In this document: piece after piece, positions 1-64,000 of the stretch
How positions within the stretch are numbered: position 1 is the first letter of the stretch
Layout of the letters: the number at the start of each line of letters is the position of its first letter
DNA from: SAR116 cluster bacterium AG-355-O21
Lineage (GTDB): Bacteria > Pseudomonadota > Alphaproteobacteria > Thalassobaculales > Thalassobaculaceae
Reading direction: 5' to 3'
DNA length: 64,000 nt
NCBI GenBank assembly: GCA_003280605.1
Contig: QCEM01000004.1
Location: 1 to 64,000, forward strand
Made by a program: the position numbers and the translations under genes
The notes under the pieces: model-generated
The model's input: only the letters and a program-made list of their open reading frames with translations
What the model was told of the DNA's origin: nothing
The model's database searches: none

Positions 1-959
1 GCGTGTGGTGCATTCTCTAGGCCGCTGACCCGATCTTCCTTATATTTAACTTTGCCGGTGGCAATCCAGTCACTCATGGCGACCTCGAATTCAGGGAACT
101 GATCCCAGAAGTCAGAAACAATAAACCCGCGCCACAAAATGCGATTGGTCAAGGTTTGACGCATCAAAGCGGGCAGCATGTTCTGGCCGTCACCAAGGCC
201 GGTGGCATTATATTGCGCAATCAAACCGCACACCGGCACCCGGGAAAACGGGTTCAATCGCGGAATGACAGCTTCCAAAACCTTGCCGGCAACATTCTCG
301 AAATAGACGTCAATGCCATCGGGGCAGGCGTCTTTCAAAAGGCGCCTAAGTTCAGGGTCATTGTGGTTGAGACATGCATCAAAGCCCAGGCTATCGGTGA
401 CATAGGTGCATTTTTCGTCGGCGCCGGCGACACCTACCGCCCGGCAGCCGTGAATCTTGGCAATTTGCCCGACAACGGCACCAACGGCTCCTGATGCAGC
501 CGCCACAACCACTGTTTCACCTGCTTTTGGTTGCCCAATATTACGCATCCCGGCATAGGCCGTCATGCCGGGCATGCCAAGCACACCCAGCGCGGTGCTG
601 ATTGGCGCAATCGCAGCATTCACTTTTCGCAATTCGCGGCCATTGGTGACCGCATGGCTTTGCCATCCGGTGCGGCCGACAACAATATCGCCAACCGCAA
701 ATTCAGGGTTGTTACTGGCGATAACCTGGCTGACGGTTCCGCCTTCCATGACGCCGTCCAGTGCCACGGGTTTTGCATAGGACTTTTTGTCGTCCATGCG
801 CCCGCGCATGTAGGGATCGAGCGACAGGTAAATGGTTCGGCACAGCAATTCGCCGGCGCCGGCGGTTGGCATTGCCGCCTCTTCAAACCGAAAATCGCTG
901 TCTTTTGGGGAGCCGACAGGCCGCGCCGCAAGGACGATACGTTGCATTTTTTCAGACAT
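1..959 (-). CDS. NADP-dependent zinc-free MDR oxidoreductase (curcumin reductase / LTB4 dehydrogenase-like), 3' end outside window
   Basis: The protein is read on the minus strand from ATG at 957-959, with GGGAG upstream as ribosome binding site, and runs off the left edge after about 319 codons. The N-terminal half has the motif DPYMRGRM and a GroES-like fold region. The Rossmann half carries AASGAVGAVVGQIAK, the nucleotide-binding loop of the medium-chain reductases. No zinc-ligand cysteine pattern is seen, which fits the NADPH-dependent double-bond reductase branch (YncB/CurA-like, 2-alkenal or curcumin reduction). It starts 32 bases after the stop of the beta-oxidation gene, so the two probably share a transcript and it may reduce an enoyl or alkenal intermediate. 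The natural substrate cannot be told from sequence. Confidence 0.85.
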   Translation of the reverse strand, partial: MSEKMQRIVLAARPVGSPKDSDFRFEEAAMPTAGAGELLCRTIYLSLDPYMRGRMDDKKSYAKPVALDGVMEGGTVSQVIASNNPEFAVGDIVVGRTGWQSHAVTNGRELRKVNAAIAPISTALGVLGMPGMTAYAGMRNIGQPKAGETVVVAAASGAVGAVVGQIAKIHGCRAVGVAGADEKCTYVTDSLGFDACLNHNDPELRRLLKDACPDGIDVYFENVAGKVLEAVIPRLNPFSRVPVCGLIAQYNATGLGDGQNMLPALMRQTLTNRILWRGFIVSDFWDQFPEFEVAMSDWIATGKVKYKEDRVSGLENAPH

Positions 960-991
960 CTTATTGCTCCCGTTATGTGCCGCTGTGGCGT

Positions 992-3094
992 TTAATTATT
1001 TTCTGCATCCCAGTCAGCGAAGGTCTTACCCTCGGTTGCCAAACGTGCCAGGAGAGGAGCCGGGTCCATCCACTCGTCACCCCCGTCAAACATTTCTTTG
1101 ACAGCTTGATAGACGGTCTCCAGTCCAACCTGGTCGGCATAATTCATCGGCCCGCCACGAAAGCTGGGAAAGCCATAGCCATTGGTGTAAATCACATCAA
1201 TGTCACTGGCTCGATACGCCTTACCTTCGGCTAGAATTTTGGCGCCTTCATTGATCAGTGCAAACATGCAGCGCTGTAAAATTGCGTCATCGCTGAAATC
1301 ATGTCGGGTGACGCCTGCCGCCGCTGCACTGGCCAAGATCAATTCTTCGATTTCGGGGTCCGGATGAGGGGTTCGATCGCCGGCCACATATTTATACCAA
1401 CCAGCGCCGGTTTTCTGGCCATGTCGGCCCATTTCGACCACCTTATCGGCAATCTCGGAATAGCGGTAATTGGCTGCCGGACGACCACGTTCTTGGCGCA
1501 CCCGATAGCCAACATCAAGACCGGCCATATCGCCCATGGTGAACGGTCCCATCGGCATCCCAAAATCATAAATGACGCGGTCTACATCCTGCGGCAAAGC
1601 GCCGTCTTCCAGCAAGAACCCTGCTTGCCGGGTATAAGCATGTAGCATCCGGTTGCCGACAAAGCCGTCACAAACCCCCACGACAACCGGCACTTTGGCA
1701 ATTTTTTTGGCGATTTTCATGGTCGTGTTGAGGACATCGGCAGCGGTTTTTTCACCACGCACGATTTCCAGCAGCTTCATCACATTGGCGGGGCTGAAGA
1801 AATGGGTGCCGATAACATCTTGCGGTCGTTTCGTGACCGCCGCGATTTCGTCCACATCCAGGGTTGAGGTGTTACTGGCGAGGATGGCACCAGGCTTACA
1901 AATCGCATCTAGCTTGCTGAAAATCTCTTTCTTCAAGGCCATATTTTCAAACACGGCCTCGATCACCATATCGGCGTCGGCAGCGGCCGAAAGCTCAACT
2001 GCACCGCTAAACATGGCCATCCGCTGATCCATTTTTTCCCGACTCAACCGTCCTTTTGAGACGGTTGCGGTATAGTTTTTGGTGACGATGGCTAGGCCGC
2101 GATCAAGGGCATCTTGCGCGGTTTCGATCAAGGTCACGGGAATCCCCACATTGGCGAAATTCATCGCAATGCCGCCACCCATGGTGCCGGCACCGATGAT
2201 GGCGACTTTTTTGATCTCACGGGTCGCCGTGTCCTTCGACACACCAGGCACTTTTCCGGCCGCCCGTTCGGCAAAAAAGGCATGCCGTAGACCCTGGCTT
2301 TCAGGACCGGCTTTCAGTTCTTCAAAAATTTCCCGCTCGCGTTGCAGGGCGGCGTCAAAATCCATGGTCACGGCGTTGGCGACCGACTCCAGGCATTTCT
2401 GCGGCGCCGGCTGGCCCCGTGTGCGGCGTGCAATCGCTTTCATTTCGGCAGCCGCCAGGTCAGCCGCGCTGCGCCCTTCCGGCAGTGCGGCTTGCAGATC
2501 GCGAACCCGCTTCAACGGTGCGCCGTCAGCCACCAGCTGGCGGGCGAAAGCCATCGCACCTGCGGTCAAGTCGCCATCAACAATATGGTCAATAATGCCG
2601 GCGTCCAAGGCTTTGTCAGCCGCAAGGAAATCGCCGCTGGAGATTAATTTCATGGCCTTTTCAACGCCAACCAAACGCGGTAGCCGCTGAGTTCCGCCGG
2701 CACCTGGTAACAGTCCTAATTTTACTTCCGGCAAGCCGACCATGGCGCCGGCAACGGCGACTCGGTAGTGGCAACCAAGGGCGGTTTCCAATCCGCCGCC
2801 GAGGGCGGTGCCGTGGATCGCGCAGACAACAGGCTTACTGCTGGCTTCAAATGTGCTGATCGCGTCATTCAGCGTCGGCTGCGCACTCGGTAAATTAAAT
2901 TCCCGAATGTCGGCACCGGCAATAAACGTCCGGCCTGCACCAATCAGCACAATCGCGGTGACGGCATCATCTGCCAGCGCCTCTTGGGTGCAGCTTACAA
3001 GGCCATTGCGGACAGCTTGACTAAGGGCGTTAACAGGTGGGTTATCGACGGTGATAACGGCGATATCCCCATGATTTTGAAGGCTGACAGGCAT
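992..3094 (-). CDS. fadJ: Bifunctional enoyl-CoA hydratase / 3-hydroxyacyl-CoA dehydrogenase
   Basis: This fused beta-oxidation enzyme of about 700 residues hydrates enoyl-CoA and oxidises the 3-hydroxyacyl-CoA with NAD. The N-terminal third is a crotonase domain, with HGTALGGGLETALG forming the oxyanion hole and GLPEVKLGLLPGAGG carrying the catalytic Glu region. The dehydrogenase part begins near residue 300 with AIIGAGTMGGGIAMNFA, followed by the SNTSTLDVDEIA and THFFSPANVMKLLEIVR motifs and two C-terminal helical domains. An ATG at 3094 was chosen; a TTG two codons upstream (3100) has slightly better spacing to AGGGAG. No thiolase lies beside it. The organisation resembles alphaproteobacterial FadJ or peroxisomal-type enzymes, so the symbol is by similarity. 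Confidence 0.9.
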   Translation of the reverse strand: MPVSLQNHGDIAVITVDNPPVNALSQAVRNGLVSCTQEALADDAVTAIVLIGAGRTFIAGADIREFNLPSAQPTLNDAISTFEASSKPVVCAIHGTALGGGLETALGCHYRVAVAGAMVGLPEVKLGLLPGAGGTQRLPRLVGVEKAMKLISSGDFLAADKALDAGIIDHIVDGDLTAGAMAFARQLVADGAPLKRVRDLQAALPEGRSAADLAAAEMKAIARRTRGQPAPQKCLESVANAVTMDFDAALQREREIFEELKAGPESQGLRHAFFAERAAGKVPGVSKDTATREIKKVAIIGAGTMGGGIAMNFANVGIPVTLIETAQDALDRGLAIVTKNYTATVSKGRLSREKMDQRMAMFSGAVELSAAADADMVIEAVFENMALKKEIFSKLDAICKPGAILASNTSTLDVDEIAAVTKRPQDVIGTHFFSPANVMKLLEIVRGEKTAADVLNTTMKIAKKIAKVPVVVGVCDGFVGNRMLHAYTRQAGFLLEDGALPQDVDRVIYDFGMPMGPFTMGDMAGLDVGYRVRQERGRPAANYRYSEIADKVVEMGRHGQKTGAGWYKYVAGDRTPHPDPEIEELILASAAAAGVTRHDFSDDAILQRCMFALINEGAKILAEGKAYRASDIDVIYTNGYGFPSFRGGPMNYADQVGLETVYQAVKEMFDGGDEWMDPAPLLARLATEGKTFADWDAENN

Positions 3095-3228
3095 GTCCAA
3101 AACGTCTCCCTGACGAAATTTTATTCTTAATCGGCGGCGTCTGGCGCTAGCATAAAGGACCTGCCGCCGGTTTCAATATTTCCCAGCCTTCCTGCGGCAT
3201 AATTTTTATGACCTGTCAGGCGAATTGT

Positions 3229-4953
3229 TTACCAGCCCATGGCCCGGCCGGACCGCCTTGGGTCCGCCCCGCCTGAAAGCAAGCCGGTTTCAAGGTTGGC
3301 ACTGATTGCACAGACGCCGGCCACGGCGTCGGCACGGTCAGGCAACCATTCAATGTCATGGCCGCGTTTGGCAAGTTCGGTGCCGGTTTCCTGGCCGATG
3401 CTTGCTTCGACCGCCAATCGGCCTGGTTTGGCGTCATGCGGCTCGAATGAATTCGGCTGGCTATGGGTTGAAAAGCGCGGTGCTTCGACTGCCGCTTGGA
3501 TGTTCATATCAAACAGCAGATGGTTCAGTAAGACTTGCAACATGCCCTGTGGCTGGGTGTCGCCGCCAGGTGCCCCAAACGGCATGGCTAAGCGGCCCGG
3601 CGCCATCAGCAGTGCCGGATTGGGCGTCAATCGCGGGCGTTTGCCGGGGGCAATCGACGCGGCGTGGTTGGCACGTGCGAAAGATTGCGCGCCACGTGCC
3701 GACGGGCAAAATCCCAAACCCGGGATAACCGGGCTTTCAAAGGACACGTCGCTGGGGGTGATGGAACAAATGTTACCGGCTTTATCTATGCTGGCCACAT
3801 AAGATGTGTCGGGTGCAATCTCGACCGCAGCAGGGTCATTGAGGGGGCGAAAGGGAACGCCGCCAAAACCGGCGATTTCACCAGCGTCAGGAAGCTCGGG
3901 TGCGGCCTGTTTAGGGTCGATCATGGACCGCCGCTGCGCCCCGTGCTCGGCTGATAAAAGCTGTTCGATGGGGACGTCAATAACATCCGGGTCACCGTAA
4001 TAACGCTCGCGATCGGCAAAGGCTAATTTGATCGCTTCGGCCAAGGTGTGCACGTAATCAGCCGAGTTATGGCCCATTGCAGGCAAGTCGATACCCTCTA
4101 AAATCCGCAGCATCTGTAACAGGGCCGGGCCCTGGCACCAGGGCCGGCAGCTATAAACCGTGGCACCGGCAAAGGGGATTGCGAGTGGGGTTTCAATGGG
4201 GGTGTGATAATTGCCAAGATCAGCCATTGTCAGCCAACCGTCATGGGCAGCATGGTAATCGGTGATGGTGCGGGCAATGTCGCCTTGGTAAAAAGCCAGG
4301 CGTGCCGCTTCCAAGCCGGCGAAGCGATCGCCGCCTTTGCCACGGGCGGCCGTTTCCTCGGCGACCATGTAACTTAGGGCGTCGGCAAGGTCGGTTTGTA
4401 CCAGCCAATCACCTTCTTGCCGTGGCCGCCCATCGGGGTGCAGCCAAATCGCGGCATTGCTTGGAAATTTCGCGTAATTATCACGGTAGCGGCTGAGGAA
4501 ACGGGCCATGATGGGATGCACGGTAAAGCCTTCGCGGGCCCAGTGAATCGCGGGGCCGGCCACCTCTGCAAAGGACATCGTGCCGAATTGCTTGAGAATC
4601 CGGATCCAGGCATCCGGTGCCGCCGGAATAACCGTCCGCCGGAGACCAAGGGGAATTTGGCCGTTACACTGCTCGAAAAAATAGTTTGGATCGGTCGCCT
4701 GCGGCCAGGGGCCAAGGCCGGCAACACTGATCACGGCATCACGCTCGGCAAGATAGATCAGCATCGGCGCAACACCGGAAAACTGCACTTGATCGCTTTG
4801 TAGAATACCAAGCGCAATTCCGGCAGCGACACCGGCGTCAATCGCATTGCCGCCGGCTTCAAGCATCTTCATGCCCGCCTCAGTGGCCAGGTAATGGCCG
4901 GCCACGACCATATGATTGCGGCCGGTAATCATGGGTTGCTGTGTCATCATCAT
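3229..4953 (-). CDS. ggt: Gamma-glutamyltransferase-family (Ntn hydrolase) protein
   Basis: This 574-residue protein has the large-plus-small subunit layout of gamma-glutamyltransferases. GGNAIDAGVAAGIALG lies near residues 34-49. The self-processing site DTSYVASIDKAGN places the nucleophile Thr at about residue 383, so the small subunit would be about 192 residues. Family members cleave themselves before this Thr and then transfer or hydrolyse gamma-glutamyl groups, for example of glutathione. Unlike classical periplasmic GGT no signal peptide is visible, so a cytoplasmic location is likely and the substrate may differ, as in GGT-like cephalosporin acylases. It begins with three consecutive Met codons. 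It sits between motB and the beta-oxidation gene, all on the minus strand, with no obvious functional link. Confidence 0.85.
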   Translation of the reverse strand: MMMTQQPMITGRNHMVVAGHYLATEAGMKMLEAGGNAIDAGVAAGIALGILQSDQVQFSGVAPMLIYLAERDAVISVAGLGPWPQATDPNYFFEQCNGQIPLGLRRTVIPAAPDAWIRILKQFGTMSFAEVAGPAIHWAREGFTVHPIMARFLSRYRDNYAKFPSNAAIWLHPDGRPRQEGDWLVQTDLADALSYMVAEETAARGKGGDRFAGLEAARLAFYQGDIARTITDYHAAHDGWLTMADLGNYHTPIETPLAIPFAGATVYSCRPWCQGPALLQMLRILEGIDLPAMGHNSADYVHTLAEAIKLAFADRERYYGDPDVIDVPIEQLLSAEHGAQRRSMIDPKQAAPELPDAGEIAGFGGVPFRPLNDPAAVEIAPDTSYVASIDKAGNICSITPSDVSFESPVIPGLGFCPSARGAQSFARANHAASIAPGKRPRLTPNPALLMAPGRLAMPFGAPGGDTQPQGMLQVLLNHLLFDMNIQAAVEAPRFSTHSQPNSFEPHDAKPGRLAVEASIGQETGTELAKRGHDIEWLPDRADAVAGVCAISANLETGLLSGGADPRRSGRAMGW

Positions 4954-5019
4954 GATTTTGCTCGTAAAGGGCGGCGTCGCCTGAGTGTGATATGAAACAA
5001 CCGAGGTGGCGACTAAATT

Positions 5020-5043
5020 CCGCCGGCCGGGCCGTGACGGCGG
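5020..5043 (-). terminator. Weak candidate terminator after motB
   Basis: Directly after the motB stop, the minus strand can form a six-pair CCGCCG/CGGCGG stem with a 12-base GC-rich loop, followed by AATTTAG. The U-run is poor, so termination here is only a possibility. Confidence 0.25.
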
Positions 5044-5046
5044 TCC

Positions 5047-6174
5047 TTATTGCTCGGCCCGTAAAGCGGCCTCGGCGGCGGCCACAGCGATGCTGTCATC
5101 TGCCGTTTGTCGAACTAGCACGATGCTGATTCGGCGATTGGTTGCGGCAGACGGGTTTTCTGGCATGATCGGTTCACGGTCGGCCCGGCCGACAACTTCG
5201 GTGATGCGGGTGTTGTTGATGCCGCTGGCAATCAGCGCCCGGCGACTGGCAAGCGCACGGTCGGCGGATAGCTCCCAATTGGTGTAAGTTGACCCAGGGG
5301 CGAATTTCGTCGCGTCGGTATGGCCGGAGATTTTAATATTATTCGGCATCTTCGCCAGCAGCTGGGAAACTTTGCCAAGTAAAACCCGCGTTGCATCGAA
5401 CATTTCGGCGCTACCGCTGGGGAAAAACGCCATTTTTTCCTGGTCAATAAGCTGAATGCGCAGGCCTTCGGGCACCGAATCGATCTTCAAATTACGGGCG
5501 GCATCAAGCAGGTTTGGATCACTTAAAATCGTTTCATCGATAACTTCGCGGAGCTCTTTTTCAAACTTCTCGAATTTTTCGGTTTCTAATTCGTCAATCT
5601 TGTCGGAGAGCAGTTTTCCAGCTTCGTCGACACCGGCGTTTTGGGCAGTGGTATCAGGGGTTTGTGAGCTGCCGGAAGCGCTGCCGGTCGCGGCTTGTTG
5701 GGCGGCGGCCTGGGGGTCGCGTAACGCTGCCGTGGCGGCATTTTTTAACTCGCCCGGACCTTCGCGTGCTTCCAGGGCGTCGGATTCCGAGGACAGTTTA
5801 CCCTCCTCCGAGCCTGATCCCTCTTTATCGCCGCCTTCAGATTCGGGCGCAGGCGGACTTTTTGCAGCGGCATCATTAATGCTTGGCGGTGAACTGTCGC
5901 TGGTCATTGAGCCTTCGCTTGAGGCCGAGCGGCCGCCCATCGCGCCGCCTGCGCCGGAGCTGCTGGAGCTTGAAATCGCCGTCGGGTCAAAATAATTAGC
6001 AATGCCGATTTTTTGGTCCGAGCTGGTCGCATTGAGCAGCCAAAGCAGCAAGAAAAACGCCATCATGGCGGTAACAAAGTCGGCATAGGCCACTTTCCAG
6101 GCACCACCATGGTGGCCACCATGACCACCTTTTTTGACTTTTTTAATGATTATCGGCGCGTGACCGTCAGCCAC
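5047..6174 (-). CDS. motB: Flagellar motor stator protein MotB
   Basis: MotB anchors the stator to peptidoglycan and, with MotA, forms the ion channel that drives the flagellum. The 375-residue protein starts at GTG 6174, with AAGGGG eight bases upstream. A His/Gly/Lys-rich cytoplasmic N-terminus precedes a single membrane segment containing YADFVTAMMAFFLLLW, whose Asp32 matches the proton-binding Asp of E. coli MotB. A long low-complexity periplasmic linker rich in Ser, Glu, Gly and Ala (about residues 65-170) follows. The C-terminal OmpA-like domain (about 215-355) has the peptidoglycan-binding ISGHTDATKF and RADREPI segments. It lies 61 bases after motA on the same strand. The linker is longer than in E. 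coli MotB. Confidence 0.95.
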   Translation of the reverse strand: MADGHAPIIIKKVKKGGHGGHHGGAWKVAYADFVTAMMAFFLLLWLLNATSSDQKIGIANYFDPTAISSSSSSGAGGAMGGRSASSEGSMTSDSSPPSINDAAAKSPPAPESEGGDKEGSGSEEGKLSSESDALEAREGPGELKNAATAALRDPQAAAQQAATGSASGSSQTPDTTAQNAGVDEAGKLLSDKIDELETEKFEKFEKELREVIDETILSDPNLLDAARNLKIDSVPEGLRIQLIDQEKMAFFPSGSAEMFDATRVLLGKVSQLLAKMPNNIKISGHTDATKFAPGSTYTNWELSADRALASRRALIASGINNTRITEVVGRADREPIMPENPSAATNRRISIVLVRQTADDSIAVAAAEAALRAEQ

Positions 6175-6235
6175 TTGATTAACCCCTTACTTTCATCGGC
6201 GACTGTTCTTAGCCGCTGTGTGATATCGGTTTTTG

Positions 6236-7096
6236 TTAAATGGTTGGCAGCGCTGAGACAGCTTCCTCAACTTCAAAAAACGACGGGCGATCTTTTGACA
6301 TCAGGGTTTTACGCGCAAACTCCACCGAAACGGCAGGGGCATAGCCTGATAAATGCGCCAATAAACCGGCGCGGATGCATTGCATGTATTTTGCATTGGC
6401 ATTGAAGGTCGCGCCCATGGATGCTGCAAGCGGGCTGACAAAGCCATATGCCAACAAAATCCCAAGGAAGGTGCCGACCAGGGCGCCACCGATCAATTTC
6501 CCCAGAACTTCCGGCGGCTCGGTGATCGATCCCATGGTTTTGATGATCCCAAGCACGGCGGCAACAATTCCAAGGGCCGGAAAGCCGTCGCCCATGGTTG
6601 AGTAAGCACCGGCGACCTCTGCGTCCTCGGCATGGTGGGTTTCCAACTCCTCGTCTAATAAATCTGCTAATTCATGAGGATTGTCAGTTCCCAATGTCAT
6701 CATCCGCAGGTAGTCGCAAAGAAACTCTAACGCGTGATGGTCTTCGGTAAATTTCGGGAACGCCTGGAACAGCGAGCTGTCTTCCGGCTTTTCAATATGA
6801 GTTTCAATCGCCAGCATGCCCTTGGTCTTGGCCAAACGGAAAATGGCATACATTAAGCCGAGCAATTCCAGATAATCGGCCTTGGCATATTTTGGGCCTT
6901 TGAGGGCAGATTTGAAGCCGTAGCCTGCCTTGCCGAGGATATGTTTGGGGTTGGCGACGACAAACGCACCGACGCCGGCACCGCCAATGATGACCAATTC
7001 AAACGGCTGCCATAAGGGCGCGAGTTTTCCCCCCATGGCCATATACCCGCCAATCACGCAGATGATAACCAACACCCAACCAATGATGATGAACAT
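6236..7096 (-). CDS. motA: Flagellar motor stator protein MotA
   Basis: MotA is the membrane-embedded, torque-generating partner of MotB. From ATG 7096 (GGAG seven bases upstream) it is 286 residues. A TTG four codons upstream is possible but less likely. Two N-terminal membrane helices are followed by a large cytoplasmic domain (about residues 70-155), whose charged helices contact FliG in the family. Two more helices follow: DGFPALGIVAAVLGIIKTMG, with the conserved proline, and LIGGALVGTFLGILLAYG. The length and order match the alphaproteobacterial MotA family. No other flagellar genes are in the window. The leader contains an inverted repeat at 7113-7133 and a plausible sigma-70 promoter. 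Confidence 0.96.
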   Translation of the reverse strand: MFIIIGWVLVIICVIGGYMAMGGKLAPLWQPFELVIIGGAGVGAFVVANPKHILGKAGYGFKSALKGPKYAKADYLELLGLMYAIFRLAKTKGMLAIETHIEKPEDSSLFQAFPKFTEDHHALEFLCDYLRMMTLGTDNPHELADLLDEELETHHAEDAEVAGAYSTMGDGFPALGIVAAVLGIIKTMGSITEPPEVLGKLIGGALVGTFLGILLAYGFVSPLAASMGATFNANAKYMQCIRAGLLAHLSGYAPAVSVEFARKTLMSKDRPSFFEVEEAVSALPTI

Positions 7097-7112
7097 TGCG
7101 AACTCCAAATGG

Positions 7113-7133
7113 CAGTTACATGGGCTGTAACTG
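7113..7133. repeat. Perfect 8-bp inverted repeat in motA leader
   Basis: CAGTTACA and TGTAACTG are separated by five bases. It lies 17 to 37 bases upstream of the motA ATG, just before its ribosome binding site and downstream of the candidate promoter. It could form an mRNA hairpin next to the Shine-Dalgarno sequence or serve as a dimeric operator. Confidence 0.5.
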
Positions 7134-7157
7134 AGCTAAAACGACCAATATATTTTT

Positions 7158-7186
7158 ATTATCATGCGGATTGCTTCTTTTTGCAA
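7158..7186 (-). promoter_or_regulatory. Candidate sigma-70 promoter for motAB
   Basis: On the minus strand TTGCAA (7181-7186) is followed after 17 bases by GATAAT (7158-7163). Transcription would start near 7150, about 55 bases before motA. It does not look like a sigma-28 flagellar promoter. Confidence 0.35.
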
Positions 7187-7267
7187 AGAAATTGCGTTAT
7201 CTGTCTGACAAACAGGCTATTTTAAAAATTAGGCGACCTAGCAAGCAGGTTTTAAGGAGCAGCAGAA

Positions 7268-7774
7268 GTGGTTGATGATCAGGCACCGGCGACATCTTTT
7301 TCCAATCGTGATTTTCGCAATGTCATGGGCTGCTTTGCGACCGGGGTCACGGTGGTCACAACCTGCGGTGCGGCAGGTGAGCTGGTGGGCATGACCGCCA
7401 ATTCATTCTCGGCCGTTTCCTTGCAGCCGCCATTGGTTTTATTTTGTATTGATCGTGGCGCCAATTGTTTTGCGGTTTTTGAAGCGGCCGACAGTTTTGC
7501 CGTGAACATTCTCACCGCTGAGCAAACCAATATTTCAGCTATCTTTTCCTCCAATGACGACGATCGGTTTGCCAAGGTCGGCTCGCATATTGGCCGCACC
7601 GGCGCGCCGATATTAGAGCAAGCATTGGCAACCATTGAGTGCACGGTGCATGCACGTTATGACGGCGGTGATCACGAAATTGTTTTGGGTCATGTGCGGC
7701 AAATGCATATGCGTCAGGATCAGCAACCATTGTTATACTATGCCGGCAGTTATAGCACTTTGGCCGCGACCTGA
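7268..7774 (+). CDS. Flavin reductase-like domain protein
   Basis: This 168-residue protein starts at GTG 7268, preceded by TAAGGAG. It has the single FMN-binding split-barrel domain of the short-chain flavin reductases: FRNVMGCFATGVTVVTT at the start, then the GMTANSFSAVSLQPPLVLF segment that binds flavin, and a C-terminal LGHVRQ strand. Relatives supply reduced FMN or FAD to two-component monooxygenases (HpaC, ActVB types). No oxygenase component is nearby, so its partner is unknown. It is first in an apparent three-gene plus-strand operon with two alpha/beta hydrolases and is divergent from motA. Confidence 0.88.
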   Translation: MVDDQAPATSFSNRDFRNVMGCFATGVTVVTTCGAAGELVGMTANSFSAVSLQPPLVLFCIDRGANCFAVFEAADSFAVNILTAEQTNISAIFSSNDDDRFAKVGSHIGRTGAPILEQALATIECTVHARYDGGDHEIVLGHVRQMHMRQDQQPLLYYAGSYSTLAAT

Positions 7775-7801
7775 TGGTGTGGTCGGCAGGAGCGATTGGC
7801 G

Positions 7802-8713
7802 ATGCGTCTGACTAATGGCAGTTTTCCGTTTCCAGATAAGACCGGCACGACCTGGCTTGCGTTTTCCGATTTCACCGATCAAGCCGCCCAGCGCGTTGTC
7901 CTATGTGTGCACAGCCTCACCCGTCAGAGCCGAGATTTTGACGCCCTGGCGCGCAGTTTGGTGGAAAACTACCATGTGATTGCCTTGGATTTGGCAGGCC
8001 GCGGGCGAAGCGGCTGGCTGGCCGATAAAACCGGCTATCAGCTGGCAACCTATTTGCGGCATGTGAAAGCGCTTCTGGACTATCGCGGTTTGACCGAGGT
8101 GGTTTGGGTCGGTGCCGGTATCGGTGGTCTCATCGGCATGGCTTTGGCGGCCGAGGAGGAGAGCCCGATCAGCCATTTAATTCTCAATGATATCGGCCCT
8201 GAATTGGCCCCTGAAGGGGTGGCGCGAATTGCCGAATATGCTGCCGAAACGCCGCATTTCCGGCGCCTCAGTGCCGTTGCTGAGTATTTCCATAAAATTT
8301 ATGCACCCTTTGGCGCCATCGATGAGGCAGCGTGGTCGGAGCTGGTCATTCACGCCGTCAATCGCGAGGATACAGGCGGCTATTCCCTCCATCATGATCC
8401 GGCCATCGGCACGGCGTTTGCGGCCGAACCTGTGCCGCCGCAGATGTGGTCGATCTATGACCGTATACAACAGCCGACGTTGGTTTTGCGGGGCAGCGAA
8501 TCGGATATCTTAACCCCTGCTGTAGCCGCAGAAATGGCGATGCGTGGCCCCCAGGCGGAGATTGTCGAAATCGCCCGGCGAGGACATTTTCCGCCGCTGA
8601 TAAGTGCCGATGAAATTGCCGTTGTGGCGACATGGTTGGCACAATTTGAGGACCCGCAAGAAGCGCCGTCCGACAGCCGGTCAGACGCATCCGACGCGCA
8701 GGATCAGGCGTGA
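7802..8713 (+). CDS. Alpha/beta hydrolase fold protein lacking the usual nucleophile Ser
   Basis: This 303-residue protein is related to the many alphaproteobacterial alpha/beta hydrolases with a VHGLTR...RDFDALA start. ATG 7802 is preferred over the TTG two codons earlier because of AGGAG nine bases upstream. The fold signatures are present: the strand before VHSLTRQSRDFDALA, the DLAGRGRSGWLA segment, an acid-loop Asp in GSESDILTP and the terminal His in RRGHFPPL. The nucleophile elbow reads VGAGIGGLIGM, where family members have G-x-S-x-G-G. Position 106 is therefore Gly (codon 8117-8119, GGT), one base from the Ser codon AGT. It may be catalytically dead or use another mechanism. The C-terminal 25 residues are Asp/Ser-rich. 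It overlaps the next gene by four bases. Confidence 0.85.
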   Translation: MRLTNGSFPFPDKTGTTWLAFSDFTDQAAQRVVLCVHSLTRQSRDFDALARSLVENYHVIALDLAGRGRSGWLADKTGYQLATYLRHVKALLDYRGLTEVVWVGAGIGGLIGMALAAEEESPISHLILNDIGPELAPEGVARIAEYAAETPHFRRLSAVAEYFHKIYAPFGAIDEAAWSELVIHAVNREDTGGYSLHHDPAIGTAFAAEPVPPQMWSIYDRIQQPTLVLRGSESDILTPAVAAEMAMRGPQAEIVEIARRGHFPPLISADEIAVVATWLAQFEDPQEAPSDSRSDASDAQDQA

Positions 8714-9723
8714 TCCGGCAGGCGGGTCCGGGTGCGGTGCAGGCGTTGATGCCTGAATTCAAGGCCAGATGGCCGTGGTGGGGCGGTGACCTGCAAACTT
8801 TGCATGATCAATTTGTGCCGCCGCCGGCGCTTGCCGCCGACAGCAATCTCCGGGTGCCGGCAGGTGATGGTTCTGCCGATCAACTGCTGGTGGCGATTAA
8901 TCGTGCCGCGCCTGGTGCTGAAATCAAACCTCTGCCGGTTTTGCTGATCCATGGACTAACTGGCCATCAAGACAGCCCGCAAATGCTGTTATTCACCGCA
9001 TATTTAAACGCCTGCGGTTATCATGTGGCACGCATGAATATGCGCGGTGCGGGGCCAAGCCGCGATTGCTGCGGTGGGTATTATCACGCCGGCTTTTATG
9101 CCGATATCGCCCCGGTGGTGGCGGCGATTCGGCAGTATTTTGATCACGCTGAGGCTGTCTTGGCGGTTGGTGCTTCGCTGGGTGGAAGTGTTTTATTGAA
9201 TTACTTAGCAAAGCTCGGCACGGGAATCGCCGCAGCGGTCACAATTTCCGCACCCATCGACCTTGCGGCCAGTGCCGAACGGCTGATTCAGCCTCGCAAC
9301 AGCCTGTATCATCGCTGGTTATTGGCGGCCATGAAACACGGCGTCTCGGCAGGTAAATTGCGGTTATCGAAAGCCGAAGAACAAGCCATCGACAGCGCCC
9401 GGACGGTGGTGCAGTTTGACGATCGTTTCATCGCCAAGCGGTTTGGCTTTGCTGGCGCACGCGGCTATTACGCGCAGTGTTCGGCGCAATGGCAGCTGCC
9501 TCAAATCGGCTGCCCAAGCTTATTAATTCACGCTGCAAATGACCCCTGGATTCCGGTCCGGAGTTATCACGGCCTTGACTGGCAAAACCTGTCGCATGTG
9601 AGCTGTTTGATCGCGGGCGGCGGCGGCCATGTGGGGTTCCATGATGGCGGTCATAAAGCCCCTTGGTCGATCCGCGCGGCAGTGCGTTTTTTTGAACAAT
9701 CCGCGGTGCTTAAGACAAGTTGA
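8710..9723 (+). CDS. YheT-family alpha/beta hydrolase
   Basis: This is a 337-residue hydrolase of the YheT (AB hydrolase superfamily) group. GTG 8710 overlaps the previous stop as GTGA, indicating translational coupling. Recognised parts are LLIHGLTGHQDSPQM, the arginine-bearing RMNMRGAGPS, an intact nucleophile elbow VGASLGGSVLLNYLAK, a LIHAANDPWIP acid loop and the His segment GGGGHVGFHDG. Relatives are esterases of uncertain physiological role. Unlike its upstream partner, the full Ser-Asp-His set appears intact. The gene ends 12 bases from the convergent hemB. Confidence 0.88.
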   Translation: MIRQAGPGAVQALMPEFKARWPWWGGDLQTLHDQFVPPPALAADSNLRVPAGDGSADQLLVAINRAAPGAEIKPLPVLLIHGLTGHQDSPQMLLFTAYLNACGYHVARMNMRGAGPSRDCCGGYYHAGFYADIAPVVAAIRQYFDHAEAVLAVGASLGGSVLLNYLAKLGTGIAAAVTISAPIDLAASAERLIQPRNSLYHRWLLAAMKHGVSAGKLRLSKAEEQAIDSARTVVQFDDRFIAKRFGFAGARGYYAQCSAQWQLPQIGCPSLLIHAANDPWIPVRSYHGLDWQNLSHVSCLIAGGGGHVGFHDGGHKAPWSIRAAVRFFEQSAVLKTS

Positions 9724-9735
9724 GCCCGGCGGCGT

Positions 9736-10869
9736 CTAAGAGTCGCTGAGCCGACGCGCGACGGTCGGTGCGAAATAGGTCAAGATGCCATCCGCGCCGG
9801 CGCGTTTTATGCTGATTAAGCTTTCGATCATGGCCCGTTCGATATCTAACCAACCTTGACCGGCGGCGGCCTGCAACATGCTGTATTCACCACTGACTTG
9901 ATAGCCAAAGGTCGGCACCCCGAACTGCGATTTCACACGGCTAATGATATCAAGATAGGGCATCGCAGGTTTGACCATGATCATGTCAGCGCCTTCAGCA
10001 ATATCCAGTTCAACCTCTCGCAGTGCTTCCAAGCTGTTGCCAGGGTCCATCTGATAGGTCGCTTTCGAGGCGCTGCCGAGCATTGCAGTGGAGCCGATCG
10101 CGGCGCGGAACGGGCTATAAAAGCAAGAAGCATATTTCGCCGCATAGGCCATGATTTGAACCTGCGTGAAGCCATTTTCATCAAGGCAGCGACGAATCGC
10201 TGCAACACGACCATCCATCATGTCCGATGGGGCGATGACATCGCAGCCGGCGGCGGCCTGGACCAGCGATTGCTGGCATAAAATCTCAACACTTTCATCA
10301 TTGGCGACATAGTCATCGATAATGACACCGTCATGGCCGTGATCGGTGAACGGATCAAGCGCCGCATCACAGATCACCCCTAAGTCTGGTTGTGCTGCTT
10401 TGATTGCGGAAATCGCTTGGCAGACCAAATTACCGGCTTGGATGGAAAGGCTTCCGGTGCTGTCTTTTAACGCCGGCTCGATGAACGGGAAAATAGCCAC
10501 CGCCGGAATCCCCAGCGACACAGCTTCCTCGGCCACCGCCGCAAGTTGATCAACCGAATACCGCAACACCCCGGGCATTTCAGTGACAGGTTCCCGCAAG
10601 GCGGTTCCGGCACGAACGAAAATCGGCCAGATTAAGTCGTTCACACTGAGGTTGGTTTCACGCACCAAACGCCGCGACCAATCATGTCGACGGTTCCGCC
10701 GCAGGCGCACCGAGGGGAAGCTGCCAGGCGCGGTGCTTGCGCCTGATGTTGAAACAGACGGTGCGGCGGGAGGATTTTTTTTATTGGGCAATGCTGCCAG
10801 TCCCGAGCTTCTAAAAAATGACCAAACCGGAGTAATAAAATTACTAACATTGTTCGGAACGACCAGCAA
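9736..10869 (-). CDS. hemB: Delta-aminolevulinic acid dehydratase (porphobilinogen synthase)
   Basis: HemB condenses two 5-aminolevulinate molecules to porphobilinogen in haem synthesis. The family core begins at FPSVRLRRNRRHDWSRRL. Both active-site lysine regions are present (MAYAAKYASCFYSPFR and MVKPAMPYLDII). The metal segment reads CDAALDPFTDHGHDG, lacking the cysteine triad of zinc enzymes, so this is the Mg-type variant common in alphaproteobacteria. The start is uncertain. The open frame extends to TTG 10869 (377 residues, longer than usual) and contains no ATG before the conserved core; TTG 10791 would give 351 residues. Either a non-ATG start is used or the 5' end carries a frameshift. 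It is divergent from the valine operon. Confidence 0.93.
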   Translation of the reverse strand: MLVVPNNVSNFITPVWSFFRSSGLAALPNKKNPPAAPSVSTSGASTAPGSFPSVRLRRNRRHDWSRRLVRETNLSVNDLIWPIFVRAGTALREPVTEMPGVLRYSVDQLAAVAEEAVSLGIPAVAIFPFIEPALKDSTGSLSIQAGNLVCQAISAIKAAQPDLGVICDAALDPFTDHGHDGVIIDDYVANDESVEILCQQSLVQAAAGCDVIAPSDMMDGRVAAIRRCLDENGFTQVQIMAYAAKYASCFYSPFRAAIGSTAMLGSASKATYQMDPGNSLEALREVELDIAEGADMIMVKPAMPYLDIISRVKSQFGVPTFGYQVSGEYSMLQAAAGQGWLDIERAMIESLISIKRAGADGILTYFAPTVARRLSDS

Positions 10870-10949
10870 CAGCCGGGGTTGTCGGCAACTTGTCGCAGTG
10901 CATAGCGGTTAAGAAAACCCAGCATCTGGGCCAAAGCAAGGAGGTTGCG

Positions 10950-10977
10950 TTGACTTGGTTTGGTGCGCCGATATAGT
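10950..10977 (+). promoter_or_regulatory. Candidate sigma-70 promoter for the valine-degradation operon
   Basis: TTGACT (10950-10955) and TATAGT (10972-10977) are 16 bases apart, close to the consensus in both boxes. Transcription would begin near 10984, about 37 bases before the acyl-CoA dehydrogenase ATG and its AGGAG site. Confidence 0.5.
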
Positions 10978-11020
10978 TCGTGCAAATGTTTCTGCGAAGC
11001 CGCGATTTGAGGAGAAGAAA

Positions 11021-12163
11021 ATGGATTTCGCGCTTGATCAAGACCAGTCCGCGATCCGCGACTTGGCGCGAAGCTTTGCTGCCGACGAGATGGCCCCGCA
11101 CGCTGCCGCTTGGGATGCGGAGGAGATTTTCCCGGTTGATGTGCTGCGCCGCGCCGCATCGCTTGGCCTGGCAACCATTTATGTGGGTGATGAATATGGC
11201 GGCAGCGGCCTGGGCCGGCTGGAAGCTGCGATCATTTTTGAAGAACTATCTGCCGGTTGCGTCTCCACCGCCGCATATCTATCGATCCATAATATGTGCG
11301 CCTGGATGATCGATCAATTTGCCGATGACGCTCTGCGGGCACGGATTCTGCCGGAATTAGCGTCAATGTCTTATCTGGCAAGCTATTGCTTAACCGAGCC
11401 TGGCGCCGGCTCCGATGCCGCATCACTGCGCACCCGCGCGGTCAAAGCCGAAACTGGTGACTTTATCGTCAACGGTGCCAAAGCTTTCATTTCCGGTGCC
11501 GGTGTCAGTGATGTCTATCTGGTGATGGTCCGCACCGGTGATGAGGGGGCCGGTGGTATTTCCTGCCTATTGATCGAAAAAGATACCCCTGGCCTGTCCT
11601 TTGGCAGCCGGGAACGGAAAATGGGTTGGAACAGCCAGCCGACCGCCCAGGTCATCTTCGAAGATTGCCGGGTGCCGGCCAGCAATTTGATCGGCGCTGA
11701 AGGTGATGGTTTTAAAATCGCCATGAAGGGCCTTGATGGTGGCCGTATCAACATTGCAGCGTGTTCGCTTGGCGGCGCCGGTGCGGCTTTACAAGCCGCG
11801 CAAACCTACATGGGCGAACGCAGCCAATTCGGCCGCAAGTTAGAGAACTTCCAAGCGCTGCAATTTAAATTGGCCGATATGGCAACTCATCTGGAAGCCG
11901 CGCGATTGATGGTTTACAGGGCGGCGACGAGCTTGCAGGCAGGCGCCCCTGATGCACTCACCCATTGTGCCATGGCCAAACGTTTTGGCACTGACCAAGG
12001 CTTTGAGATCGCGAACGAAGCACTGCAAATTCATGGCGGTTATGGATATTTAAAAGATTTTCCCCTGGAGCGCATCGTCCGCGATCTGCGCGTCCATAAA
12101 ATTTTAGAAGGAACCAATGAAATCATGCGCGTTATTATTTCCCGGCAACTCCTGGCCAAGTGA
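11021..12163 (+). CDS. Acyl-CoA dehydrogenase, probably isobutyryl-CoA dehydrogenase
   Basis: This FAD enzyme of 380 residues oxidises an acyl-CoA to the 2-enoyl-CoA. ATG 11021 follows GAGGAGAAGAAA and begins the family-type sequence MDFALDQDQSAIRDLA. The substrate-binding CLTEPGAGSDAASLRTRA, the central DGGRINIAACSLGGAGAAL and the C-terminal QIHGGYGYLKDFPLERIVRD are all present. The catalytic Glu lies in ILEGTNEIMR, as in isobutyryl-CoA dehydrogenase. Its two downstream neighbours are the next two enzymes of valine breakdown, which is the main reason to assign isobutyryl-CoA (to methacrylyl-CoA) as substrate. The stop overlaps the next start by one base. Confidence 0.92.
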   Translation: MDFALDQDQSAIRDLARSFAADEMAPHAAAWDAEEIFPVDVLRRAASLGLATIYVGDEYGGSGLGRLEAAIIFEELSAGCVSTAAYLSIHNMCAWMIDQFADDALRARILPELASMSYLASYCLTEPGAGSDAASLRTRAVKAETGDFIVNGAKAFISGAGVSDVYLVMVRTGDEGAGGISCLLIEKDTPGLSFGSRERKMGWNSQPTAQVIFEDCRVPASNLIGAEGDGFKIAMKGLDGGRINIAACSLGGAGAALQAAQTYMGERSQFGRKLENFQALQFKLADMATHLEAARLMVYRAATSLQAGAPDALTHCAMAKRFGTDQGFEIANEALQIHGGYGYLKDFPLERIVRDLRVHKILEGTNEIMRVIISRQLLAK

Positions 12164-13257
12164 TGAGTGATCCTGTTCTTTTTAACGTCACCAACGGATG
12201 GGGCGTGATCACCCTCAATCGACCTGCCGCACTCAATGCCTTGACCCTGGAAATGATCCGTATGATCAAGCCGCAGCTTCTGGCCTGGCGCACGGATCCG
12301 GCGATCCAAGCGGTTCTGATCACGGCTGCAGGCGAGAAGGCGTTTTGCGCAGGCGGCGATGTCGTCGCCATCTATCAAGCCATCCAAGAGGAGCGCCGCA
12401 GCGGCGTTGAAATGTCGCTAACACGTGATTTCTTTTTTGAAGAATACGCCTTAAACGGCCTGATTGCGGGTTTTCCAAAACCCTATGTTGCCTTGCTTGG
12501 TGGGATCACCATGGGCGGCGGTGTCGGTTTATCGGCAATGGCCTCGCACCGGGTTGCAGGCGAACGTTATCTATACGCCATGCCGGAAACCGGTATTGGC
12601 CTATTCCCGGATGTGGGTGGTGGTTGGTTCTTACCCCGCTTACCGGATCAAATGGGGCTTTATCTGGCCTTGACCGGCGATAGGGTTGGCGCGGGCGATG
12701 CCCTTGATTTGGGGTTAGCGACACATTTCGTTGCCGCCGAGCACTGGTCGGCGATGATAACGGATTTGCAAACCTGCAATTGGGATCAGCCGGCCGCAAC
12801 TGTGATTGACAGGGTCCTTGCCCGCCACCAGGGGCCGGCACCGGCGACCAAGCTAGCGCCGCACCGAGGGCACATCCGGCAGCTTTTCTCGGCATCGGAC
12901 TTTTCCCAACTGTGGGCGGCAATCGACCGGGATGACAGCCCGCTTGGGGTGACGCTGCGGCAGACTTTGGCCAGTAAGTCACCAACCAGCCTGCGAGTGA
13001 GCTTTGCGCAATTACAAAACGGCGCTGCCTGCGACAGCATCGAGCAGGTCTTGACCATGGAATACCGGCTCTCGCAGCATTCGATGGCCGGGCATGATTT
13101 CAGCGAGGGTGTACGCGCATTACTGGTGGATAAGGACAAATCGCCAAAATGGTCGCCTGCCACGGTTGGTGAGGTCAGCGAAACGTTTGTGGAGCAATTT
13201 TTCAGCCCGATCGCCGGGCGTGAATTAACATGGCCCGACCCGCAGGTCGGCCAATAA
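12163..13257 (+). CDS. 3-hydroxyisobutyryl-CoA hydrolase
   Basis: This crotonase-fold hydrolase of 364 residues releases CoA from 3-hydroxyisobutyryl-CoA in valine catabolism. ATG 12163 shares its A with the upstream TGA; a GTG one codon earlier (12160) is the alternative. The N-terminus WGVITLNRPAALNALTLEM, the oxyanion-hole segment GITMGGGVGLSAMASHRV and the catalytic MPETGIGLFPDVGGGWFLPR match the HIBCH family. The C-terminal extension of about 140 residues that distinguishes HIBCH from plain enoyl-CoA hydratases is also present. Position between the dehydrogenase and mmsB fits the pathway order. The product would be 3-hydroxyisobutyrate. Confidence 0.93.
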   Translation: MSDPVLFNVTNGWGVITLNRPAALNALTLEMIRMIKPQLLAWRTDPAIQAVLITAAGEKAFCAGGDVVAIYQAIQEERRSGVEMSLTRDFFFEEYALNGLIAGFPKPYVALLGGITMGGGVGLSAMASHRVAGERYLYAMPETGIGLFPDVGGGWFLPRLPDQMGLYLALTGDRVGAGDALDLGLATHFVAAEHWSAMITDLQTCNWDQPAATVIDRVLARHQGPAPATKLAPHRGHIRQLFSASDFSQLWAAIDRDDSPLGVTLRQTLASKSPTSLRVSFAQLQNGAACDSIEQVLTMEYRLSQHSMAGHDFSEGVRALLVDKDKSPKWSPATVGEVSETFVEQFFSPIAGRELTWPDPQVGQ

Positions 13258-13276
13258 TAAACAAAGGATGATGTAG

Positions 13277-14155
13277 ATGACAGCAATTGGCTTTATTGGG
13301 CTTGGCAACATGGGATTGCCAATGTCGTTGAATTTGATCAAAGCAGGCCACCAGGTGACGGGCTTTGATTTGAACGCTGACGCGGTGCAAAGTTTTGCGG
13401 CGGCCGGCGGACATGTTGCTGCCGATGCGGCCAGTGCTGCGCAGGCCGGCGAGGTGGTCATTACCATGCTGCCGGCCGGCGCACAGGTTCGTCAGGTTTA
13501 CAGCGAATCAATTCTGCCGTCGGTCAAAGACGCATTGTTGATGGATTGCTCGACCATTGATGTTGATACCGCCCGTGAGGTCGCGGCGATGGCGGCGGCG
13601 GCCGGCATGGAAATGCTTGATGCGCCGGTTTCCGGCGGCACCGGCGGCGCCGAAGCAGGCACCTTAACGTTCATGGTTGGCGGCAGCGATGCGAGCTTTG
13701 CGGCGGCCAAACCGTATTTTGACATCATGGGCGCGACCATTGTCCATACCGGTGGTGTCGGTAACGGCCAAGCGGCCAAGATTTGCAACAATATGATCCT
13801 GGCCATTTCCATGATCGGTGTTGCCGAGGCCTTCACAATGGGCGAACGGCTTGGCGTCGATGCGCAAACCTTGTTTGACATCACCTCCACATCATCTGGC
13901 CAGTGCTGGGCCATCAATACCTATTGTCCGGTACCAGGGCCGGTGCCTGGCTCACCTGCCAACCGCGACTTTAAGGCAGGGTTTACGGCGGCGATGATGT
14001 TGAAAGATTTGCGCTTATCGCAGGACGCCGCGAAATCATCTGATACCGCGTCGCCATTGGGCAGTGAGGCCGAGAAATTGTTCAGCGAATTTGTCGATGG
14101 GGGCAATGGCAGCTATGACTTTTCGGCGATCATTCGGATGATCGCGGCCCGTTAA
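13277..14155 (+). CDS. mmsB: 3-hydroxyisobutyrate dehydrogenase
   Basis: MmsB oxidises 3-hydroxyisobutyrate to methylmalonate semialdehyde with NAD, the step after the upstream hydrolase. The 292-residue protein has the dinucleotide-binding GFIGLGNMGLPMSLNL at its start, the substrate signature DAPVSGGTGGAEAGTL, the catalytic Lys in KICNNMILA and the SSSGQCWAINTY segment typical of this beta-hydroxyacid dehydrogenase. The start ATG 13277 has AAAGGATG upstream. The next enzyme (mmsA, semialdehyde dehydrogenase) is not in this window. Confidence 0.95.
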   Translation: MTAIGFIGLGNMGLPMSLNLIKAGHQVTGFDLNADAVQSFAAAGGHVAADAASAAQAGEVVITMLPAGAQVRQVYSESILPSVKDALLMDCSTIDVDTAREVAAMAAAAGMEMLDAPVSGGTGGAEAGTLTFMVGGSDASFAAAKPYFDIMGATIVHTGGVGNGQAAKICNNMILAISMIGVAEAFTMGERLGVDAQTLFDITSTSSGQCWAINTYCPVPGPVPGSPANRDFKAGFTAAMMLKDLRLSQDAAKSSDTASPLGSEAEKLFSEFVDGGNGSYDFSAIIRMIAAR

Positions 14156-14270
14156 TTTGGCCGCAGAGGACAACAGCTGGGGGAGCCGCCGAAGATTCCT
14201 GGTATTTTATCTATAAGCATTTAAAATTCTGTCGTATCCTTACCCAGCGCCAGCAAACCAGGAGCCGACA

Positions 14271-14747
14271 GTGGAAACCAGGGATTATCTCGATACTATA
14301 AATCTCATCGAGCGGCTCCATCGCCAGTTCCTTGAAGTGGTCAAAACCGAACTTGATCGCCACAATATGGCCGACATAAACAACGTTCAGGCATTGATTT
14401 TATTCAATATTGGGGCTGATGAGCTGACCGTTGGCGAGCTGACAAACCGTGGCTACTACCTTGGCTCAAACGTCTCCTATAACGTCCGTAAGATGGTTGA
14501 GAATGGCTATCTCCTCCAAGAACGGTCAGCCCATGACCGGCGGTCGATTCGGGTGCGTTTGTCGGAAAAAGGCCTGAATTTAAGGAAATTCATCTCGGAA
14601 ATGTTTGACCGGCAAGCCGCTGCCCTTGGCAAAGTTGACGTTGAGGCCAATGATTTGCGGGTTGCCGCCGATGCGTATCGGGGGCTTGAGCGGTTTTGGA
14701 TTGATCTGCTGAATTTCAATTTGCGGGGTGCCGCAAGCGGACTCTAG
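14271..14747 (+). CDS. MarR-type winged-helix regulator (LdtR-like)
   Basis: This 158-residue regulator starts at GTG 14271 after AGGAG. It has a helical dimerisation start (about residues 1-45) and a winged-helix domain: VGELTNRGYYLGSNVSYNVR forms the recognition helix region, and LLQERSAHDRRSIRV the wing. This closely resembles the MarR subgroup conserved in alphaproteobacteria, which includes LdtR, a regulator of L,D-transpeptidase genes. Its targets here are unknown. It follows the valine operon by 115 bases and precedes proS, but neither neighbour need be a target. I saw no clear operator next to it. Confidence 0.85.
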   Translation: METRDYLDTINLIERLHRQFLEVVKTELDRHNMADINNVQALILFNIGADELTVGELTNRGYYLGSNVSYNVRKMVENGYLLQERSAHDRRSIRVRLSEKGLNLRKFISEMFDRQAAALGKVDVEANDLRVAADAYRGLERFWIDLLNFNLRGAASGL

Positions 14748-14848
14748 GGCCTGTGCCGGGCGTTTAATCGGCGCTGTTTCCATACCTCTTGATTTGATTT
14801 AAGTTCCGCTCGCTGGAAGGCGTTTACTGCTGTCATTTATCGAGGCCG

Positions 14849-16165
14849 ATGATGCGTTTATCGAGTTATTTTTTGCCGGTTCTACGGGAAAACCCTAAAG
14901 AGGCGGAAATTGTCTCACACCGTTTGATGTTGCGGGCTGGCATGGTCCAGCAGGCGAGTGCCGGGATATACTCCTGGTTGCCGCTTGGCCTCAAGGTTTT
15001 GAAGAAGATTGAAAATATTGTGCGCGAAGAACAGAATCGGGCGCTTGCACAAGAAATCTTGATGCCGACCATCCAATCAGCGGATCTCTGGCGGGAAAGT
15101 GGCCGCTATGACGATTATGGGAAGGAAATGCTGCGCATTACCGACCGGCACGAGCGTGACATGCTGTACGGGCCGACCAATGAAGAGCTGATCACCGATA
15201 TCTTCCGCACCCATGTGCGTTCTTACCGCGACGTGCCCCTGAACCTTTATCACATCCAATGGAAGTTTCGAGATGAGGTGCGGCCAAGGTTTGGAATCAT
15301 GCGCGGGCGTGAGTTTTTGATGAAAGACGCATATTCATTTGATGTTGATTTTGCCTCTGCGAAAGCATCTTACAACAGAATGTTCGTGTCTTATCTGAAG
15401 ACATTTTCACGCATGGGGCTGACAGCCATCCCGATGCGCGCAGACTCCGGCCCGATTGGCGGCGACCTTAGTCACGAGTTCATCATTCTGGCCGATACCG
15501 GCGAAAGCGAGGTGTTCTACCACCGCGACTGGGAAGATCTGAGCTGGGATGACGGCGGCATCGACTATCATGCTGACTTGCAGCCAATTGTTGATCGTTG
15601 GACCGGAACCTATGCAGCCACCGATGAAATGCATGACGCCGCCAATTGTCCTGTGCCGGCAGCGGATTTGCGCCAGCGGCGCGGTATTGAAGTTGGCCAT
15701 ATTTTCCATTTTGGGACCAAATATTCCAATCCGTTGGGGGCCCGGGTAGCGACGCCGGACGGCAAGGAAGTTGACGTTTACATGGGCTCCTACGGGATCG
15801 GTGTTTCCCGCCTTGTTGGCGGGGTCATTGAAGCCAGCCATGATGACGACGGTATCATTTGGCCAACGGCGGTGGCGCCGTTCCATGTGGGGGTGATCAA
15901 TCTCAAAGTGGGTGATACGGATTGCGATCGGCAGGCAGCCGATCTCTACGCAAAGTTCAACATCGGCGGTTTTGACGCGTTGTTGGATGACCGCGACGAG
16001 CGGGCTGGTGCGAAAATGGCGACCATGGATCTGATCGGTTTGCCGTGGCAGGTCATTATTGGCCCTCGGGGTATGAAAAATGGTGTTGTTGAAGTGAAGA
16101 ATCGGCGAACAGGCGAGCGTGCGGAGATGACGCCTGAGGCAGCAATGAACAAGATCATGAGTTGA
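14849..16165 (+). CDS. proS: Prolyl-tRNA synthetase (short bacterial type)
   Basis: ProS charges tRNA-Pro. At 438 residues it is the shorter class II form typical of alphaproteobacteria, lacking the about 180-residue editing insertion of the E. coli enzyme. The class II motifs are visible: motif 1 around [17 protein letters not shown], motif 2 in [20 protein letters not shown] and motif 3 in [18 protein letters not shown]-terminal anticodon-binding domain begins near residue 345. Two consecutive ATG codons exist at 14849 and 14852. It is followed closely by lolC and lolD. Confidence 0.97.
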
Positions 16166-16185
16166 TCTTTAAAGGAGTTCCCGGC

Positions 16186-17433
16186 ATGGCCTTTGGTGCT
16201 GTCGAGAGGATGATTGCGTGGCGTTATCTGCGCGCCCGAAGGCAAGAAGGCTTCATTTCGGTTATTGCCGGCTTTTCATTGCTGGGCATTGCCTTGGGTG
16301 TGGCGACGTTAATCATCGTTATGTCGGTCATGAATGGCTTTCGCGCGGAACTGCTGACCCGCATCCTTGGCTTGAATGGTCATGTGGCGGTTTATGGTGA
16401 TCGCGGCCCGATTGCCGAATTTGATGCCGCCGCCTTGCGAATTGCCGAGGTGCCAGGGGTGTTTGCCGTGGTCCCGCAGGTCGAGGGGCAGGCGATGGCA
16501 ACGGCCAATAATGCCGCCGCCGGGGTGTTGGTGCGCGGGCTGCGAGCCGCTGATTTAACCGCCAAAGGGCCGCTTGCCGACGGCATTTCGCCGGTCGCGG
16601 CAGCACGCTTTCGAGCGGGCAAAACAATTTTGCTCGGCAACCGCTTGGCGCAGCGTCTTGGTGTCGCTGCCGGTGACAGGATTGATCTTATTTCCCCCAG
16701 CAGTCAAACCACGGTTATGGGCGGTTTGCCGCGCATGAAAACTTATGAAATCGCCGGTTTGTTCGATGTCGGCATGTATGAATACGACAACGGGTTCATT
16801 TTCATGCCGCTGAAATCGGCGCAAATTTTTTTCCAAATGAAAGGCAAGGTGTCGGGATTAGAGATCACCTTAGAGGACCCGAATGAAGTCGCATCCCTGG
16901 CGCAAGCCTTGCAAACGGCAGCCGGTGAGGGGCTTTGGGTGCGTGACTGGCGGCAGCGTAACAGCAGCTTTTTTAATGCCCTCCAGGTCGAACGTAATGT
17001 GATGTTTTTGATCCTAACGCTGATCATTCTGGTGGCTGCTTTTAACGTCATTTCCTCGTTGATCATGCTGGTAAAAGACAAGGGGCGCGGCATTGCCATC
17101 CTGCGCACCATGGGGGCCAGCAAAGCGATGGTCACGCGGATCTTTTTTCTGGTCGGCGCCAGTGTCGGCCTGATTGGGACTTTTGTCGGTGCGCTGCTGG
17201 GATTGCTGTTTGCCGACAATATCGAAACCATCCGCCGATTCCTGGAAACGATCTCAGGGACCGAGTTATTTGCCGCAGAAATTTATTTCCTCTCGCGTCT
17301 GCCGGCGGAAATTGACCCGGCCGAGGTGATCAGCGTCATCACCATGGCTTTGACGCTGTCGTTTTTGGCGACGATTTATCCAGCCTGGCGGGCCTCCCGG
17401 TTAGACCCAGTTGAGGCGCTTCGCAATGAATGA
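16186..17433 (+). CDS. lolC: Lipoprotein-releasing ABC transporter permease LolC/LolE
   Basis: This inner-membrane permease, working with LolD, extracts mature lipoproteins for transfer to the outer membrane. ATG 16186 is chosen because AAAGGAG lies eight bases upstream, giving 415 residues. One N-terminal membrane helix follows [18 protein letters not shown] large periplasmic MacB-like domain (about 50-265) comes next, then three C-terminal helices with the FtsX-like signature [20 protein letters not shown] between the first two of them. Alphaproteobacteria usually have a single LolC/E-type permease that acts as a homodimer. The end overlaps lolD by eight bases. Confidence 0.95.
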
Positions 17434-18115
17434 TCAACCGGCGCTCGCTTTACATGCGGTGTCGCATGCCTTCACGCAAGCAGGCGGTAATGCCCGCCTT
17501 GAGGTGTTGCGCGGGATTGACTTGCGCATCGCACCCGGGGAAATGGTCGCGCTGGTGGGACCGTCGGGGGCCGGTAAATCAACCCTGCTGCATATTGCCG
17601 GCTTGCTGGAGGCGCCGGATGCCGGGCGGGTGATCATCGGCGGCCAGGACTGTTCTGATTTAGGTGATCACGAGCGCACATTGGCGCGTCGTCAAAAGCT
17701 TGGCTTCGTGTATCAATTTCATCATCTTCTGCCGGAATTTACCGCCCTTGAGAACATTATGCTGCCGCAGATGATTCGCGGCTTGGGGCAGCGCCAGGCG
17801 CGCGACCGCTCAAGTGAACTATTGCGCATGGTCGGCCTATCCGAACGCCAAGGGCACCGACCGGCAAAACTATCCGGTGGCGAGCAGCAGCGTGTCGCCA
17901 TCGCCCGGGCGATCGCAAACGTGCCGCAATTACTGCTCGCCGATGAGCCGACCGGCAATCTTGACCCGGACACCGCCGCACTTGTTTTTGAGCAATTGCG
18001 CGGGATTGCCAAAGGTGCCCAATTGGCGGCCCTGGTGGCGACTCATAACCTTGACCTGGCGGCCCGCATGGATCGGACATTGACGCTGCGTGATGGCCAT
18101 CTTGAAAGCCTTTAA
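17426..18115 (+). CDS. lolD: Lipoprotein-releasing ABC transporter ATP-binding protein LolD
   Basis: This ATPase of 229 residues powers lipoprotein release by LolC. ATG 17426 overlaps the lolC stop. The Walker [18 protein letters not shown], the Q-loop [19 protein letters not shown], the signature [15 protein letters not shown], the Walker [13 protein letters not shown] and the switch His in VATHNLDLA are complete. The Q-loop and [10 protein letters not shown] region is characteristic of LolD and MacB ATPases. It is translationally coupled to lolC, and dnaE follows about 100 bases later. Confidence 0.96.
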
Positions 18116-18213
18116 GCAGGCATCGCCCGGGCGGCGCATTTAACCGATGACGCCGGCGGTTGGCTATGGAATGCTACCCGTGGATTCGATTAACAGCGCT
18201 GCTGCGGGGGCTC

Positions 18214-21200
18214 ATGGCGTTTGCCAATTTCGTTCATTTACGGGTGCACACCTCCTATTCGCTGGCCGAAGGGGCGATTAAGGTCAAAGACCTTGTCGCG
18301 CTGTGCCAAAAAGAGACCATGCCGGCGGTGGCGATAACCGATACCGCGAACCTGTTTGGGGCCTTGGAGTTCGCCACCAGTGCCGCTGCCGGTGGCGTGC
18401 AGCCGATTATTGGCTGTCAAATCAACATCCGCTGTCAGCCGCGCGAAGGCAAAGGTAATTTGCAAGTTGTGGGTGGAACCGGGCACGTCACGCCGCCACC
18501 TGATCAAATGGTTTTGTTGGCCCAATCTGAGGTTGGTTATGGCAATTTGATGGCGCTGGTTAGCCAGGCTTATCTGGAATCCGATCCAGGTGAGTTGCCG
18601 CAGATTGCCCGTGACAGCCTAACCGACCGAAGCGCCGGCTTGATCGCCCTCAGCGGCGGCCCACGGGGTGCCGTGTCGCGGTTGCTGAAAGAACAGCGGC
18701 AAGCGGCGGCACACGAAGAATTAACATGGCTTTCAAAAATATTTCCCGGGCGACTTTATGTGGAACTTCAACGCCATGGTTTGGCTGAGGAAGCTGCCTT
18801 GGAAGAAGGCCTTTTGGATTTGGCCTATGAGCTCGAACTGCCATTGGTCGCCACCAATGACTGCTATTTTTCTGACCGCAGTATCGCTGAAGCACATGAC
18901 GCTTTGTTGTGCATCGCCCAAGGCATGACGGTCAGTAATCACAACCGCCGGCGGGTAACGCCAGAGCATGGTTTTAAGTCAGCCGATGAAATGCGGGCAT
19001 TGTTTGCAGATTTACCTGAGGCGGTTGACAACACATTGGTCATCGCCCAGCGCTGCGCTTTTATGCCCGAGAAACGCCAGGAGTCGATTCTGCCGCCATT
19101 TGATACCGCCGGTGGCCGCGATGAAAATGACGAACTTCGCGAGCAGGCCCATGCCGGCCTAACCGACCGTCTGGCCGCACAGGTGATGACGGCAGACATG
19201 GATGAAGAGGCCCGGCGCACCGCTGCCGCGCCCTATCGTCAACGCCTCGATATGGAATTGGATGTCATTATCGAGATGGGCTTTCCAGGCTATTTCCTGA
19301 TCGTCGCCGATTTCATTCAATGGGCAAAAGATCGCGGCATACCGGTTGGGCCAGGGCGGGGTTCGGGTGCCGGCTCAGCGGTCGCTTGGGCGTTAAAAAT
19401 TACCGATCTTGATCCACTTCGCTGGGGCTTGCTGTTTGAGCGGTTCTTAAACCCGGAACGGATTTCAATGCCTGACTTCGATATTGATTTCTGCCAGGAC
19501 CGACGCGACGAAGTGATCAATTATGTGCAAGAAAAATATGGTGACGATCGGGTTGCCCAAATCATTACTTTCGGAAAACTGCAGGCGCGTGCGGTTTTGC
19601 GCGATGTGGGCCGGGTTTTGGAAATGCCCTATGGGCAGGTTGACCGGATCTGTAAGTTGGTACCGAACAACCCGGCCAGCCCCGTAACATTGGCGGAAGC
19701 CGTTGCAGGTGAGCCGGAATTGCAGCAACAGCGGGACAATGACGAAACAGTTGGCCAACTTATCGCCACCTCATTGAAACTTGAAGGCCTTTACCGGCAT
19801 GCCTCAACCCATGCGGCCGGGGTTGTGATTGGTGATCGGCCACTTGACCAGCTGGTTGCGCTGTACCGCGATCCGCGTTCGGAAATGCCGGCAACTCAGT
19901 TCAACATGAAATGGGTCGAAGAAGCCGGGCTGGTGAAGTTTGACTTTCTCGGCTTGAAAACCCTCAGCGTGTTGAGCCGGGCTGTGGCATTGATCCATGA
20001 AACCTGCGGGGTAGAGATTGATCTTGCGGGATTACCGCTGGACGATTCGGCGACATTCGATCTGCTTGGACGTGGTGACACGGTCGGCGTCTTCCAGTTG
20101 GAAGGGGCGGGCATGCGCGACACTCTGAAAAAGCTTCGACCCGACCGTTTTGAAGATATTATCGCCCTTGTGTCATTGTACCGCCCGGGGCCAATGGCGA
20201 ACATTCCGAAATATATCGCCTGTAAGCACGGCCAAGAAGCACCTGACTATATGCATCCGAAGCTTGAGCCGGTGCTGACCGAAACCTTTGGCATCATGAT
20301 TTACCAAGAACAGGTACAGCGGGCAGCACAGGTGCTTTCCGGTTACACTCTTGGCGGCGCTGATAAGCTGCGCCGGGCGATGGGCAAAAAGATCAAGGCC
20401 GAAATGGACGCACAACGGGAAACTTTTGTGCAAGGCGCTGTCGAAAACGACGTAAACGCGGCGAAAGCATCGGAAATCTTTGATCAAATTGCTGCCTTCG
20501 CAGGCTACGGCTTTAACAAAAGCCACGCTGCCGCCTATGCCCTGATTGCCTATCAAACAGCCTATTTGAAAGCGCATTATCCGGTACAGTTTTTTGCCGC
20601 TTCGATGACCTATGATATGGGTAATACCGATAAACTGAACGTTTTCCGCCAAGAGTTGCAGGCCACCGGTTTAAAGTTGCTGGGACCGGATATTAACCGT
20701 TCTGAAGCGCGTTTTGCGGTTGAGAAAACAGCGGACGGCTTCGCTGTGCGGTTCGCCCTGGCGGCGATCAAAAACGTTGGCGAAGCGGCGATGACGGCGT
20801 TGATCAGCGAACGCCGGGCCAATGGCCCATTCGCCGATGTGAATGATTTTGCCAATCGCATTGATGCCCGGGTCGCCAACAAACGCTTGCTTGAGAATTT
20901 AGCCAAAGCCGGAGCCTTTGACCGGCTGTTGGATAATCGCGCGCGGGTATTTGAGAATGTGGAGACCGTGTTACGGCATGCCAACGCGGCGGCACAGGAT
21001 CGCGGCTCTAACCAAGTGAACCTGTTTGCTGCCGGCGGCGGTGCGGCAATGTCGGAGCTGCGCTTGCGGGATCGGCCTGAATGGCCGCCGTTGGAGCGGC
21101 TGCGAAATGAGTTTGAGGCGCTTGGATTTTACCTTTCAGCACATCCCCTTGATAGTTATGGGCGGACACTTGAACGCCTTGGTGCGGTGCCGTTTGAACG

Positions 21201-21717
21201 CCTGGCAGCAACTGTCGCGGCACAGCGCGGAACCGCAGCCCGGGTCAAAATCGCTGGTGTTGTCGTCGCCTCTAAATTACGCACATCGGCGCGCGGTAAC
21301 CGCTTTGCATTCGTTTCCTTGACTGATCAGTCGGGGGTTTTTGAAGTGACCGTGTTTTCCGAGGTTTTGGCGTCCGCTCGTGACATGCTGGAGGCGGGAA
21401 CGCCCTTGCTGATCACCGCTAATGCCAATCTGGAGGATGATACGGTCAAACTGCTCGCGCAGCGGATTGAGGCCTTGGATCAAGCTGTTGATCGCACCTC
21501 GGCAGGGATGCTGATCCATGTCAAAGATGATCAGGTGCTGCCGCCATTAGCATCGTTAATGGCCGATCAAAAGCGTGGCCGCGGGACCGTGAAAATTATT
21601 GTCGATGCAGCCGATAAGGAAGTCGTTATTCCGCTGCCTGATTTGTATCAAATTTCATCTGCAACCCGGGCGGCGGTTAAATCGCTGCCGGGAATTGTTG
21701 ATGTGCAAGAAATTTAA
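18214..21717 (+). CDS. dnaE: DNA polymerase III alpha subunit
   Basis: DnaE is the replicative polymerase. From ATG 18214 (MAFANFVHLRVHTSYS) it has 1167 residues, as expected for the family; upstream ATGs at 18166 and TTG/ATG near 18160 would add up to 18 residues unlike other DnaE proteins. An N-terminal PHP domain is followed by the polymerase core. The core holds GPGRGSGAGSAVAWALKI, the catalytic PDFDIDF (Asp421 and Asp423) and a third Asp in KFDFLGLKTL (about 577). The C-terminal part has helix-hairpin-helix and OB-fold regions (RVKIAGVVVASKLRTS). It lies downstream of lolCD, as in many Rhodospirillales. Confidence 0.97.
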   Translation: MAFANFVHLRVHTSYSLAEGAIKVKDLVALCQKETMPAVAITDTANLFGALEFATSAAAGGVQPIIGCQINIRCQPREGKGNLQVVGGTGHVTPPPDQMVLLAQSEVGYGNLMALVSQAYLESDPGELPQIARDSLTDRSAGLIALSGGPRGAVSRLLKEQRQAAAHEELTWLSKIFPGRLYVELQRHGLAEEAALEEGLLDLAYELELPLVATNDCYFSDRSIAEAHDALLCIAQGMTVSNHNRRRVTPEHGFKSADEMRALFADLPEAVDNTLVIAQRCAFMPEKRQESILPPFDTAGGRDENDELREQAHAGLTDRLAAQVMTADMDEEARRTAAAPYRQRLDMELDVIIEMGFPGYFLIVADFIQWAKDRGIPVGPGRGSGAGSAVAWALKITDLDPLRWGLLFERFLNPERISMPDFDIDFCQDRRDEVINYVQEKYGDDRVAQIITFGKLQARAVLRDVGRVLEMPYGQVDRICKLVPNNPASPVTLAEAVAGEPELQQQRDNDETVGQLIATSLKLEGLYRHASTHAAGVVIGDRPLDQLVALYRDPRSEMPATQFNMKWVEEAGLVKFDFLGLKTLSVLSRAVALIHETCGVEIDLAGLPLDDSATFDLLGRGDTVGVFQLEGAGMRDTLKKLRPDRFEDIIALVSLYRPGPMANIPKYIACKHGQEAPDYMHPKLEPVLTETFGIMIYQEQVQRAAQVLSGYTLGGADKLRRAMGKKIKAEMDAQRETFVQGAVENDVNAAKASEIFDQIAAFAGYGFNKSHAAAYALIAYQTAYLKAHYPVQFFAASMTYDMGNTDKLNVFRQELQATGLKLLGPDINRSEARFAVEKTADGFAVRFALAAIKNVGEAAMTALISERRANGPFADVNDFANRIDARVANKRLLENLAKAGAFDRLLDNRARVFENVETVLRHANAAAQDRGSNQVNLFAAGGGAAMSELRLRDRPEWPPLERLRNEFEALGFYLSAHPLDSYGRTLERLGAVPFERLAATVAAQRGTAARVKIAGVVVASKLRTSARGNRFAFVSLTDQSGVFEVTVFSEVLASARDMLEAGTPLLITANANLEDDTVKLLAQRIEALDQAVDRTSAGMLIHVKDDQVLPPLASLMADQKRGRGTVKIIVDAADKEVVIPLPDLYQISSATRAAVKSLPGIVDVQEI

Positions 21718-21732
21718 CGGGAGCTGATTGTC

Positions 21733-23274
21733 ATGGCGGTAAAACGCATTGCTGTTTTAGGGTTTTCGCTGGAATCGAATCGCTTTTCACCTGATTGCGG
21801 GGAAGCTGATTTTCGCGAGCGAAGCTTTTTGGTTGGCGATGAAATCAGTCTTGATGCGCGGGCCGAAGCACCTGTTCATGATACCAGCATGTGCGGGTTC
21901 TATGCCGAAATGGACCGGCTGCATGGGGGGCCTGACGGCTGGCAAGCGGTCCCCATTCGTTTCATCGCTTCGATGCCTGCCGGGCCTGTCGAAGAAGCGT
22001 TTTTCAATCAATTTATTGCCGATACAAGGGCAGATTTGACCGCCGCACTACCTGTTGACGGGGTCTATATCTGTGAACACGGCGGCGCCATAGCCACCCA
22101 TACCCATGATCCTGATGGGGTGGTCTTTGAGATGGTCCGGCAGACCGTTGGCCCAGATGTGCCGATTGTCGCGACGCTGGATTTGCATTGTAATATTTCC
22201 GATGAGATGCAGGCGGCGGTGAACCTGATGATTGGTTATCGCAGCAATCCGCATATTGACCAGTTTGAGCGCGGCCAAGAGGCGGCCAATGCGTTGCAGG
22301 AAATGCTCGCCGGATTGCGGCCATATAGCTATCGCGTGCGTTTGCCTTTGGTGGCACCGTCGACGACGCAGTTGACGGCTGACGGTTATCCCTATGGTGA
22401 TCTGATTAAACGCGGCCAAGAAAAAATTGATGACGAGATTATGAATGTCTCGGCGGTGACAGGGTTTGCCTTTGCCGATACGCCTAAAAATGGCCTCACC
22501 ATCATTGTCACGGCGCGAACCGATCCGGCCGCCGCCAAACAGGTTGCCATTGATCTTGCCACCGCTGCCTGGGCTGACAGGGAACGATATGTGCCGGCGT
22601 TGATCAGCTTGGACGACGCGGTTAACAAGGCCTTGGCCGTCGCGGCAGATGCTGCCTTGCCGGCGTTATTATTTGCCGATCCGGCGGATAACCCAGGTGG
22701 CGGTGGACGCGGCAACACAGCTTATATCCTTGAGGCGTTTCACCGTGCCGGCGTGACAAATTGTGCACTGACACCGTTTTTCGATGCCGCGCTGGTCGCC
22801 CAGGCCACGGCCGCAGGTGAGGGGGCGGTGATCCAAGCTGAGTTTAACCGCGCGGAAACACAGCCTTTATCGCTGCCCTATTCAGCACCAGCGACGGTGA
22901 TTCGGGTATCCGACGGCGCGTTCATCGGCGGCTTCGGCATGGCGGCCGGCAAGACCATGAATACAGGCCCGACCGTGGTGCTGGATGTGGGCGGCATTCT
23001 GGTGGTTGTGATCAGCCGCCGGCAACAGGGATTGAGCAGCGACTATTTCACCGCGTTTGGGATTGATACCGCTGCCATGCGGTCATTGGTTGTAAAGTCA
23101 CGTGGGCATTTCCGCGCAGGTTTTAAGCATCTGTTTGACCCGGAACATATCCATGAAATTGATGTGCCGGGCTTAACATCGCCTATTTTGTCGCGGTTTG
23201 ATTGGCAATACCTGCCACGTCCGGTCTATCCGCTTGACCAAAATACCCAGTGGAGTCCAACAGCAATCGATTAG
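21733..23274 (+). CDS. M81-family metallopeptidase (MlrC-like)
   Basis: This 513-residue protein belongs to the MlrC family, named for the Sphingomonas enzyme that cleaves linearised microcystin; most members have unknown substrates. The N-terminal domain has LGFSLESNRFSP, then ICEHGGAIATHTHDPDG, VATLDLHCNIS and YRSNPHIDQFERG. These hold the Asp and His residues expected to bind zinc. The C-terminal MlrC domain contains DPADNPGGGGRGNTAYIL and GPTVVLDVGGILVVV. It starts 15 bases after dnaE with GGGAG before the ATG. A complete branched-chain-type ABC transporter follows 208 bases later, suggesting that a transported compound is hydrolysed by this enzyme. Confidence 0.88.
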   Translation: MAVKRIAVLGFSLESNRFSPDCGEADFRERSFLVGDEISLDARAEAPVHDTSMCGFYAEMDRLHGGPDGWQAVPIRFIASMPAGPVEEAFFNQFIADTRADLTAALPVDGVYICEHGGAIATHTHDPDGVVFEMVRQTVGPDVPIVATLDLHCNISDEMQAAVNLMIGYRSNPHIDQFERGQEAANALQEMLAGLRPYSYRVRLPLVAPSTTQLTADGYPYGDLIKRGQEKIDDEIMNVSAVTGFAFADTPKNGLTIIVTARTDPAAAKQVAIDLATAAWADRERYVPALISLDDAVNKALAVAADAALPALLFADPADNPGGGGRGNTAYILEAFHRAGVTNCALTPFFDAALVAQATAAGEGAVIQAEFNRAETQPLSLPYSAPATVIRVSDGAFIGGFGMAAGKTMNTGPTVVLDVGGILVVVISRRQQGLSSDYFTAFGIDTAAMRSLVVKSRGHFRAGFKHLFDPEHIHEIDVPGLTSPILSRFDWQYLPRPVYPLDQNTQWSPTAID

Positions 23275-23295
23275 CAACACGGTTAATGGCGCAAT

Positions 23296-23319
23296 TAGTG
23301 CAATTGAACCATTGCACTA
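23296..23319. repeat. Perfect 9-bp inverted repeat upstream of livG
   Basis: TAGTGCAAT and ATTGCACTA are separated by six bases. No U-run follows, so it is not an obvious intrinsic terminator. It lies 22 bases after the MlrC-like gene and 164 bases before livG. The rest of the 208-base gap (23275-23482) shows no other clear feature. Confidence 0.6.
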
Positions 23320-23482
23320 CGGTGATCTTTACATCACAGTATCAATAATAATTTGGCACGCAGAAAATGTAGTGTCTTTGAACTAGGGATTATACGGAAG
23401 GGAGTTGATCGCAAGGGCATCTTGCTGTGCTTGTGGTGGTCGGTCTATGCCACGCATGATGTGTCCTCGATCATTTAATTGA

Positions 23483-24295
23483 ATGGATTCAGTCACAAAT
23501 TTTTCGCCCACACCGCGCGGCGACGAGAACGACACGATACTGGAGGTCAGCGATATCGCTGTGCGCTTCGGTGGCATTATCGCCCTTGATGGTGTCAGCT
23601 TTAATGTTCGGCGGGGGATTGTGCAGGGGCTGATCGGCCCTAATGGCGCAGGGAAAACCACCCTATTTAATTGCCTTAGCCGGCTGTATATCCCGAACCA
23701 AGGCGATATTCGTTTTCAGGGTAAAACAATCCTCAACAGCCCGCCGCACCAAATGGCCGAGATCGGCATCGGGCGGACTTTCCAGAATCTGGCGTTGTTT
23801 AAGACCATGACCGTGCTCGACAATATTATGGTCGGTGGTCATGCGCGCAGCCGCAGTGATTTCGTCTCCAATGCATTCCGGTTGCCGTGGGTGTCGCGTG
23901 AAGAGAATAATCTGCGCGAAGCAGCCTGGGAATTGATCGATTATCTGGAGTTGAATGACGTTGCCTACCAACAAGTCGGCGGCCTGCCTTTCGGTACGCA
24001 AAAACGTGTTGAGATGGGGCGGGCGCTGGCCGCCGAGCCAACGCTGCTGTTGCTGGATGAACCAGCCGGCGGGTTGAACCATGATGAAGTCAATGAATTA
24101 GGTGATTTGATCAAGCAGGTTCGGGATGACCGCGACATTACCGTGCTGCTGGTCGAGCATCACATGAGCTTGGTTATGAGCGTTTCTGACCAGATTGTGG
24201 CGATTGATTTTGGCCGCAAAATTGGTGAGGGAACGCCTGAAGAAATTCAACAAAACCAGAATGTTATTAACGCCTACTTGGGGACGCCGGAATAA
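23483..24295 (+). CDS. livG: Branched-chain amino acid-type ABC transporter ATP-binding protein LivG
   Basis: This is the first of the two ATPases of a HAAT-family importer, 270 residues from ATG 23483. An extension of about 15 residues precedes the ABC domain. Walker A is GLIGPNGAGKTTLFNCLSRL. The signature region reads LPFGTQKRVEMGRALA, the degenerate form usual for LivG, and Walker B is LLLLDEPAGGLN. The LivG-specific IGIGRTFQNLALFKTMTVLD Q-loop is present. The ribosome binding site is weak. Its stop overlaps the livF ATG by one base (TAATG). Its substrate is set by the binding protein at 27038. Confidence 0.93.
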   Translation: MDSVTNFSPTPRGDENDTILEVSDIAVRFGGIIALDGVSFNVRRGIVQGLIGPNGAGKTTLFNCLSRLYIPNQGDIRFQGKTILNSPPHQMAEIGIGRTFQNLALFKTMTVLDNIMVGGHARSRSDFVSNAFRLPWVSREENNLREAAWELIDYLELNDVAYQQVGGLPFGTQKRVEMGRALAAEPTLLLLDEPAGGLNHDEVNELGDLIKQVRDDRDITVLLVEHHMSLVMSVSDQIVAIDFGRKIGEGTPEEIQQNQNVINAYLGTPE

Positions 24296-25005
24296 TGGCC
24301 TTGCTGGAAGTAAATAATTTACAGGCCTTTTATGGCCCAATCCAAGCACTCCACGGTATCAGCTTTTCGCTGGACGAGGGGTCGGTAACCACAATCTTAG
24401 GCGCCAATGGCGCCGGTAAGACAACCACCTTGCGGTCGATCTGTGGGATGGTCAAAATCGATGGCTCGGTGATCATGGACGGCAAAGAGGTCGCCGGCCA
24501 GGCAACCGAATCGATTGTCCGAACCGGAATTGCACATGTGCCCGAGGGACGTGGGACTTTTACCCGTGTGTCGGCGGAAGAAAATTTGCTGTTAGGTGCC
24601 TATACGCGCGGCGATCGTGCCGGTGTGGCGGACGATATTGAGCGTGTTTACAGCTATTTTCCGCGCTTGAAGGAACGCCGCTCGCAGCAAGCAGGGACCC
24701 TGTCCGGCGGTGAGCAACAAATGCTGGCTGTTGGCCGGGCGATGATGCTGCGGCCGCGGATCATGCTGTTGGATGAGCCGTCATTTGGTTTGGCGCCGCT
24801 GATTGTTGAAGAATTGTTCAACATTTTGCGGACGATTAACCAAAAAGAGCAGGTCAGCATGTTGTTGGTGGAGCAGAACGCCACCTTGGCCCTGAATTTG
24901 GCAGATCATGCCTATCTGCTTGAAACAGGCAATGTTGTCATTTCTGGAACCTCCCAAGAAATTGCCGCCGATGAAGGTGTGCGTAAATCCTATCTCGGTT
25001 ACTAG
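24295..25005 (+). CDS. livF: Branched-chain amino acid-type ABC transporter ATP-binding protein LivF
   Basis: This is the second ATPase of the importer, 236 residues, overlapping livG by one base. It shows Walker A LGANGAGKTTTLRSICGM, the LivF-typical HVPEGRGTFTRVSAEENLLLG, the signature LSGGEQQMLAVGRAMM, Walker B IMLLDEPSFGLAP and the switch His replaced by the LVEQNA segment common in LivF. It would sit on the cytoplasmic face with LivG and energise LivH/LivM. The spacing to livH is short (15 bases), with AGGAG at the end of the gene. Confidence 0.94.
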   Translation: MALLEVNNLQAFYGPIQALHGISFSLDEGSVTTILGANGAGKTTTLRSICGMVKIDGSVIMDGKEVAGQATESIVRTGIAHVPEGRGTFTRVSAEENLLLGAYTRGDRAGVADDIERVYSYFPRLKERRSQQAGTLSGGEQQMLAVGRAMMLRPRIMLLDEPSFGLAPLIVEELFNILRTINQKEQVSMLLVEQNATLALNLADHAYLLETGNVVISGTSQEIAADEGVRKSYLGY

Positions 25006-25019
25006 GAGCGAGTTTGGTC

Positions 25020-25892
25020 ATGGACTTATTTTTACAACAGACCCTCAGCGGACTCGCGACAGGGGCAATTTACGCGTCATTGGCATTGGCTGTGGTGATG
25101 ATTTACCAAGCCATTGACCATTTTAATTTCGCCCAAGGCGAAATGGCGATGTTTTCAACCTTTATTGCCTGGCAGATGATCGAAATGGGCATGCCCTATT
25201 GGGCTGCTTTCGCCGTTTGTTTGGCGTTTTCATTCATTGGCGGGATGGCCATCGAGCGAATTATTTTCGCGCCGCTGCATAGCGCGCCGGTCTTATCGCA
25301 TATCGTGGTCTTTATTGCCTTAACGTTGATTTTCAATGCTTTGGCAGGCTTCTTTTGGGAGTTCACGATTAAAGAATTCCCAAGTCCATTCCCCGATAAA
25401 CTGCCGTTCGAGACGAATTTGATCGGTCCCCATGAAGTTGGTGTGGTGATTGTGACGATTATTATGCTCGGCTTAATCTATGCCTTCTTCCGCTTTACCT
25501 CCGTTGGCTTGGCCATGCGGGCCGCTGCCGCTAACCCGGACTCGGCCCTGTTGGTCGGTGTCAGTGTCAAGCGGATGCTTGGTCTTGGTTGGGGTCTAGC
25601 CGCAGTGGTTGGTGCCGTTGCCGGGATGATGATCGCGCCGGTGGTTTTCTTAGAGCCGAATATGATGCTGACGGTGCTGCTATACGGCTTCGCCGGTGCC
25701 GTGGTTGGCGGTTTAACCAGTCCTGGCGGTGCCGTTGTCGGTGGTTTTTTGATGGGTATTTTGGAAAACCTGGCCGGTGAGTATTTGATTGGCAGTGAGT
25801 TGAAACTGACCTTCGCCCTGGTGGTGATTGTGGCAGTCTTATTATTCCGGCCGGCAGGTTTGTTTGGCCGGATCGTTGTGCAGAGGGTTTGA
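25020..25892 (+). CDS. livH: Branched-chain amino acid-type ABC transporter permease LivH
   Basis: This inner-membrane permease of 290 residues has about eight hydrophobic segments. ATG 25020 is preferred to TTG 25014, with AGGAG ten bases upstream. LQQTLSGLATGAIYASLALA at the N-terminus is the standard LivH start. The cytoplasmic coupling region RAAAANPDSALLVGVSVKRM and the C-terminal GAVVGGLTSPGGAVVGGFLM match the family. It pairs with LivM, encoded three bases after its stop. Confidence 0.94.
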   Translation: MDLFLQQTLSGLATGAIYASLALAVVMIYQAIDHFNFAQGEMAMFSTFIAWQMIEMGMPYWAAFAVCLAFSFIGGMAIERIIFAPLHSAPVLSHIVVFIALTLIFNALAGFFWEFTIKEFPSPFPDKLPFETNLIGPHEVGVVIVTIIMLGLIYAFFRFTSVGLAMRAAAANPDSALLVGVSVKRMLGLGWGLAAVVGAVAGMMIAPVVFLEPNMMLTVLLYGFAGAVVGGLTSPGGAVVGGFLMGILENLAGEYLIGSELKLTFALVVIVAVLLFRPAGLFGRIVVQRV

Positions 25893-25895
25893 TTT

Positions 25896-26939
25896 ATGAC
25901 TGTCGAAAAAATGAGTGTCGGAAACCGGATTGATCCGGCAACCAAGCTTAAAATCATGAATATTGAGCTGCCGCAATGGCGCGCGTTCATGATTGTCGCA
26001 GGATTAGCATTGGCGGTCATCTTGCCGTTTATCGTCGAAGGTTTTAGCGTCTTTCAGCTGACCCAGGTGATGGTATATGCGATTGCTGTTCTCGGTTTGA
26101 ATCTGCTAACCGGTTTCAACGGTCAATTCTCGCTTGGCCATAGCGCCTTCTACGCTTTGGGTGCTTACACCACCGCGATCATGATCGATCAGTATGAAAT
26201 CACCTATTACTGGACGATTATACCTGCTGGGATCATCTGTTTTGTTGGTGGTTTCCTGTTTGGTTTGCCGGCATTGCGCTTGGATGGTTTGTATTTAGCC
26301 TTGGCGACCTTTGCCTTGGCCGTCGCCACCCCGCAATTGCTGCGTTATGAGCATTTTGAGGGCTTCACCGGCGGGGTTCAGGGCTTAGATGTTTTCAAAC
26401 CCGATTCGCCCGTTGAATTCTTGAATGCCGACCAGTGGCTGTATTTCTTTGTCTTATTCTCCGGTATCCTGTTGATCATCGGTGCTTGGAATCTGGTGCG
26501 TGGCCGCACCGGTCGGGCGATGATTGCGATTCGCGACAATCCCATCGCGGCGCGCAGCATGGGGATTAATACCGCGGCCTATAAATCGCTGACATTTGGG
26601 GTTAGTGGTTTTTACACCGGCATTGCCGGGGCCCTGGGTGCGATTGTTGCCGAGTTTGTTGCACCCGATAGTTTCACATTCTTCTTATCGGTTTGGTTTT
26701 TGGTCGGGATGGTTGTTGGTGGTTTGGCGTCTATTCCAGCCGCAATCATGGGTGGGTTTTTCATCGTCTATGGGCAAAACTTTTCCGAAGAGGTGGTCAT
26801 CAATCTGTTTGGTGATGACCCAAGCAAAAAGGCCCTCATTTGGGTGTTTTACGGTGCGATCTTAATTTTCACCGTTTATGTGGTTCCCAATGGCGTTGCC
26901 GGTTTGGTGCGTCGCTGGGTGGCCCGATTTGCACGATAA
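25896..26939 (+). CDS. livM: Branched-chain amino acid-type ABC transporter permease LivM
   Basis: This is the second permease of the importer, 347 residues with about nine hydrophobic segments. A non-membrane stretch of about 28 residues precedes the first helix. The family motif LGLNLLTGFNGQFSLGHSAF is seen near residues 68-87. The ABC-coupling region MIAIRDNPIAARSMGIN lies further on and the protein ends with FTVYVVPNGVAGLVRRW. It starts three bases after livH. The 98 bases to the binding-protein gene hold a strong AGGAGG site but no clear terminator. Confidence 0.93.
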   Translation: MTVEKMSVGNRIDPATKLKIMNIELPQWRAFMIVAGLALAVILPFIVEGFSVFQLTQVMVYAIAVLGLNLLTGFNGQFSLGHSAFYALGAYTTAIMIDQYEITYYWTIIPAGIICFVGGFLFGLPALRLDGLYLALATFALAVATPQLLRYEHFEGFTGGVQGLDVFKPDSPVEFLNADQWLYFFVLFSGILLIIGAWNLVRGRTGRAMIAIRDNPIAARSMGINTAAYKSLTFGVSGFYTGIAGALGAIVAEFVAPDSFTFFLSVWFLVGMVVGGLASIPAAIMGGFFIVYGQNFSEEVVINLFGDDPSKKALIWVFYGAILIFTVYVVPNGVAGLVRRWVARFAR

Positions 26940-27037
26940 CCGACCGGGCTGTAATGCTTGGTTAAGACTTCAAAAAGACCTGGAACGGGCGACATAAATA
27001 ACTTTAATCAGGGAAGCAAAGCAGGAGGCTTTAGTTC

Positions 27038-28246
27038 ATGAAACTTCATCAAATCACCCTTGCCAGTGCAGCTGTTCTGGCTCTGGGCATCAGCGGCGCA
27101 ATGGCTGCTAATGCACCTGGGGTTACCGATACTGAAATCACCATTGGTAACACCAACCCATACAGTGGACCGGCATCAAGCTACAGTGTCTATGGTAAAG
27201 CCATTGGAGCATGCTGGAACTGGGTCAATGACAATGGCGGGATTAACGGCCGTAAGATCAAGTGGATCTCCTATGATGACGGTTACAGCCCCCCCAAAAC
27301 CAAAGAACAGATCCGGAAATTGGTTGAACGCGATAAAGTCGCTTTCACGTTCCAAACTTTGGGTACACCAACCAATTCGGCCGTTCATAAATACATGAAC
27401 AAGAAAAAAGTCCCGCATCTGTTCCTGGCAACCGGCGCCACCAAATGGGGTCAGCCGAACAAATATCCATGGACCATGGGCTGGCAGCCGAACTATCAAA
27501 CCGTTGGTGCCATCTTCGGCAACTACATCCTCGACAACACACCGAACGCCAAAGTCGCCATCCTCAATCAGAATGACGATTACGGTAAAGACTATGTCAT
27601 CGGGATGCAAAAGGCGATGGGCGACAAGTTTGACAAAATGGTTGTTAAGCGGGAAACCTACGAAACTTCAGATCCGACCGTTGATAGCCAAATCGTGAGC
27701 TTGGCCAACAGTGGCGCCGATGTTTTCGTGAACATCTCAATTCCAAAATTTGCTGCCCAGGCGATTAAGAAAATGGCCGCGATTGGTTGGAAGCCTCTGC
27801 ATCTGTTGAACGACGTGTCGGCCGCCATTGCCGCCACCTACGTTCCGGCCGGTGTCGAAAATTCTAAAGGCATCATCTCGGTTGATTTCTACAAAGATCC
27901 GAACGACCCAGAGTGGGCCAACGATCCGGAAACCCTTGCCTGGCGCAAGTGGATGGCCGAATATCAGCCACGTGGTGACCTGAAAAACAAAATGAACTCA
28001 TATGCTTGGGCCGTTTGCCACACCATGATTGCGGTGTTGAAGCAAGCTGGTGACGACCTCAGCCGTGAAAACATCATGAAGCAAGCAGCTAACCTTAATC
28101 AGGTTAAAGTGCCGATGCTTCTGCCGGGCATGGTCGTTGACACAAGCCCGACAGATTTCTATCCGCTTGAGCAAATGCAGATGATGAAATTTGACGGTGA
28201 GCGGAACGTTCGTTTTGGTCCGCTGATCAGCGCCGAAACCGAATAA
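27038..28246 (+). CDS. Periplasmic substrate-binding protein of the liv-type ABC transporter
   Basis: This 402-residue protein delivers the substrate to LivH/LivM. A signal peptide is clear: MKLHQ, then a hydrophobic core and cleavage after AMA near residue 24. The mature part is a type 1 periplasmic binding fold starting VTDTEITIGNTNPYSGPAS, with VAILNQNDDYGKDYVIGM in the hinge region. This subgroup (with PNKYPWTMGWQPNY) is common in alphaproteobacteria and is usually called branched-chain amino acid binding, but experimentally it often binds other amino acids, amides or aromatic acids. The neighbouring MlrC-like hydrolase argues for a less usual ligand. A strong terminator follows. Confidence 0.9.
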   Translation: MKLHQITLASAAVLALGISGAMAANAPGVTDTEITIGNTNPYSGPASSYSVYGKAIGACWNWVNDNGGINGRKIKWISYDDGYSPPKTKEQIRKLVERDKVAFTFQTLGTPTNSAVHKYMNKKKVPHLFLATGATKWGQPNKYPWTMGWQPNYQTVGAIFGNYILDNTPNAKVAILNQNDDYGKDYVIGMQKAMGDKFDKMVVKRETYETSDPTVDSQIVSLANSGADVFVNISIPKFAAQAIKKMAAIGWKPLHLLNDVSAAIAATYVPAGVENSKGIISVDFYKDPNDPEWANDPETLAWRKWMAEYQPRGDLKNKMNSYAWAVCHTMIAVLKQAGDDLSRENIMKQAANLNQVKVPMLLPGMVVDTSPTDFYPLEQMQMMKFDGERNVRFGPLISAETE

Positions 28247-28273
28247 TAACGGCTACATATTTTGGATAGCTGA

Positions 28274-28301
28274 GGGTCGCCGGTCACCGGCGGCCCTTTT
28301 T
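28274..28301 (+). terminator. Intrinsic terminator after the liv operon
   Basis: A ten-pair stem (GGGTCGCCGG with CCGGCGGCCC, one G-U pair) with a three-base loop is followed at once by TTTTTCTTG. It separates the transporter operon from rpsB. Confidence 0.85.
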
Positions 28302-28324
28302 CTTGTGTTATCGCCCGCAAGCGC

Positions 28325-28353
28325 TTGCATTCATCGCGGTCAGGCGTTAGAAG
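28325..28353 (+). promoter_or_regulatory. Candidate sigma-70 promoter for rpsB-tsf
   Basis: TTGCAT (28325-28330) and TAGAAG (28348-28353) are 17 bases apart, just after the liv terminator. The leader would be about 105 bases, long enough for autoregulation by S2, but I could not identify a defined leader motif. Confidence 0.35.
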
Positions 28354-28463
28354 GGCGACCATCTCACACACGGATTTGGCGGCACTCAGGTGAGAGTCGC
28401 TCCGGTCTCGAGAAATCGGGAAATGTCCGTGGCGGTACAACCGGAAAATGAAAGGACATCCCG

Positions 28464-29342
28464 ATGGCGATGCCAACATTTACAATGCGCGAATTGCTGG
28501 AAACCGGCGTTCATTTTGGTCACCATACCCGGCGCTGGGATCCGCGCATGAAGTCGTACATCTTTGGTGTGCGAAACAACATTCACATTCTTGACCTGCA
28601 ACAAACCGTGCCGTTGTTGCACCGCGCCCTGCAAGCTGTCCGTGACACGGTGGCAAAAGGTGGCCGGGTGTTATTTGTCGGCACCAAGCGGCAGGCCTCG
28701 GAACTGATTGCCGAAACCGCGGCCCGGTCAGGGCAGTATTACGTCAACCACCGCTGGTTGGGCGGCATGTTGACCAACTGGAAAACCATTTCAGGGTCCA
28801 TTAAGCGCTTGCGCGAGCTGGAAGAGCAGTTGTCGCAAGATGGTTTGGGCCTGACCAAGAAAGAGATGCTTGGGTTGACTCGCCAACGCGAGAAGCTGGA
28901 GCGGTCACTTGGCGGCATCAAAGAAATGGGCGGTCTGCCGGATATCATGGTCGTGATCGATACCAATAAAGAAGCGATTGCCATTGCCGAAGCGAACACA
29001 TTGGGAATTCCGGTTGTTGCTGTGTTGGACAGTAACTCTAACCCTGCCGGCGTGAACCATCCGATTCCCGGCAATGATGACGCCATGCGGGCGATTACCC
29101 TGTATTGCGATTTGATCAACGGTGCCATCCTGGATGGCTTGCAGCAGGAAGCGACGGCGTCCGGTAAGGACATGGGCGAAGCAGTTGAAGCCCCTGTCGA
29201 ACCGGCTTTAAGTGCGGCCCCTGAAGTGGCCCCTGAAGTGGCCCCTGAAGTGTCTGCGGAAGCTTCACCCGAGCCGGTTGCGGAAGCTGCACCGGCTGCT
29301 GCTGCCGACGCCGGCCCGGAAGCTGAAACACCGTCAGCGTAA
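28464..29342 (+). CDS. rpsB: 30S ribosomal protein S2
   Basis: S2 is a small-subunit protein at the head-body junction. The N-terminal [20 protein letters not shown], the central [14 protein letters not shown] and [18 protein letters not shown] are highly conserved. At 292 residues it is about 50 longer than E. coli S2. The extra part is a C-terminal Ala/Pro/Glu-rich tail (about residues 243-292) containing three tandem PEVA-like units encoded by a 12-base DNA repeat. Such tails are seen in several alphaproteobacteria. It starts the classical rpsB-tsf-pyrH-frr order. Confidence 0.97.
29218..29251 (+). repeat. 12-base tandem repeat in the rpsB tail
   Basis: Nearly three exact copies of a 12-base unit containing CCTGAAGTGG encode repeated Pro-Glu-Val-Ala. 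The unit is in frame, so copy-number change would only lengthen or shorten the tail. Confidence 0.7.
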
Positions 29343-29450
29343 GCTGGCGGTGTGGTCGCAAATCTAGGCGATATTTTTAACCGATGATGCGTCGCCTGGC
29401 GTGGCGGACGTGTTGATTTTCGAGCATATCCAAGATCAAGAGGAAAGACG

Positions 29451-30374
29451 ATGGCTGTTACCGCTGCAATGGTGAAGGAACTGCGCGAGAAATCTGGCGC
29501 CGGCATGATGGATTGTAAAAAAGCTCTCAATGAGACCGAGGGCGACGTTGACGCGGCGGTTGATTGGCTGCGCAAAAAAGGTCTATCGGCGGCGGCAAAG
29601 AAATCTAGTCGGGTTGCCGCCGAGGGCTTGATCGGTGCCGTGACGGCGGGTCAAAAGGGCGCGTTGATTGAAGTTAACTCCGAAACTGATTTCGTCGCGC
29701 GCAATGAAGCTTTCCAGGGTTTTGTTACGGGGCTTGCGGCGCTCTCCTTGACCCATGAGGGCGACCTTGCGGCCTTGGTTGCAGCCGATTTTCCGGGAAG
29801 CGGCCGCACCGTGGCGGATGAATTAACGCATAACATCGCCACCATTGGGGAGAACATGACCATCCGCCGTGCCGAAGTGCAGGCGGTCGAAACCGGTTTG
29901 GTTGTCTCCTATGTGCACAATGCATCGGCCCCGGGCCTTGGCAAAATTGGTGTGCTGGTTGCCTTGGAATCAACCGGCGACGGCGGCAAGCTGGAGGCAC
30001 TTGGCAAACAGGTTGCCATGCACATCGCAGCAACCGCACCGCAAAGCCTGAGCATTGAAGATTTGGACCCAACGCTGATCGACCGTGAGCGTGAGGTGCT
30101 GTCCGATCAAGCACGGGCATCAGGTAAGCCTGAGGAAATCATTGGTAAAATGGTCGAAGGCCGCCTGCGGAAATTCTATGAAGAAGCTGTTCTGTTAGAG
30201 CAGGTTTTCGTCATCGATAACGAAACGAAGGTCGGCAAAGTGGTTGAAAAAGCTGCTGCCGACATTGGCGCACCTGTTAAAATTACCGGCTTTTCGCGTT
30301 TGGTTCTGGGCGAAGGCGTTGAACGCGAAGAAACTGATTTTGCCGCAGAGGTTGCCGCCACCCTATCAAGCTGA
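29451..30374 (+). CDS. tsf: Translation elongation factor Ts
   Basis: EF-Ts exchanges GDP for GTP on EF-Tu. The 307-residue protein shows the N-terminal UBA-like domain ([19 protein letters not shown]) and the [10 protein letters not shown] motif, which inserts next to the EF-Tu nucleotide site. Two dimerisation-type core subdomains complete it. AGAGGAAAG precedes the ATG at good spacing. It follows rpsB by 108 bases without a clear terminator. A stem-loop lies between it and pyrH. Confidence 0.97.
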
Positions 30375-30385
30375 CACAATTAGGC

Positions 30386-30410
30386 GATCGGCGGCGGTAA
30401 GCCGCCGGTC
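30386..30410 (+). other. Strong stem-loop between tsf and pyrH
   Basis: GATCGGCGGC and GCCGCCGGTC form a ten-pair stem (one G-U) around the loop GGTAA. There is no following U-run, so it is more likely an RNA stability or processing element than a terminator. Confidence 0.5.
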
Positions 30411-30451
30411 CACCAACCGTGAGGGCGGGCTGAAGACAATGGGAGACAGCG

Positions 30452-31165
30452 GTGCACATTGATCGCGTGTTGCTGAAAATTTCTGGCGAAGCCCTTATGG
30501 GGGAAAAACCCTATGGCCTTGATCCGGCAATGGTTGACCGGGTCGCTGACGAGATTAAATCTGTTCACGAACTTGGGGTCGAAGTTTGTTTGGTCATCGG
30601 CGGCGGTAATATCTTTCGAGGCATTTCTGCTGCCGCCAATGGCATGGAACGCTCAACCGGCGATTACATGGGCATGTTGGCAACGGTTATGAATGCCATG
30701 GCCATGCAAAGTGCCCTGGAAGCCAAAGGCATCCAAACACGGGTGCAGTCGGCCCTACCGATTTCCGCCGTTTGTGAGCCATATATCCGCCGCCGTGCGG
30801 TGCGCCATATGGAAAAGAAACGCATCGTTATTTTTGCTGCCGGTACCGGTAACCCTTACTTTACAACCGATACCGCGGCAGCGCTGCGCGCCTCTGAAAT
30901 GGGCTGTAAAGCGTTGCTGAAGGCAACCAAAGTGGATGGCGTTTATGACGCTGATCCGGAAACCCATCCGAATGCGAAACGCTTTGATGAGCTAACTTAC
31001 CTTGATGTTTTGTCGAAAGATTTGAAAGTGATGGATGCGCCGGCAATTTCATTGGCACGGGAAAATGGTATCCCGATTTTGATCTTTTCAATCCACAAAA
31101 CAGGCGCATTTGCGGAAGTTGTGAATGGCCGTGGTAGGTTCACAATAATTCGCGAAGAGGATTAA
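30452..31165 (+). CDS. pyrH: Uridylate kinase
   Basis: PyrH phosphorylates UMP to UDP. It is the hexameric bacterial type of the amino acid kinase fold, 237 residues. GTG 30452, preceded by GGGAGA, begins the family start [16 protein letters not shown]. The glycine-rich [10 protein letters not shown] and the [17 protein letters not shown] segment for UMP/ATP binding are conserved, as is [19 protein letters not shown]. It is followed three bases later by frr, the usual arrangement. Confidence 0.97.
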
Positions 31166-31168
31166 ATC

Positions 31169-31729
31169 ATGGCTGAAGAACCTGATCTTGACGACTTAGA
31201 GCGGCGCATGGACGGCGCCTTGACAGCTTTGAGTAAAGAATTTCAAGGCCTGCGTGCCGGCCGGGCGTCTGCTGCCTTGTTAGAACCGATTGTCGTCGAT
31301 GCCTATGGTCAGAAGATGCCCATCAACCAGGTTGGGACCATTGGTGTGCCGGAACCGCGCCTGCTCACGGTGCAGGTCTGGGACAAGACCATGACCAAGG
31401 CTGTTGAAAAGGCCATTCGGGACGCAAACCTTGGCCTAAATCCGCAGGGCGAGGGACAGTTAATCCGGATTCCGATCCCGGATTTGAGCGAAGAACGCCG
31501 CACCGAGTTATCAAAGATTGCCAGTAAATACGCTGAATCAACAAGGATCGCGGTCCGTAATGTCCGCCGGGACGGCATGGAAACCCTGAAAAAGCTCGAG
31601 AAGGATGGTGACATGGGTCAAGATGATCGCCATCTGTATGAAACGGAAATTCAGGAAATGACAGACCGACACATCAAGAAAATTGATGATAGCTTGGCCC
31701 ATAAGGAAAAGGAGATCATGCAGGTCTGA
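31169..31729 (+). CDS. frr: Ribosome recycling factor
   Basis: RRF splits the post-termination ribosome together with EF-G. The 186-residue protein has the long-helix bundle with [20 protein letters not shown], followed by the beta/alpha domain II ([20 protein letters not shown]) and the C-terminal [11 protein letters not shown]-type arginine-rich helix (here [11 protein letters not shown]). Length and motifs are standard. The stop codon overlaps the uppS start by one base, indicating coupling. Confidence 0.97.
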
Positions 31730-32466
31730 TGTCTACGGACGTTGCAACTGAGATTGGTGATCTTACCGTCCCGCAGCATGTGGCCATTATTATGGATGGT
31801 AATGGACGCTGGGCTCGGCAACGGATGCGCCCACGGACCATGGGCCATGCAGCCGGGCTGGAGGTATTGCGCGAAATAATCCGTGCCGGTCTGGAGTTAA
31901 ACATCGGCTTTCTGACCTTTTTTGGATTTTCCACCGAGAATTGGAACCGCCCTGCCGACGAAGTATCGTTTTTGATCGATCTGCTGCGGCGCTACTTGCA
32001 GCGCGAAGTTGTCAAACTGCATGAACAAGGGGTGCGTTTGCGCTTCATCGGTAATCGCGATCGATTTGATGATGATATTCGGGCGTTGTTGGTCAATGCC
32101 GAGCAGCTCACACGGCAAAATACGGCGCTGAACGTAACAATCGCCCTAAGTTATGGCGGCCGTGAGGAAATAGTTTCCGCCGCGCGGCGGCTTGCCGAAG
32201 CTGCTGTGCGCGGTGACATTGCGGTTGATGAGATTGACGAGACAAGGTTTGAAGCGGCGTTATTTACCGCCAGCCTGCCGGCCCCTGATTTGCTTATCCG
32301 GACCAGCGGCGAGAAGCGCTTGTCAAATTTTCTATTATGGCAAACAGCCTACACTGAATTCGTTTTCACGGATGTTTTATGGCCCGATTTCAGTGCTGAA
32401 CACCTGCAACAAGCCGTTGCCGAGTTTGGCAGTCGGGACCGGCGCTTCGGCGGGATTATTGGATAA
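31729..32466 (+). CDS. uppS: Isoprenyl (undecaprenyl) diphosphate synthase
   Basis: UppS extends farnesyl diphosphate with isopentenyl diphosphate in cis to make the C55 carrier for peptidoglycan and O-antigen. The 245-residue protein has the magnesium-binding Asp in AIIMDGNGRWARQR (Asp23), the FLTFFGFSTENWNRP substrate region and the C-terminal LIRTSGEKRLSNFLLWQTAY signature. ATG 31729 overlaps the frr stop. Dxr, which feeds the same isoprenoid pathway, lies two genes downstream. Confidence 0.96.
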   Translation: MSTDVATEIGDLTVPQHVAIIMDGNGRWARQRMRPRTMGHAAGLEVLREIIRAGLELNIGFLTFFGFSTENWNRPADEVSFLIDLLRRYLQREVVKLHEQGVRLRFIGNRDRFDDDIRALLVNAEQLTRQNTALNVTIALSYGGREEIVSAARRLAEAAVRGDIAVDEIDETRFEAALFTASLPAPDLLIRTSGEKRLSNFLLWQTAYTEFVFTDVLWPDFSAEHLQQAVAEFGSRDRRFGGIIG

Positions 32467-32471
32467 CATGT

Positions 32472-33314
32472 ATGTCTCGGATGGCCCTGCGCAGTAATTT
32501 GACGATTCGACTGCTATCGTCATCGGCGATATTGCCTGTGGTGGCTGTTATTCTTTACATCGGCGGCCTGGCGTTGACAGCTTGTCTGATTGTCATCGCC
32601 GCGGCAATGGCCTGGGAATGGACCAAAATGCTGGACGGGTCCGGCTTGGCAAAACGGTTCAGTGTCCTTGCGGCAATTTTAACAGGGCTTTTAACCGCCC
32701 TTGTTTTAAGCATTGAGCTGCATCAAGCCGCCATAAGCTTGGTCTTTGCCGTGGCTGGATCGCTGATCATATTTGGTGCCGTGCTCTGGCGTCAGCAGGC
32801 CGAACGGCCGCTGTTGTTGATTTTGGGGCTACCGATCATCGTCGTTGGTTGCGCCGCCGTTGGGGTCCTGCGCGGAGATGATCATAGCGGCCTGGTGTTG
32901 GTGCTTTGGGGCGTCGGCGCCGTGATTGCCACCGATACCGGCGGCTATATTTTCGGTCGCTTGATCGGCGGCCCCCGCTTGGCCCCGCGGGTGAGCCCGG
33001 CGAAGACCTGGTCAGGGCTTCTTGGCGGCGCTGCCCTAGCGGCAATTTTCGGTGGTGTATTGGCGCAATCGCTTGGCGGTATCACGCCGGCCTATCTGGC
33101 GCTGTGGTCGGCCTTGCTGGCGGTTATTTCGCAAGCGGGAGACCTTGCGGAATCTGCCGTAAAGCGTCATGTTGGCGTCAAAGATTCAGGAAGTTTAATA
33201 CCTGGGCATGGCGGTCTTCTGGACCGATTGGATGGCCATTTAGCAGCATTGCCAATGGTCTTGGCGATTGCCGTCTTCACCGGGCGCAATCCTATAGAAT
33301 GGTCGGGGTTTTAG
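32472..33314 (+). CDS. cdsA: Phosphatidate cytidylyltransferase
   Basis: CdsA makes CDP-diacylglycerol from CTP and phosphatidate, the branch point of phospholipid synthesis. The 280-residue protein is almost entirely hydrophobic helices. The C-terminal family signature is clear: RVSPAKTWSGLLGG, then SQAGDLAESAVKRHVGVKDS, then PGHGGLLDRLDG, with the metal-binding acidic residues. ATG 32472 is used; ATG 32481 is an alternative three codons on. It sits between uppS and dxr as in most alphaproteobacteria. Confidence 0.95.
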   Translation: MSRMALRSNLTIRLLSSSAILPVVAVILYIGGLALTACLIVIAAAMAWEWTKMLDGSGLAKRFSVLAAILTGLLTALVLSIELHQAAISLVFAVAGSLIIFGAVLWRQQAERPLLLILGLPIIVVGCAAVGVLRGDDHSGLVLVLWGVGAVIATDTGGYIFGRLIGGPRLAPRVSPAKTWSGLLGGAALAAIFGGVLAQSLGGITPAYLALWSALLAVISQAGDLAESAVKRHVGVKDSGSLIPGHGGLLDRLDGHLAALPMVLAIAVFTGRNPIEWSGF

Positions 33315-33318
33315 ACGG

Positions 33319-34521
33319 ATGTCTGGGGCAAAGCAGCGCAAACGGATTGCAATTTTGGGATCAACCGGCTCGGTCGGGGTCAATACACTTGATCTGGTTG
33401 AACGCCATCCGGAGCGGTATGACGTTGTTGCTTTAACAGCCCATAGCAATTATCAAGCGCTTGCCGCGCAAGCCATGCGGTTAAACCCTGAGGTGGTGGC
33501 AATCGCTGATCGGCAAAGCTATCACGATTTAAAAGCGGCATTGGCAGGGACCACCATCAGGGTCCTGGCCGGCGATGAGGGCATTGTTGAGGCCGCCGCT
33601 GAGCTGGCCGATTGGACAATGTCGGCGATTGTTGGCGCCGCAGGTTTAAAACCGACGCTGACAGCGATCCGGCAAGGCGGCACGGTGGCGCTGGCGAACA
33701 AGGAATGTCTGGTTTGCGCCGGGCCTGTGATGATGCGTGCCGTGGCGGCATCAGGGGCCACATTGCTGCCTGTGGACAGTGAGCACAATGCCATTTTCCA
33801 AGTTTTTGACAGCACCAATCGTGACCGCATTGAACAGATTATTCTGACCGCTTCCGGCGGTCCTTTCCGTGATCTCAGCATCGCTGAAATGCGTTTAAAA
33901 ACACCTGCACAGGCGGTTGCACATCCAAATTGGTCAATGGGTGCGAAAATCTCCGTTGATTCAGCGACGATGATGAACAAAGGCCTAGAAGTCATTGAAG
34001 CTCATTATCTTTTTGATATGCCTGACCAACAAATTGATGTCCTGATTCATCCGCAATCAATCATCCATTCGATGGTCGCTTATGTGGATGGCTCGGTTTT
34101 AGCGCAGCTTGGGGCGCCTGATATGCGAACTCCGATCGCCTATTGTTTAGCCTGGCCGGACCGGATGCCGGCGCCAAGCGAGCGGCTTGATCTGGCCCGT
34201 ATTGGGCAGTTGGATTTCAGCGCGCCTGACGTTAGCAGATTTCCCTGTCTACAACTCGCGCGGGCGGCATTGATTGGTGGGCAAGCCATGACCATTTGTC
34301 TGAATGCCGCCAACGAGGTTGCGGTTGCTGCTTTCCTGGCCGGTAAGACCGGCTTTTGCGATATTGCCGAGGTGGTCGAAACAGTGATCGCTGCGGCGAC
34401 CGCTTGGGATTGTGAAACTGTCGACCAAATCATTGAAATTGATCAATGGGCACGGACCGCTGCCACGATCGCCATCGACGGTCTTGGCAGTGCCAAGTTA
34501 GCGAGCGGCGACGACGATTGA
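33319..34521 (+). CDS. dxr: 1-deoxy-D-xylulose 5-phosphate reductoisomerase
   Basis: Dxr catalyses the committed step of the MEP isoprenoid pathway with NADPH and a divalent metal. The 400-residue protein begins with the NADPH-binding AILGSTGSVGVNTLDLV. The metal-binding VDSEHNAIFQ, the ISVDSATMMNKGLEVIEAHY loop and the QSIIHSMVAYVDGS segment are all conserved. Length is as usual. It is four bases after cdsA and 29 before rseP. Confidence 0.97.
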   Translation: MSGAKQRKRIAILGSTGSVGVNTLDLVERHPERYDVVALTAHSNYQALAAQAMRLNPEVVAIADRQSYHDLKAALAGTTIRVLAGDEGIVEAAAELADWTMSAIVGAAGLKPTLTAIRQGGTVALANKECLVCAGPVMMRAVAASGATLLPVDSEHNAIFQVFDSTNRDRIEQIILTASGGPFRDLSIAEMRLKTPAQAVAHPNWSMGAKISVDSATMMNKGLEVIEAHYLFDMPDQQIDVLIHPQSIIHSMVAYVDGSVLAQLGAPDMRTPIAYCLAWPDRMPAPSERLDLARIGQLDFSAPDVSRFPCLQLARAALIGGQAMTICLNAANEVAVAAFLAGKTGFCDIAEVVETVIAAATAWDCETVDQIIEIDQWARTAATIAIDGLGSAKLASGDDD

Positions 34522-34550
34522 TGATCACAGCAGATTATATTTGGTGAGTT

Positions 34551-35675
34551 ATGGACATTATTTGGACCTATATTTTGCCGTTCCTCGGTATTTTGACCGC
34601 TTTGGTTTTTGTCCATGAATTAGGGCATTACAGCGTCGCGCGCTGGGCCGGCGTCAAAGTTGAAGTGTTTTCGATTGGTTTTGGACCGGAGATTTTTGGC
34701 TGGACCGCCGCTTCCGGCACGCGCTGGAAATTCTCGGCCATTCCCTTAGGTGGCTACGTCAAGATGTTTGGCGATGCAGACCCTGCCAGCACACGCGGAG
34801 ACGGCCTGGAGGGCATGTCGGAGGCCGAACGCGCGCTGGCCTTTCACCATAAACCGCTCAGGGACCGGGCGCTGATCATTGCCGCTGGTCCAGCGGCTAA
34901 TTTTGTTTTTGCGATTGTTTTGTTGACCGCCATGTTTATCAGTGCCGGACAACCCTATGCGCCAGCCGTGCTTGACAAAGTGTTGCCGGACAGTGCGGCG
35001 GCAGCGGCCGGATTGCAGGTGAATGATCGAGTCATCGAACTGGATGGTGTAACAATCACCAAATTTGAGGATATGCGACGGCTGATCATGGACAATCCTG
35101 GGGTCAGTTTAGCGATGACCATCGAGCGTGCTGGCAGCCAGTTGGATCTGACCATCGTCCCGCAGGTCTCGGAACGGGTTGATCGTTTTGGCAATAGCCA
35201 CCGCATTGGCCTTCTGGGCGTGAACAGCCAGCAGGTTGAGACCGTTCGCTTAGGGCCTGTTGCGGCTGTCGGCGCGGCAGTGAACGAAACCTATTCTTTG
35301 GTCACCCGCACACTGGCGTCGCTTGGACAAATCATCACCGGCAGCCGCACCGTCGAGGAATTAGGCGGACCATTGCGGATTGCTCAAATGTCCGGGGCGG
35401 TGGCACAAACAGGGTGGCTGCAGACTGTTTGGTTCATGGCCATTCTGTCCGTAAACCTTGGGCTGATTAACTTATTCCCGATTCCGGTACTCGATGGTGG
35501 GCATCTGTTATTTCATGCGGTTGAAGCAACCTTGGGCCGACCCGTCGGTGAAAAAGTGATGGAATTTGCCAATCTTACCGGCCTCACAATGGTTCTCGGA
35601 TTAATGGTTTTTGTCACCTGGAACGACCTCACACAGATGCGGGTGTTTGAATATTTAGGCAGTTTTTTCGGCTGA
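34551..35675 (+). CDS. rseP: RIP metalloprotease RseP (site-2 protease)
   Basis: This intramembrane zinc protease cleaves anti-sigma factors or leftover signal peptides in the inner membrane. The 374-residue protein has the zinc motif HELGH at residues 22-26 in the first membrane helix, the second ligand region NLFPIPVLDGGHLLF near residue 310, and one recognisable PDZ domain (about 115-200). E. coli RseP has two PDZ domains and is longer, whereas the one-PDZ form is usual here. Four hydrophobic segments are visible. It immediately precedes bamA, consistent with envelope quality control. Confidence 0.95.
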   Translation: MDIIWTYILPFLGILTALVFVHELGHYSVARWAGVKVEVFSIGFGPEIFGWTAASGTRWKFSAIPLGGYVKMFGDADPASTRGDGLEGMSEAERALAFHHKPLRDRALIIAAGPAANFVFAIVLLTAMFISAGQPYAPAVLDKVLPDSAAAAAGLQVNDRVIELDGVTITKFEDMRRLIMDNPGVSLAMTIERAGSQLDLTIVPQVSERVDRFGNSHRIGLLGVNSQQVETVRLGPVAAVGAAVNETYSLVTRTLASLGQIITGSRTVEELGGPLRIAQMSGAVAQTGWLQTVWFMAILSVNLGLINLFPIPVLDGGHLLFHAVEATLGRPVGEKVMEFANLTGLTMVLGLMVFVTWNDLTQMRVFEYLGSFFG

Positions 35676-35812
35676 CATACGCAAAATCTACAAAGGTTGA
35701 TAAAAATTGAACTGTAATCCTTTCGCTTAGATGCCTAAAAAGGTAAAAGACGTAAGGGTTTATAACGGGTGCTTTGTTTGTGACACGTTTTCCATTTTTG
35801 CCGCCTGTCGAA

Positions 35813-38110
35813 ATGCTGCGTAAGCTATTCGGCATGGTTTTGTCGGGAGTCATTCTGGCCGGCCTGACAATGCCGGTCATGCCGGTCCTGTCGACACCGG
35901 CGGCGGCCCAAATCTCGGCGCCGATTGAGCGGATTGATGTCATCGGGACGCAGCGCATTGACCCTGAAACCGTCAAATCATACTTGCTGGTTGCGGTTGG
36001 TGATGCGTTTAATCCGGAAAAGTTAGACCGATCATTAAAAACCCTGTTTGACACCGGCCTGTTCGCTGACGTGGTTCTGAGCCGTGAGGCCAATGCACTG
36101 GTCATTTCGGTTGTTGAGAACCCGATTATTAATCGTATCTCCTTTGAGGGTAATCAGCGCCTGAAAGACGCCGATTTGCAAAGTGAGGTACAACTGCGGC
36201 CACGGTTGGTTTTTACCCGCGCGCGGGCGCGCCAGGATGTGGATCGCTTGCTGGCGATCTATCGCGGTGGCGGCCGGTTTGCGGTCAGTATTGAGCCGAA
36301 GGTGGTGCAACTCCCGCAAAACCGTGTTGACCTGATTTTTGAAATTAACGAGGGCCCCCTCAGTCGCATTGATGCCGTTACCTTTGTGGGCAATAAACGG
36401 TTTAGTGACAATGATTTACGGGACGTTGTTTCAACTAAGGAATATGCTTGGTGGGCCTTTTTTGAGACCGGCGACAGTTATGACCCGGATCGCCTAAGCT
36501 TCGACCGGGAGCTGCTGCGCCGGCATTACTTGAAACATGGCTATGCTGATTTTCGTGTCATTTCTGCGGTTGCTGAGTTGGCACCGGACCGCGAAGACTT
36601 TTTGATCACCTTCACGATCAATGAAGGCAAGCGCTACGATATCGGTGAGGTCTCGGTGACCTCAAAAATCCAGCGTGTTGACACGACCGAGATCGCGCCG
36701 TTGCTGACGACCAAATCGGGCAATCGTTACAACAATATCGATGTGGATGATTCCATCCTCGCCGTCACCGATCATCTTGGCTCGCTCGGCTTTGCCTTTA
36801 TCAACATCCAACCGATGATTAGGCGCCATCCCGAAGATGGTATCTTGGACATCACCTATCAAATCGGTGAAGGCCAAAAGACCTTTGTCGAGCGCATCGT
36901 CGTTCGCGGCAACGTGCGAACCTTGGATGAGGTGATCCGGCGAGAAATGCAGCTGGTGGAAGGCGATGCCTTTAACACCGCCAAAATTCGCCGAAGTCGA
37001 AAGCGGATTCGCAATCTTGGCTATTTCCGAACCGTTAAAGTGACGACAAATGACGGCTCTCAACCGGACAAGGCGCAGATTGTGGTTGATGTTGAGGAAC
37101 AGTCGACCGGTAAGCTGTCCTTTGGTTTCGGGTTGTCGTCGGCGGAAAACGTCCTGGGCGATATCTCCTTGCGAGAGCGTAATTTTCTTGGCCGGGGACA
37201 AGACCTGCGGATTGGCTTGAAGGCCTCGTCAACAGGCAGCCAGTTCGATATTGGCTTCACCGAGCCGTATTTCTTAGGGCGCGAATTCTCTGCCGGCTTT
37301 GATCTGTTTAGTGAAACGCGGGTTGAGGAAGATGCCAGCTCGTTTGATGAGGAGCGGCAGGGTTTCACCCTGCGGACAGGTTATCGGCTATCGCCGAATT
37401 TGAAGCAGTCGGTCGAATACACCTTGCGGAATACCGACGTCACCAATGTTCAAAGTGATGCTTCAATCCTGGTGAAGGCTCAAGAGGGTCAGACTTTGGT
37501 CTCACTCTTGGGGCAAAAATTGACCTATGATCAACGCGATAGCAGAACTTCTCCGACCGAAGGCTATTATCTGAGCATGTCTAACCAGCTTGCCGGTTTA
37601 GGCGGTGATCTTGCCTATTTGCGAACCCGTTTGCGGGGCAGTTACTATGTGCCGGTGGTTGATGATGACTGGGTTTTGAGGCTGTCCGGGTTAAGCGGTA
37701 CCATCTTTGGGTTGAACGATGACGTGCCGATTAACGAACGATTTTTCCTGGGCGGCTCCAGCTTTAGTGGCTTTGAGCGCTCAGGTGTCGGTCCCCGTGA
37801 TCGCGTTACCAAAGACGCGCTTGGCGGTAATTTATTCTATGTCGGCACCGCAGAGTTAAGCTTTCCGATCGGCTTCAGCGAAGCATTAGGTTTGCGGGCA
37901 AGGATTTTTTCTGAGGTGGGCAGCTTATGGAGCATAGACAACAGTAATGCTTCGGTTTTGGATAGCGAGTCGCCGCGGGTAAGCGCTGGTTTTGGTGTTT
38001 CTTGGGGGGCGACTCTTGGCGGCATTCGCATCGACTTTTCGGAAGCCATCGTCAAAGAAGATGAAGATGAGACAGAGTTTTTGCGCTTTAGTCTTGGCAC
38101 ACGGTTTTGA
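35813..38110 (+). CDS. bamA: Outer membrane protein assembly factor BamA
   Basis: BamA is the essential Omp85 insertase for outer-membrane beta-barrels. ATG 35813 starts a good signal peptide (MLRKLFGM with cleavage after AAA near residue 32); TTG 35774 and GTG 35780 are upstream alternatives. Five POTRA repeats fill about residues 35-430, followed by the beta-barrel ending in FLRFSLGTRF with its terminal Phe. The loop-6 motif that normally reads VRGF or FRGF is FSGF here (SSFSGFERSGVGPRD), so Ser652 (codon 37766-37768) replaces the near-universal Arg. The rest looks intact. OmpH/Skp follows 11 bases later. Confidence 0.95.
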   Translation: MLRKLFGMVLSGVILAGLTMPVMPVLSTPAAAQISAPIERIDVIGTQRIDPETVKSYLLVAVGDAFNPEKLDRSLKTLFDTGLFADVVLSREANALVISVVENPIINRISFEGNQRLKDADLQSEVQLRPRLVFTRARARQDVDRLLAIYRGGGRFAVSIEPKVVQLPQNRVDLIFEINEGPLSRIDAVTFVGNKRFSDNDLRDVVSTKEYAWWAFFETGDSYDPDRLSFDRELLRRHYLKHGYADFRVISAVAELAPDREDFLITFTINEGKRYDIGEVSVTSKIQRVDTTEIAPLLTTKSGNRYNNIDVDDSILAVTDHLGSLGFAFINIQPMIRRHPEDGILDITYQIGEGQKTFVERIVVRGNVRTLDEVIRREMQLVEGDAFNTAKIRRSRKRIRNLGYFRTVKVTTNDGSQPDKAQIVVDVEEQSTGKLSFGFGLSSAENVLGDISLRERNFLGRGQDLRIGLKASSTGSQFDIGFTEPYFLGREFSAGFDLFSETRVEEDASSFDEERQGFTLRTGYRLSPNLKQSVEYTLRNTDVTNVQSDASILVKAQEGQTLVSLLGQKLTYDQRDSRTSPTEGYYLSMSNQLAGLGGDLAYLRTRLRGSYYVPVVDDDWVLRLSGLSGTIFGLNDDVPINERFFLGGSSFSGFERSGVGPRDRVTKDALGGNLFYVGTAELSFPIGFSEALGLRARIFSEVGSLWSIDNSNASVLDSESPRVSAGFGVSWGATLGGIRIDFSEAIVKEDEDETEFLRFSLGTRF

Positions 38111-38121
38111 GGCGAGGAATC

Positions 38122-38712
38122 ATGACATATCGGTCGAGCTTGCGATTATTACTGAGTAGTCTCTTAATTTTTGCCGGTGCGTTCATCGGCGGTGGCGGCG
38201 CTATCGGTGGCAAACTTGCCGCCGCCAGTGAGCCGAACGTTCGGGTTTTGGTTGTCGATGTATCTGCCGTCGTCCGTCAATCCGATGCTGCCGTCGGCAT
38301 CCAAAAGCAAATGGAGGCGGTGCGCTCAAAAATTCAAGCGGGGATTACGGCGCGAGAAAAGGTCTTGCTGAAAGAGGAGCAAACCCTCGGCCAACAGCGT
38401 AGTATTTTAGCTCCGGATGTTTTTGAGAAAAAAGCCGCCGAATTCCGGCAAAAAGTTGACCAGGCACAGCGCGATATTCAAGCTAAGCGACGCGATCTTG
38501 ATAAGACCTTCAACACGGCGATCGGCAAGGTCCGAAAAACGCTGATCGAGATCATCGCAAAAATGGCTAAGGAAAGCGAAGCGCATCTGGTGTTTGATAA
38601 GCGCCAGGTGCTGATGATGGAAAACAGTCTCGACGTTTCAAACGAAGCGTTAACCCGCCTGAATAAGGCCTTGCCCGAGGTTATTGTCGAGATGCCGGTA
38701 GCCGACAACTAA
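38122..38712 (+). CDS. OmpH/Skp-family periplasmic chaperone
   Basis: This 196-residue exported protein resembles Skp/OmpH, the periplasmic holdase that guards unfolded outer-membrane proteins on the way to BamA. ATG 38122 follows GAGGCGAGGA and begins a signal peptide (RSSLRLLLSSLLIFAGAF). The mature part has one beta-strand region (RVLVVDVSAVVRQS) and then long charged helices forming the tentacle-like coiled coil (about residues 70-150), and ends in a second short beta region. The bamA-ompH-lpxD order is conserved in proteobacteria. Confidence 0.9.
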   Translation: MTYRSSLRLLLSSLLIFAGAFIGGGGAIGGKLAAASEPNVRVLVVDVSAVVRQSDAAVGIQKQMEAVRSKIQAGITAREKVLLKEEQTLGQQRSILAPDVFEKKAAEFRQKVDQAQRDIQAKRRDLDKTFNTAIGKVRKTLIEIIAKMAKESEAHLVFDKRQVLMMENSLDVSNEALTRLNKALPEVIVEMPVADN

Positions 38713-38716
38713 GCGG

Positions 38717-39733
38717 ATGATTGACGCGCGGTTCCACATGTCGCAGCCACCGATGGCGCTCGGGGAATTGGCCGAGCGGGCCGGCGCGCGGCTGTATCGT
38801 GGAGATCCGGCAAGCTTGATTTCAACCATCAAGCCCCTTGATCTGGCTGATTCCGGCAGTTTGAGTTTCTTTGAAAACCCCCGTTATGCAGCGCAATTGC
38901 GCCAATCCAATGCCGGCGCATGCTTGCTGCATGAAAGTGCGGTGCAACATGCCCCGGAAGCGATGGCGCTGCTGCTGACAGAACGCCCCCGGCGCAGCTT
39001 TGCGCGCCTCGCAAGGGTATTGCATCCACCACGCATAACCGTCCCGGGACAACACCCAAGCGCGGTTGTCGATGCTGCGGCAAAGGTTGATCCGGGTGCT
39101 GAGATCGGGCCCTTGGTGCATATTGCCGCTGGTGCCGAGATTGCCGCCGGTGTTCGTATCGACGCCGGCGCGGTTATCGGTGCCGGCGTTGTCATTGGTG
39201 CCGACAGCGTGATCGGGGCAAATGCGGTTGTTGAGTTCTGCTTAATCGGCGCAAGAGTGGTCATTTACCCGGGCGCCTGTGTCGGGCAAACAGGGTTTGG
39301 CTTTGACAGTGACCCTGAAGGCATCGTCAAAGTGCCGCATCTTGGGCGGGTTATTATTGCCGATGATGTGGAAATTGGCGCCAACACAACGGTTGATCGC
39401 GGTAGTGCCGGTGATACTGTGATTGGCCGGGGGACGATGATCGATAACCAGGTGCAAATTGGCCATAACTGCGTTACAGGCAAAGGTTGTATCATTGTGG
39501 CCCAGGCAGGTCTTGCAGGTAGTGCTCGTCTTGGGGACTACGTAGTGCTGGGCGGTAAGGCCGGTGTCGCAGGCCATATCGCCGTCGGTGATTTTGTGCA
39601 GGCGGCAGGCGGTGCCTCGATCACAAAATCAGTTGCCGCCGGTGCTAAGGTCAGTAACGTTTGGCCGGCAACCGACATCGGCCGCTGGCGCCGACAGGTT
39701 GCAGCATTCCGGCGGTTAACCCGGAAAGGCTGA
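38717..39733 (+). CDS. lpxD: UDP-3-O-acylglucosamine N-acyltransferase
   Basis: LpxD adds the second 3-hydroxyacyl chain in lipid A synthesis. The 338-residue protein has an N-terminal uridine-binding domain (about 1-100) and a left-handed beta-helix of hexapeptide repeats. The catalytic His lies in DNQVQIGHNCVTGKGC, and NTTVDRGSAGDTVIG is conserved. ATG 38717 is taken; an internal ATG 12 codons on (MSQPPMALGELAERAGA) is also credible. It is followed by fabZ, lpxA, lpxI and lpxB. Confidence 0.96.
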   Translation: MIDARFHMSQPPMALGELAERAGARLYRGDPASLISTIKPLDLADSGSLSFFENPRYAAQLRQSNAGACLLHESAVQHAPEAMALLLTERPRRSFARLARVLHPPRITVPGQHPSAVVDAAAKVDPGAEIGPLVHIAAGAEIAAGVRIDAGAVIGAGVVIGADSVIGANAVVEFCLIGARVVIYPGACVGQTGFGFDSDPEGIVKVPHLGRVIIADDVEIGANTTVDRGSAGDTVIGRGTMIDNQVQIGHNCVTGKGCIIVAQAGLAGSARLGDYVVLGGKAGVAGHIAVGDFVQAAGGASITKSVAAGAKVSNVWPATDIGRWRRQVAAFRRLTRKG

Positions 39734-39756
39734 ACTTGCGAAGTGGAGATAACAAC

Positions 39757-40233
39757 GTGACAGAACATGCTGCCGAGGAAACACCATCAGTCGACATTGA
39801 CGTCGAGGGCATAAAACGGCTGATACCGCACCGCTACCCGTTTTTGTTGGTTGATCGATTAACGGCGATCAAAAAAGGCGAAAGTGCTGTTGGGATCAAA
39901 AGCGTCAGTATCAACGAGCCGTTCTTTCAAGGTCATTTTCCGGCGCGCGCGATTATGCCGGGGGTTTTGATCATCGAATCGATGGCGCAAACGGCCGGGT
40001 GCTTGGTGTTGTATAGTTTAGACACCGATGCCAGCGATAAACTTGTCTACTTCATGAGTGTTGACAGCGCCCGGTTTCGCCGTCCCGTTGTCCCTGGTGA
40101 CCAAATGCGGATCATTGTTGAGCACCAACAAAGTCGCGGTAAAGTTTTTAAATTTAAGGGACGGGCAATGGTGGATGATAAACTCTGCGCCGAAGCAACC
40201 TTTGCGGCCATGATCGTTGATAGCAGCGAATGA
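39757..40233 (+). CDS. fabZ: 3-hydroxyacyl-ACP dehydratase FabZ
   Basis: FabZ dehydrates 3-hydroxyacyl-ACP in fatty-acid elongation and so competes with LpxA and LpxD for the same acyl-ACP. GTG 39757 with GTGGAGA upstream gives 158 residues, the normal size. The hot-dog fold motif HRYPFLLVDRL and the active-site pair His60 and Glu74 (FQGHFPARAIMPGVLIIES) are intact. The stop overlaps the lpxA ATG as ATGA. Confidence 0.97.
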   Translation: MTEHAAEETPSVDIDVEGIKRLIPHRYPFLLVDRLTAIKKGESAVGIKSVSINEPFFQGHFPARAIMPGVLIIESMAQTAGCLVLYSLDTDASDKLVYFMSVDSARFRRPVVPGDQMRIIVEHQQSRGKVFKFKGRAMVDDKLCAEATFAAMIVDSSE

Positions 40234-41054
40234 CCCAGGATATGAGTTCAAAACCAAAATCGCCGCAGGTTCATCCGACGGCCATTGTCGACCCAGCAGC
40301 GAAACTTGGTGCTGGCGTAGAAGTTGGCCCCTATAGCGTGATTGGCGCAGAGGTAGAACTGGCCGATGAGGTTGTTTTAAAATCCCACGTGGTTGTCGAC
40401 GGGCGGACTCAGATTGGCAGCGGCACAATCATCTACCCATTTGCCTCAATTGGTCATCCGCCGCAGGATCTGAAATTCCGTGGTGAGCAATCCGAGCTGA
40501 TCATTGGCGCGAATAACGTCATTCGCGAACATGTCACCATGAATCCAGGCACTGAAGGGGGCGGGATGGTGACCAAAGTGGGCGACGGCGGTTTGTTCAT
40601 GACGGGCTGTCATATCGGCCATGATTGCCACGTCGGTAACGGCGTGGTGTTTGCCAATAATGCCACCCTTGGCGGCCATGTGACGGTCGACGATTACGCC
40701 CTCATCGGCGGTCTGGCGGCGGTGCACCAATTTGTGCGTATCGGTCGGCTTGCCATGATTGGTGGCATGACCGGGGTCATGGGCGATGTGATCCCCTATG
40801 GCTCGGTGGTGGGTGATCGGGCGCGGCTTGCCGGGCTTAATTTAATTGGTTTGCAACGCCGAGGTGTCTCGCGTGAGGCGATCAATAGCCTGCGGCAGGC
40901 TTTTAAAGAGCTGTTTTTCGGTGTCGGTACCTTTAAAGAACGTGTGGCCGCACTCGATGCCGCGACGACCACGCCAGGGGCGGAACGCGATATCCTTGAT
41001 TTTATCCTGGCTGACAGTGACCGGGCGCTGTGTCAGCCGCGGCCGGCGGACTGA
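40230..41054 (+). CDS. lpxA: UDP-N-acetylglucosamine acyltransferase
   Basis: LpxA performs the first acylation of lipid A synthesis. The 274-residue protein is a left-handed beta-helix of hexapeptide repeats followed by a C-terminal helical cap (from about residue 200). The catalytic His lies in NNATLGGHVTVDD, and the AAVHQFVRIG and GLNLIGLQRRGVS segments are family hallmarks. ATG 40230 overlaps fabZ; an ATG four codons later is possible. Confidence 0.97.
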   Translation: MTQDMSSKPKSPQVHPTAIVDPAAKLGAGVEVGPYSVIGAEVELADEVVLKSHVVVDGRTQIGSGTIIYPFASIGHPPQDLKFRGEQSELIIGANNVIREHVTMNPGTEGGGMVTKVGDGGLFMTGCHIGHDCHVGNGVVFANNATLGGHVTVDDYALIGGLAAVHQFVRIGRLAMIGGMTGVMGDVIPYGSVVGDRARLAGLNLIGLQRRGVSREAINSLRQAFKELFFGVGTFKERVAALDAATTTPGAERDILDFILADSDRALCQPRPAD

Positions 41055-41908
41055 CTTTGGCAGCGGCCCAACAGCAGCAGCTAAAACTGGGCATTCTGGC
41101 TGGTGGCGGTGTGTTGCCGGGGCAATTAGCGGCACGGCTTGAAGAACAAGGGCGCGAGGTCTTTATCGCCGCCTTTGAAGACCATGCCGAGGCAGCGGTC
41201 ATCGCGGGCTTTGATCACCACTGGGTGCGTTTAGGGCTGGCCCAACAGATCATCGATGTTTTGAAACAAAACAATGTCGGCGAGGTGGTCATGGTTGGCC
41301 CGGTCGGGCGGCCAAGCTTGCGCGAACTTAAAACCGATGCACGGTTTTTGAAAATACTCACCAAAGCTGGCCTGAAAGCCTTTCGTGACGATGCTTTTCT
41401 GTCGGTCATTATTGCCGAGTTTGAAAGCGAGGGCTTTGTCGTTAGCAGCATTGGTGATTATTTAAATGATCACTTGGCGGTGATCGGACAGATTGGCGGA
41501 ATTTCGCCCCCCACTGGAGCACAGGATGATATCGACCGCGGTTGCGCGGTTCTCACCCAGCTATCGCCAAGTGATGTTGGCCAAGCAGTCGTGGTTCAAG
41601 AAGGTGTGGTTCTTGGCATCGAAGCGATTGAGGGGACCGATAATCTTATTCACCGCTGCGGACTGCTGAAACGGGCCGGACCGGGGCCGGTGTTGATAAA
41701 ACTGTGTAAAGACGGCCAAAGCAGACGCGCAGATTTGCCGACCATTGGTCCAGAAACCATCCGTCGGGCAGCTGCTGCCGGGTTCAGCGGTATCGCCGTG
41801 CAAGCAAACGGCTGCATCTTGGTGGACCGTGACATGCTGGTCCAACAAGCCGATCAAGCGAGGCTGTTTATCTGCGGCATTGACGGCGGCGCAAATGACC
41901 GGTCGTGA
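41030..41908 (+). CDS. lpxI: UDP-2,3-diacylglucosamine pyrophosphatase LpxI
   Basis: LpxI hydrolyses UDP-2,3-diacylglucosamine to lipid X; alphaproteobacteria use it in place of LpxH. The 292-residue protein has an N-terminal domain starting KLGILAGGGVLPGQLA and a C-terminal catalytic DUF1009 domain with EAIEGTDNLIHRCG, VLIKLCKDGQSRRADLPTIG and the AAGFSGIAVQA end. GTG 41030 lies inside lpxA, a 25-base overlap; TTG 41057 is an alternative start. Its 3' end overlaps lpxB by 14 bases. Confidence 0.94.
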   Translation: MSAAAGGLTLAAAQQQQLKLGILAGGGVLPGQLAARLEEQGREVFIAAFEDHAEAAVIAGFDHHWVRLGLAQQIIDVLKQNNVGEVVMVGPVGRPSLRELKTDARFLKILTKAGLKAFRDDAFLSVIIAEFESEGFVVSSIGDYLNDHLAVIGQIGGISPPTGAQDDIDRGCAVLTQLSPSDVGQAVVVQEGVVLGIEAIEGTDNLIHRCGLLKRAGPGPVLIKLCKDGQSRRADLPTIGPETIRRAAAAGFSGIAVQANGCILVDRDMLVQQADQARLFICGIDGGANDRS

Positions 41909-43121
41909 TCGTGCAGAGCCGCCGCCGACGGCACCTCAGCAGAGCCGTATTTTCATTGTCGCCGGTGAGCCGTCGGGAGATGTTATCGGCGCTGAAATTA
42001 TGGCTGCGCTCATAGCACAATCACCACAACCGATCACATTTGCCGGTATTGGCGGGCCGCGCATGGCCGCCCTGGGGCTGAAGTCGGAAGTTGCGATCGA
42101 CGCGTTATCGGTCTTCGGCGCATTTGAATTGATCCCGCAGTTATGGCGTATCCGGCAGATTTTACAGCAAACCCTGACGGCCATCGCAGGCTTTCAGCCG
42201 GATATCGTCCTAACCGTTGATAGTAAGGGTTTTTCCTTTGCCTTGGCGAAACGGCTTGCGGCCCGCCGTGGCAGTGCTCTGGTTCCCCGGCTGATGCATG
42301 TGGTGGCGCCGACGGTCTGGGCCTATCGGCCCGAAAGGGCGCGGAAAATTGCGGCTTTTTTAGATCATTTACTGGTCTTATTCCCGTTTGAGCCGGGCTA
42401 TTTCACGATCCATGGTCTGCTCACAAACTTCATCGGTCATCCGGCCGCCGACCGGCAGTTGGGTAACGGCAAGCGCTTTCGGGCAAGCCATGACTTTGCG
42501 CCCGACGTGCCGATACTTGGTCTGTTTCCCGGCAGTCGGCGGTCCGAGGTGCAGCGATTGTTGCCTGATTTCTTGGCGGCGGCAAAAATATTGTCGGCTC
42601 GGTATGAACGCCTAAAGATCGTCTTGCCAACAGTTTCGGCAGTCATGGATCACGTTCAGCATGCGGTCCAGGCCAGTGATCTTGACATCACCGTGTTGCC
42701 GGATGTTGACGATAAGAGCGATCTGTTCGCCGGCATTGATCTCGCCCTTGCGGCATCGGGAACGGTCACCCTTGAGCTGGCATTGGCCGCGGTGCCAAGC
42801 GTGGTTGCCTATCGCTTGCATCCGCTGTCGGCGCTGATCGCCTTGCGGATTGTTGATCTGAGCGCGGTTGTTCTCAGCAATCGGATTTTAGGCCGCGCGG
42901 TGCAACCTGTATTTCTGCAAAAGCACTGCACGCCGGTTAATCTTGCCTCGGCTTTAAAAACGTTTCTGGAAGCGCCCGATGCCGCCACGCAGGCCGCCGC
43001 GATTGCTGCCGAATTACGCCAGCTGCTGCGCCAAGGCGACCCTGAGCTGCACGGCACGGCCGCCGCCGCCGCAAACTTTGTGTTGGCGGAACTCGCTGGC
43101 GGGAATGCCCTCAGAACATGA
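41895..43121 (+). CDS. lpxB: Lipid-A-disaccharide synthase
   Basis: LpxB joins UDP-diacylglucosamine and lipid X to the lipid A disaccharide, the step after LpxI. ATG 41895 overlaps lpxI and gives 408 residues. Family features include RIFIVAGEPSGDVIGAEIMA at the start, FAGIGGPRMAALGLKS, LTVDSKGFSFALAKRL and the nucleotide-sugar region LFPGSRRSEVQRLLPDFLAA. The GT-B fold is completed by ALAASGTVTLELAL near the C-terminus. A bidirectional terminator begins at its stop codon. Confidence 0.96.
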   Translation: MTGRDRAEPPPTAPQQSRIFIVAGEPSGDVIGAEIMAALIAQSPQPITFAGIGGPRMAALGLKSEVAIDALSVFGAFELIPQLWRIRQILQQTLTAIAGFQPDIVLTVDSKGFSFALAKRLAARRGSALVPRLMHVVAPTVWAYRPERARKIAAFLDHLLVLFPFEPGYFTIHGLLTNFIGHPAADRQLGNGKRFRASHDFAPDVPILGLFPGSRRSEVQRLLPDFLAAAKILSARYERLKIVLPTVSAVMDHVQHAVQASDLDITVLPDVDDKSDLFAGIDLALAASGTVTLELALAAVPSVVAYRLHPLSALIALRIVDLSAVVLSNRILGRAVQPVFLQKHCTPVNLASALKTFLEAPDAATQAAAIAAELRQLLRQGDPELHGTAAAAANFVLAELAGGNALRT

Positions 43122-43122
43122 A

Positions 43123-43148
43123 AAAAGGGCGACCAAAGCCGCCCTTTT
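43123..43148. terminator. Bidirectional intrinsic terminator between lpxB and gltA
   Basis: AAAAGGGCG and CGCCCTTTT form a nine-pair stem with an eight-base loop. On the minus strand it is followed by a run of T, ending gltA. On the plus strand it ends in CTTTTAA and serves the long lpxB-terminated operon. Confidence 0.8.
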
Positions 43149-43180
43149 AAGCACGTTTTTGCCGATCGGCAGGGAGCTAT

Positions 43181-44482
43181 TTACCGCTGATCAATCGGAA
43201 TGTAAGGACGGGCGTCCGGGCCTGTGTAAAGCTGCCGTGGGCGGCCGATTTTTTGCCCCGGATCCTCGATCATTTCTTTCCATTGTGCGACCCAGCCGAC
43301 GGTTCGTGCGACGGCGAACAGCACGGTGAACATGCTTACCGGGAAGCCCATGGCTTTCAAAATGATGCCGGAATAAAAATCAACATTCGGATACAGCTTA
43401 CGCGAAACGAAATATTCGTCCTCAAGGGCCAATTTTTCAAGTTCCATGGCCAAATCCAAAAGCGGATCTTCGACGCCCAACTCAGCTAAGACCTCATGGC
43501 AGGTTTCCTGCATGACTTTCGCCCGTGGGTCATAGTTCTTGTAGACGCGGTGACCAAAACCAAACAACCGGAAGGGGTCATCCTTGTCGCGGGCTTTCTT
43601 GATATATTCAGCAATCCGATCCTTATGACCGATTTCGGTCAACATATTCAGAACGGCTTCATTGGCGCCACCATGCGCTGGCCCCCATAGGCTGGCGATA
43701 CCGGCTGCAATACAAGCAAAAGGATTGGCACCGGAGGAGCCGGCGAGGCGAACAGTTGACGTCGACGCATTCTGTTCGTGGTCCGCATGAAGAATGAAAA
43801 TCCGGTCCATCGCTTTTGACAGGACAGGGTTCATCACATAGGTCTCGGACGGCACCGAGAACATCATATGCAGGAAATTTTCAGCATATGAGAGATCATT
43901 CTGCGGATAATTGAAAGGCTGGCCAATCGAATATTTGTAAGCCATCGCCGCAATTGTCGGCATTTTTGCAACCAGCCGGAAGGACGCCACCATCCGTTGA
44001 TGGGGATCATAGATATCAAGGCTGTCGTGATAGAAGGCTGATAAGGCCCCGACAACACCGCACATGATCGCCATCGGATGGGCATCACGGCGGAAGCCGC
44101 GGTAGAAATTGCTTAATTGTTCATGCAGCATGGTGTGATAGGTCACATCATGGTCAAACGTCGCCTTTTGCGCTGCCGTCGGCAGTTCACCGTTCAGCAA
44201 TAAGTAAGCAACTTCAAGAAAGTCGGCGCGTTCGGCAAGATCATCAATGGCATAGCCGCGGTGCAACAAAATTCCTTCATCACCATCAATAAAGGTAATC
44301 GCTGAATCACATGAACCCGTGGAGGTAAACCCCGGATCATAGGTGAAGTGGCCGGTATCCCCGTAAAGACGACGAACGTCAATAACGCTTGGTCCAACCG
44401 AGCCGTCAAAGACCGGTAAATCAAAGCTCTCACCCGATTGATTATCGGTGAGCGTAAATGTTTTTGAAGCGGCGTTACTCAT
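43181..44482 (-). CDS. gltA: Citrate synthase (type II)
   Basis: GltA condenses acetyl-CoA and oxaloacetate at the entry of the TCA cycle. From ATG 44482 ([17 protein letters not shown]) it is 433 residues, the size of the hexameric, NADH-sensitive Gram-negative type. Active-site segments are [54 protein letters not shown] and NVDFYSGI with the catalytic Asp. It follows gltX on the same strand after 77 bases and ends at a strong terminator. Confidence 0.97.
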
Positions 44483-44559
44483 ATGAATTCCTTTGTCCGT
44501 TATCAAAAAACCTAGTGGCGGGGGAAGCGCGGCACGCACTTTCGACCGGATACTACCCC

Positions 44560-45975
44560 TTAGTGTGCAGTGCCGCAAATATCATTAAGTCGCGCCCGTG
44601 TTTCGGCGTGACCAAGTGCGGCCATGACCTCAAAAATTCCAGGTGATGCTTGGCCGCCGGTGAGGGCCGCGCGAAGCGGTTGGGCAATGCTGCCCAGTTT
44701 AACGTCTTGCGCCAGCGCAAAACCTTTGACGTGGTCTTGCAATGAGGTTGCATTCCAGGTGCTTAGGGTCGCTAACTCGGCGGTCAAGTTACCGAGCAGC
44801 GCGCGTGCGTCCACCGTGAGCAATTTTTGCGCTTTTTCGGTCATTGGAATGGGGCGGTCAATAATTAAAAAGTGAGCGCTTTCAGCAAGTTCAGTTATTT
44901 TTGTGACCCGTTGACTTAACTCGGGCAGCAGGGCTTCAACACGTCCCAAACGGTCGCTGTCCAGGACAACATCCGGCAAGCCTTTGGCCAGCAACGGGCG
45001 GACCTCCGCCAGTAGGGCGTCGGCTGGCAATTGCCGCAGGTAATGGCCATTTAAATGATCTAATTTAGCGAAGTCAAACTGTGCGGCGGCGCGGCCGACG
45101 GCATCAAGATCGAACCAACTGACGGCGTCACTGCGGCTAATGATCTCATCATCCCCATGGGACCAGCCGAGCCGCAGCAAATAATTGTTCACGGCATCGG
45201 CAAGATAGCCCAGGTCACGGTAAGCATCGACGCCAAGAGCGCCATGACGTTTTGATAATTTCCCGCCGTCGGCACCGTGGATCAGCGGGATATGGGCAAA
45301 TTTCGGTAATGGCCAGCCCATCGCTTGAAACACCAAGCTTTGCCGAAAGGCATTGTTCAAATGGTCATCGCCGCGGATCACATGCGTGATGCCCATATCA
45401 AAATCATCGACCACCACCGACAACATGTACGTCGGGGTGCCGTCCGCCCGCAGCAAGATCATGTCGTCCAATTGCTCATGGGCAATCACGACCCGCCCTT
45501 GAACCAGGTCATCAATCACCATTTCACCGCCATCCTGCGGCGCTTTTAGGCGAATGGCAGGGGATACGCCCGGCGGTGCATCAGCTGGGTCCCGGTCCCG
45601 CCAGCGACCATCATAGCGCGGCGATCGGCCCTCGCTTTTGGCCTTTTCACGCATTGCCGTGAGCTCATCCTGGGAGGCGTAACAATAGTAAGCCGTGCCG
45701 GCTTCAACCATTTGCCGGGCCACGTTGGCATGGCGGTCACGGCGCGGAAATTGAAAAATCGCGGCTTCATCTCCTGACAGCCCAAGCCAGTCCAGGCCGT
45801 CGAGAATGGCCTGCACAGCTTCCGGTGTGGAGCGTTTGCGATCCGTGTCCTCAATCCGCAGCAAATAGCGGCCACCGTGGTGACGTGCAAACAGCCAATT
45901 AAACAGCGCTGTACGGGCGCTGCCGATATGCAGAAAGCCGGTCGGTGAAGGAGCAAATCGCGTAACAACTGTCAT
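44560..45975 (-). CDS. gltX: Glutamyl-tRNA synthetase
   Basis: GltX attaches glutamate to tRNA-Glu. ATG 45975 starts [20 protein letters not shown], which contains the class I HIGH-type motif, and gives 471 residues. The KMSKS-type motif is [11 protein letters not shown], and the [13 protein letters not shown] and [14 protein letters not shown] segments are typical. The C-terminal helical anticodon-binding domain occupies about the last 160 residues. It is divergent from comEC, with 110 bases between the starts and no clear operator seen. Confidence 0.97.
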
Positions 45976-46085
45976 TTTTTCGCATGCTTGATAATGTGGA
46001 CGTAACCAGAAGCCATCGTTCAGCAGCTGATCGAGAGCGCGGTTTAGCATATTGATTAGCGGACGGCGAGGGCTGGGAGAAAGTT

Positions 46086-48203
46086 TTGACCTTTCAGCTT
46101 AACATAATTCGTCAATTACGCCGTGAAATGGCCGAAGAAGGAGAGCGGTTGTCGCTTTGGCTGCCGGTTTTCTTGGCCATCGGGATCGGTTTATATTTTT
46201 CTCTCGGCCATGAACCACCGGCGGCGCTGATGGTTGCCGCCGGCTTGCTCGTCGTGGCACTGATATTTTTGGGCCGGTTTTGGGCCAGCTATGATGTTTA
46301 TGCCTTTGCCGTGGCCACCATTGTCCTTGGGATGGTTGTATCGTCGTGGTCGACGATGCGGGCGGCGGCGGCCATTCTTGAACATCCGGGCTGGTATGAC
46401 TTGAGCGGCCGGATCATCGCCATCAATCAGCACGGCAAGGGCATGCGGCTGTTGCTTGACCAGATTCAGCTTCGGTCCCTGCCGGCGGCGCAAACGCCGG
46501 TCCTGATCAGGGTCCGTGTGAGCAGTGCTGCAGCACCGTTCGGCGTCGGCGATAGGCTTCAAGGTCGCGGCCTGCTGCGGCCGCCGCCGCCACCTGTTAT
46601 GCCTGGTGCCTTTGACTTTCAGCGGAACGCTTATTTCAAAAAAATTGGCGCCATCGGTGTGCTGATCGGCACGCCTGAAATCACAGCCGCGGCAGCTGCG
46701 ACAGATTGGTTAACGATCATGAAGTTGACCATTGAGGACTGGCGGGTGACGGCGGCCGCACGGATCGACAAGCATTTATCGGCATCACCAAGCGCCGCAG
46801 TTGCCGCCGCTTTATTGGTGGGTAAACGCGGCGCTGTGAGCACCCAGACATGGGATCGGATCAGGGCTGCAGGTTTAGCGCACCTGCTGGCGATCTCGGG
46901 TCTTCATATGGGCATGGTGACAGGGTTTGTTTTCTTTTTCCTGCGCGCTTTGATGGCGATGTGGCCGCGACTGGCTTTGAACTGCGATATCAAAAAGATT
47001 GCCGGTTTTGGGGCGTTGCTGTGTGCGGTGTTGTATCTGGCACTCTCCGGCGCTGCACCACCGGCAGAGCGGGCATTCGTGATCGTCTTACTTGCCTTGC
47101 TTGGGGTTATGACGGATCGGCTTGCACTGTCTATGCGGTCTTTGGCGTTGGCCGCCAGCTTGCTGTTGGTGATCAGCCCGGAAATTTTGCTGGGCCCCAG
47201 CTTTCAAATGTCCTTTGCGGCGGCGACCGTGCTGGTGGCCCTTTATGAATCGCCGCAGTCGCTAAAACTGCGCCGCCGACAATCTGCCGGCAGCGGACCG
47301 CTGTGGTGGCGCATACTCATCTGGGTGTGTTGGTATTTCCTGTTACTGGCGCTGTCATCACTGGCGGCAAGTCTGGCGACGGCGCCTTTTGTTGGTTATC
47401 ACTTCCATGAAGTATCGATGGTCGGGGTGTTAGCGAATTTAATTGCCGTGCCGCTGACGGCGCTGTGGGTGATGCCGGCCGGTGTCGTGGTGTTGACCGC
47501 CATGCCTTTTGGTTTGGAAGCCTTGCCGCTCACCGTGATGGGATTTGGCATTGACGGCATTTTACTGCTGGCAGAAACGGTTGCTGCGTGGCCGCATGCG
47601 CTGCTGCGATTAGGTGCTTTGGGCGCCGGCGGGGTAATCATGTTCACCTTAGGCGGATTGTGGTTGCTGTTATGGACCCGGCGGCAACGCTTTTTGGGCA
47701 TTCCCGTGGCGGCTCTTGGTTTGCTCTGGGCGGCGGCGGCGCCGCCGCCGGATATTTTGGTGTCGGGGGATGGCCGGCTGGCCGCGGTGCGGTTAACCGG
47801 AACCCAGCATGCCATCGCTGTTTCAAGTGCCACGGCAGGTCGTTTCAGCCGCGAGAAATGGCGCCAAGCCTTGGGCATGGAACCGGCGGATGTGCGCCGT
47901 TTCAAAACCGCCGGTGAGGTGATTGACTGCGATAACCTGGGCTGCGTATTCCGCGCCGATAACACACTAATCGGCTTCAGCGATAACCCGGCCGGGCATG
48001 ATGACGACTGCCGGCAGTTGGATATTCTCATTTCACCGACTTTTCCGGTTTGGCAAAGCTGCGAGCGTCCTATCCTGGTGCTTGATAGCCGTGATTTATC
48101 GCGTGCCGGCGCGCATGCGATTTGGTTAAACAAAGGTGAATTTATCGTCCGCAGCGTTGCCGGCGAACGCGGCCGGCGGCCGTGGACGCGGCGCGATCGT
48201 TAA
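46086..48203 (+). CDS. comEC: ComEC/Rec2-family DNA-uptake channel protein
   Basis: ComEC-type proteins form the inner-membrane channel for single-stranded DNA in natural transformation. The 705-residue protein begins at TTG 46086, seven bases after GGGAGA; ATG 46128 is an alternative. It has an N-terminal two-helix and OB-like (DUF4131) region to about residue 190. The polytopic competence domain follows, with AGLAHLLAISGLHMGMVTGF as its signature and about eight further helices. The metallo-beta-lactamase nuclease domain found in longer ComEC proteins is absent, as is usual in alphaproteobacteria. No other competence genes are nearby. Confidence 0.92.
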   Translation: MTFQLNIIRQLRREMAEEGERLSLWLPVFLAIGIGLYFSLGHEPPAALMVAAGLLVVALIFLGRFWASYDVYAFAVATIVLGMVVSSWSTMRAAAAILEHPGWYDLSGRIIAINQHGKGMRLLLDQIQLRSLPAAQTPVLIRVRVSSAAAPFGVGDRLQGRGLLRPPPPPVMPGAFDFQRNAYFKKIGAIGVLIGTPEITAAAAATDWLTIMKLTIEDWRVTAAARIDKHLSASPSAAVAAALLVGKRGAVSTQTWDRIRAAGLAHLLAISGLHMGMVTGFVFFFLRALMAMWPRLALNCDIKKIAGFGALLCAVLYLALSGAAPPAERAFVIVLLALLGVMTDRLALSMRSLALAASLLLVISPEILLGPSFQMSFAAATVLVALYESPQSLKLRRRQSAGSGPLWWRILIWVCWYFLLLALSSLAASLATAPFVGYHFHEVSMVGVLANLIAVPLTALWVMPAGVVVLTAMPFGLEALPLTVMGFGIDGILLLAETVAAWPHALLRLGALGAGGVIMFTLGGLWLLLWTRRQRFLGIPVAALGLLWAAAAPPPDILVSGDGRLAAVRLTGTQHAIAVSSATAGRFSREKWRQALGMEPADVRRFKTAGEVIDCDNLGCVFRADNTLIGFSDNPAGHDDDCRQLDILISPTFPVWQSCERPILVLDSRDLSRAGAHAIWLNKGEFIVRSVAGERGRRPWTRRDR

Positions 48204-48300
48204 AAGCCGTCAACTGTGGTGGATAAAGACTGCCGCCGGCAGCGAATCCGAGTATGAACGTCTCAGCAACGGGTTATCCGCATAAGGGAGATCGCGGCCA

Positions 48301-49089
48301 ATGGATTGGCAGGACGACGGCATCATTTTATCGGCACGACGGCATGGGGAAAGTGGCGTTATTGCGGTGCTGCTGACCGAAAATCATGGCCGTCATGCCG
48401 GCATGGTGCGGGGCGGAACCTCAGCCACCAAACGAGGTATTCTGCAACCCGGCAATCGGGTGCGGGCGGAATGGCGCGGCCGGCTCGCCGAGCACTTGGG
48501 GGCTTTTGCCCTGGACCCAATGGTTGCCACAGCCGCGCAGGTGATGGATTCGCCCCTGAAACTCGCCGGCCTGTCAGCAGCGGCGGCGGTCGCCGAACAG
48601 AGCCTGCCGGAGCGGGAACCGCACCCGCGCGTCTACGACGGCTTTGCCGCCTTGATTACCACTCTTGGGATGGAGGAGTTGGGAATTGCCTGGGTTGCCG
48701 CTTATGTTCGCTGGGAGTTGGGCCTTTTGGCTGACCTTGGCTTTGGGCTGGAGCTTGAAAGCTGTGCCGCCACCGGCACGGTTGAGCAGTTAAGCTATGT
48801 AAGTCCGCGCAGCGGGCGAGCGGTATCGCGCAGCGCCGGTGCGCCGTATCACGACAAGCTGTTGTGTCTGCCGAAGTTTCTTGGTGGCACTGGTTTGGCG
48901 GTCGGTGATGGACAGCAAGATTTTGATGAAGATGCCAAGCTGCGCCATGATCTGGCCGCCGGATTGGCGCTGACAGGGTATTTCCTTGAGACCCATGTTT
49001 TTGGGGTTCATGGCCAAACATCGCCACCGGCACGGGCAAGATTTGTTGAAAGATTTAACCGATCCGATACAATATCCTGGGGAGTATAG
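48301..49089 (+). CDS. recO: DNA repair protein RecO
   Basis: RecO loads RecA on SSB-coated gaps together with RecR. The 262-residue protein has the N-terminal OB fold ([20 protein letters not shown], then RHAGMVRGG) and the helical C-terminal domain with [20 protein letters not shown]. The zinc-finger cysteines of some RecO proteins are not complete here, as in many alphaproteobacteria. It starts after AAGGGAGA. Its stop is five bases before the parC start. Confidence 0.92.
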
Positions 49090-49093
49090 AAAT

Positions 49094-51337
49094 ATGACCA
49101 CTACATTTGCCCCGGACAGTGCACCGGACATTCAGGACCGATCGCTCGCCGACGCCTTAAGCGAGCGCTACCTTGCCTATGCCTTATCAACCATCACCTC
49201 GCGGTCATTACCGGACGTGCGTGATGGCTTGAAGCCGGTGCACAGGCGGTTGCTGCATGCGATGCGGCAATTACGTTTAGGCCCGCGTGAGAGCTTCAAG
49301 AAATCGGCGCGGGTGGTTGGTGATGTCATGGGTAAGTATCATCCCCACGGTGATGCGGCGATTTATGACGCCATGGTGCGTTTGGCGCAGGAATTTGCGC
49401 AGCGTTATCCGCTGGTTGATGGCCAGGGTAATTTTGGCAATATTGACGGCGATAATGCCGCTGCCATGCGCTACACCGAAGCACGCATGACAGCGGTGGC
49501 GGAACGCCTGCTTGAGGGTATCGACGAGGATGCCGTGAATTTTCGACCGACCTATGATGGCTCGGACGAAGAACCTATGGTGCTGCCGGCAAATTTTCCA
49601 AATCTATTAGCCAATGGTGCCCAGGGGATCGCCGTCGGCATGGCAACCTCAATTCCGCCGCATAATGTTGATGAAATTTGTGCGGCGTTATTACATTTGA
49701 TTAAGCATCCAGGGGCAGCCGTCGAAACCTTAACAGAACTTGTCCAAGGACCTGATTTCCCCACCGGCGGCGTGCTGGTGGAACCTCAAAGTTCAATCAC
49801 CGAGGCTTATCGGACAGGTCGCGGTGGCTTTCGCCTGCGGGCACGCTGGGAGATTGAGAAGGGCAAGGCCGGCACCTATCAGATCGTTGTCACAGAGATC
49901 CCATATCAGGTACAAAAATCCCGGGTGGTTGAGAAAATCGCCGAGTTACTAAACGCCCGTAAATTGCTGATGCTGGCCGATGTTCGAGACGAGTCGGCGG
50001 CGGATATTCGCTTGGTGTTGGAGCCCAAAAGCCGAAACGTCGATGCTGCCGTGCTGATGGAAAGCTTGTTCCGGCAGACTGACCTTGAAACCCGCATATC
50101 GCTCAATATGAACGTCCTGGATAGTGATGGTGTGCCGCGGGTGATGCCGCTTCGAGGTTGCCTGCAAGCATACTTAGACCATCGCCATCAGGTCTTGGTC
50201 CGCCGCTCGCAACACCGTCTTGGGAAAATTGAACATCGCCTTGAAGTGCTGGCCGGCTATTTGATCGCCTATCTCAATATCGATGAGGTGATTCGCATAA
50301 TCCGCGAAGAAGATCATCCGAAAGCCGAGATGATGCAGCGTTTTGAGCTGACCGATGTGCAGGCAGAAGCAGTTTTAAATATGCGCCTGCGGGCCTTGCG
50401 AAAGCTGGAAGAAATCGAAATTCGCAAAGAGTTCGAGAAGCTCACGGCTGAACGCGACGATCTGCAGGATTTACTTGCCGATGAGCCACGCCGTTGGAAG
50501 GTGATCGGTCAAGAGATCCGCGCGCTGCGCAAGGATTTTTCGGTGACCACCGAGCTTGGTCGCCGGCGCACCGATATCGGTGCCCCGCCAAGCGATATTG
50601 TGGTGCCGCTGGAAGCGACGATTGAACGTGAACCTGTGACCATTGTGTGCTCGGAAAAGGGCTGGGTGCGGGCGATGCGCGGGCATGTCGGCGCAGATGT
50701 TGACATAAAGTACAAAGAAGGTGACGGGCCGCGCTTTAAATTTTACGCCGAAACCACGGACAAGATCTTATTGTTTGCAACCGACGGGCGGTTTTACACC
50801 ATTGGCGCCGATAAGTTACCGGGCGGTCGCGGCAATGGCGAGCCGCTGCGCCTGCTGATTGATCTTGGGGACCGCGAAGATATCGTCACCCTTGGGGTTT
50901 TTAAGGCCGATGAGAAGCTTTTGGTCGCCAGTGATGATGGCCGCGGTTTCCTGGTGGCGGCCAAGGATGTGATCGCACAAACAAAAAATGGGAAGCAGGT
51001 CTTGAATCCTGCAGATGGCGCCAAAGCGGCGGTGTGTTTGCCGGTTAAGGCTGACGATGATCATTTGGCCGTAGTTGGCACGAATCGCAAATTGCTGATT
51101 TTCGCACTCACTGAATTGCCGGAAATGACTCGCGGCAAAGGGGTCATCCTGCAGCGTTATAAAACCGGCGGCAAACTTGCCGACATTAAAGCGATTCGCT
51201 TAGCCGACGGGTTAACATGGACCTTGCAGGGAGGGCGAAACCGGACCGAGGCAAATGTCATCGAATGGCTTGGCAAACGTGCCAGCGCCGGTCGCCTGCC
51301 ACCGAACGGCTTTCCGCGGCCCCCGCGTTTTACCTGA
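49094..51337 (+). CDS. parC: DNA topoisomerase IV subunit A
   Basis: ParC with ParE decatenates replicated chromosomes. ATG 49094 with GGGGAG upstream gives 747 residues. The breakage-reunion domain has [19 protein letters not shown] and the active-site Tyr in [10 protein letters not shown]. The C-terminal beta-pinwheel is shorter than that of GyrA and lacks the GyrA box, supporting ParC. The quinolone-determining segment reads [12 protein letters not shown], so the position of E. coli Ser80 is Ala and that of Glu84 is Asp. This is not unusual in the class but implies naturally low quinolone sensitivity of this subunit. It converges with the CoA-transferase gene. Confidence 0.95.
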
Positions 51338-51366
51338 TCGGACCGCTGACGGCGGGGCCGGGATGG

Positions 51367-52494
51367 TTATTGCGAGCCGAAAAAATAGCTGTTATGGGCG
51401 CCGAGCGCCGGTGCCGGCCCCCGTGGCTTAACCACTGCATTATCAAAACGATAGGGGGCCATGCTCACCTGAAATGTGCCGGCGCTGTCCTCCACATCGG
51501 CCATCACGCCGCGATAGATGCTTTGTGGGTCGGCAATTGCCTCGCTGACTTGTCGATAGCGAGAACACGGCACTCCTGCCGCCACTAAAATATCCTCACA
51601 TTCCCTGGCCGAGCGTTGCAATGTCCAGCTGTCCATGGCCTCGTATAAGGCATCCCAATTGTCCCGGCGGGCAAGTGCCGTCGCAAAACGCGGATCGCTG
51701 ATCCAATCCTCATGGCCCATCGCCCGGGCCATTTCCTCAAAATTTTTCTGGGTAATCGGGGTGATAATGACAAACCCGTCCTTGGCTTGCGACGGGCCAT
51801 AAAAATTGCGTTTTTCAGGCTGTGGAAACTGTGCGAATTGACACTCGATCAACAACAGATTGATCATGCAATCCATCAGGGCGACATCAACAAAACAGCC
51901 CTTGCCGTGTTTTAATTGGCCGATAATCGCCGTTTGAATAGCCCCAAAGGCATGACTTGCGGCCAATACATCGGCGATGAAAATACCGTTCTTGGGCGGT
52001 TTGTTCACCTCTGTTTGACTTTCCATCATGGCCAAATCATAGCCACTGCCGGCGTGTACCATCGGCGCATAAGCAGGTTCATGTGCCCTTGGGCCCGATT
52101 GCCCGAAGCCAGATATTGCGCAGTAAATCAGTTTTGGATTGCGTGCCGCCAGGGTTGCGTAATCAAGCCCGAGGCGGCGCATGACTCCGGGGCGGTAATT
52201 TTCGACGACAATGTCGGCGGTATCAATCAAAGACAAAATGCGGCTGTGATCGGCGGCGTCTTTTAAGTCTAAGACAATGCTTTTTTTGCCGGCGTTTAAC
52301 TGCCCAAAATAGCTGCTTTGACCATCACGCATTGGCGGCGTCGTGCGCATGTGATCACCGCCGGCCGTTTCCACCTTTATCACCTCGGCGCCGCAGTCGG
52401 ACAAATGGCGGGTGCATAGGGGCCCGGCAATAATGGTCGTGAAATCAATGACTCGTAGGCCGGCAAGCGGCCCCTCAGCGGCGACAGTCGTCAT
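51367..52494 (-). CDS. CaiB/BaiF-family (family III) CoA-transferase
   Basis: Family III enzymes move CoA between carboxylic acids through an Asp-bound intermediate. The 375-residue protein has LRVIDFTTIIAGPLCTRHLSD, VIKVETAGGDHMR and VVENYRPGVMRRLGLDY at the N-terminus. Asp175 in GIFIADVLAASHAFGA fits the catalytic Asp of formyl-CoA transferase. The substrate pair is unknown. It lies 21 bases after the FAH-family gene on the same strand, so the two likely form an operon that activates and breaks down an organic acid. Confidence 0.9.
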   Translation of the reverse strand: MTTVAAEGPLAGLRVIDFTTIIAGPLCTRHLSDCGAEVIKVETAGGDHMRTTPPMRDGQSSYFGQLNAGKKSIVLDLKDAADHSRILSLIDTADIVVENYRPGVMRRLGLDYATLAARNPKLIYCAISGFGQSGPRAHEPAYAPMVHAGSGYDLAMMESQTEVNKPPKNGIFIADVLAASHAFGAIQTAIIGQLKHGKGCFVDVALMDCMINLLLIECQFAQFPQPEKRNFYGPSQAKDGFVIITPITQKNFEEMARAMGHEDWISDPRFATALARRDNWDALYEAMDSWTLQRSARECEDILVAAGVPCSRYRQVSEAIADPQSIYRGVMADVEDSAGTFQVSMAPYRFDNAVVKPRGPAPALGAHNSYFFGSQ

Positions 52495-52515
52495 TTCTTG
52501 CGTTCCTTTAAACTC

Positions 52516-53448
52516 TTATGTGTCGGCGTATTTGCCGGTTAACTGCGGGGTAAACGGCCCTGGTAGGCCTTTTTCGGCATGTTCTAAACGGGTGTCGCGC
52601 CCCCAAGTGCGCTGCAATGGATCACTGACAGAAATTGCCAATCGGCCAAGGCCGGCAATCTCCAGTTCCACCTTGTCACCGTCTTGAAAACTGTTCAAAC
52701 CACGATGATTGGTGCCGGTGGCCAAGATATCACCTGGCTCAAGGGTGTGAATGGCGCTCACCCAAGAAATCGATGTCGGGATGTTATGGGCCATATCGTC
52801 GGTGTTGAAGTCTTGTTTCAAAATGCCGTTGACCCACAGCCGAACCTGCAGGTTTTGCGGATTTGAAATTTCATCGGCAGTAACCAAAAATGGCCCCATG
52901 GGGGCAAAGCCGTCACGCGACTTAGCTTGAAAAAAGACATTGTTCATGGGCGGCAGGCCGCGTGCGGAGCCATCAATGAAGTTCATATATCCAAAAACAT
53001 GCGCCATGGCGTCGGCAGGATCGATATTGCGTGCCGGCTTGCCGATAACGACAGCTAACTCAGCCTCGCCTTCGAAAATTTTCGCCGGTGCATCCGGCAG
53101 CACCATGGTGTCACCTGGGCCGATAACGGCGCTTGGGCTTTTGTGGAAACCATTGATCGGCGCCGGTTCCGCCAAGGTGCCGTCTTCCATGTAATTCACG
53201 GCCATGCAGTCAATCTGCCGGGGCCGGGGAATCGGCGGCAACAACTTCACGTCGGCTAACGGCAGAGCCGGGCCCGTCTCAAGGGCGGCGGCTAAGGGGC
53301 CTTTCATGGCCTCAAATTCAGCGATAACGGCGAGGATCAAATCCTGGCGATCACGGTGCGGTAAGCTGCCGGCGACGGCGGTTAAATCAACAACCCCCTG
53401 GTCACGCAACGCCCCCAGTCGATAATCGTTAAAATAGACAAGCTTCAT
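52516..53448 (-). CDS. Fumarylacetoacetate hydrolase (FAH)-family protein
   Basis: FAH-family enzymes hydrolyse, decarboxylate or isomerise 2-oxo or 2,4-dioxo acids using a divalent metal. The 310-residue protein has an N-terminal SH3-like part and the FAH core from about residue 80. The metal-binding Glu residues lie in IFEGEAELAVVIG and an Asp in YMNFIDGSARG. GDILATGTNHRG is the usual C-terminal loop. The usual NDVSARD segment is altered to IDGSARG. The precise reaction is not assignable. It is upstream partner of the CoA-transferase and is divergent from the SDR gene, with 108 bases between them. Confidence 0.87.
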   Translation of the reverse strand: MKLVYFNDYRLGALRDQGVVDLTAVAGSLPHRDRQDLILAVIAEFEAMKGPLAAALETGPALPLADVKLLPPIPRPRQIDCMAVNYMEDGTLAEPAPINGFHKSPSAVIGPGDTMVLPDAPAKIFEGEAELAVVIGKPARNIDPADAMAHVFGYMNFIDGSARGLPPMNNVFFQAKSRDGFAPMGPFLVTADEISNPQNLQVRLWVNGILKQDFNTDDMAHNIPTSISWVSAIHTLEPGDILATGTNHRGLNSFQDGDKVELEIAGLGRLAISVSDPLQRTWGRDTRLEHAEKGLPGPFTPQLTGKYADT

Positions 53449-53556
53449 GTCGTCGCTGCTCCTAAATCAATGTTGGCCGGGCCACCTGCTGTCGGCTAGT
53501 CTATTACAGCTGGTTATTATTTCACCTTCAGCGCACCAAATCCCAGGAGATTCTGT

Positions 53557-54339
53557 ATGCAGCTAAATCTGACTGATAAAACCGTTCTGATTAGCGGTGG
53601 ATCCAAAGGCATTGGCTTCGCGGTTGCAACGGCATTTGCAGAGGAAGGGGCGCATGTGCATCTGGTCTCACGAAGCTCTGACGATCTGGCCGCCGCCGCA
53701 GAAAGTTTGCGCCGACGCTATCAAGTCGATGTTCAATTTTCTGCCCTCGATTTATCGGACAGCAGCAACATCAACCATCTCCTTGAAGCCTGTCCCAACC
53801 CCGATATCTTGGTCAATAATGCGGGCGCGATTCCGGCGGGAAATCTGCAAGCAGTGGACGAGGAAACCTGGCGAGCCGCTTGGGATCTGAAGGTTTTTGG
53901 CTATATCAACATGACTCGCGCCTATATGGCGATGATGTTGGCTCGCGGTCAAGGTGTGATCGTAAATGTGGTTGGCCTGGCCGGGGTTCGGATGGATGCA
54001 GGCTATGTCTGTGGCTCGACGGGAAACGCCTCGCTGGATGCCTTTACACGGGCCGTCGGTTCAAATTCGATTGACCAGGGGGTGCGGGTGCTGGGCGTCC
54101 ATCCAGGGGCCGTTCAGACCGACCGGATCATTAACTTGATGAGAACACGGGCCGCGGCCGACGGCAAAAACCCCGACGATTGGGCCGACTACCTTAGCAA
54201 CTTGCCGCTAAGCCGTGCGATTGAGCCGCAAGAGGTTGCTGACCTGGTGCTGTTTTTGGCCTCTGAGCGGGCCTCGTACTTATCCGGTATTATGATCCCC
54301 ATGGATGGCGGCATGAGCAATCGGGCAAGTGCATTTTAA
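53557..54339 (+). CDS. Atypical short-chain dehydrogenase/reductase lacking the catalytic tetrad
   Basis: This 260-residue SDR-fold protein starts at ATG 53557 after CAGGAG. The NAD(P)-binding SGGSKGIGFAVA and the NNAG motif (DILVNNAGAI) are intact, as is the C-terminal SGIMIPMDGGM. The catalytic residues are missing: the helix Asn is Lys112, the Ser strand reads VNVVGLAG (Val139-Gly140), and the YxxxK segment reads GSTGN (Gly153 and Asn157). A subgroup of SDRs with this degenerate pattern exists, often near CoA-ester metabolism. It may bind a dinucleotide without classical catalysis. It is followed by tRNA-His. Confidence 0.88.
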   Translation: MQLNLTDKTVLISGGSKGIGFAVATAFAEEGAHVHLVSRSSDDLAAAAESLRRRYQVDVQFSALDLSDSSNINHLLEACPNPDILVNNAGAIPAGNLQAVDEETWRAAWDLKVFGYINMTRAYMAMMLARGQGVIVNVVGLAGVRMDAGYVCGSTGNASLDAFTRAVGSNSIDQGVRVLGVHPGAVQTDRIINLMRTRAAADGKNPDDWADYLSNLPLSRAIEPQEVADLVLFLASERASYLSGIMIPMDGGMSNRASAF

Positions 54340-54380
54340 AAAAATCTTGATCGCTGTCCGGACCCGGTGTGATTGCGCTG

Positions 54381-54409
54381 TTGACGCTCTGGAAGGCTTG
54401 CATTAACAA
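54381..54409 (+). promoter_or_regulatory. Candidate sigma-70 promoter for tRNA-His
   Basis: TTGACG (54381-54386) and TAACAA (54404-54409) are 17 bases apart. Transcription would start near 54416, seven bases before the mature tRNA 5' end. Confidence 0.55.
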
Positions 54410-54422
54410 GACCGTTCTTTGT

Positions 54423-54500
54423 GGCGGGTGTAGCTCAGTCGGTTAGAGCGCTTGGTTGTGGCCCATGAGGTCGCCGGTTCAAGTCCGGTCACTCGCCCCA
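54423..54500 (+). tRNA. tRNA-His (anticodon GTG)
   Basis: A complete cloverleaf folds with encoded CCA. The extra G(-1) pairs with C73, the identity element of bacterial tRNA-His. The acceptor pairs GCGGGTG with CACTCGC (one G-U). The anticodon loop is TTGTGGC. The anticodon stem has a T28-T42 mismatch. A seven-T run follows directly after CCA and may end the transcript. Confidence 0.95.
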
Positions 54501-54514
54501 CTTTTTTTCCGGCG

Positions 54515-54574
54515 GATTGCACGGTAAATTTTACCGCCGTTCGCAATCTTGGTGGTCCAACTTTGGACAACCAA
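54515..54574 (+). other. Two abutting hairpins between tRNA-His and larA
   Basis: The first hairpin (54515-54548) has an outer GATTGC/GCAATC stem and an inner CGGTAAA/TTTACCG stem. The second (54549-54574) begins at the very next base, with TTGGTGGTCCA and TGGACAACCAA pairing over 11 positions with one mismatch and a four-base loop. No U-run follows. The remaining 150 bases up to larA show nothing else clear. It could be a structured leader of the larACE transcript or a tRNA 3' processing element. Confidence 0.5.
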
Positions 54575-54724
54575 AGCCGGGGAAAAGAGTGTTTGCCGCA
54601 CGCAATCCCTGATGCATTGCCGATCTGCCTTAAAACACGCCGTTAAAATGCGGTTGGACGCTTTCCATTTGTGTTCCCTGCGGGCATGATGGCCATTGAA
54701 TTTCTGTCACATTGGAATGCAGCA

Positions 54725-56026
54725 ATGAAGATTGATTTTGCTTATGGACGCGGCCAGCTTGACGTTGCCATGCCTGAGGGAGCGGAGGTCCAGGTTATCC
54801 GCAAGACGCCACTGGAAAAAATAACCGATGGCAGGGCGGCGGTGCGGACGGCGCTAGATGCACCGATCGGCGCGCCGCCACTGCGGGAATTCGCTGCCGG
54901 CAAAAAAACCGCCTGTATTTTGATCTGTGATATTACCAGGCCGGTCCCGAACGGCCTTTTCCTGCGGCCGATGGTCGATGACCTGGAGGCGGCCGGCATT
55001 GCCCGCGAAAACATAACCATCCTGATCGCGACCGGGTTGCACCGCCCCAATGAGGGCGCAGAAATGCGTGAACTTGTGGGCGATGACTGGATTATGGATC
55101 ATATCCATGTCGTAAATCACTTTGCCCGCGATGATGACATGCATGTGAACCTTGGGGTGACGCCGACGCGGGCGACGCCGGTCAAGATTGATCGCCGTTT
55201 TGTGGACGCCGATGTCCGCATCGCCACCGGCTTGGTCGAGCCGCATTTCATGGCCGGGTATTCCGGTGGGCGTAAAGTTGTCGCCCCGGGCGTTGCCCAT
55301 CAAGACACCATTCGGACCTTCCATTCCGCCCGTTTCATGGAAGATCCACTGGCCATCTCGTGTAATCTTGACGGCAATCCGCTGCATGAGGAGCAATTGG
55401 AAATCCTCAAAATGCTCGGCGACGATATTCTCGGTTTGAATACGGTCATCGATGAGGAACGGGATCTGAATTTTGTCAGTTTTGGCAAAATTATCGACAG
55501 TCATATGGCGGCGGTTGATTTTGTGCGTGCATCGACGGAAATCGCGGTCGGTCGAAAATTCAAGACCGTGGTCACATCATCGGCAGGCTATCCCCTTGAT
55601 CAAACCTATTATCAAACCGTTAAAGGCATGGTGACGCCGATTGATATTCTGGCTCCTGGAGGCACTTTGATCGTTGTTTCCGATTGCTCGGAAGGAATCG
55701 GTTCAGAGGAGTTTCGGGCCTCTCAAGGGCGTTTGGTCGAGCTTGGTCCCGAGCGCTTCTTAGAAACCATTCTTGGCAAACAATTTGCCGATGTCGATGA
55801 ATGGCAAACCGAAATGCAGCTAAAGCCGATGCGCGTCGGCCATATCAAGCTTTTTGCCACAGGCTTGCCGGCAGAAGATTATCATTTGACCGGCGTTGAG
55901 GTGCTCGGCAATGCGCCTGAGGCGGTTGCGCAGGCGATCGCCGCCAGCATCGCGCAGCACGGTGATACGGCCGTTGCGGCCATTCCTGAAGGCCCCTATG
56001 TGATCCCCTTCAGTCGCGGAGCGTAA
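54725..56026 (+). CDS. larA: LarA-family nickel-pincer-dependent 2-hydroxyacid racemase/epimerase
   Basis: LarA racemises lactate by hydride transfer on a covalently bound nickel-pincer nucleotide (NPN), and homologues act on other 2-hydroxy acids. ATG 54725 (MKIDFAYGRGQLD) gives 433 residues; upstream in-frame starts add a non-conserved segment. All key residues are present. His106 in ATGLHRP fits catalytic His108 of the Lactobacillus enzyme. His174, Lys184 (which binds NPN) and His200 (a nickel ligand) lie in EPHFMAGYSGGRK and the following stretch at the same numbering as in Lactobacillus LarA. It is an active-looking member, but whether the substrate is lactate is not known. larC begins three bases after the stop and larE follows. 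Confidence 0.9.
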   Translation: MKIDFAYGRGQLDVAMPEGAEVQVIRKTPLEKITDGRAAVRTALDAPIGAPPLREFAAGKKTACILICDITRPVPNGLFLRPMVDDLEAAGIARENITILIATGLHRPNEGAEMRELVGDDWIMDHIHVVNHFARDDDMHVNLGVTPTRATPVKIDRRFVDADVRIATGLVEPHFMAGYSGGRKVVAPGVAHQDTIRTFHSARFMEDPLAISCNLDGNPLHEEQLEILKMLGDDILGLNTVIDEERDLNFVSFGKIIDSHMAAVDFVRASTEIAVGRKFKTVVTSSAGYPLDQTYYQTVKGMVTPIDILAPGGTLIVVSDCSEGIGSEEFRASQGRLVELGPERFLETILGKQFADVDEWQTEMQLKPMRVGHIKLFATGLPAEDYHLTGVEVLGNAPEAVAQAIAASIAQHGDTAVAAIPEGPYVIPFSRGA

Positions 56027-56029
56027 CCG

Positions 56030-57235
56030 GTGCCAAGACCGGCGCATATCCATTTACAGCCTTTGGGCGGAATTGCCGGCGACATGTTTATGTCGGCGAT
56101 GGTTGCAGGCTGGCCTGAATTGGCCGATCTGATTCGCCGGGAAGTCACGGCAGCCGGTGTGCCCGGTGCAGAAAAAATGGCTTTTGTGCCGGTTAAGCGG
56201 AAAGGCTTGGCAGCTCTCTGGTTAGATTTCGATACCCCTGCCGGTGACAGCAAAAAACCACCCCATCACTATCGTGACATTCGCCAAAATTTGCACCAAG
56301 CACCTTTAGCGGCGGAAACAAAAGAAGCAGCGCTGGCGATTTTAGCGCTGATTGCCGAGGCCGAGGCTGAAATTCACGGAATTGCCATTGATGCCGTGCA
56401 TTTCCATGAGGTTGCCGATTGGGATTCGCTTGCCGATGTGGTCGCCGCAGGGGCGATAGCAGGCTATTTTGCAGGCACCACATGGTCATCTGCCGCACTG
56501 CCCCTTGGCGGTGGCCAGGTCGATACCGCTCACGGTCGGCTGCCGGTCCCGGCACCGGCGACGCAGATTTTAATGACCGGTTTAGAGGTTTTTGACGACG
56601 GCATCTTGGGCGAGCGGGTGACGCCAACAGGGGCGGCAATTCTGAAATATCTGCTGTTACATCGCGGCGCCCCCTTGCGCGGCGGCATTGTTGACGCCTC
56701 CGGCTTCGGTGCCGGCAGCCGAGATATGCCGGCGATTGCCAATGTCCTAAGGGTTGCGGGTTATCGCCATGCAGCGCGCGGCCAGGTCGCATACGATCAG
56801 GTGGCGGTGATTGAATGCGACATTGATGATATGACCCCCGAAGAGCTGGCCGCCGCCGGTGATGCCTTGCGCGCTGTTAAGCAGGTTCTGGATGTGGCCG
56901 TATTCCAAGGTATCGGCAAAAAAGGACGGGCGCTTTTTCAGCTGCGGGCGCTGGTGCATCCGCAGGCCGGCGAGCAGGTTGCCGACTGGGTTTTGCGTAA
57001 CACCACGACCTTAGGGGTGCGTTTGCGTGTCGATCAGCGCCGCGTACTTGCCCGCGAGCTGGTGCGCACGCCCTCGGGCGTGCAGGTCAAGCTTACCGAC
57101 CGAGGGACGGGTCTGCTGACGGCCAAAGCCGAAGCAGACGATTTAGCCGCGTCGGTGTATCCGCGCCGGGCCCAAGCCCGACAGGCAGAGGATGACGCAC
57201 TTACCGGGAATGCCGAGTCTGCAGAAAATGACTGA
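56030..57235 (+). CDS. larC: Nickel-pincer cofactor biosynthesis protein LarC
   Basis: LarC is a CTP-dependent cyclometallase that inserts nickel into the pincer nucleotide to finish NPN. The 401-residue protein starts at GTG 56030. Typical segments are LQPLGGIAGDMFMSAM at the start, VHFHEVADWDSLADVVAAG, and in the C-terminal part ECDIDDMTPEELAAAGDAL. In Lactobacillus the gene is split in two by a programmed frameshift, but here it is one continuous frame. It overlaps larE by eight bases and is translationally linked to larA. Confidence 0.9.
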   Translation: MPRPAHIHLQPLGGIAGDMFMSAMVAGWPELADLIRREVTAAGVPGAEKMAFVPVKRKGLAALWLDFDTPAGDSKKPPHHYRDIRQNLHQAPLAAETKEAALAILALIAEAEAEIHGIAIDAVHFHEVADWDSLADVVAAGAIAGYFAGTTWSSAALPLGGGQVDTAHGRLPVPAPATQILMTGLEVFDDGILGERVTPTGAAILKYLLLHRGAPLRGGIVDASGFGAGSRDMPAIANVLRVAGYRHAARGQVAYDQVAVIECDIDDMTPEELAAAGDALRAVKQVLDVAVFQGIGKKGRALFQLRALVHPQAGEQVADWVLRNTTTLGVRLRVDQRRVLARELVRTPSGVQVKLTDRGTGLLTAKAEADDLAASVYPRRAQARQAEDDALTGNAESAEND

Positions 57236-58031
57236 TAAAGCGACACAATTAGGCGCTATCCTGGCCGCCGTAGGCCCGGCAGCGATTGCTGTCAGTGGAG
57301 GTGTCGACAGCATGACGTTGGCGCATCTTGCCCATCAGGTCTTAGGGCCGGCAGCGCTGATGCTGCATGCTGTTTCACCGGCGGTTCCGGCCGCAGCAAG
57401 CGCCAGGGTGCGCGCCCATGGCCGCGCTCATAGTTGGCAATTGCAGGTTATCGAAGCAGGTGAATTTGCTGATGAAGATTATTTAAAAAACCCTGTAAAT
57501 CGCTGTTATTTCTGCAAAAATAATCTTTACGATCGGATTTCACAGATTGCCGGCGAGCGGATTATCCTGTCCGGTGCAAACCTCGATGACCTGGGTGATT
57601 ACCGGCCAGGCTTAACAGCTGCCGATGAGCATCAGGTGCGCCATCCGTATATCGAAGCTGGCATCAGCAAGGCCGAATTGCGCGCCATTGCCCGTGCTTT
57701 AGGGCTTGATGATATTGCCGAGCTGCCGGCACAACCATGTCTGGCCAGCCGCGTTGAGACCGGCATTGCGATCAGCAGCGATGACCTTAACTTCATCGAA
57801 ATGGTGGAAGGCCAATTGCAGGCATTGCTTGGGCCGGTGACCTTGCGGTGTCGCATTACCAAATCAGGTGTGCGTGTTGAATTGGCTGCTGACGCCCGCA
57901 GGGTGGCAGCAATGGCCGAGGTCGCGGCACTTGTTGACGGGCTTTGCCGGGACGCCGGACGAATCTTTGGTGGGCTGCACGATTACCGTCGAGGCAGTGC
58001 CTTTATCCAGCCGCCGGCAGGCCAAGTTTAA
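57228..58031 (+). CDS. larE: ATP-dependent sulfur transferase LarE of nickel-pincer cofactor synthesis
   Basis: LarE adenylates the pincer precursor and donates sulfur to make its two thiocarboxylates. ATG 57228 overlaps larC and gives 267 residues. The PP-loop [11 protein letters not shown] (about residues 21-31) binds ATP. Three cysteines stand out: Cys93 and Cys96 in [10 protein letters not shown] and Cys171 in QPCLASR. The Lactobacillus enzyme sacrifices a single Cys, whereas three-Cys homologues such as that of Thermotoga are reported to hold a [4Fe-4S] cluster and could act catalytically. This one belongs to the three-Cys type. Its last 29 bases overlap the convergent BKACE gene. Confidence 0.9.
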
Positions 58032-58890
58032 GCCGTGCTTCCGGTGCCGACAGTGGTCGCGCGCCAAGGGCATGGATAATCGAGACGGCTTTTTCCACCA
58101 ATTGCCCATTGCTGGCAAGCACACCGCGCTGCAAATAAAGATTATCCTCCAGGCCAACGCGCACATGGCCGCCAAGCAGGATTGCTTGTGCGACCATTGG
58201 CATTTGCATCCGACTTATGCCAAAGCCGGCCCACACGGCACCGGCCGGCAACTGGCTGACCATATGTTGCATGCTTTGAGTTGTCGCCGGTGCGCCGTAA
58301 GGGATGCCGAGACAAAGCTGAAACATCGGCGGGTCGGCAATCAAGCCTCCGGCATGCATTTGTTTGGCAAACCATAGATGACCGGTGTCAAACACCTCTA
58401 ATTCCGGTTTGATGCCCAGGTCACGGATCCGCTGGGCCATTGTGCGCAGCATATTCGGCGTATGTACCGTCAGCAGGTTTTCATCACCGAAATTCATTGT
58501 TCCGCAGTCAAGCGTGCAGATTTCCGGGCGCAACACCTCAACATGCTGCAAGCGGGTGAGGGCGTTGACCATGTCGCTGCCCGGGTCCATTTGCCGGGGA
58601 TCAACATCATTGACGTATAAATCGCCACCCATACCACAGGTCAGATTCAAAATCACATCCCGGTCGCTGCCACGGACTTGCTCGACAACCTCTTGATAGT
58701 AAGCGGTATTCCGGCTGCCTTGGCCCGTCTCTGGGTCACGCACATGGATATGAACAACCGCCGCACCGGCGTCTGCGGCCTCAACACAGGCGGCGGCTAT
58801 GGCCGTCGGCGTGATCGGCAAATCGGGGTGTTTGTTCGCAGTATCGCCGGCGCCGGTCACGGCGCAGGTAATGATGACCTCAGAATTCAT
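58003..58890 (-). CDS. Beta-keto acid cleavage enzyme (BKACE, DUF849 family)
   Basis: BKACE enzymes are zinc-dependent and condense a beta-keto acid with acetyl-CoA, releasing acetoacetate and a new CoA ester; the founding member is the lysine-fermentation Kce. The 295-residue protein has the metal-binding [10 protein letters not shown] (His-x-His), [28 protein letters not shown] and the C-terminal [16 protein letters not shown]. All match the TIM-barrel family. The substrate (for example a dehydrocarnitine, 3-keto-5-aminohexanoate or simple ketoacid) cannot be assigned. The gene is convergent with larE and overlaps it by 29 bases, and is divergent from malonyl-CoA decarboxylase, with a candidate operator between. 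Confidence 0.9.
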
Positions 58891-58930
58891 GACGGCGCTC
58901 CTCGCGGATTAGGCCAGACTCGGCCCCGAA

Positions 58931-58961
58931 AATTTGTCTCACCGTTTGATCATGACAAATT
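58931..58961. promoter_or_regulatory. Dyad operator candidate between BKACE and MCD
   Basis: AATTTGTC and GACAAATT are a perfect eight-base inverted repeat separated by 15 bases, centred about 55 bases upstream of the BKACE start. The remaining 227-base gap to MCD contains no other clear element. The spacing fits a dimeric regulator contacting two successive major grooves. Confidence 0.45.
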
Positions 58962-59117
58962 CATAAAACACTGACGAGATGTTATTACCGTCTGGAGTTA
59001 AAGCGCCTGACCAGTGCTGTCACCGGCAGAAAAACAGTCACTGCCTATCGAAGTATCTTGACGGCCGACGGCAAGGTGGTCATCTGTTCATAATGATATG
59101 TGAGCCGAGGTGATAGG

Positions 59118-60548
59118 ATGGTAACGACAGAGCCAGAAGCAGGTATTTTGGATCGGACGTTTGGCAATCTCCGCCGCGCCTGGGCCGGTCTTTCGGACCA
59201 AACCCGGCAAATGTTCTGGAAAGAACTGCGCGCAGATTTACCCGATGATGATCTGGCCCGAATCCGAACGCAAATGACCGAGTGCTTAGAAGCCCGTGGC
59301 GGCGAAATCTCGGCCCGTTCGCGGGCTGCGGAACTAGGCCGCTCCTATCTGTCGTTGGACGATGATGGCCGGACCCGTTTCTTGGAATTGATGGCGAGCG
59401 AATTCGGCACCGACCGGGCGCGCATCGACAGCGCTGTTGAGGCGCTGAAAAACGCCGATGTAGAACACCGCTATCAAGCAGAATTGGCCCTTAGCGTAGC
59501 GCTGGAACCAGGCTGGCGACAGCTTTTGACGCGCTTCACGGCATTGCCGGAAGGGGTCAAGTTTCTGGTCGATCTGCGGGCTGATTTGCTGACCTATAAT
59601 CGCCACTCAAGCAGCCTTGATCCGTTAACGGTCGATCTTAAGAAGATCCTGGAATCCTGGTTTGATATTGCGCTGCTGGAAATGCGGCAAATCGATTGGT
59701 CATCGCCGGCGGCGCTTTTGGAAAAACTCATTGCCTACGAGGCTGTGCATGAAATCCGCTCCTGGGCGGATTTGAAAAACCGTTTAGACGCCGATCGTCG
59801 GTGCTTTGCTTTTTTTCATCCCAAAATGCCGGATGAGCCGCTGATTTTTGTTGAAGTCGCGCTGGTCTCGGGCTTGGCCGGAAACATCGCCGAATTGCTG
59901 GACGAAAGTGACCCTGCTTTTGATGCCAGCAAAGCTGATACGGCAATCTTTTACTCGATTTCGAATGCGCAACAAGGCTTGGGCGGGATTAGTTTTGGTA
60001 ACTTCTTGATCAAGCGTGTTGTTGATGTGCTGTCCCATGAACTGCCAAATTTACGCACGTTTGCAACCTTGTCGCCGATCCCGGGATTTGCAAAATGGCT
60101 GGCCAAGGCAAACGACGAGGTGCTGCTATCGGCAACCGAGCGGCGCACGCTGCAGCGGGCCATTGACGCCGATGGTATGCCGGCAGCCGAGGGCGATGAG
60201 ACACCGGGGGTTAATGATGTCCGGCTGATCGACCGATGCTTGGCGGCGATGGATCAAAGCGGGGTCGATGATAGCCTGCGGCCGATTTTGCTGCGCCTTT
60301 GTGGGCGATATATTGCCGAGGAAAAAGGCCGTGGCGGGCGCGCCCGTGATCCGGTTGCGCATTTCCATTTGTCGAATGGTGCGCGGGTAGAGCGCATTAA
60401 TTGGCTTGGTGACACGTCGCCAAAAGGGCTTCGGCAATCCCATGGGTTGATGGTCAATTACCTCTACAAGCTGTCAGATATTGAAAATAATCATGAACAA
60501 TATGTCTCCGGCGGGCCTGTTGCGCGAGCACGCAATATCACGGACTAA
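59118..60548 (+). CDS. Malonyl-CoA decarboxylase
   Basis: The enzyme decarboxylates malonyl-CoA to acetyl-CoA. ATG 59118 is preferred to GTG 59100 and gives 476 residues, the size of the eukaryote-like bacterial MCD (MatA/MLYCD). An N-terminal helical domain of about 190 residues precedes a GNAT-like catalytic domain. The latter has FFHPKMPDEPLIFVEVAL, a catalytic Ser in TFATLSPIPGFAKWL and the C-terminal FHLSNGARVERINWLGD with the catalytic His region. No malonate transporter or malonyl-CoA synthetase is adjacent. With the divergent BKACE it may supply or recycle acetyl-CoA. Confidence 0.93.
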   Translation: MVTTEPEAGILDRTFGNLRRAWAGLSDQTRQMFWKELRADLPDDDLARIRTQMTECLEARGGEISARSRAAELGRSYLSLDDDGRTRFLELMASEFGTDRARIDSAVEALKNADVEHRYQAELALSVALEPGWRQLLTRFTALPEGVKFLVDLRADLLTYNRHSSSLDPLTVDLKKILESWFDIALLEMRQIDWSSPAALLEKLIAYEAVHEIRSWADLKNRLDADRRCFAFFHPKMPDEPLIFVEVALVSGLAGNIAELLDESDPAFDASKADTAIFYSISNAQQGLGGISFGNFLIKRVVDVLSHELPNLRTFATLSPIPGFAKWLAKANDEVLLSATERRTLQRAIDADGMPAAEGDETPGVNDVRLIDRCLAAMDQSGVDDSLRPILLRLCGRYIAEEKGRGGRARDPVAHFHLSNGARVERINWLGDTSPKGLRQSHGLMVNYLYKLSDIENNHEQYVSGGPVARARNITD

Positions 60549-60582
60549 TTGACGCTTCTGCGACAACGCCGCAAGGGAATGG

Positions 60583-60611
60583 TTGACGTTGTCGACGGCT
60601 TCAGATAGCCA
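60583..60611 (+). promoter_or_regulatory. Weak promoter candidate for tRNA-Leu
   Basis: TTGACG (60583-60588) and TAGCCA (60606-60611) are 17 bases apart. The -35 box is good and the -10 box poor. Confidence 0.25.
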
Positions 60612-60650
60612 TGCGGACGATTTCGGTCGGGCTGGTGCTGATCGGTCTTT

Positions 60651-60735
<85 letters not shown>

Positions 60736-60787
60736 AGCTGTGGCAGCGCACGCGATGACCAGGCTGCGTTCGAGCGGAAGGCCAAGG

Positions 60788-60816
60788 TTGGTCAATTAAA
60801 CACGCTGAGGTATGGT
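60788..60816 (+). promoter_or_regulatory. Candidate promoter for tig
   Basis: TTGGTC (60788-60793) and TATGGT (60811-60816) are 17 bases apart, about 50 bases before the trigger factor ATG. Confidence 0.35.
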
Positions 60817-60867
60817 CTGCGGTAACGGCCATCCGGCGCGTAAAAAAATGTGGAATGAGTTGATCCG

Positions 60868-62433
60868 ATGCAGGTTACAGAAATAGTTAATGACGGTTTA
60901 AAGCGCGAATTTCAGGTGGTTGTTGAAGCCAGTGAGATCGACGCCAAGGTTGATAATCGCTTGGCCGAATTGGCGCCAACAATGAATTTGCCGGGTTTTC
61001 GGCCCGGTAAGGTGCCACCGTCACTGCTTAAAAAGCGCTATGGCAAGGCCATGTTGGGCGAGATTTTAGAAAGCACCGTCAACGAAGCAACTCAAAGCAC
61101 GTTGGAAGAACGCGGACTGCGGGCTGCAACACAGCCGCATATTGAGGTGACCAGCTTCGATGAAGGTCAAAATCTAGAATACTCTATTAAACTGGAATTA
61201 ATGCCCGACATCACCCCGATGGATTTCTCATCGCTGGAGTTGGTGCGTCCAAAAGCGGAACCAAGCGACAAGGACATCGACGATGCTTTGACTCGCATGG
61301 CCGGTGAGCAAAAGCGCAGCGAGCCAATCAAAAAAGCCCGCAAGTCGAAGTCTGGCGATGTCATCGTTCTTGATTTCACCGGCTATATCGATGGCGAAGC
61401 CTTTGAAGGTGGCAGCGCCGAAGGTCAGCAACTTGAGCTCGGCTCAAACACCTTTATTCCTGGCTTTGAAGAGCAATTGATCGGCGTCAATGCGGACGAT
61501 GAGGTGAAAGTCGAGGTGACTTTCCCAGAAGATTATCCGCGTGCCGACTATGCCGGCAAAGCAGCCACATTTGAGACAAAAATCCATGAGATTCGCGAGC
61601 CTGTCGCGGTTGAAATCGATGATGAGTTTGCGAAAAATTTTGGCTTAGAAGATTTGGCCGGACTGCGCCAGGCAATCGGTCAACAGATCGGCCAAGAGTT
61701 CAGCAATGCATCACGCTTCAAGACCAAGCGCGTGTTGCTTGATAAACTTGCTGACGCCCATGAGTTTGAGTTGCCCGAAGGCATGCTGGAATCCGAATAT
61801 CAACAAATTTGTCGGCAGGCACGTCCGCAGCAAGAGCAGGGTGCGCAACAGCCTGATCATGACCACGATCATGACCATGGTCATGACCATGATCATGACC
61901 ACGATCATCAGCACAGCCAGCCGGCAGCCGATGAGGGCATGAGCGATGAAGATAAGGCCGAACATCGCTGTGTTGCCGAGCGCCGTGTGCGTTTGGGATT
62001 GCTGCTGGCTGAGGTTGGCCGGCTGAACAACATCCAAGTGGCGGATGAAGAGGTTCAGCGCGCCATCATGCAACAAGCGACTCGTTTCCCGGGTCAAGAA
62101 CGCCAGGTGGTCGAGTTTTATCAGACCAACCCAGAGGCGCGGGCCAGTGTTCAGGCGCCTTTGTTCGAGGATAAAGTCGTCGATTTCATTCTTGAAATGG
62201 CCAAAATCGAGGATGTGACGGTCGCCGCTGAAGATTTGTTCCGCGATGATGACGCGCCGGCTGAAGAGGCGGAAGACGCGAAATCGACCAAGGCCAAGCC
62301 GGCAGCGAAGAAGCCTGCGGCCAAGAAGCCGGCGGCCAAAAAGACAGGGGCAAAGAAGCCGGCAGTGAAAAAGCCAGCCGCTAAAAAATCAGCGGCGAAA
62401 TCAGCTGATGAAGCCGACGGTGATACTAAGTAA
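60868..62433 (+). CDS. tig: Trigger factor with His-rich insert and Lys/Ala-rich tail
   Basis: Trigger factor is the ribosome-bound chaperone that meets nascent chains. At 521 residues it is about 90 longer than the E. coli protein. The N-terminal ribosome-binding domain contains the signature GFRPGKVPPSLLKKRYG. The FKBP-type prolyl isomerase domain spans about 160-245 (SGDVIVLDFTGYIDGEAFEG). The helical C-terminal domain is interrupted at residues 331-349 by ten histidines alternating mostly with Asp. This falls between the two helices where E. coli has a short loop. A tail from about residue 472 repeats AAKKP units and ends in acidic residues. tig-clpP-clpX is the standard order. Confidence 0.95.
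   Translation: MQVTEIVNDGLKREFQVVVEASEIDAKVDNRLAELAPTMNLPGFRPGKVPPSLLKKRYGKAMLGEILESTVNEATQSTLEERGLRAATQPHIEVTSFDEGQNLEYSIKLELMPDITPMDFSSLELVRPKAEPSDKDIDDALTRMAGEQKRSEPIKKARKSKSGDVIVLDFTGYIDGEAFEGGSAEGQQLELGSNTFIPGFEEQLIGVNADDEVKVEVTFPEDYPRADYAGKAATFETKIHEIREPVAVEIDDEFAKNFGLEDLAGLRQAIGQQIGQEFSNASRFKTKRVLLDKLADAHEFELPEGMLESEYQQICRQARPQQEQGAQQPDHDHDHDHGHDHDHDHDHQHSQPAADEGMSDEDKAEHRCVAERRVRLGLLLAEVGRLNNIQVADEEVQRAIMQQATRFPGQERQVVEFYQTNPEARASVQAPLFEDKVVDFILEMAKIEDVTVAAEDLFRDDDAPAEEAEDAKSTKAKPAAKKPAAKKPAAKKTGAKKPAVKKPAAKKSAAKSADEADGDTK
61855..61908 (+). repeat. GAY-CAY codon repeat encoding the His/Asp-rich insert of trigger factor
   Basis: Alternating GAT/GAC and CAT/CAC codons, broken once by GGT, form an imperfect six-base tandem repeat with local palindromes. 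It is in frame and prone to length change. Confidence 0.8.
62284..62404 (+). repeat. Imperfect 15-base repeats encoding the AAKKP tail of trigger factor
   Basis: Seven degenerate units of the type Ala-Ala-Lys-Lys-Pro resemble histone H1-like bacterial tails. Codon variation between units shows that they are not a recent duplication. Confidence 0.7.
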
Positions 62434-62487
62434 CTTATCAGGCCCCGGGTGGGCATAATTTTCGACCGAAGCCAAGGAAACTGACGA

Positions 62488-63132
62488 ATGCAGGATGCGA
62501 TGGATATCACGATGAACACATTGGTTCCGATGGTGGTCGAGCAGACCAACCGTGGTGAGCGTTCTTATGACATTTATTCGCGCCTGTTGAAGGAGCGAAT
62601 CATTTTCATCTCGGGGCCGATTAATGACCCTGTTTCGACCCTGGTTTGCTCACAGCTTCTGTTCTTAGAGGCCGAAAACCCAACCAAAGATATCTTCATG
62701 TACATCAATTCCCCAGGCGGTGTGGTGTCATCGGGTTTGGCGATGTATGACACCATGCAATATATCCGCCCGGAAGTGGCGACTGTGTGCATGGGCCAAG
62801 CAGCCTCAATGGGGTCGTTGTTGCTGGCCGCCGGCGAGAAGGGCAAACGGTTTTGCTTGCCGAACGCCAAAATCATGATTCACCAGCCTTCCGGCGGTTA
62901 TCAGGGGCAGGCGACAGATATTGAAATCCACGCTAAGGAAGTCTTGCGGACAAAAGCCCGGTTGAATGAGATCTATGAAACACACACCGGCCAAAAACTC
63001 GATATCATCGAAGCGGCCATGGAACGTGATAACTTCATGACCGGTGACGAGGCTGTAGCCTTTGGGTTAATTGACGAGGTTGTTGCCAAGCGTCCGGTTG
63101 AAGATGACGGCGAGGTGGTCAGCGATAGTTAA
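62488..63132 (+). CDS. clpP: ATP-dependent Clp protease proteolytic subunit
   Basis: ClpP is the serine peptidase chamber that degrades substrates fed by ClpX or ClpA. The 214-residue protein starts at ATG 62488 with AAGGAA upstream; the in-frame ATGs at codons 5 and 9 are alternatives. The catalytic triad is intact: Ser107 in GQAASMGS, His132 in [11 protein letters not shown] and Asp181 in [26 protein letters not shown] is conserved. It follows tig by 54 bases. A small hairpin (GCGATA/TATCGC) covers its stop codon. Confidence 0.97.
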
Positions 63133-63174
63133 GTTATCGCGGCAAGCCGCCAAAATTTCTCCGACGCTTACCAC

Positions 63175-63203
63175 CTTGTCGAGAGCGGCGATAAAACCCA
63201 TAC
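63175..63203 (+). promoter_or_regulatory. Candidate heat-shock (RpoH) promoter for clpX
   Basis: CTTG (63175-63178) is followed after 18 bases by CCCATAC (63197-63203). The element boxes and spacing fit the sigma-32 type consensus. The start would be near 63210, about 87 bases before clpX. Confidence 0.45.
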
Positions 63204-63296
63204 TTATGCTACGAGGTCGTTAGCCTTTTTGCGGTTTTACAGCGCCGCCGCCAGGGGTTAAGATGTCGATTGCAACTTTGAATAGGACCATCGACC

Positions 63297-64000
63297 ATGA
63301 GTAAGTCCGGAACTGCCGGCGGGGATTCAAAAAACACCCTCTATTGCTCGTTTTGCGGCAAAAGCCAGCATGAGGTGCGGAAGCTGATCGCCGGCCCAAC
63401 CGTGTTCATTTGTGATGAATGCGTCGAGTTGTGTATGGACATCATCCGCGAGGAAAATAAAACAACCCTCGTGAAGTCCCGTGATGGCGTGCCAACACCG
63501 AAAGACATCTGCGAGGTTTTGGACGATTATGTGATCGGCCAATTGCAAGCCAAACGTATTTTGTCTGTCGCCGTCCATAATCACTACAAGCGCTTGTCTC
63601 ACGGACAAAAAAGCGATGATGTGGAATTGGCAAAGTCTAACATTCTGCTGGTCGGTCCAACAGGTTGCGGCAAAACGCTGCTCGCACAAACTTTGGCGCG
63701 GATCATTGACGTACCGTTTACGATGGCGGATGCGACAACCTTGACCGAAGCCGGATATGTCGGTGAGGACGTTGAAAATATCATTCTCAAGCTGTTGCAA
63801 GCAGCTGATTATAATGTTGAACGGGCGCAGCGCGGCATTGTCTACATCGATGAAGTCGACAAGATCAGCCGGAAATCCGACAACCCATCCATAACCCGTG
63901 ATGTTTCAGGCGAAGGCGTGCAGCAAGCGCTGTTGAAGATCATGGAAGGCACTGTTGCCAGCGTTCCGCCCCAGGGCGGCCGAAAGCATCCGCAGCAAGA
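63297..64000 (+). CDS. clpX: ATP-dependent Clp protease ATP-binding subunit ClpX (3' end outside window)
   Basis: ClpX unfolds tagged proteins and passes them to ClpP. The first 234 residues are present before the window ends. The N-terminal zinc-binding domain has CSFC and CDEC (Cys17, 20, 39, 42). The AAA+ domain shows [18 protein letters not shown] (Walker A), the GYVGED pore-loop region and [11 protein letters not shown] (Walker B), then [17 protein letters not shown]. The protein is collinear with alphaproteobacterial ClpX throughout. It follows clpP by 164 bases and may have its own heat-shock promoter. Confidence 0.97.

Follow-up and report, generated by a model that had tools for sequence, protein, structure and literature searches.

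A histidine-aspartate tract at the arm-1 tip of trigger factor in a SAR116 cluster bacterium, a probable metal-binding loop recurring in Alphaproteobacteria

The tig gene and its histidine-aspartate tract

The window analysed in this work is a 64,000-nucleotide stretch of contig QCEM01000004.1 from SAR116 cluster bacterium AG-355-O21. The gene tig lies there in its usual order, with a tRNA gene before it and clpP and clpX after it. Its 521-aa reading frame scored 406.6 bits against the NCBIfam profile TIGR00115 (cut-off 180.2), and the Pfam domains Trigger_N, FKBP_C and Trigger_C followed each other as in the trigger factor family. The ribosome-binding signature GFRxGxxP was intact as GFRPGKVP at residues 43-50, and G43, F44, R45, G47 and P50 were invariant among 38 aligned sequences. 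The features are listed in Table 1.

Table 1. Features of the trigger factor gene, with positions in the window
Feature	Residues	Position	Strand	Basis
tig, trigger factor, 521 aa, stop codon included		60868..62433	+	TIGR00115 over cut-off; Pfam domains; AlphaFold model
Trigger_N, ribosome-binding domain	1-144	60868..61299	+	Pfam
FKBP-type prolyl isomerase domain	157-238	61336..61581	+	Pfam FKBP_C
Arm 1 ascending helices	304-318 and 320-326	61777..61845	+	DSSP on model
His-Asp tract, arm-1 tip, predicted disordered	330-350	61855..61917	+	Sequence; pLDDT; Trigger_C split
Arm 1 descending helix	360-386	61945..62025	+	DSSP on model
Disordered C-terminal tail, KPAAKK repeats	468-521	62269..62430	+	pLDDT, tandem repeats, weak HC2 histone-like match

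The tract reads DHDHDHDHGHDHDHDHDHQHS and contains 10 His, 8 Asp, 1 Gly and 1 Gln. Every second residue from 331 to 349 is a histidine, which confirms the ten-histidine insert of the original prediction, while the remaining 500 residues of the protein contain four. Given the His background of 2.0% in the window, the binomial probability of finding 10 His in 20 residues is about 2e-12, and the maximum was 4 His per 20 residues in every other window ORF of at least 200 aa. In the whole 2.58 Mb assembly, tig was the sole match to the HDHDHD DNA pattern, either exact or with one mismatch. On the DNA level the tract is an imperfect 12-bp array, in which CAT and CAC, as well as GAT and GAC codons, are mixed. 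A search for metal-responsive elements upstream of tig gave no riboswitch (Rfam) and no Zur-like palindrome, and this counts against a metal-related reading of the tract.

The AlphaFold model, for which 38 homologues were used as input, had a mean pLDDT of 85. Its closest matches in PDB were 2vrh and 1w26, both of them E. coli trigger factor. The rmsd was large, which is not surprising in a protein of several hinged domains, and the tract was therefore placed by its secondary structure context and by alignment of the sequences. In the model, arm 1 forms a hairpin of two helical segments, 304-326 and 360-386, with a coil at 327-359 between them where pLDDT is near 50 (51-55 for residues 321-350), and the Trigger_C profile match is divided in two by the tract. 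Residues 320 and 370 align to E. coli residues 320 and 341, respectively. The insert is thus located in the C-terminal chaperone domain at a loop of the E. coli protein, just as had been predicted, and the site corresponds to E. coli residues 321-340, with 49 residues occupying the place of about 20. As modelled, the tract forms the disordered arm-1 tip. The corresponding tip of the E. coli protein contains K327, a client cross-link hotspot that was linked to 7 of 9 client positions (PMC9287376), so the His loop would hang from a client-touching part of the chaperone.

The C-terminal tail had pLDDT below 50 at residues 468-510 and tandem repeats at window positions 62296-62387. A tail of the same KPAAKK type, rich in Lys, Ala and Pro, was also noticed on the DNA topoisomerase I encoded in this genome (L203, G000:C63), and such tails are frequent among the trigger factors of the family. 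We considered whether the protein could be a SlyD, in which the FKBP domain has an insert-in-flap chaperone domain and trigger factor N and C domains are missing, and rejected this, since both Trigger_N and Trigger_C are present and the best folds are those of E. coli trigger factor; the Lys/Ala/Pro-rich C-terminus is also different from the His/Cys-rich tail of SlyD.

Distribution of the tract and its pattern of substitution

The family was sampled with 36 genomes, which is also the whole order. A long His-Asp tract at the arm-1 tip was found in genera g1, g5, g6, g7, g8, g9 and g11, as well as in the large g10 genomes, with an interrupted His-rich version in G029 of g11. It was absent from g3 and g12, from the divergent g2 and from the two g10 genomes of 1.5 Mb, and no trigger factor match was obtained in G021, a genome of the same genus as ours that is 69% complete. 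In g3, g12 and G031 the tip carries instead N/E/Q-rich loops of similar length. The tig gene of G031 (g12; L026 / L201) was found to have an (Asp-Gln)n tract with regularly spaced ambiguous bases, which may reflect a change of His to Gln or a population of mixed sequences. The bulk of the loop can thus persist without His, and this counts against a metal reading. At a contig end of G025 (L235) the tig tract is a near-perfect GHDHDH repeat and the assembly breaks inside it. The number of His in the tract ranged from about 10 to more than 30, which together with the losses also speaks against metal binding. The absence from sister strains and the variable length, named in advance as signs against a function, were therefore observed in part: length does vary and some relatives have lost the tract, yet most genera have it, with its His conserved.

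Outside the family, the arm-1 tip was a short acidic loop in most of 80 further alphaproteobacterial loci. Two pattern scans, in which matches in chance frames were removed after translation, gave His-X-His tips in at least 23 of 385 genomes of the class, a lower bound as the pattern requires HDH. They belong to families f1, f23, f35, f58, f83, f98, f109, f121, f135 and f158, about nine of which are other than the family of the window genome. In roughly 260 genomes outside Alphaproteobacteria, from a phylum sample of 398 and with some spacings not covered by the pattern, no true trigger factor match was found, and the match in G636 was rejected as a chance one. On a tree of 122 proteins, built with the tip left out, the long tract needs 11 changes, of which at least 6 are forced by well-supported branches. 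Judged from these sequences, the tract is gained or lost repeatedly across Alphaproteobacteria. Within its own family it looks ancestral, on an inferred polarity, and then lost in the g3 and g12 clade and in the reduced genomes. In two tig genes, that of Parvibaculum indicum (L082, GHNHDHDHDHDH) and that of a Sphingobium (L114, HVHGSDCGHDHHHD), the His-rich arm tip is replaced by a His-rich C-terminal tail, which makes this another place on trigger factor where a module of this kind is seen.

A different form of the tip was found in Rhodobacterales. All 33 sequences of this set, picked by tree clade (e.g., L084, L113, L120, and L133), have five invariant His in a tip that reads AHQLWHEENPxVxGHDHxxIxxTDEHxxLAERRV or near, with no repeat. 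This loop is predicted to be ordered, with AlphaFold pLDDT of 81-84. The model places the first two His at a helix end and the HxH in the loop, while the last His starts the next helix. G092, sister to Rhodobacterales on the tree, bears a long tract. Going by the model, the Rhodobacterales tip looks like a candidate defined metal site.

The substitutions inside the tracts are strongly one-sided. In 42 distinct tracts, 103 of 425 HxH triplets had a residue other than Asp in the middle, whereas none of 236 DxD triplets had a residue other than His; Asp was replaced by A, G, H, N, E, S, T, Q or K. A test that treats H and D alike counted 300 HD, 43 Hx and 0 xD (p 2e-13, a value that overstates certainty since tract copies and related genomes are not independent, although the direction is uniform). 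When one representative was taken per lineage, 15 of 15 had at least one replaced Asp and none had a replaced His within the tract; the few DxD exceptions in these representatives fall outside tracts. CAY and GAY codons are comparable mutational targets, so this bias is not predicted by drift or slippage alone. Selection acts on the His of the tract rather than on the Asp.

These counts bear on the simplest alternative, namely that the tract serves for solubility or as a spacer and has no metal function. It would then be a charged, unstructured arm-tip linker, made of a 6-bp repeat that expands by slippage. Several observations fit such a linker. At this very site the loop of most Alphaproteobacteria is short and acidic, the N/E/Q-rich loops of g3, g12 and G031 keep a similar length, tract length varies, and the tract DNA of G013 is an almost pure CATGAC repeat. 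However, His and Asp codons of a slippage product or charged spacer should decay alike, and they do not: within tracts His is never replaced, while Asp is. Most tracts also mix synonymous codons, which means that the majority of copies did not arise by recent slippage. Besides, the five invariant His of Rhodobacterales stand there without any repeat, and other occurrences of the motif in these genomes are in metal proteins, as described below. We find a mere linker improbable.

Other proteins with the motif and the nickel context

The genomes of the family were scanned for HDHDHxH, and many of the matches listed were sites outside tig. Among a sample of 27 such non-tig frames from the matches listed, 26 read as UreE, the cobaltochelatase CbiX, CobW GTPases, the ATPase ZnuC of a zinc transporter or nitrile hydratase alpha subunit, and the remaining one (L208) is overlong and of doubtful coding value. 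Six further motif sites from the trigger factor search were in nitrile hydratase, CobW and UreE. Identities were assigned for eight representatives by Pfam and for four by NCBIfam, with the best matches of ZnuC and CobW below curated cut-offs. The nitrile hydratase alpha subunits here have the VCTLCSC motif, which we take to be that of the cobalt type. Among the matches listed, trigger factor was the sole non-metal protein and the sole general chaperone with the motif.

Some of these proteins had His-rich segments of their own. The N-termini of nitrile hydratase alpha subunits in the family are rich in His and Asp (L195, L200, L206, L213, L215, L218, L221, L227, and L228) and are perhaps built-in segments for cobalt loading. 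CbiX cobaltochelatases were found with very long His-rich C-terminal regions (L209, L214, L216, L219, L223, L224, L230, and L232). UreE proteins of the family carry His-rich C-terminal tails (G027 and other g10 genomes; L225, L226, and L233), and so does UreE of the window genome, which lacks the perfect HDHDHD repeat.

Genes for LarA-like, LarC and LarE proteins, related to the nickel-pincer cofactor, were noticed consecutively at window positions 54671-58031, 3-6 kb upstream of tig. The LarA-like protein does not reach the curated cut-off of any LarA subfamily, and no LarB was noticed adjoining. We considered the linkage of Lar to tig as a nickel context and rejected it, since the distribution of Lar does not follow the tract: Lar is found in 11 of 36 family genomes, in none of five near-complete g9 genomes with the long tract, and in the tractless g2. 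The adjacency was taken as a coincidence.

The original prediction pointed to the nickel delivery of SlyD and suggested that trigger factor may likewise bind nickel, zinc or copper. On the nickel reading, the tract would make it a metallochaperone dedicated to this metal, much as SlyD serves hydrogenase, with the loop loading Ni into urease or some other nickel enzyme. The genome under study encodes urease and the His-tailed UreE in addition to the Lar genes upstream of tig, and urease is enriched in tract bearers across the class. It was found in 16 of 23 tract bearers versus 97 of 362 other genomes among 385 Alphaproteobacteria, and in genomes of at least 2.4 Mb in 16 of 20 versus 96 of 190 (p 0.017), kinship being ignored in both comparisons. 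The post of such a chaperone might also be vacant, since a search with E. coli SlyD, run without a positive control, found no relative in the 36 family genomes. Against this stand G010, a 100% complete tract bearer with neither urease nor Lar, and the tract-bearing g9 genomes without Lar, as well as the tractless g2 with both Lar and urease and some tractless g3 genomes with urease. The motif is moreover shared with proteins of Co and Zn. The enrichment of urease fits a general metal link and not a nickel-only task, and we consider a dedicated role in nickel delivery unlikely, to about the same degree as the linker. In the original prediction, the metal-binding part is thus the one that stands, whereas the SlyD-like delivery of nickel is weak, as neither Lar nor urease follows the tract within the family.

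Metal binding, possible roles, and comparison with known systems

That the His-Asp loop binds metal ions is, in our opinion, well supported by inference from four lines. The His are kept while the Asp vary, tracts appear repeatedly at a single site of the structure, the same motif in the same genomes sits in Co, Ni and Zn proteins, and near-identical peptides are measured ligands of Zn or Cu (PMC9374683, PMC10170517). The peptide DLHDHDH bound Zn 1:1 with KD of about 6 uM (PMC9374683), and DHDHHHGHAH of GroEL1 binds Cu(II) and tolerates single His-to-Gln changes (PMC10170517). Furthermore, loss of trigger factor makes E. coli sensitive to copper (PMC9040851), so metal stress and trigger factor already meet. 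By analogy, the chemistry of the motif points to Zn, Cu, Ni or Co.

Trigger factor is an abundant chaperone. Our preferred reading, which we hold to be somewhat better than an even bet, is that a disordered His-X-His repeat was gained at the arm-1 tip and serves as a general buffer for divalent metals. A normal ribosome-associated trigger factor would have acquired the repeat at the tip of arm 1 of the chaperone cradle, where its imidazoles may bind several ions of divalent transition metals (Zn, Ni, Co or Cu), the Asp residues assisting them and acting as spacers. The loop would then be a general cytosolic buffer, or a safe parking place for labile metal, next to unfolded clients. Metal buffered in this way would be kept off exposed Cys and His of nascent chains and could pass to metalloproteins during their folding, the loop not being a delivery factor for one particular enzyme. 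We put moderate confidence in the buffering role, while delivery to nascent metalloproteins is speculative. A bolder version has trigger factor of many Alphaproteobacteria as a ribosome-tethered metallochaperone, whose arm tip would meter Zn, Ni or Co to folding metalloproteins or withhold it against mismetallation, and whose tip Rhodobacterales would have refined into a fixed five-His site; this we regard as doubtful, though a little less so than the linker or the dedicated nickel role. Least probable of all is a chaperone gated by metal or pH, in which a metal ion or proton at the arm tip would switch client binding, ribosome release or dimerisation: the arm-1 tip does contact clients (PMC9287376), nickel binding lowers the isomerase activity of E. 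coli SlyD (PMC7840056) and the Rhodobacterales tip resembles a defined site, but a disordered tract of variable length would make a poor precise switch.

The tract would bear on the question of how metals are routed to the right proteins during folding, and most bacterial proteins encounter trigger factor before any other chaperone. The tract deserves attention as it is recurrent, under selection and placed where nascent proteins are touched. With general buffering as the favoured role, a His-rich, guarded and repeatedly evolved loop at a client-contacting tip would allow co-translational buffering or delivery of metal to be tested directly, and the five-His tip of Rhodobacterales is a compact, structure-ready candidate site in cultivable marine bacteria. 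We found no description of a His-rich trigger factor in the open-licence literature, where His-rich SlyD, GroES (HspA) and GroEL1 are described.

In its domain order, ribosome-binding signature and fold the protein is an ordinary trigger factor like that of E. coli (1w26), from which it differs at the arm tip, with about 20 residues there and 49 with 10 His here. It resembles SlyD in that both are FKBP-type isomerase chaperones with a His-rich segment, metal-binding in SlyD. The tail of E. coli SlyD, with 13 His and 6 Cys, binds up to seven Ni (PMC7840056). That tail is however C-terminal and rich in His and Cys, whereas we observe an internal, Cys-free His-Asp loop of arm 1 (residues 330-350) in a protein with trigger factor N and C domains, predicted to be ribosome-associated, and saw no tie to a nickel enzyme. 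UreE, CbiX, CobW, ZnuC and the Co-type nitrile hydratase alpha subunits have the same motif in genomes of the same family, but they are dedicated metal proteins. The mycobacterial motifs of GroEL1 (DHDHHHGHAH) and PacL1 (DLHDHDH), for which Cu(II) and Zn binding was measured, are near-identical to the tract (PMC10170517, PMC9374683), although these are short C-terminal tails of unrelated proteins in Actinobacteria. Chaperones can gain His-rich metal segments, as seen in H. pylori HspA and E. coli SlyD (PMC7840056, PMC11198818) and in mycobacterial GroEL1. HspA, a GroES, is like our protein a housekeeping folding chaperone with a lineage-specific His-rich extension, and it sequesters metal (PMC7840056); it is nevertheless another chaperone, its His/Cys extension is C-terminal and contains Cys, and its nickel role has been demonstrated. 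A lineage-specific His-rich segment on a folding chaperone, the trait common to HspA, GroEL1 and SlyD, is present here as well, and trigger factor would by this join the short list of general chaperones with acquired metal-binding segments (GroES, GroEL1, and SlyD).
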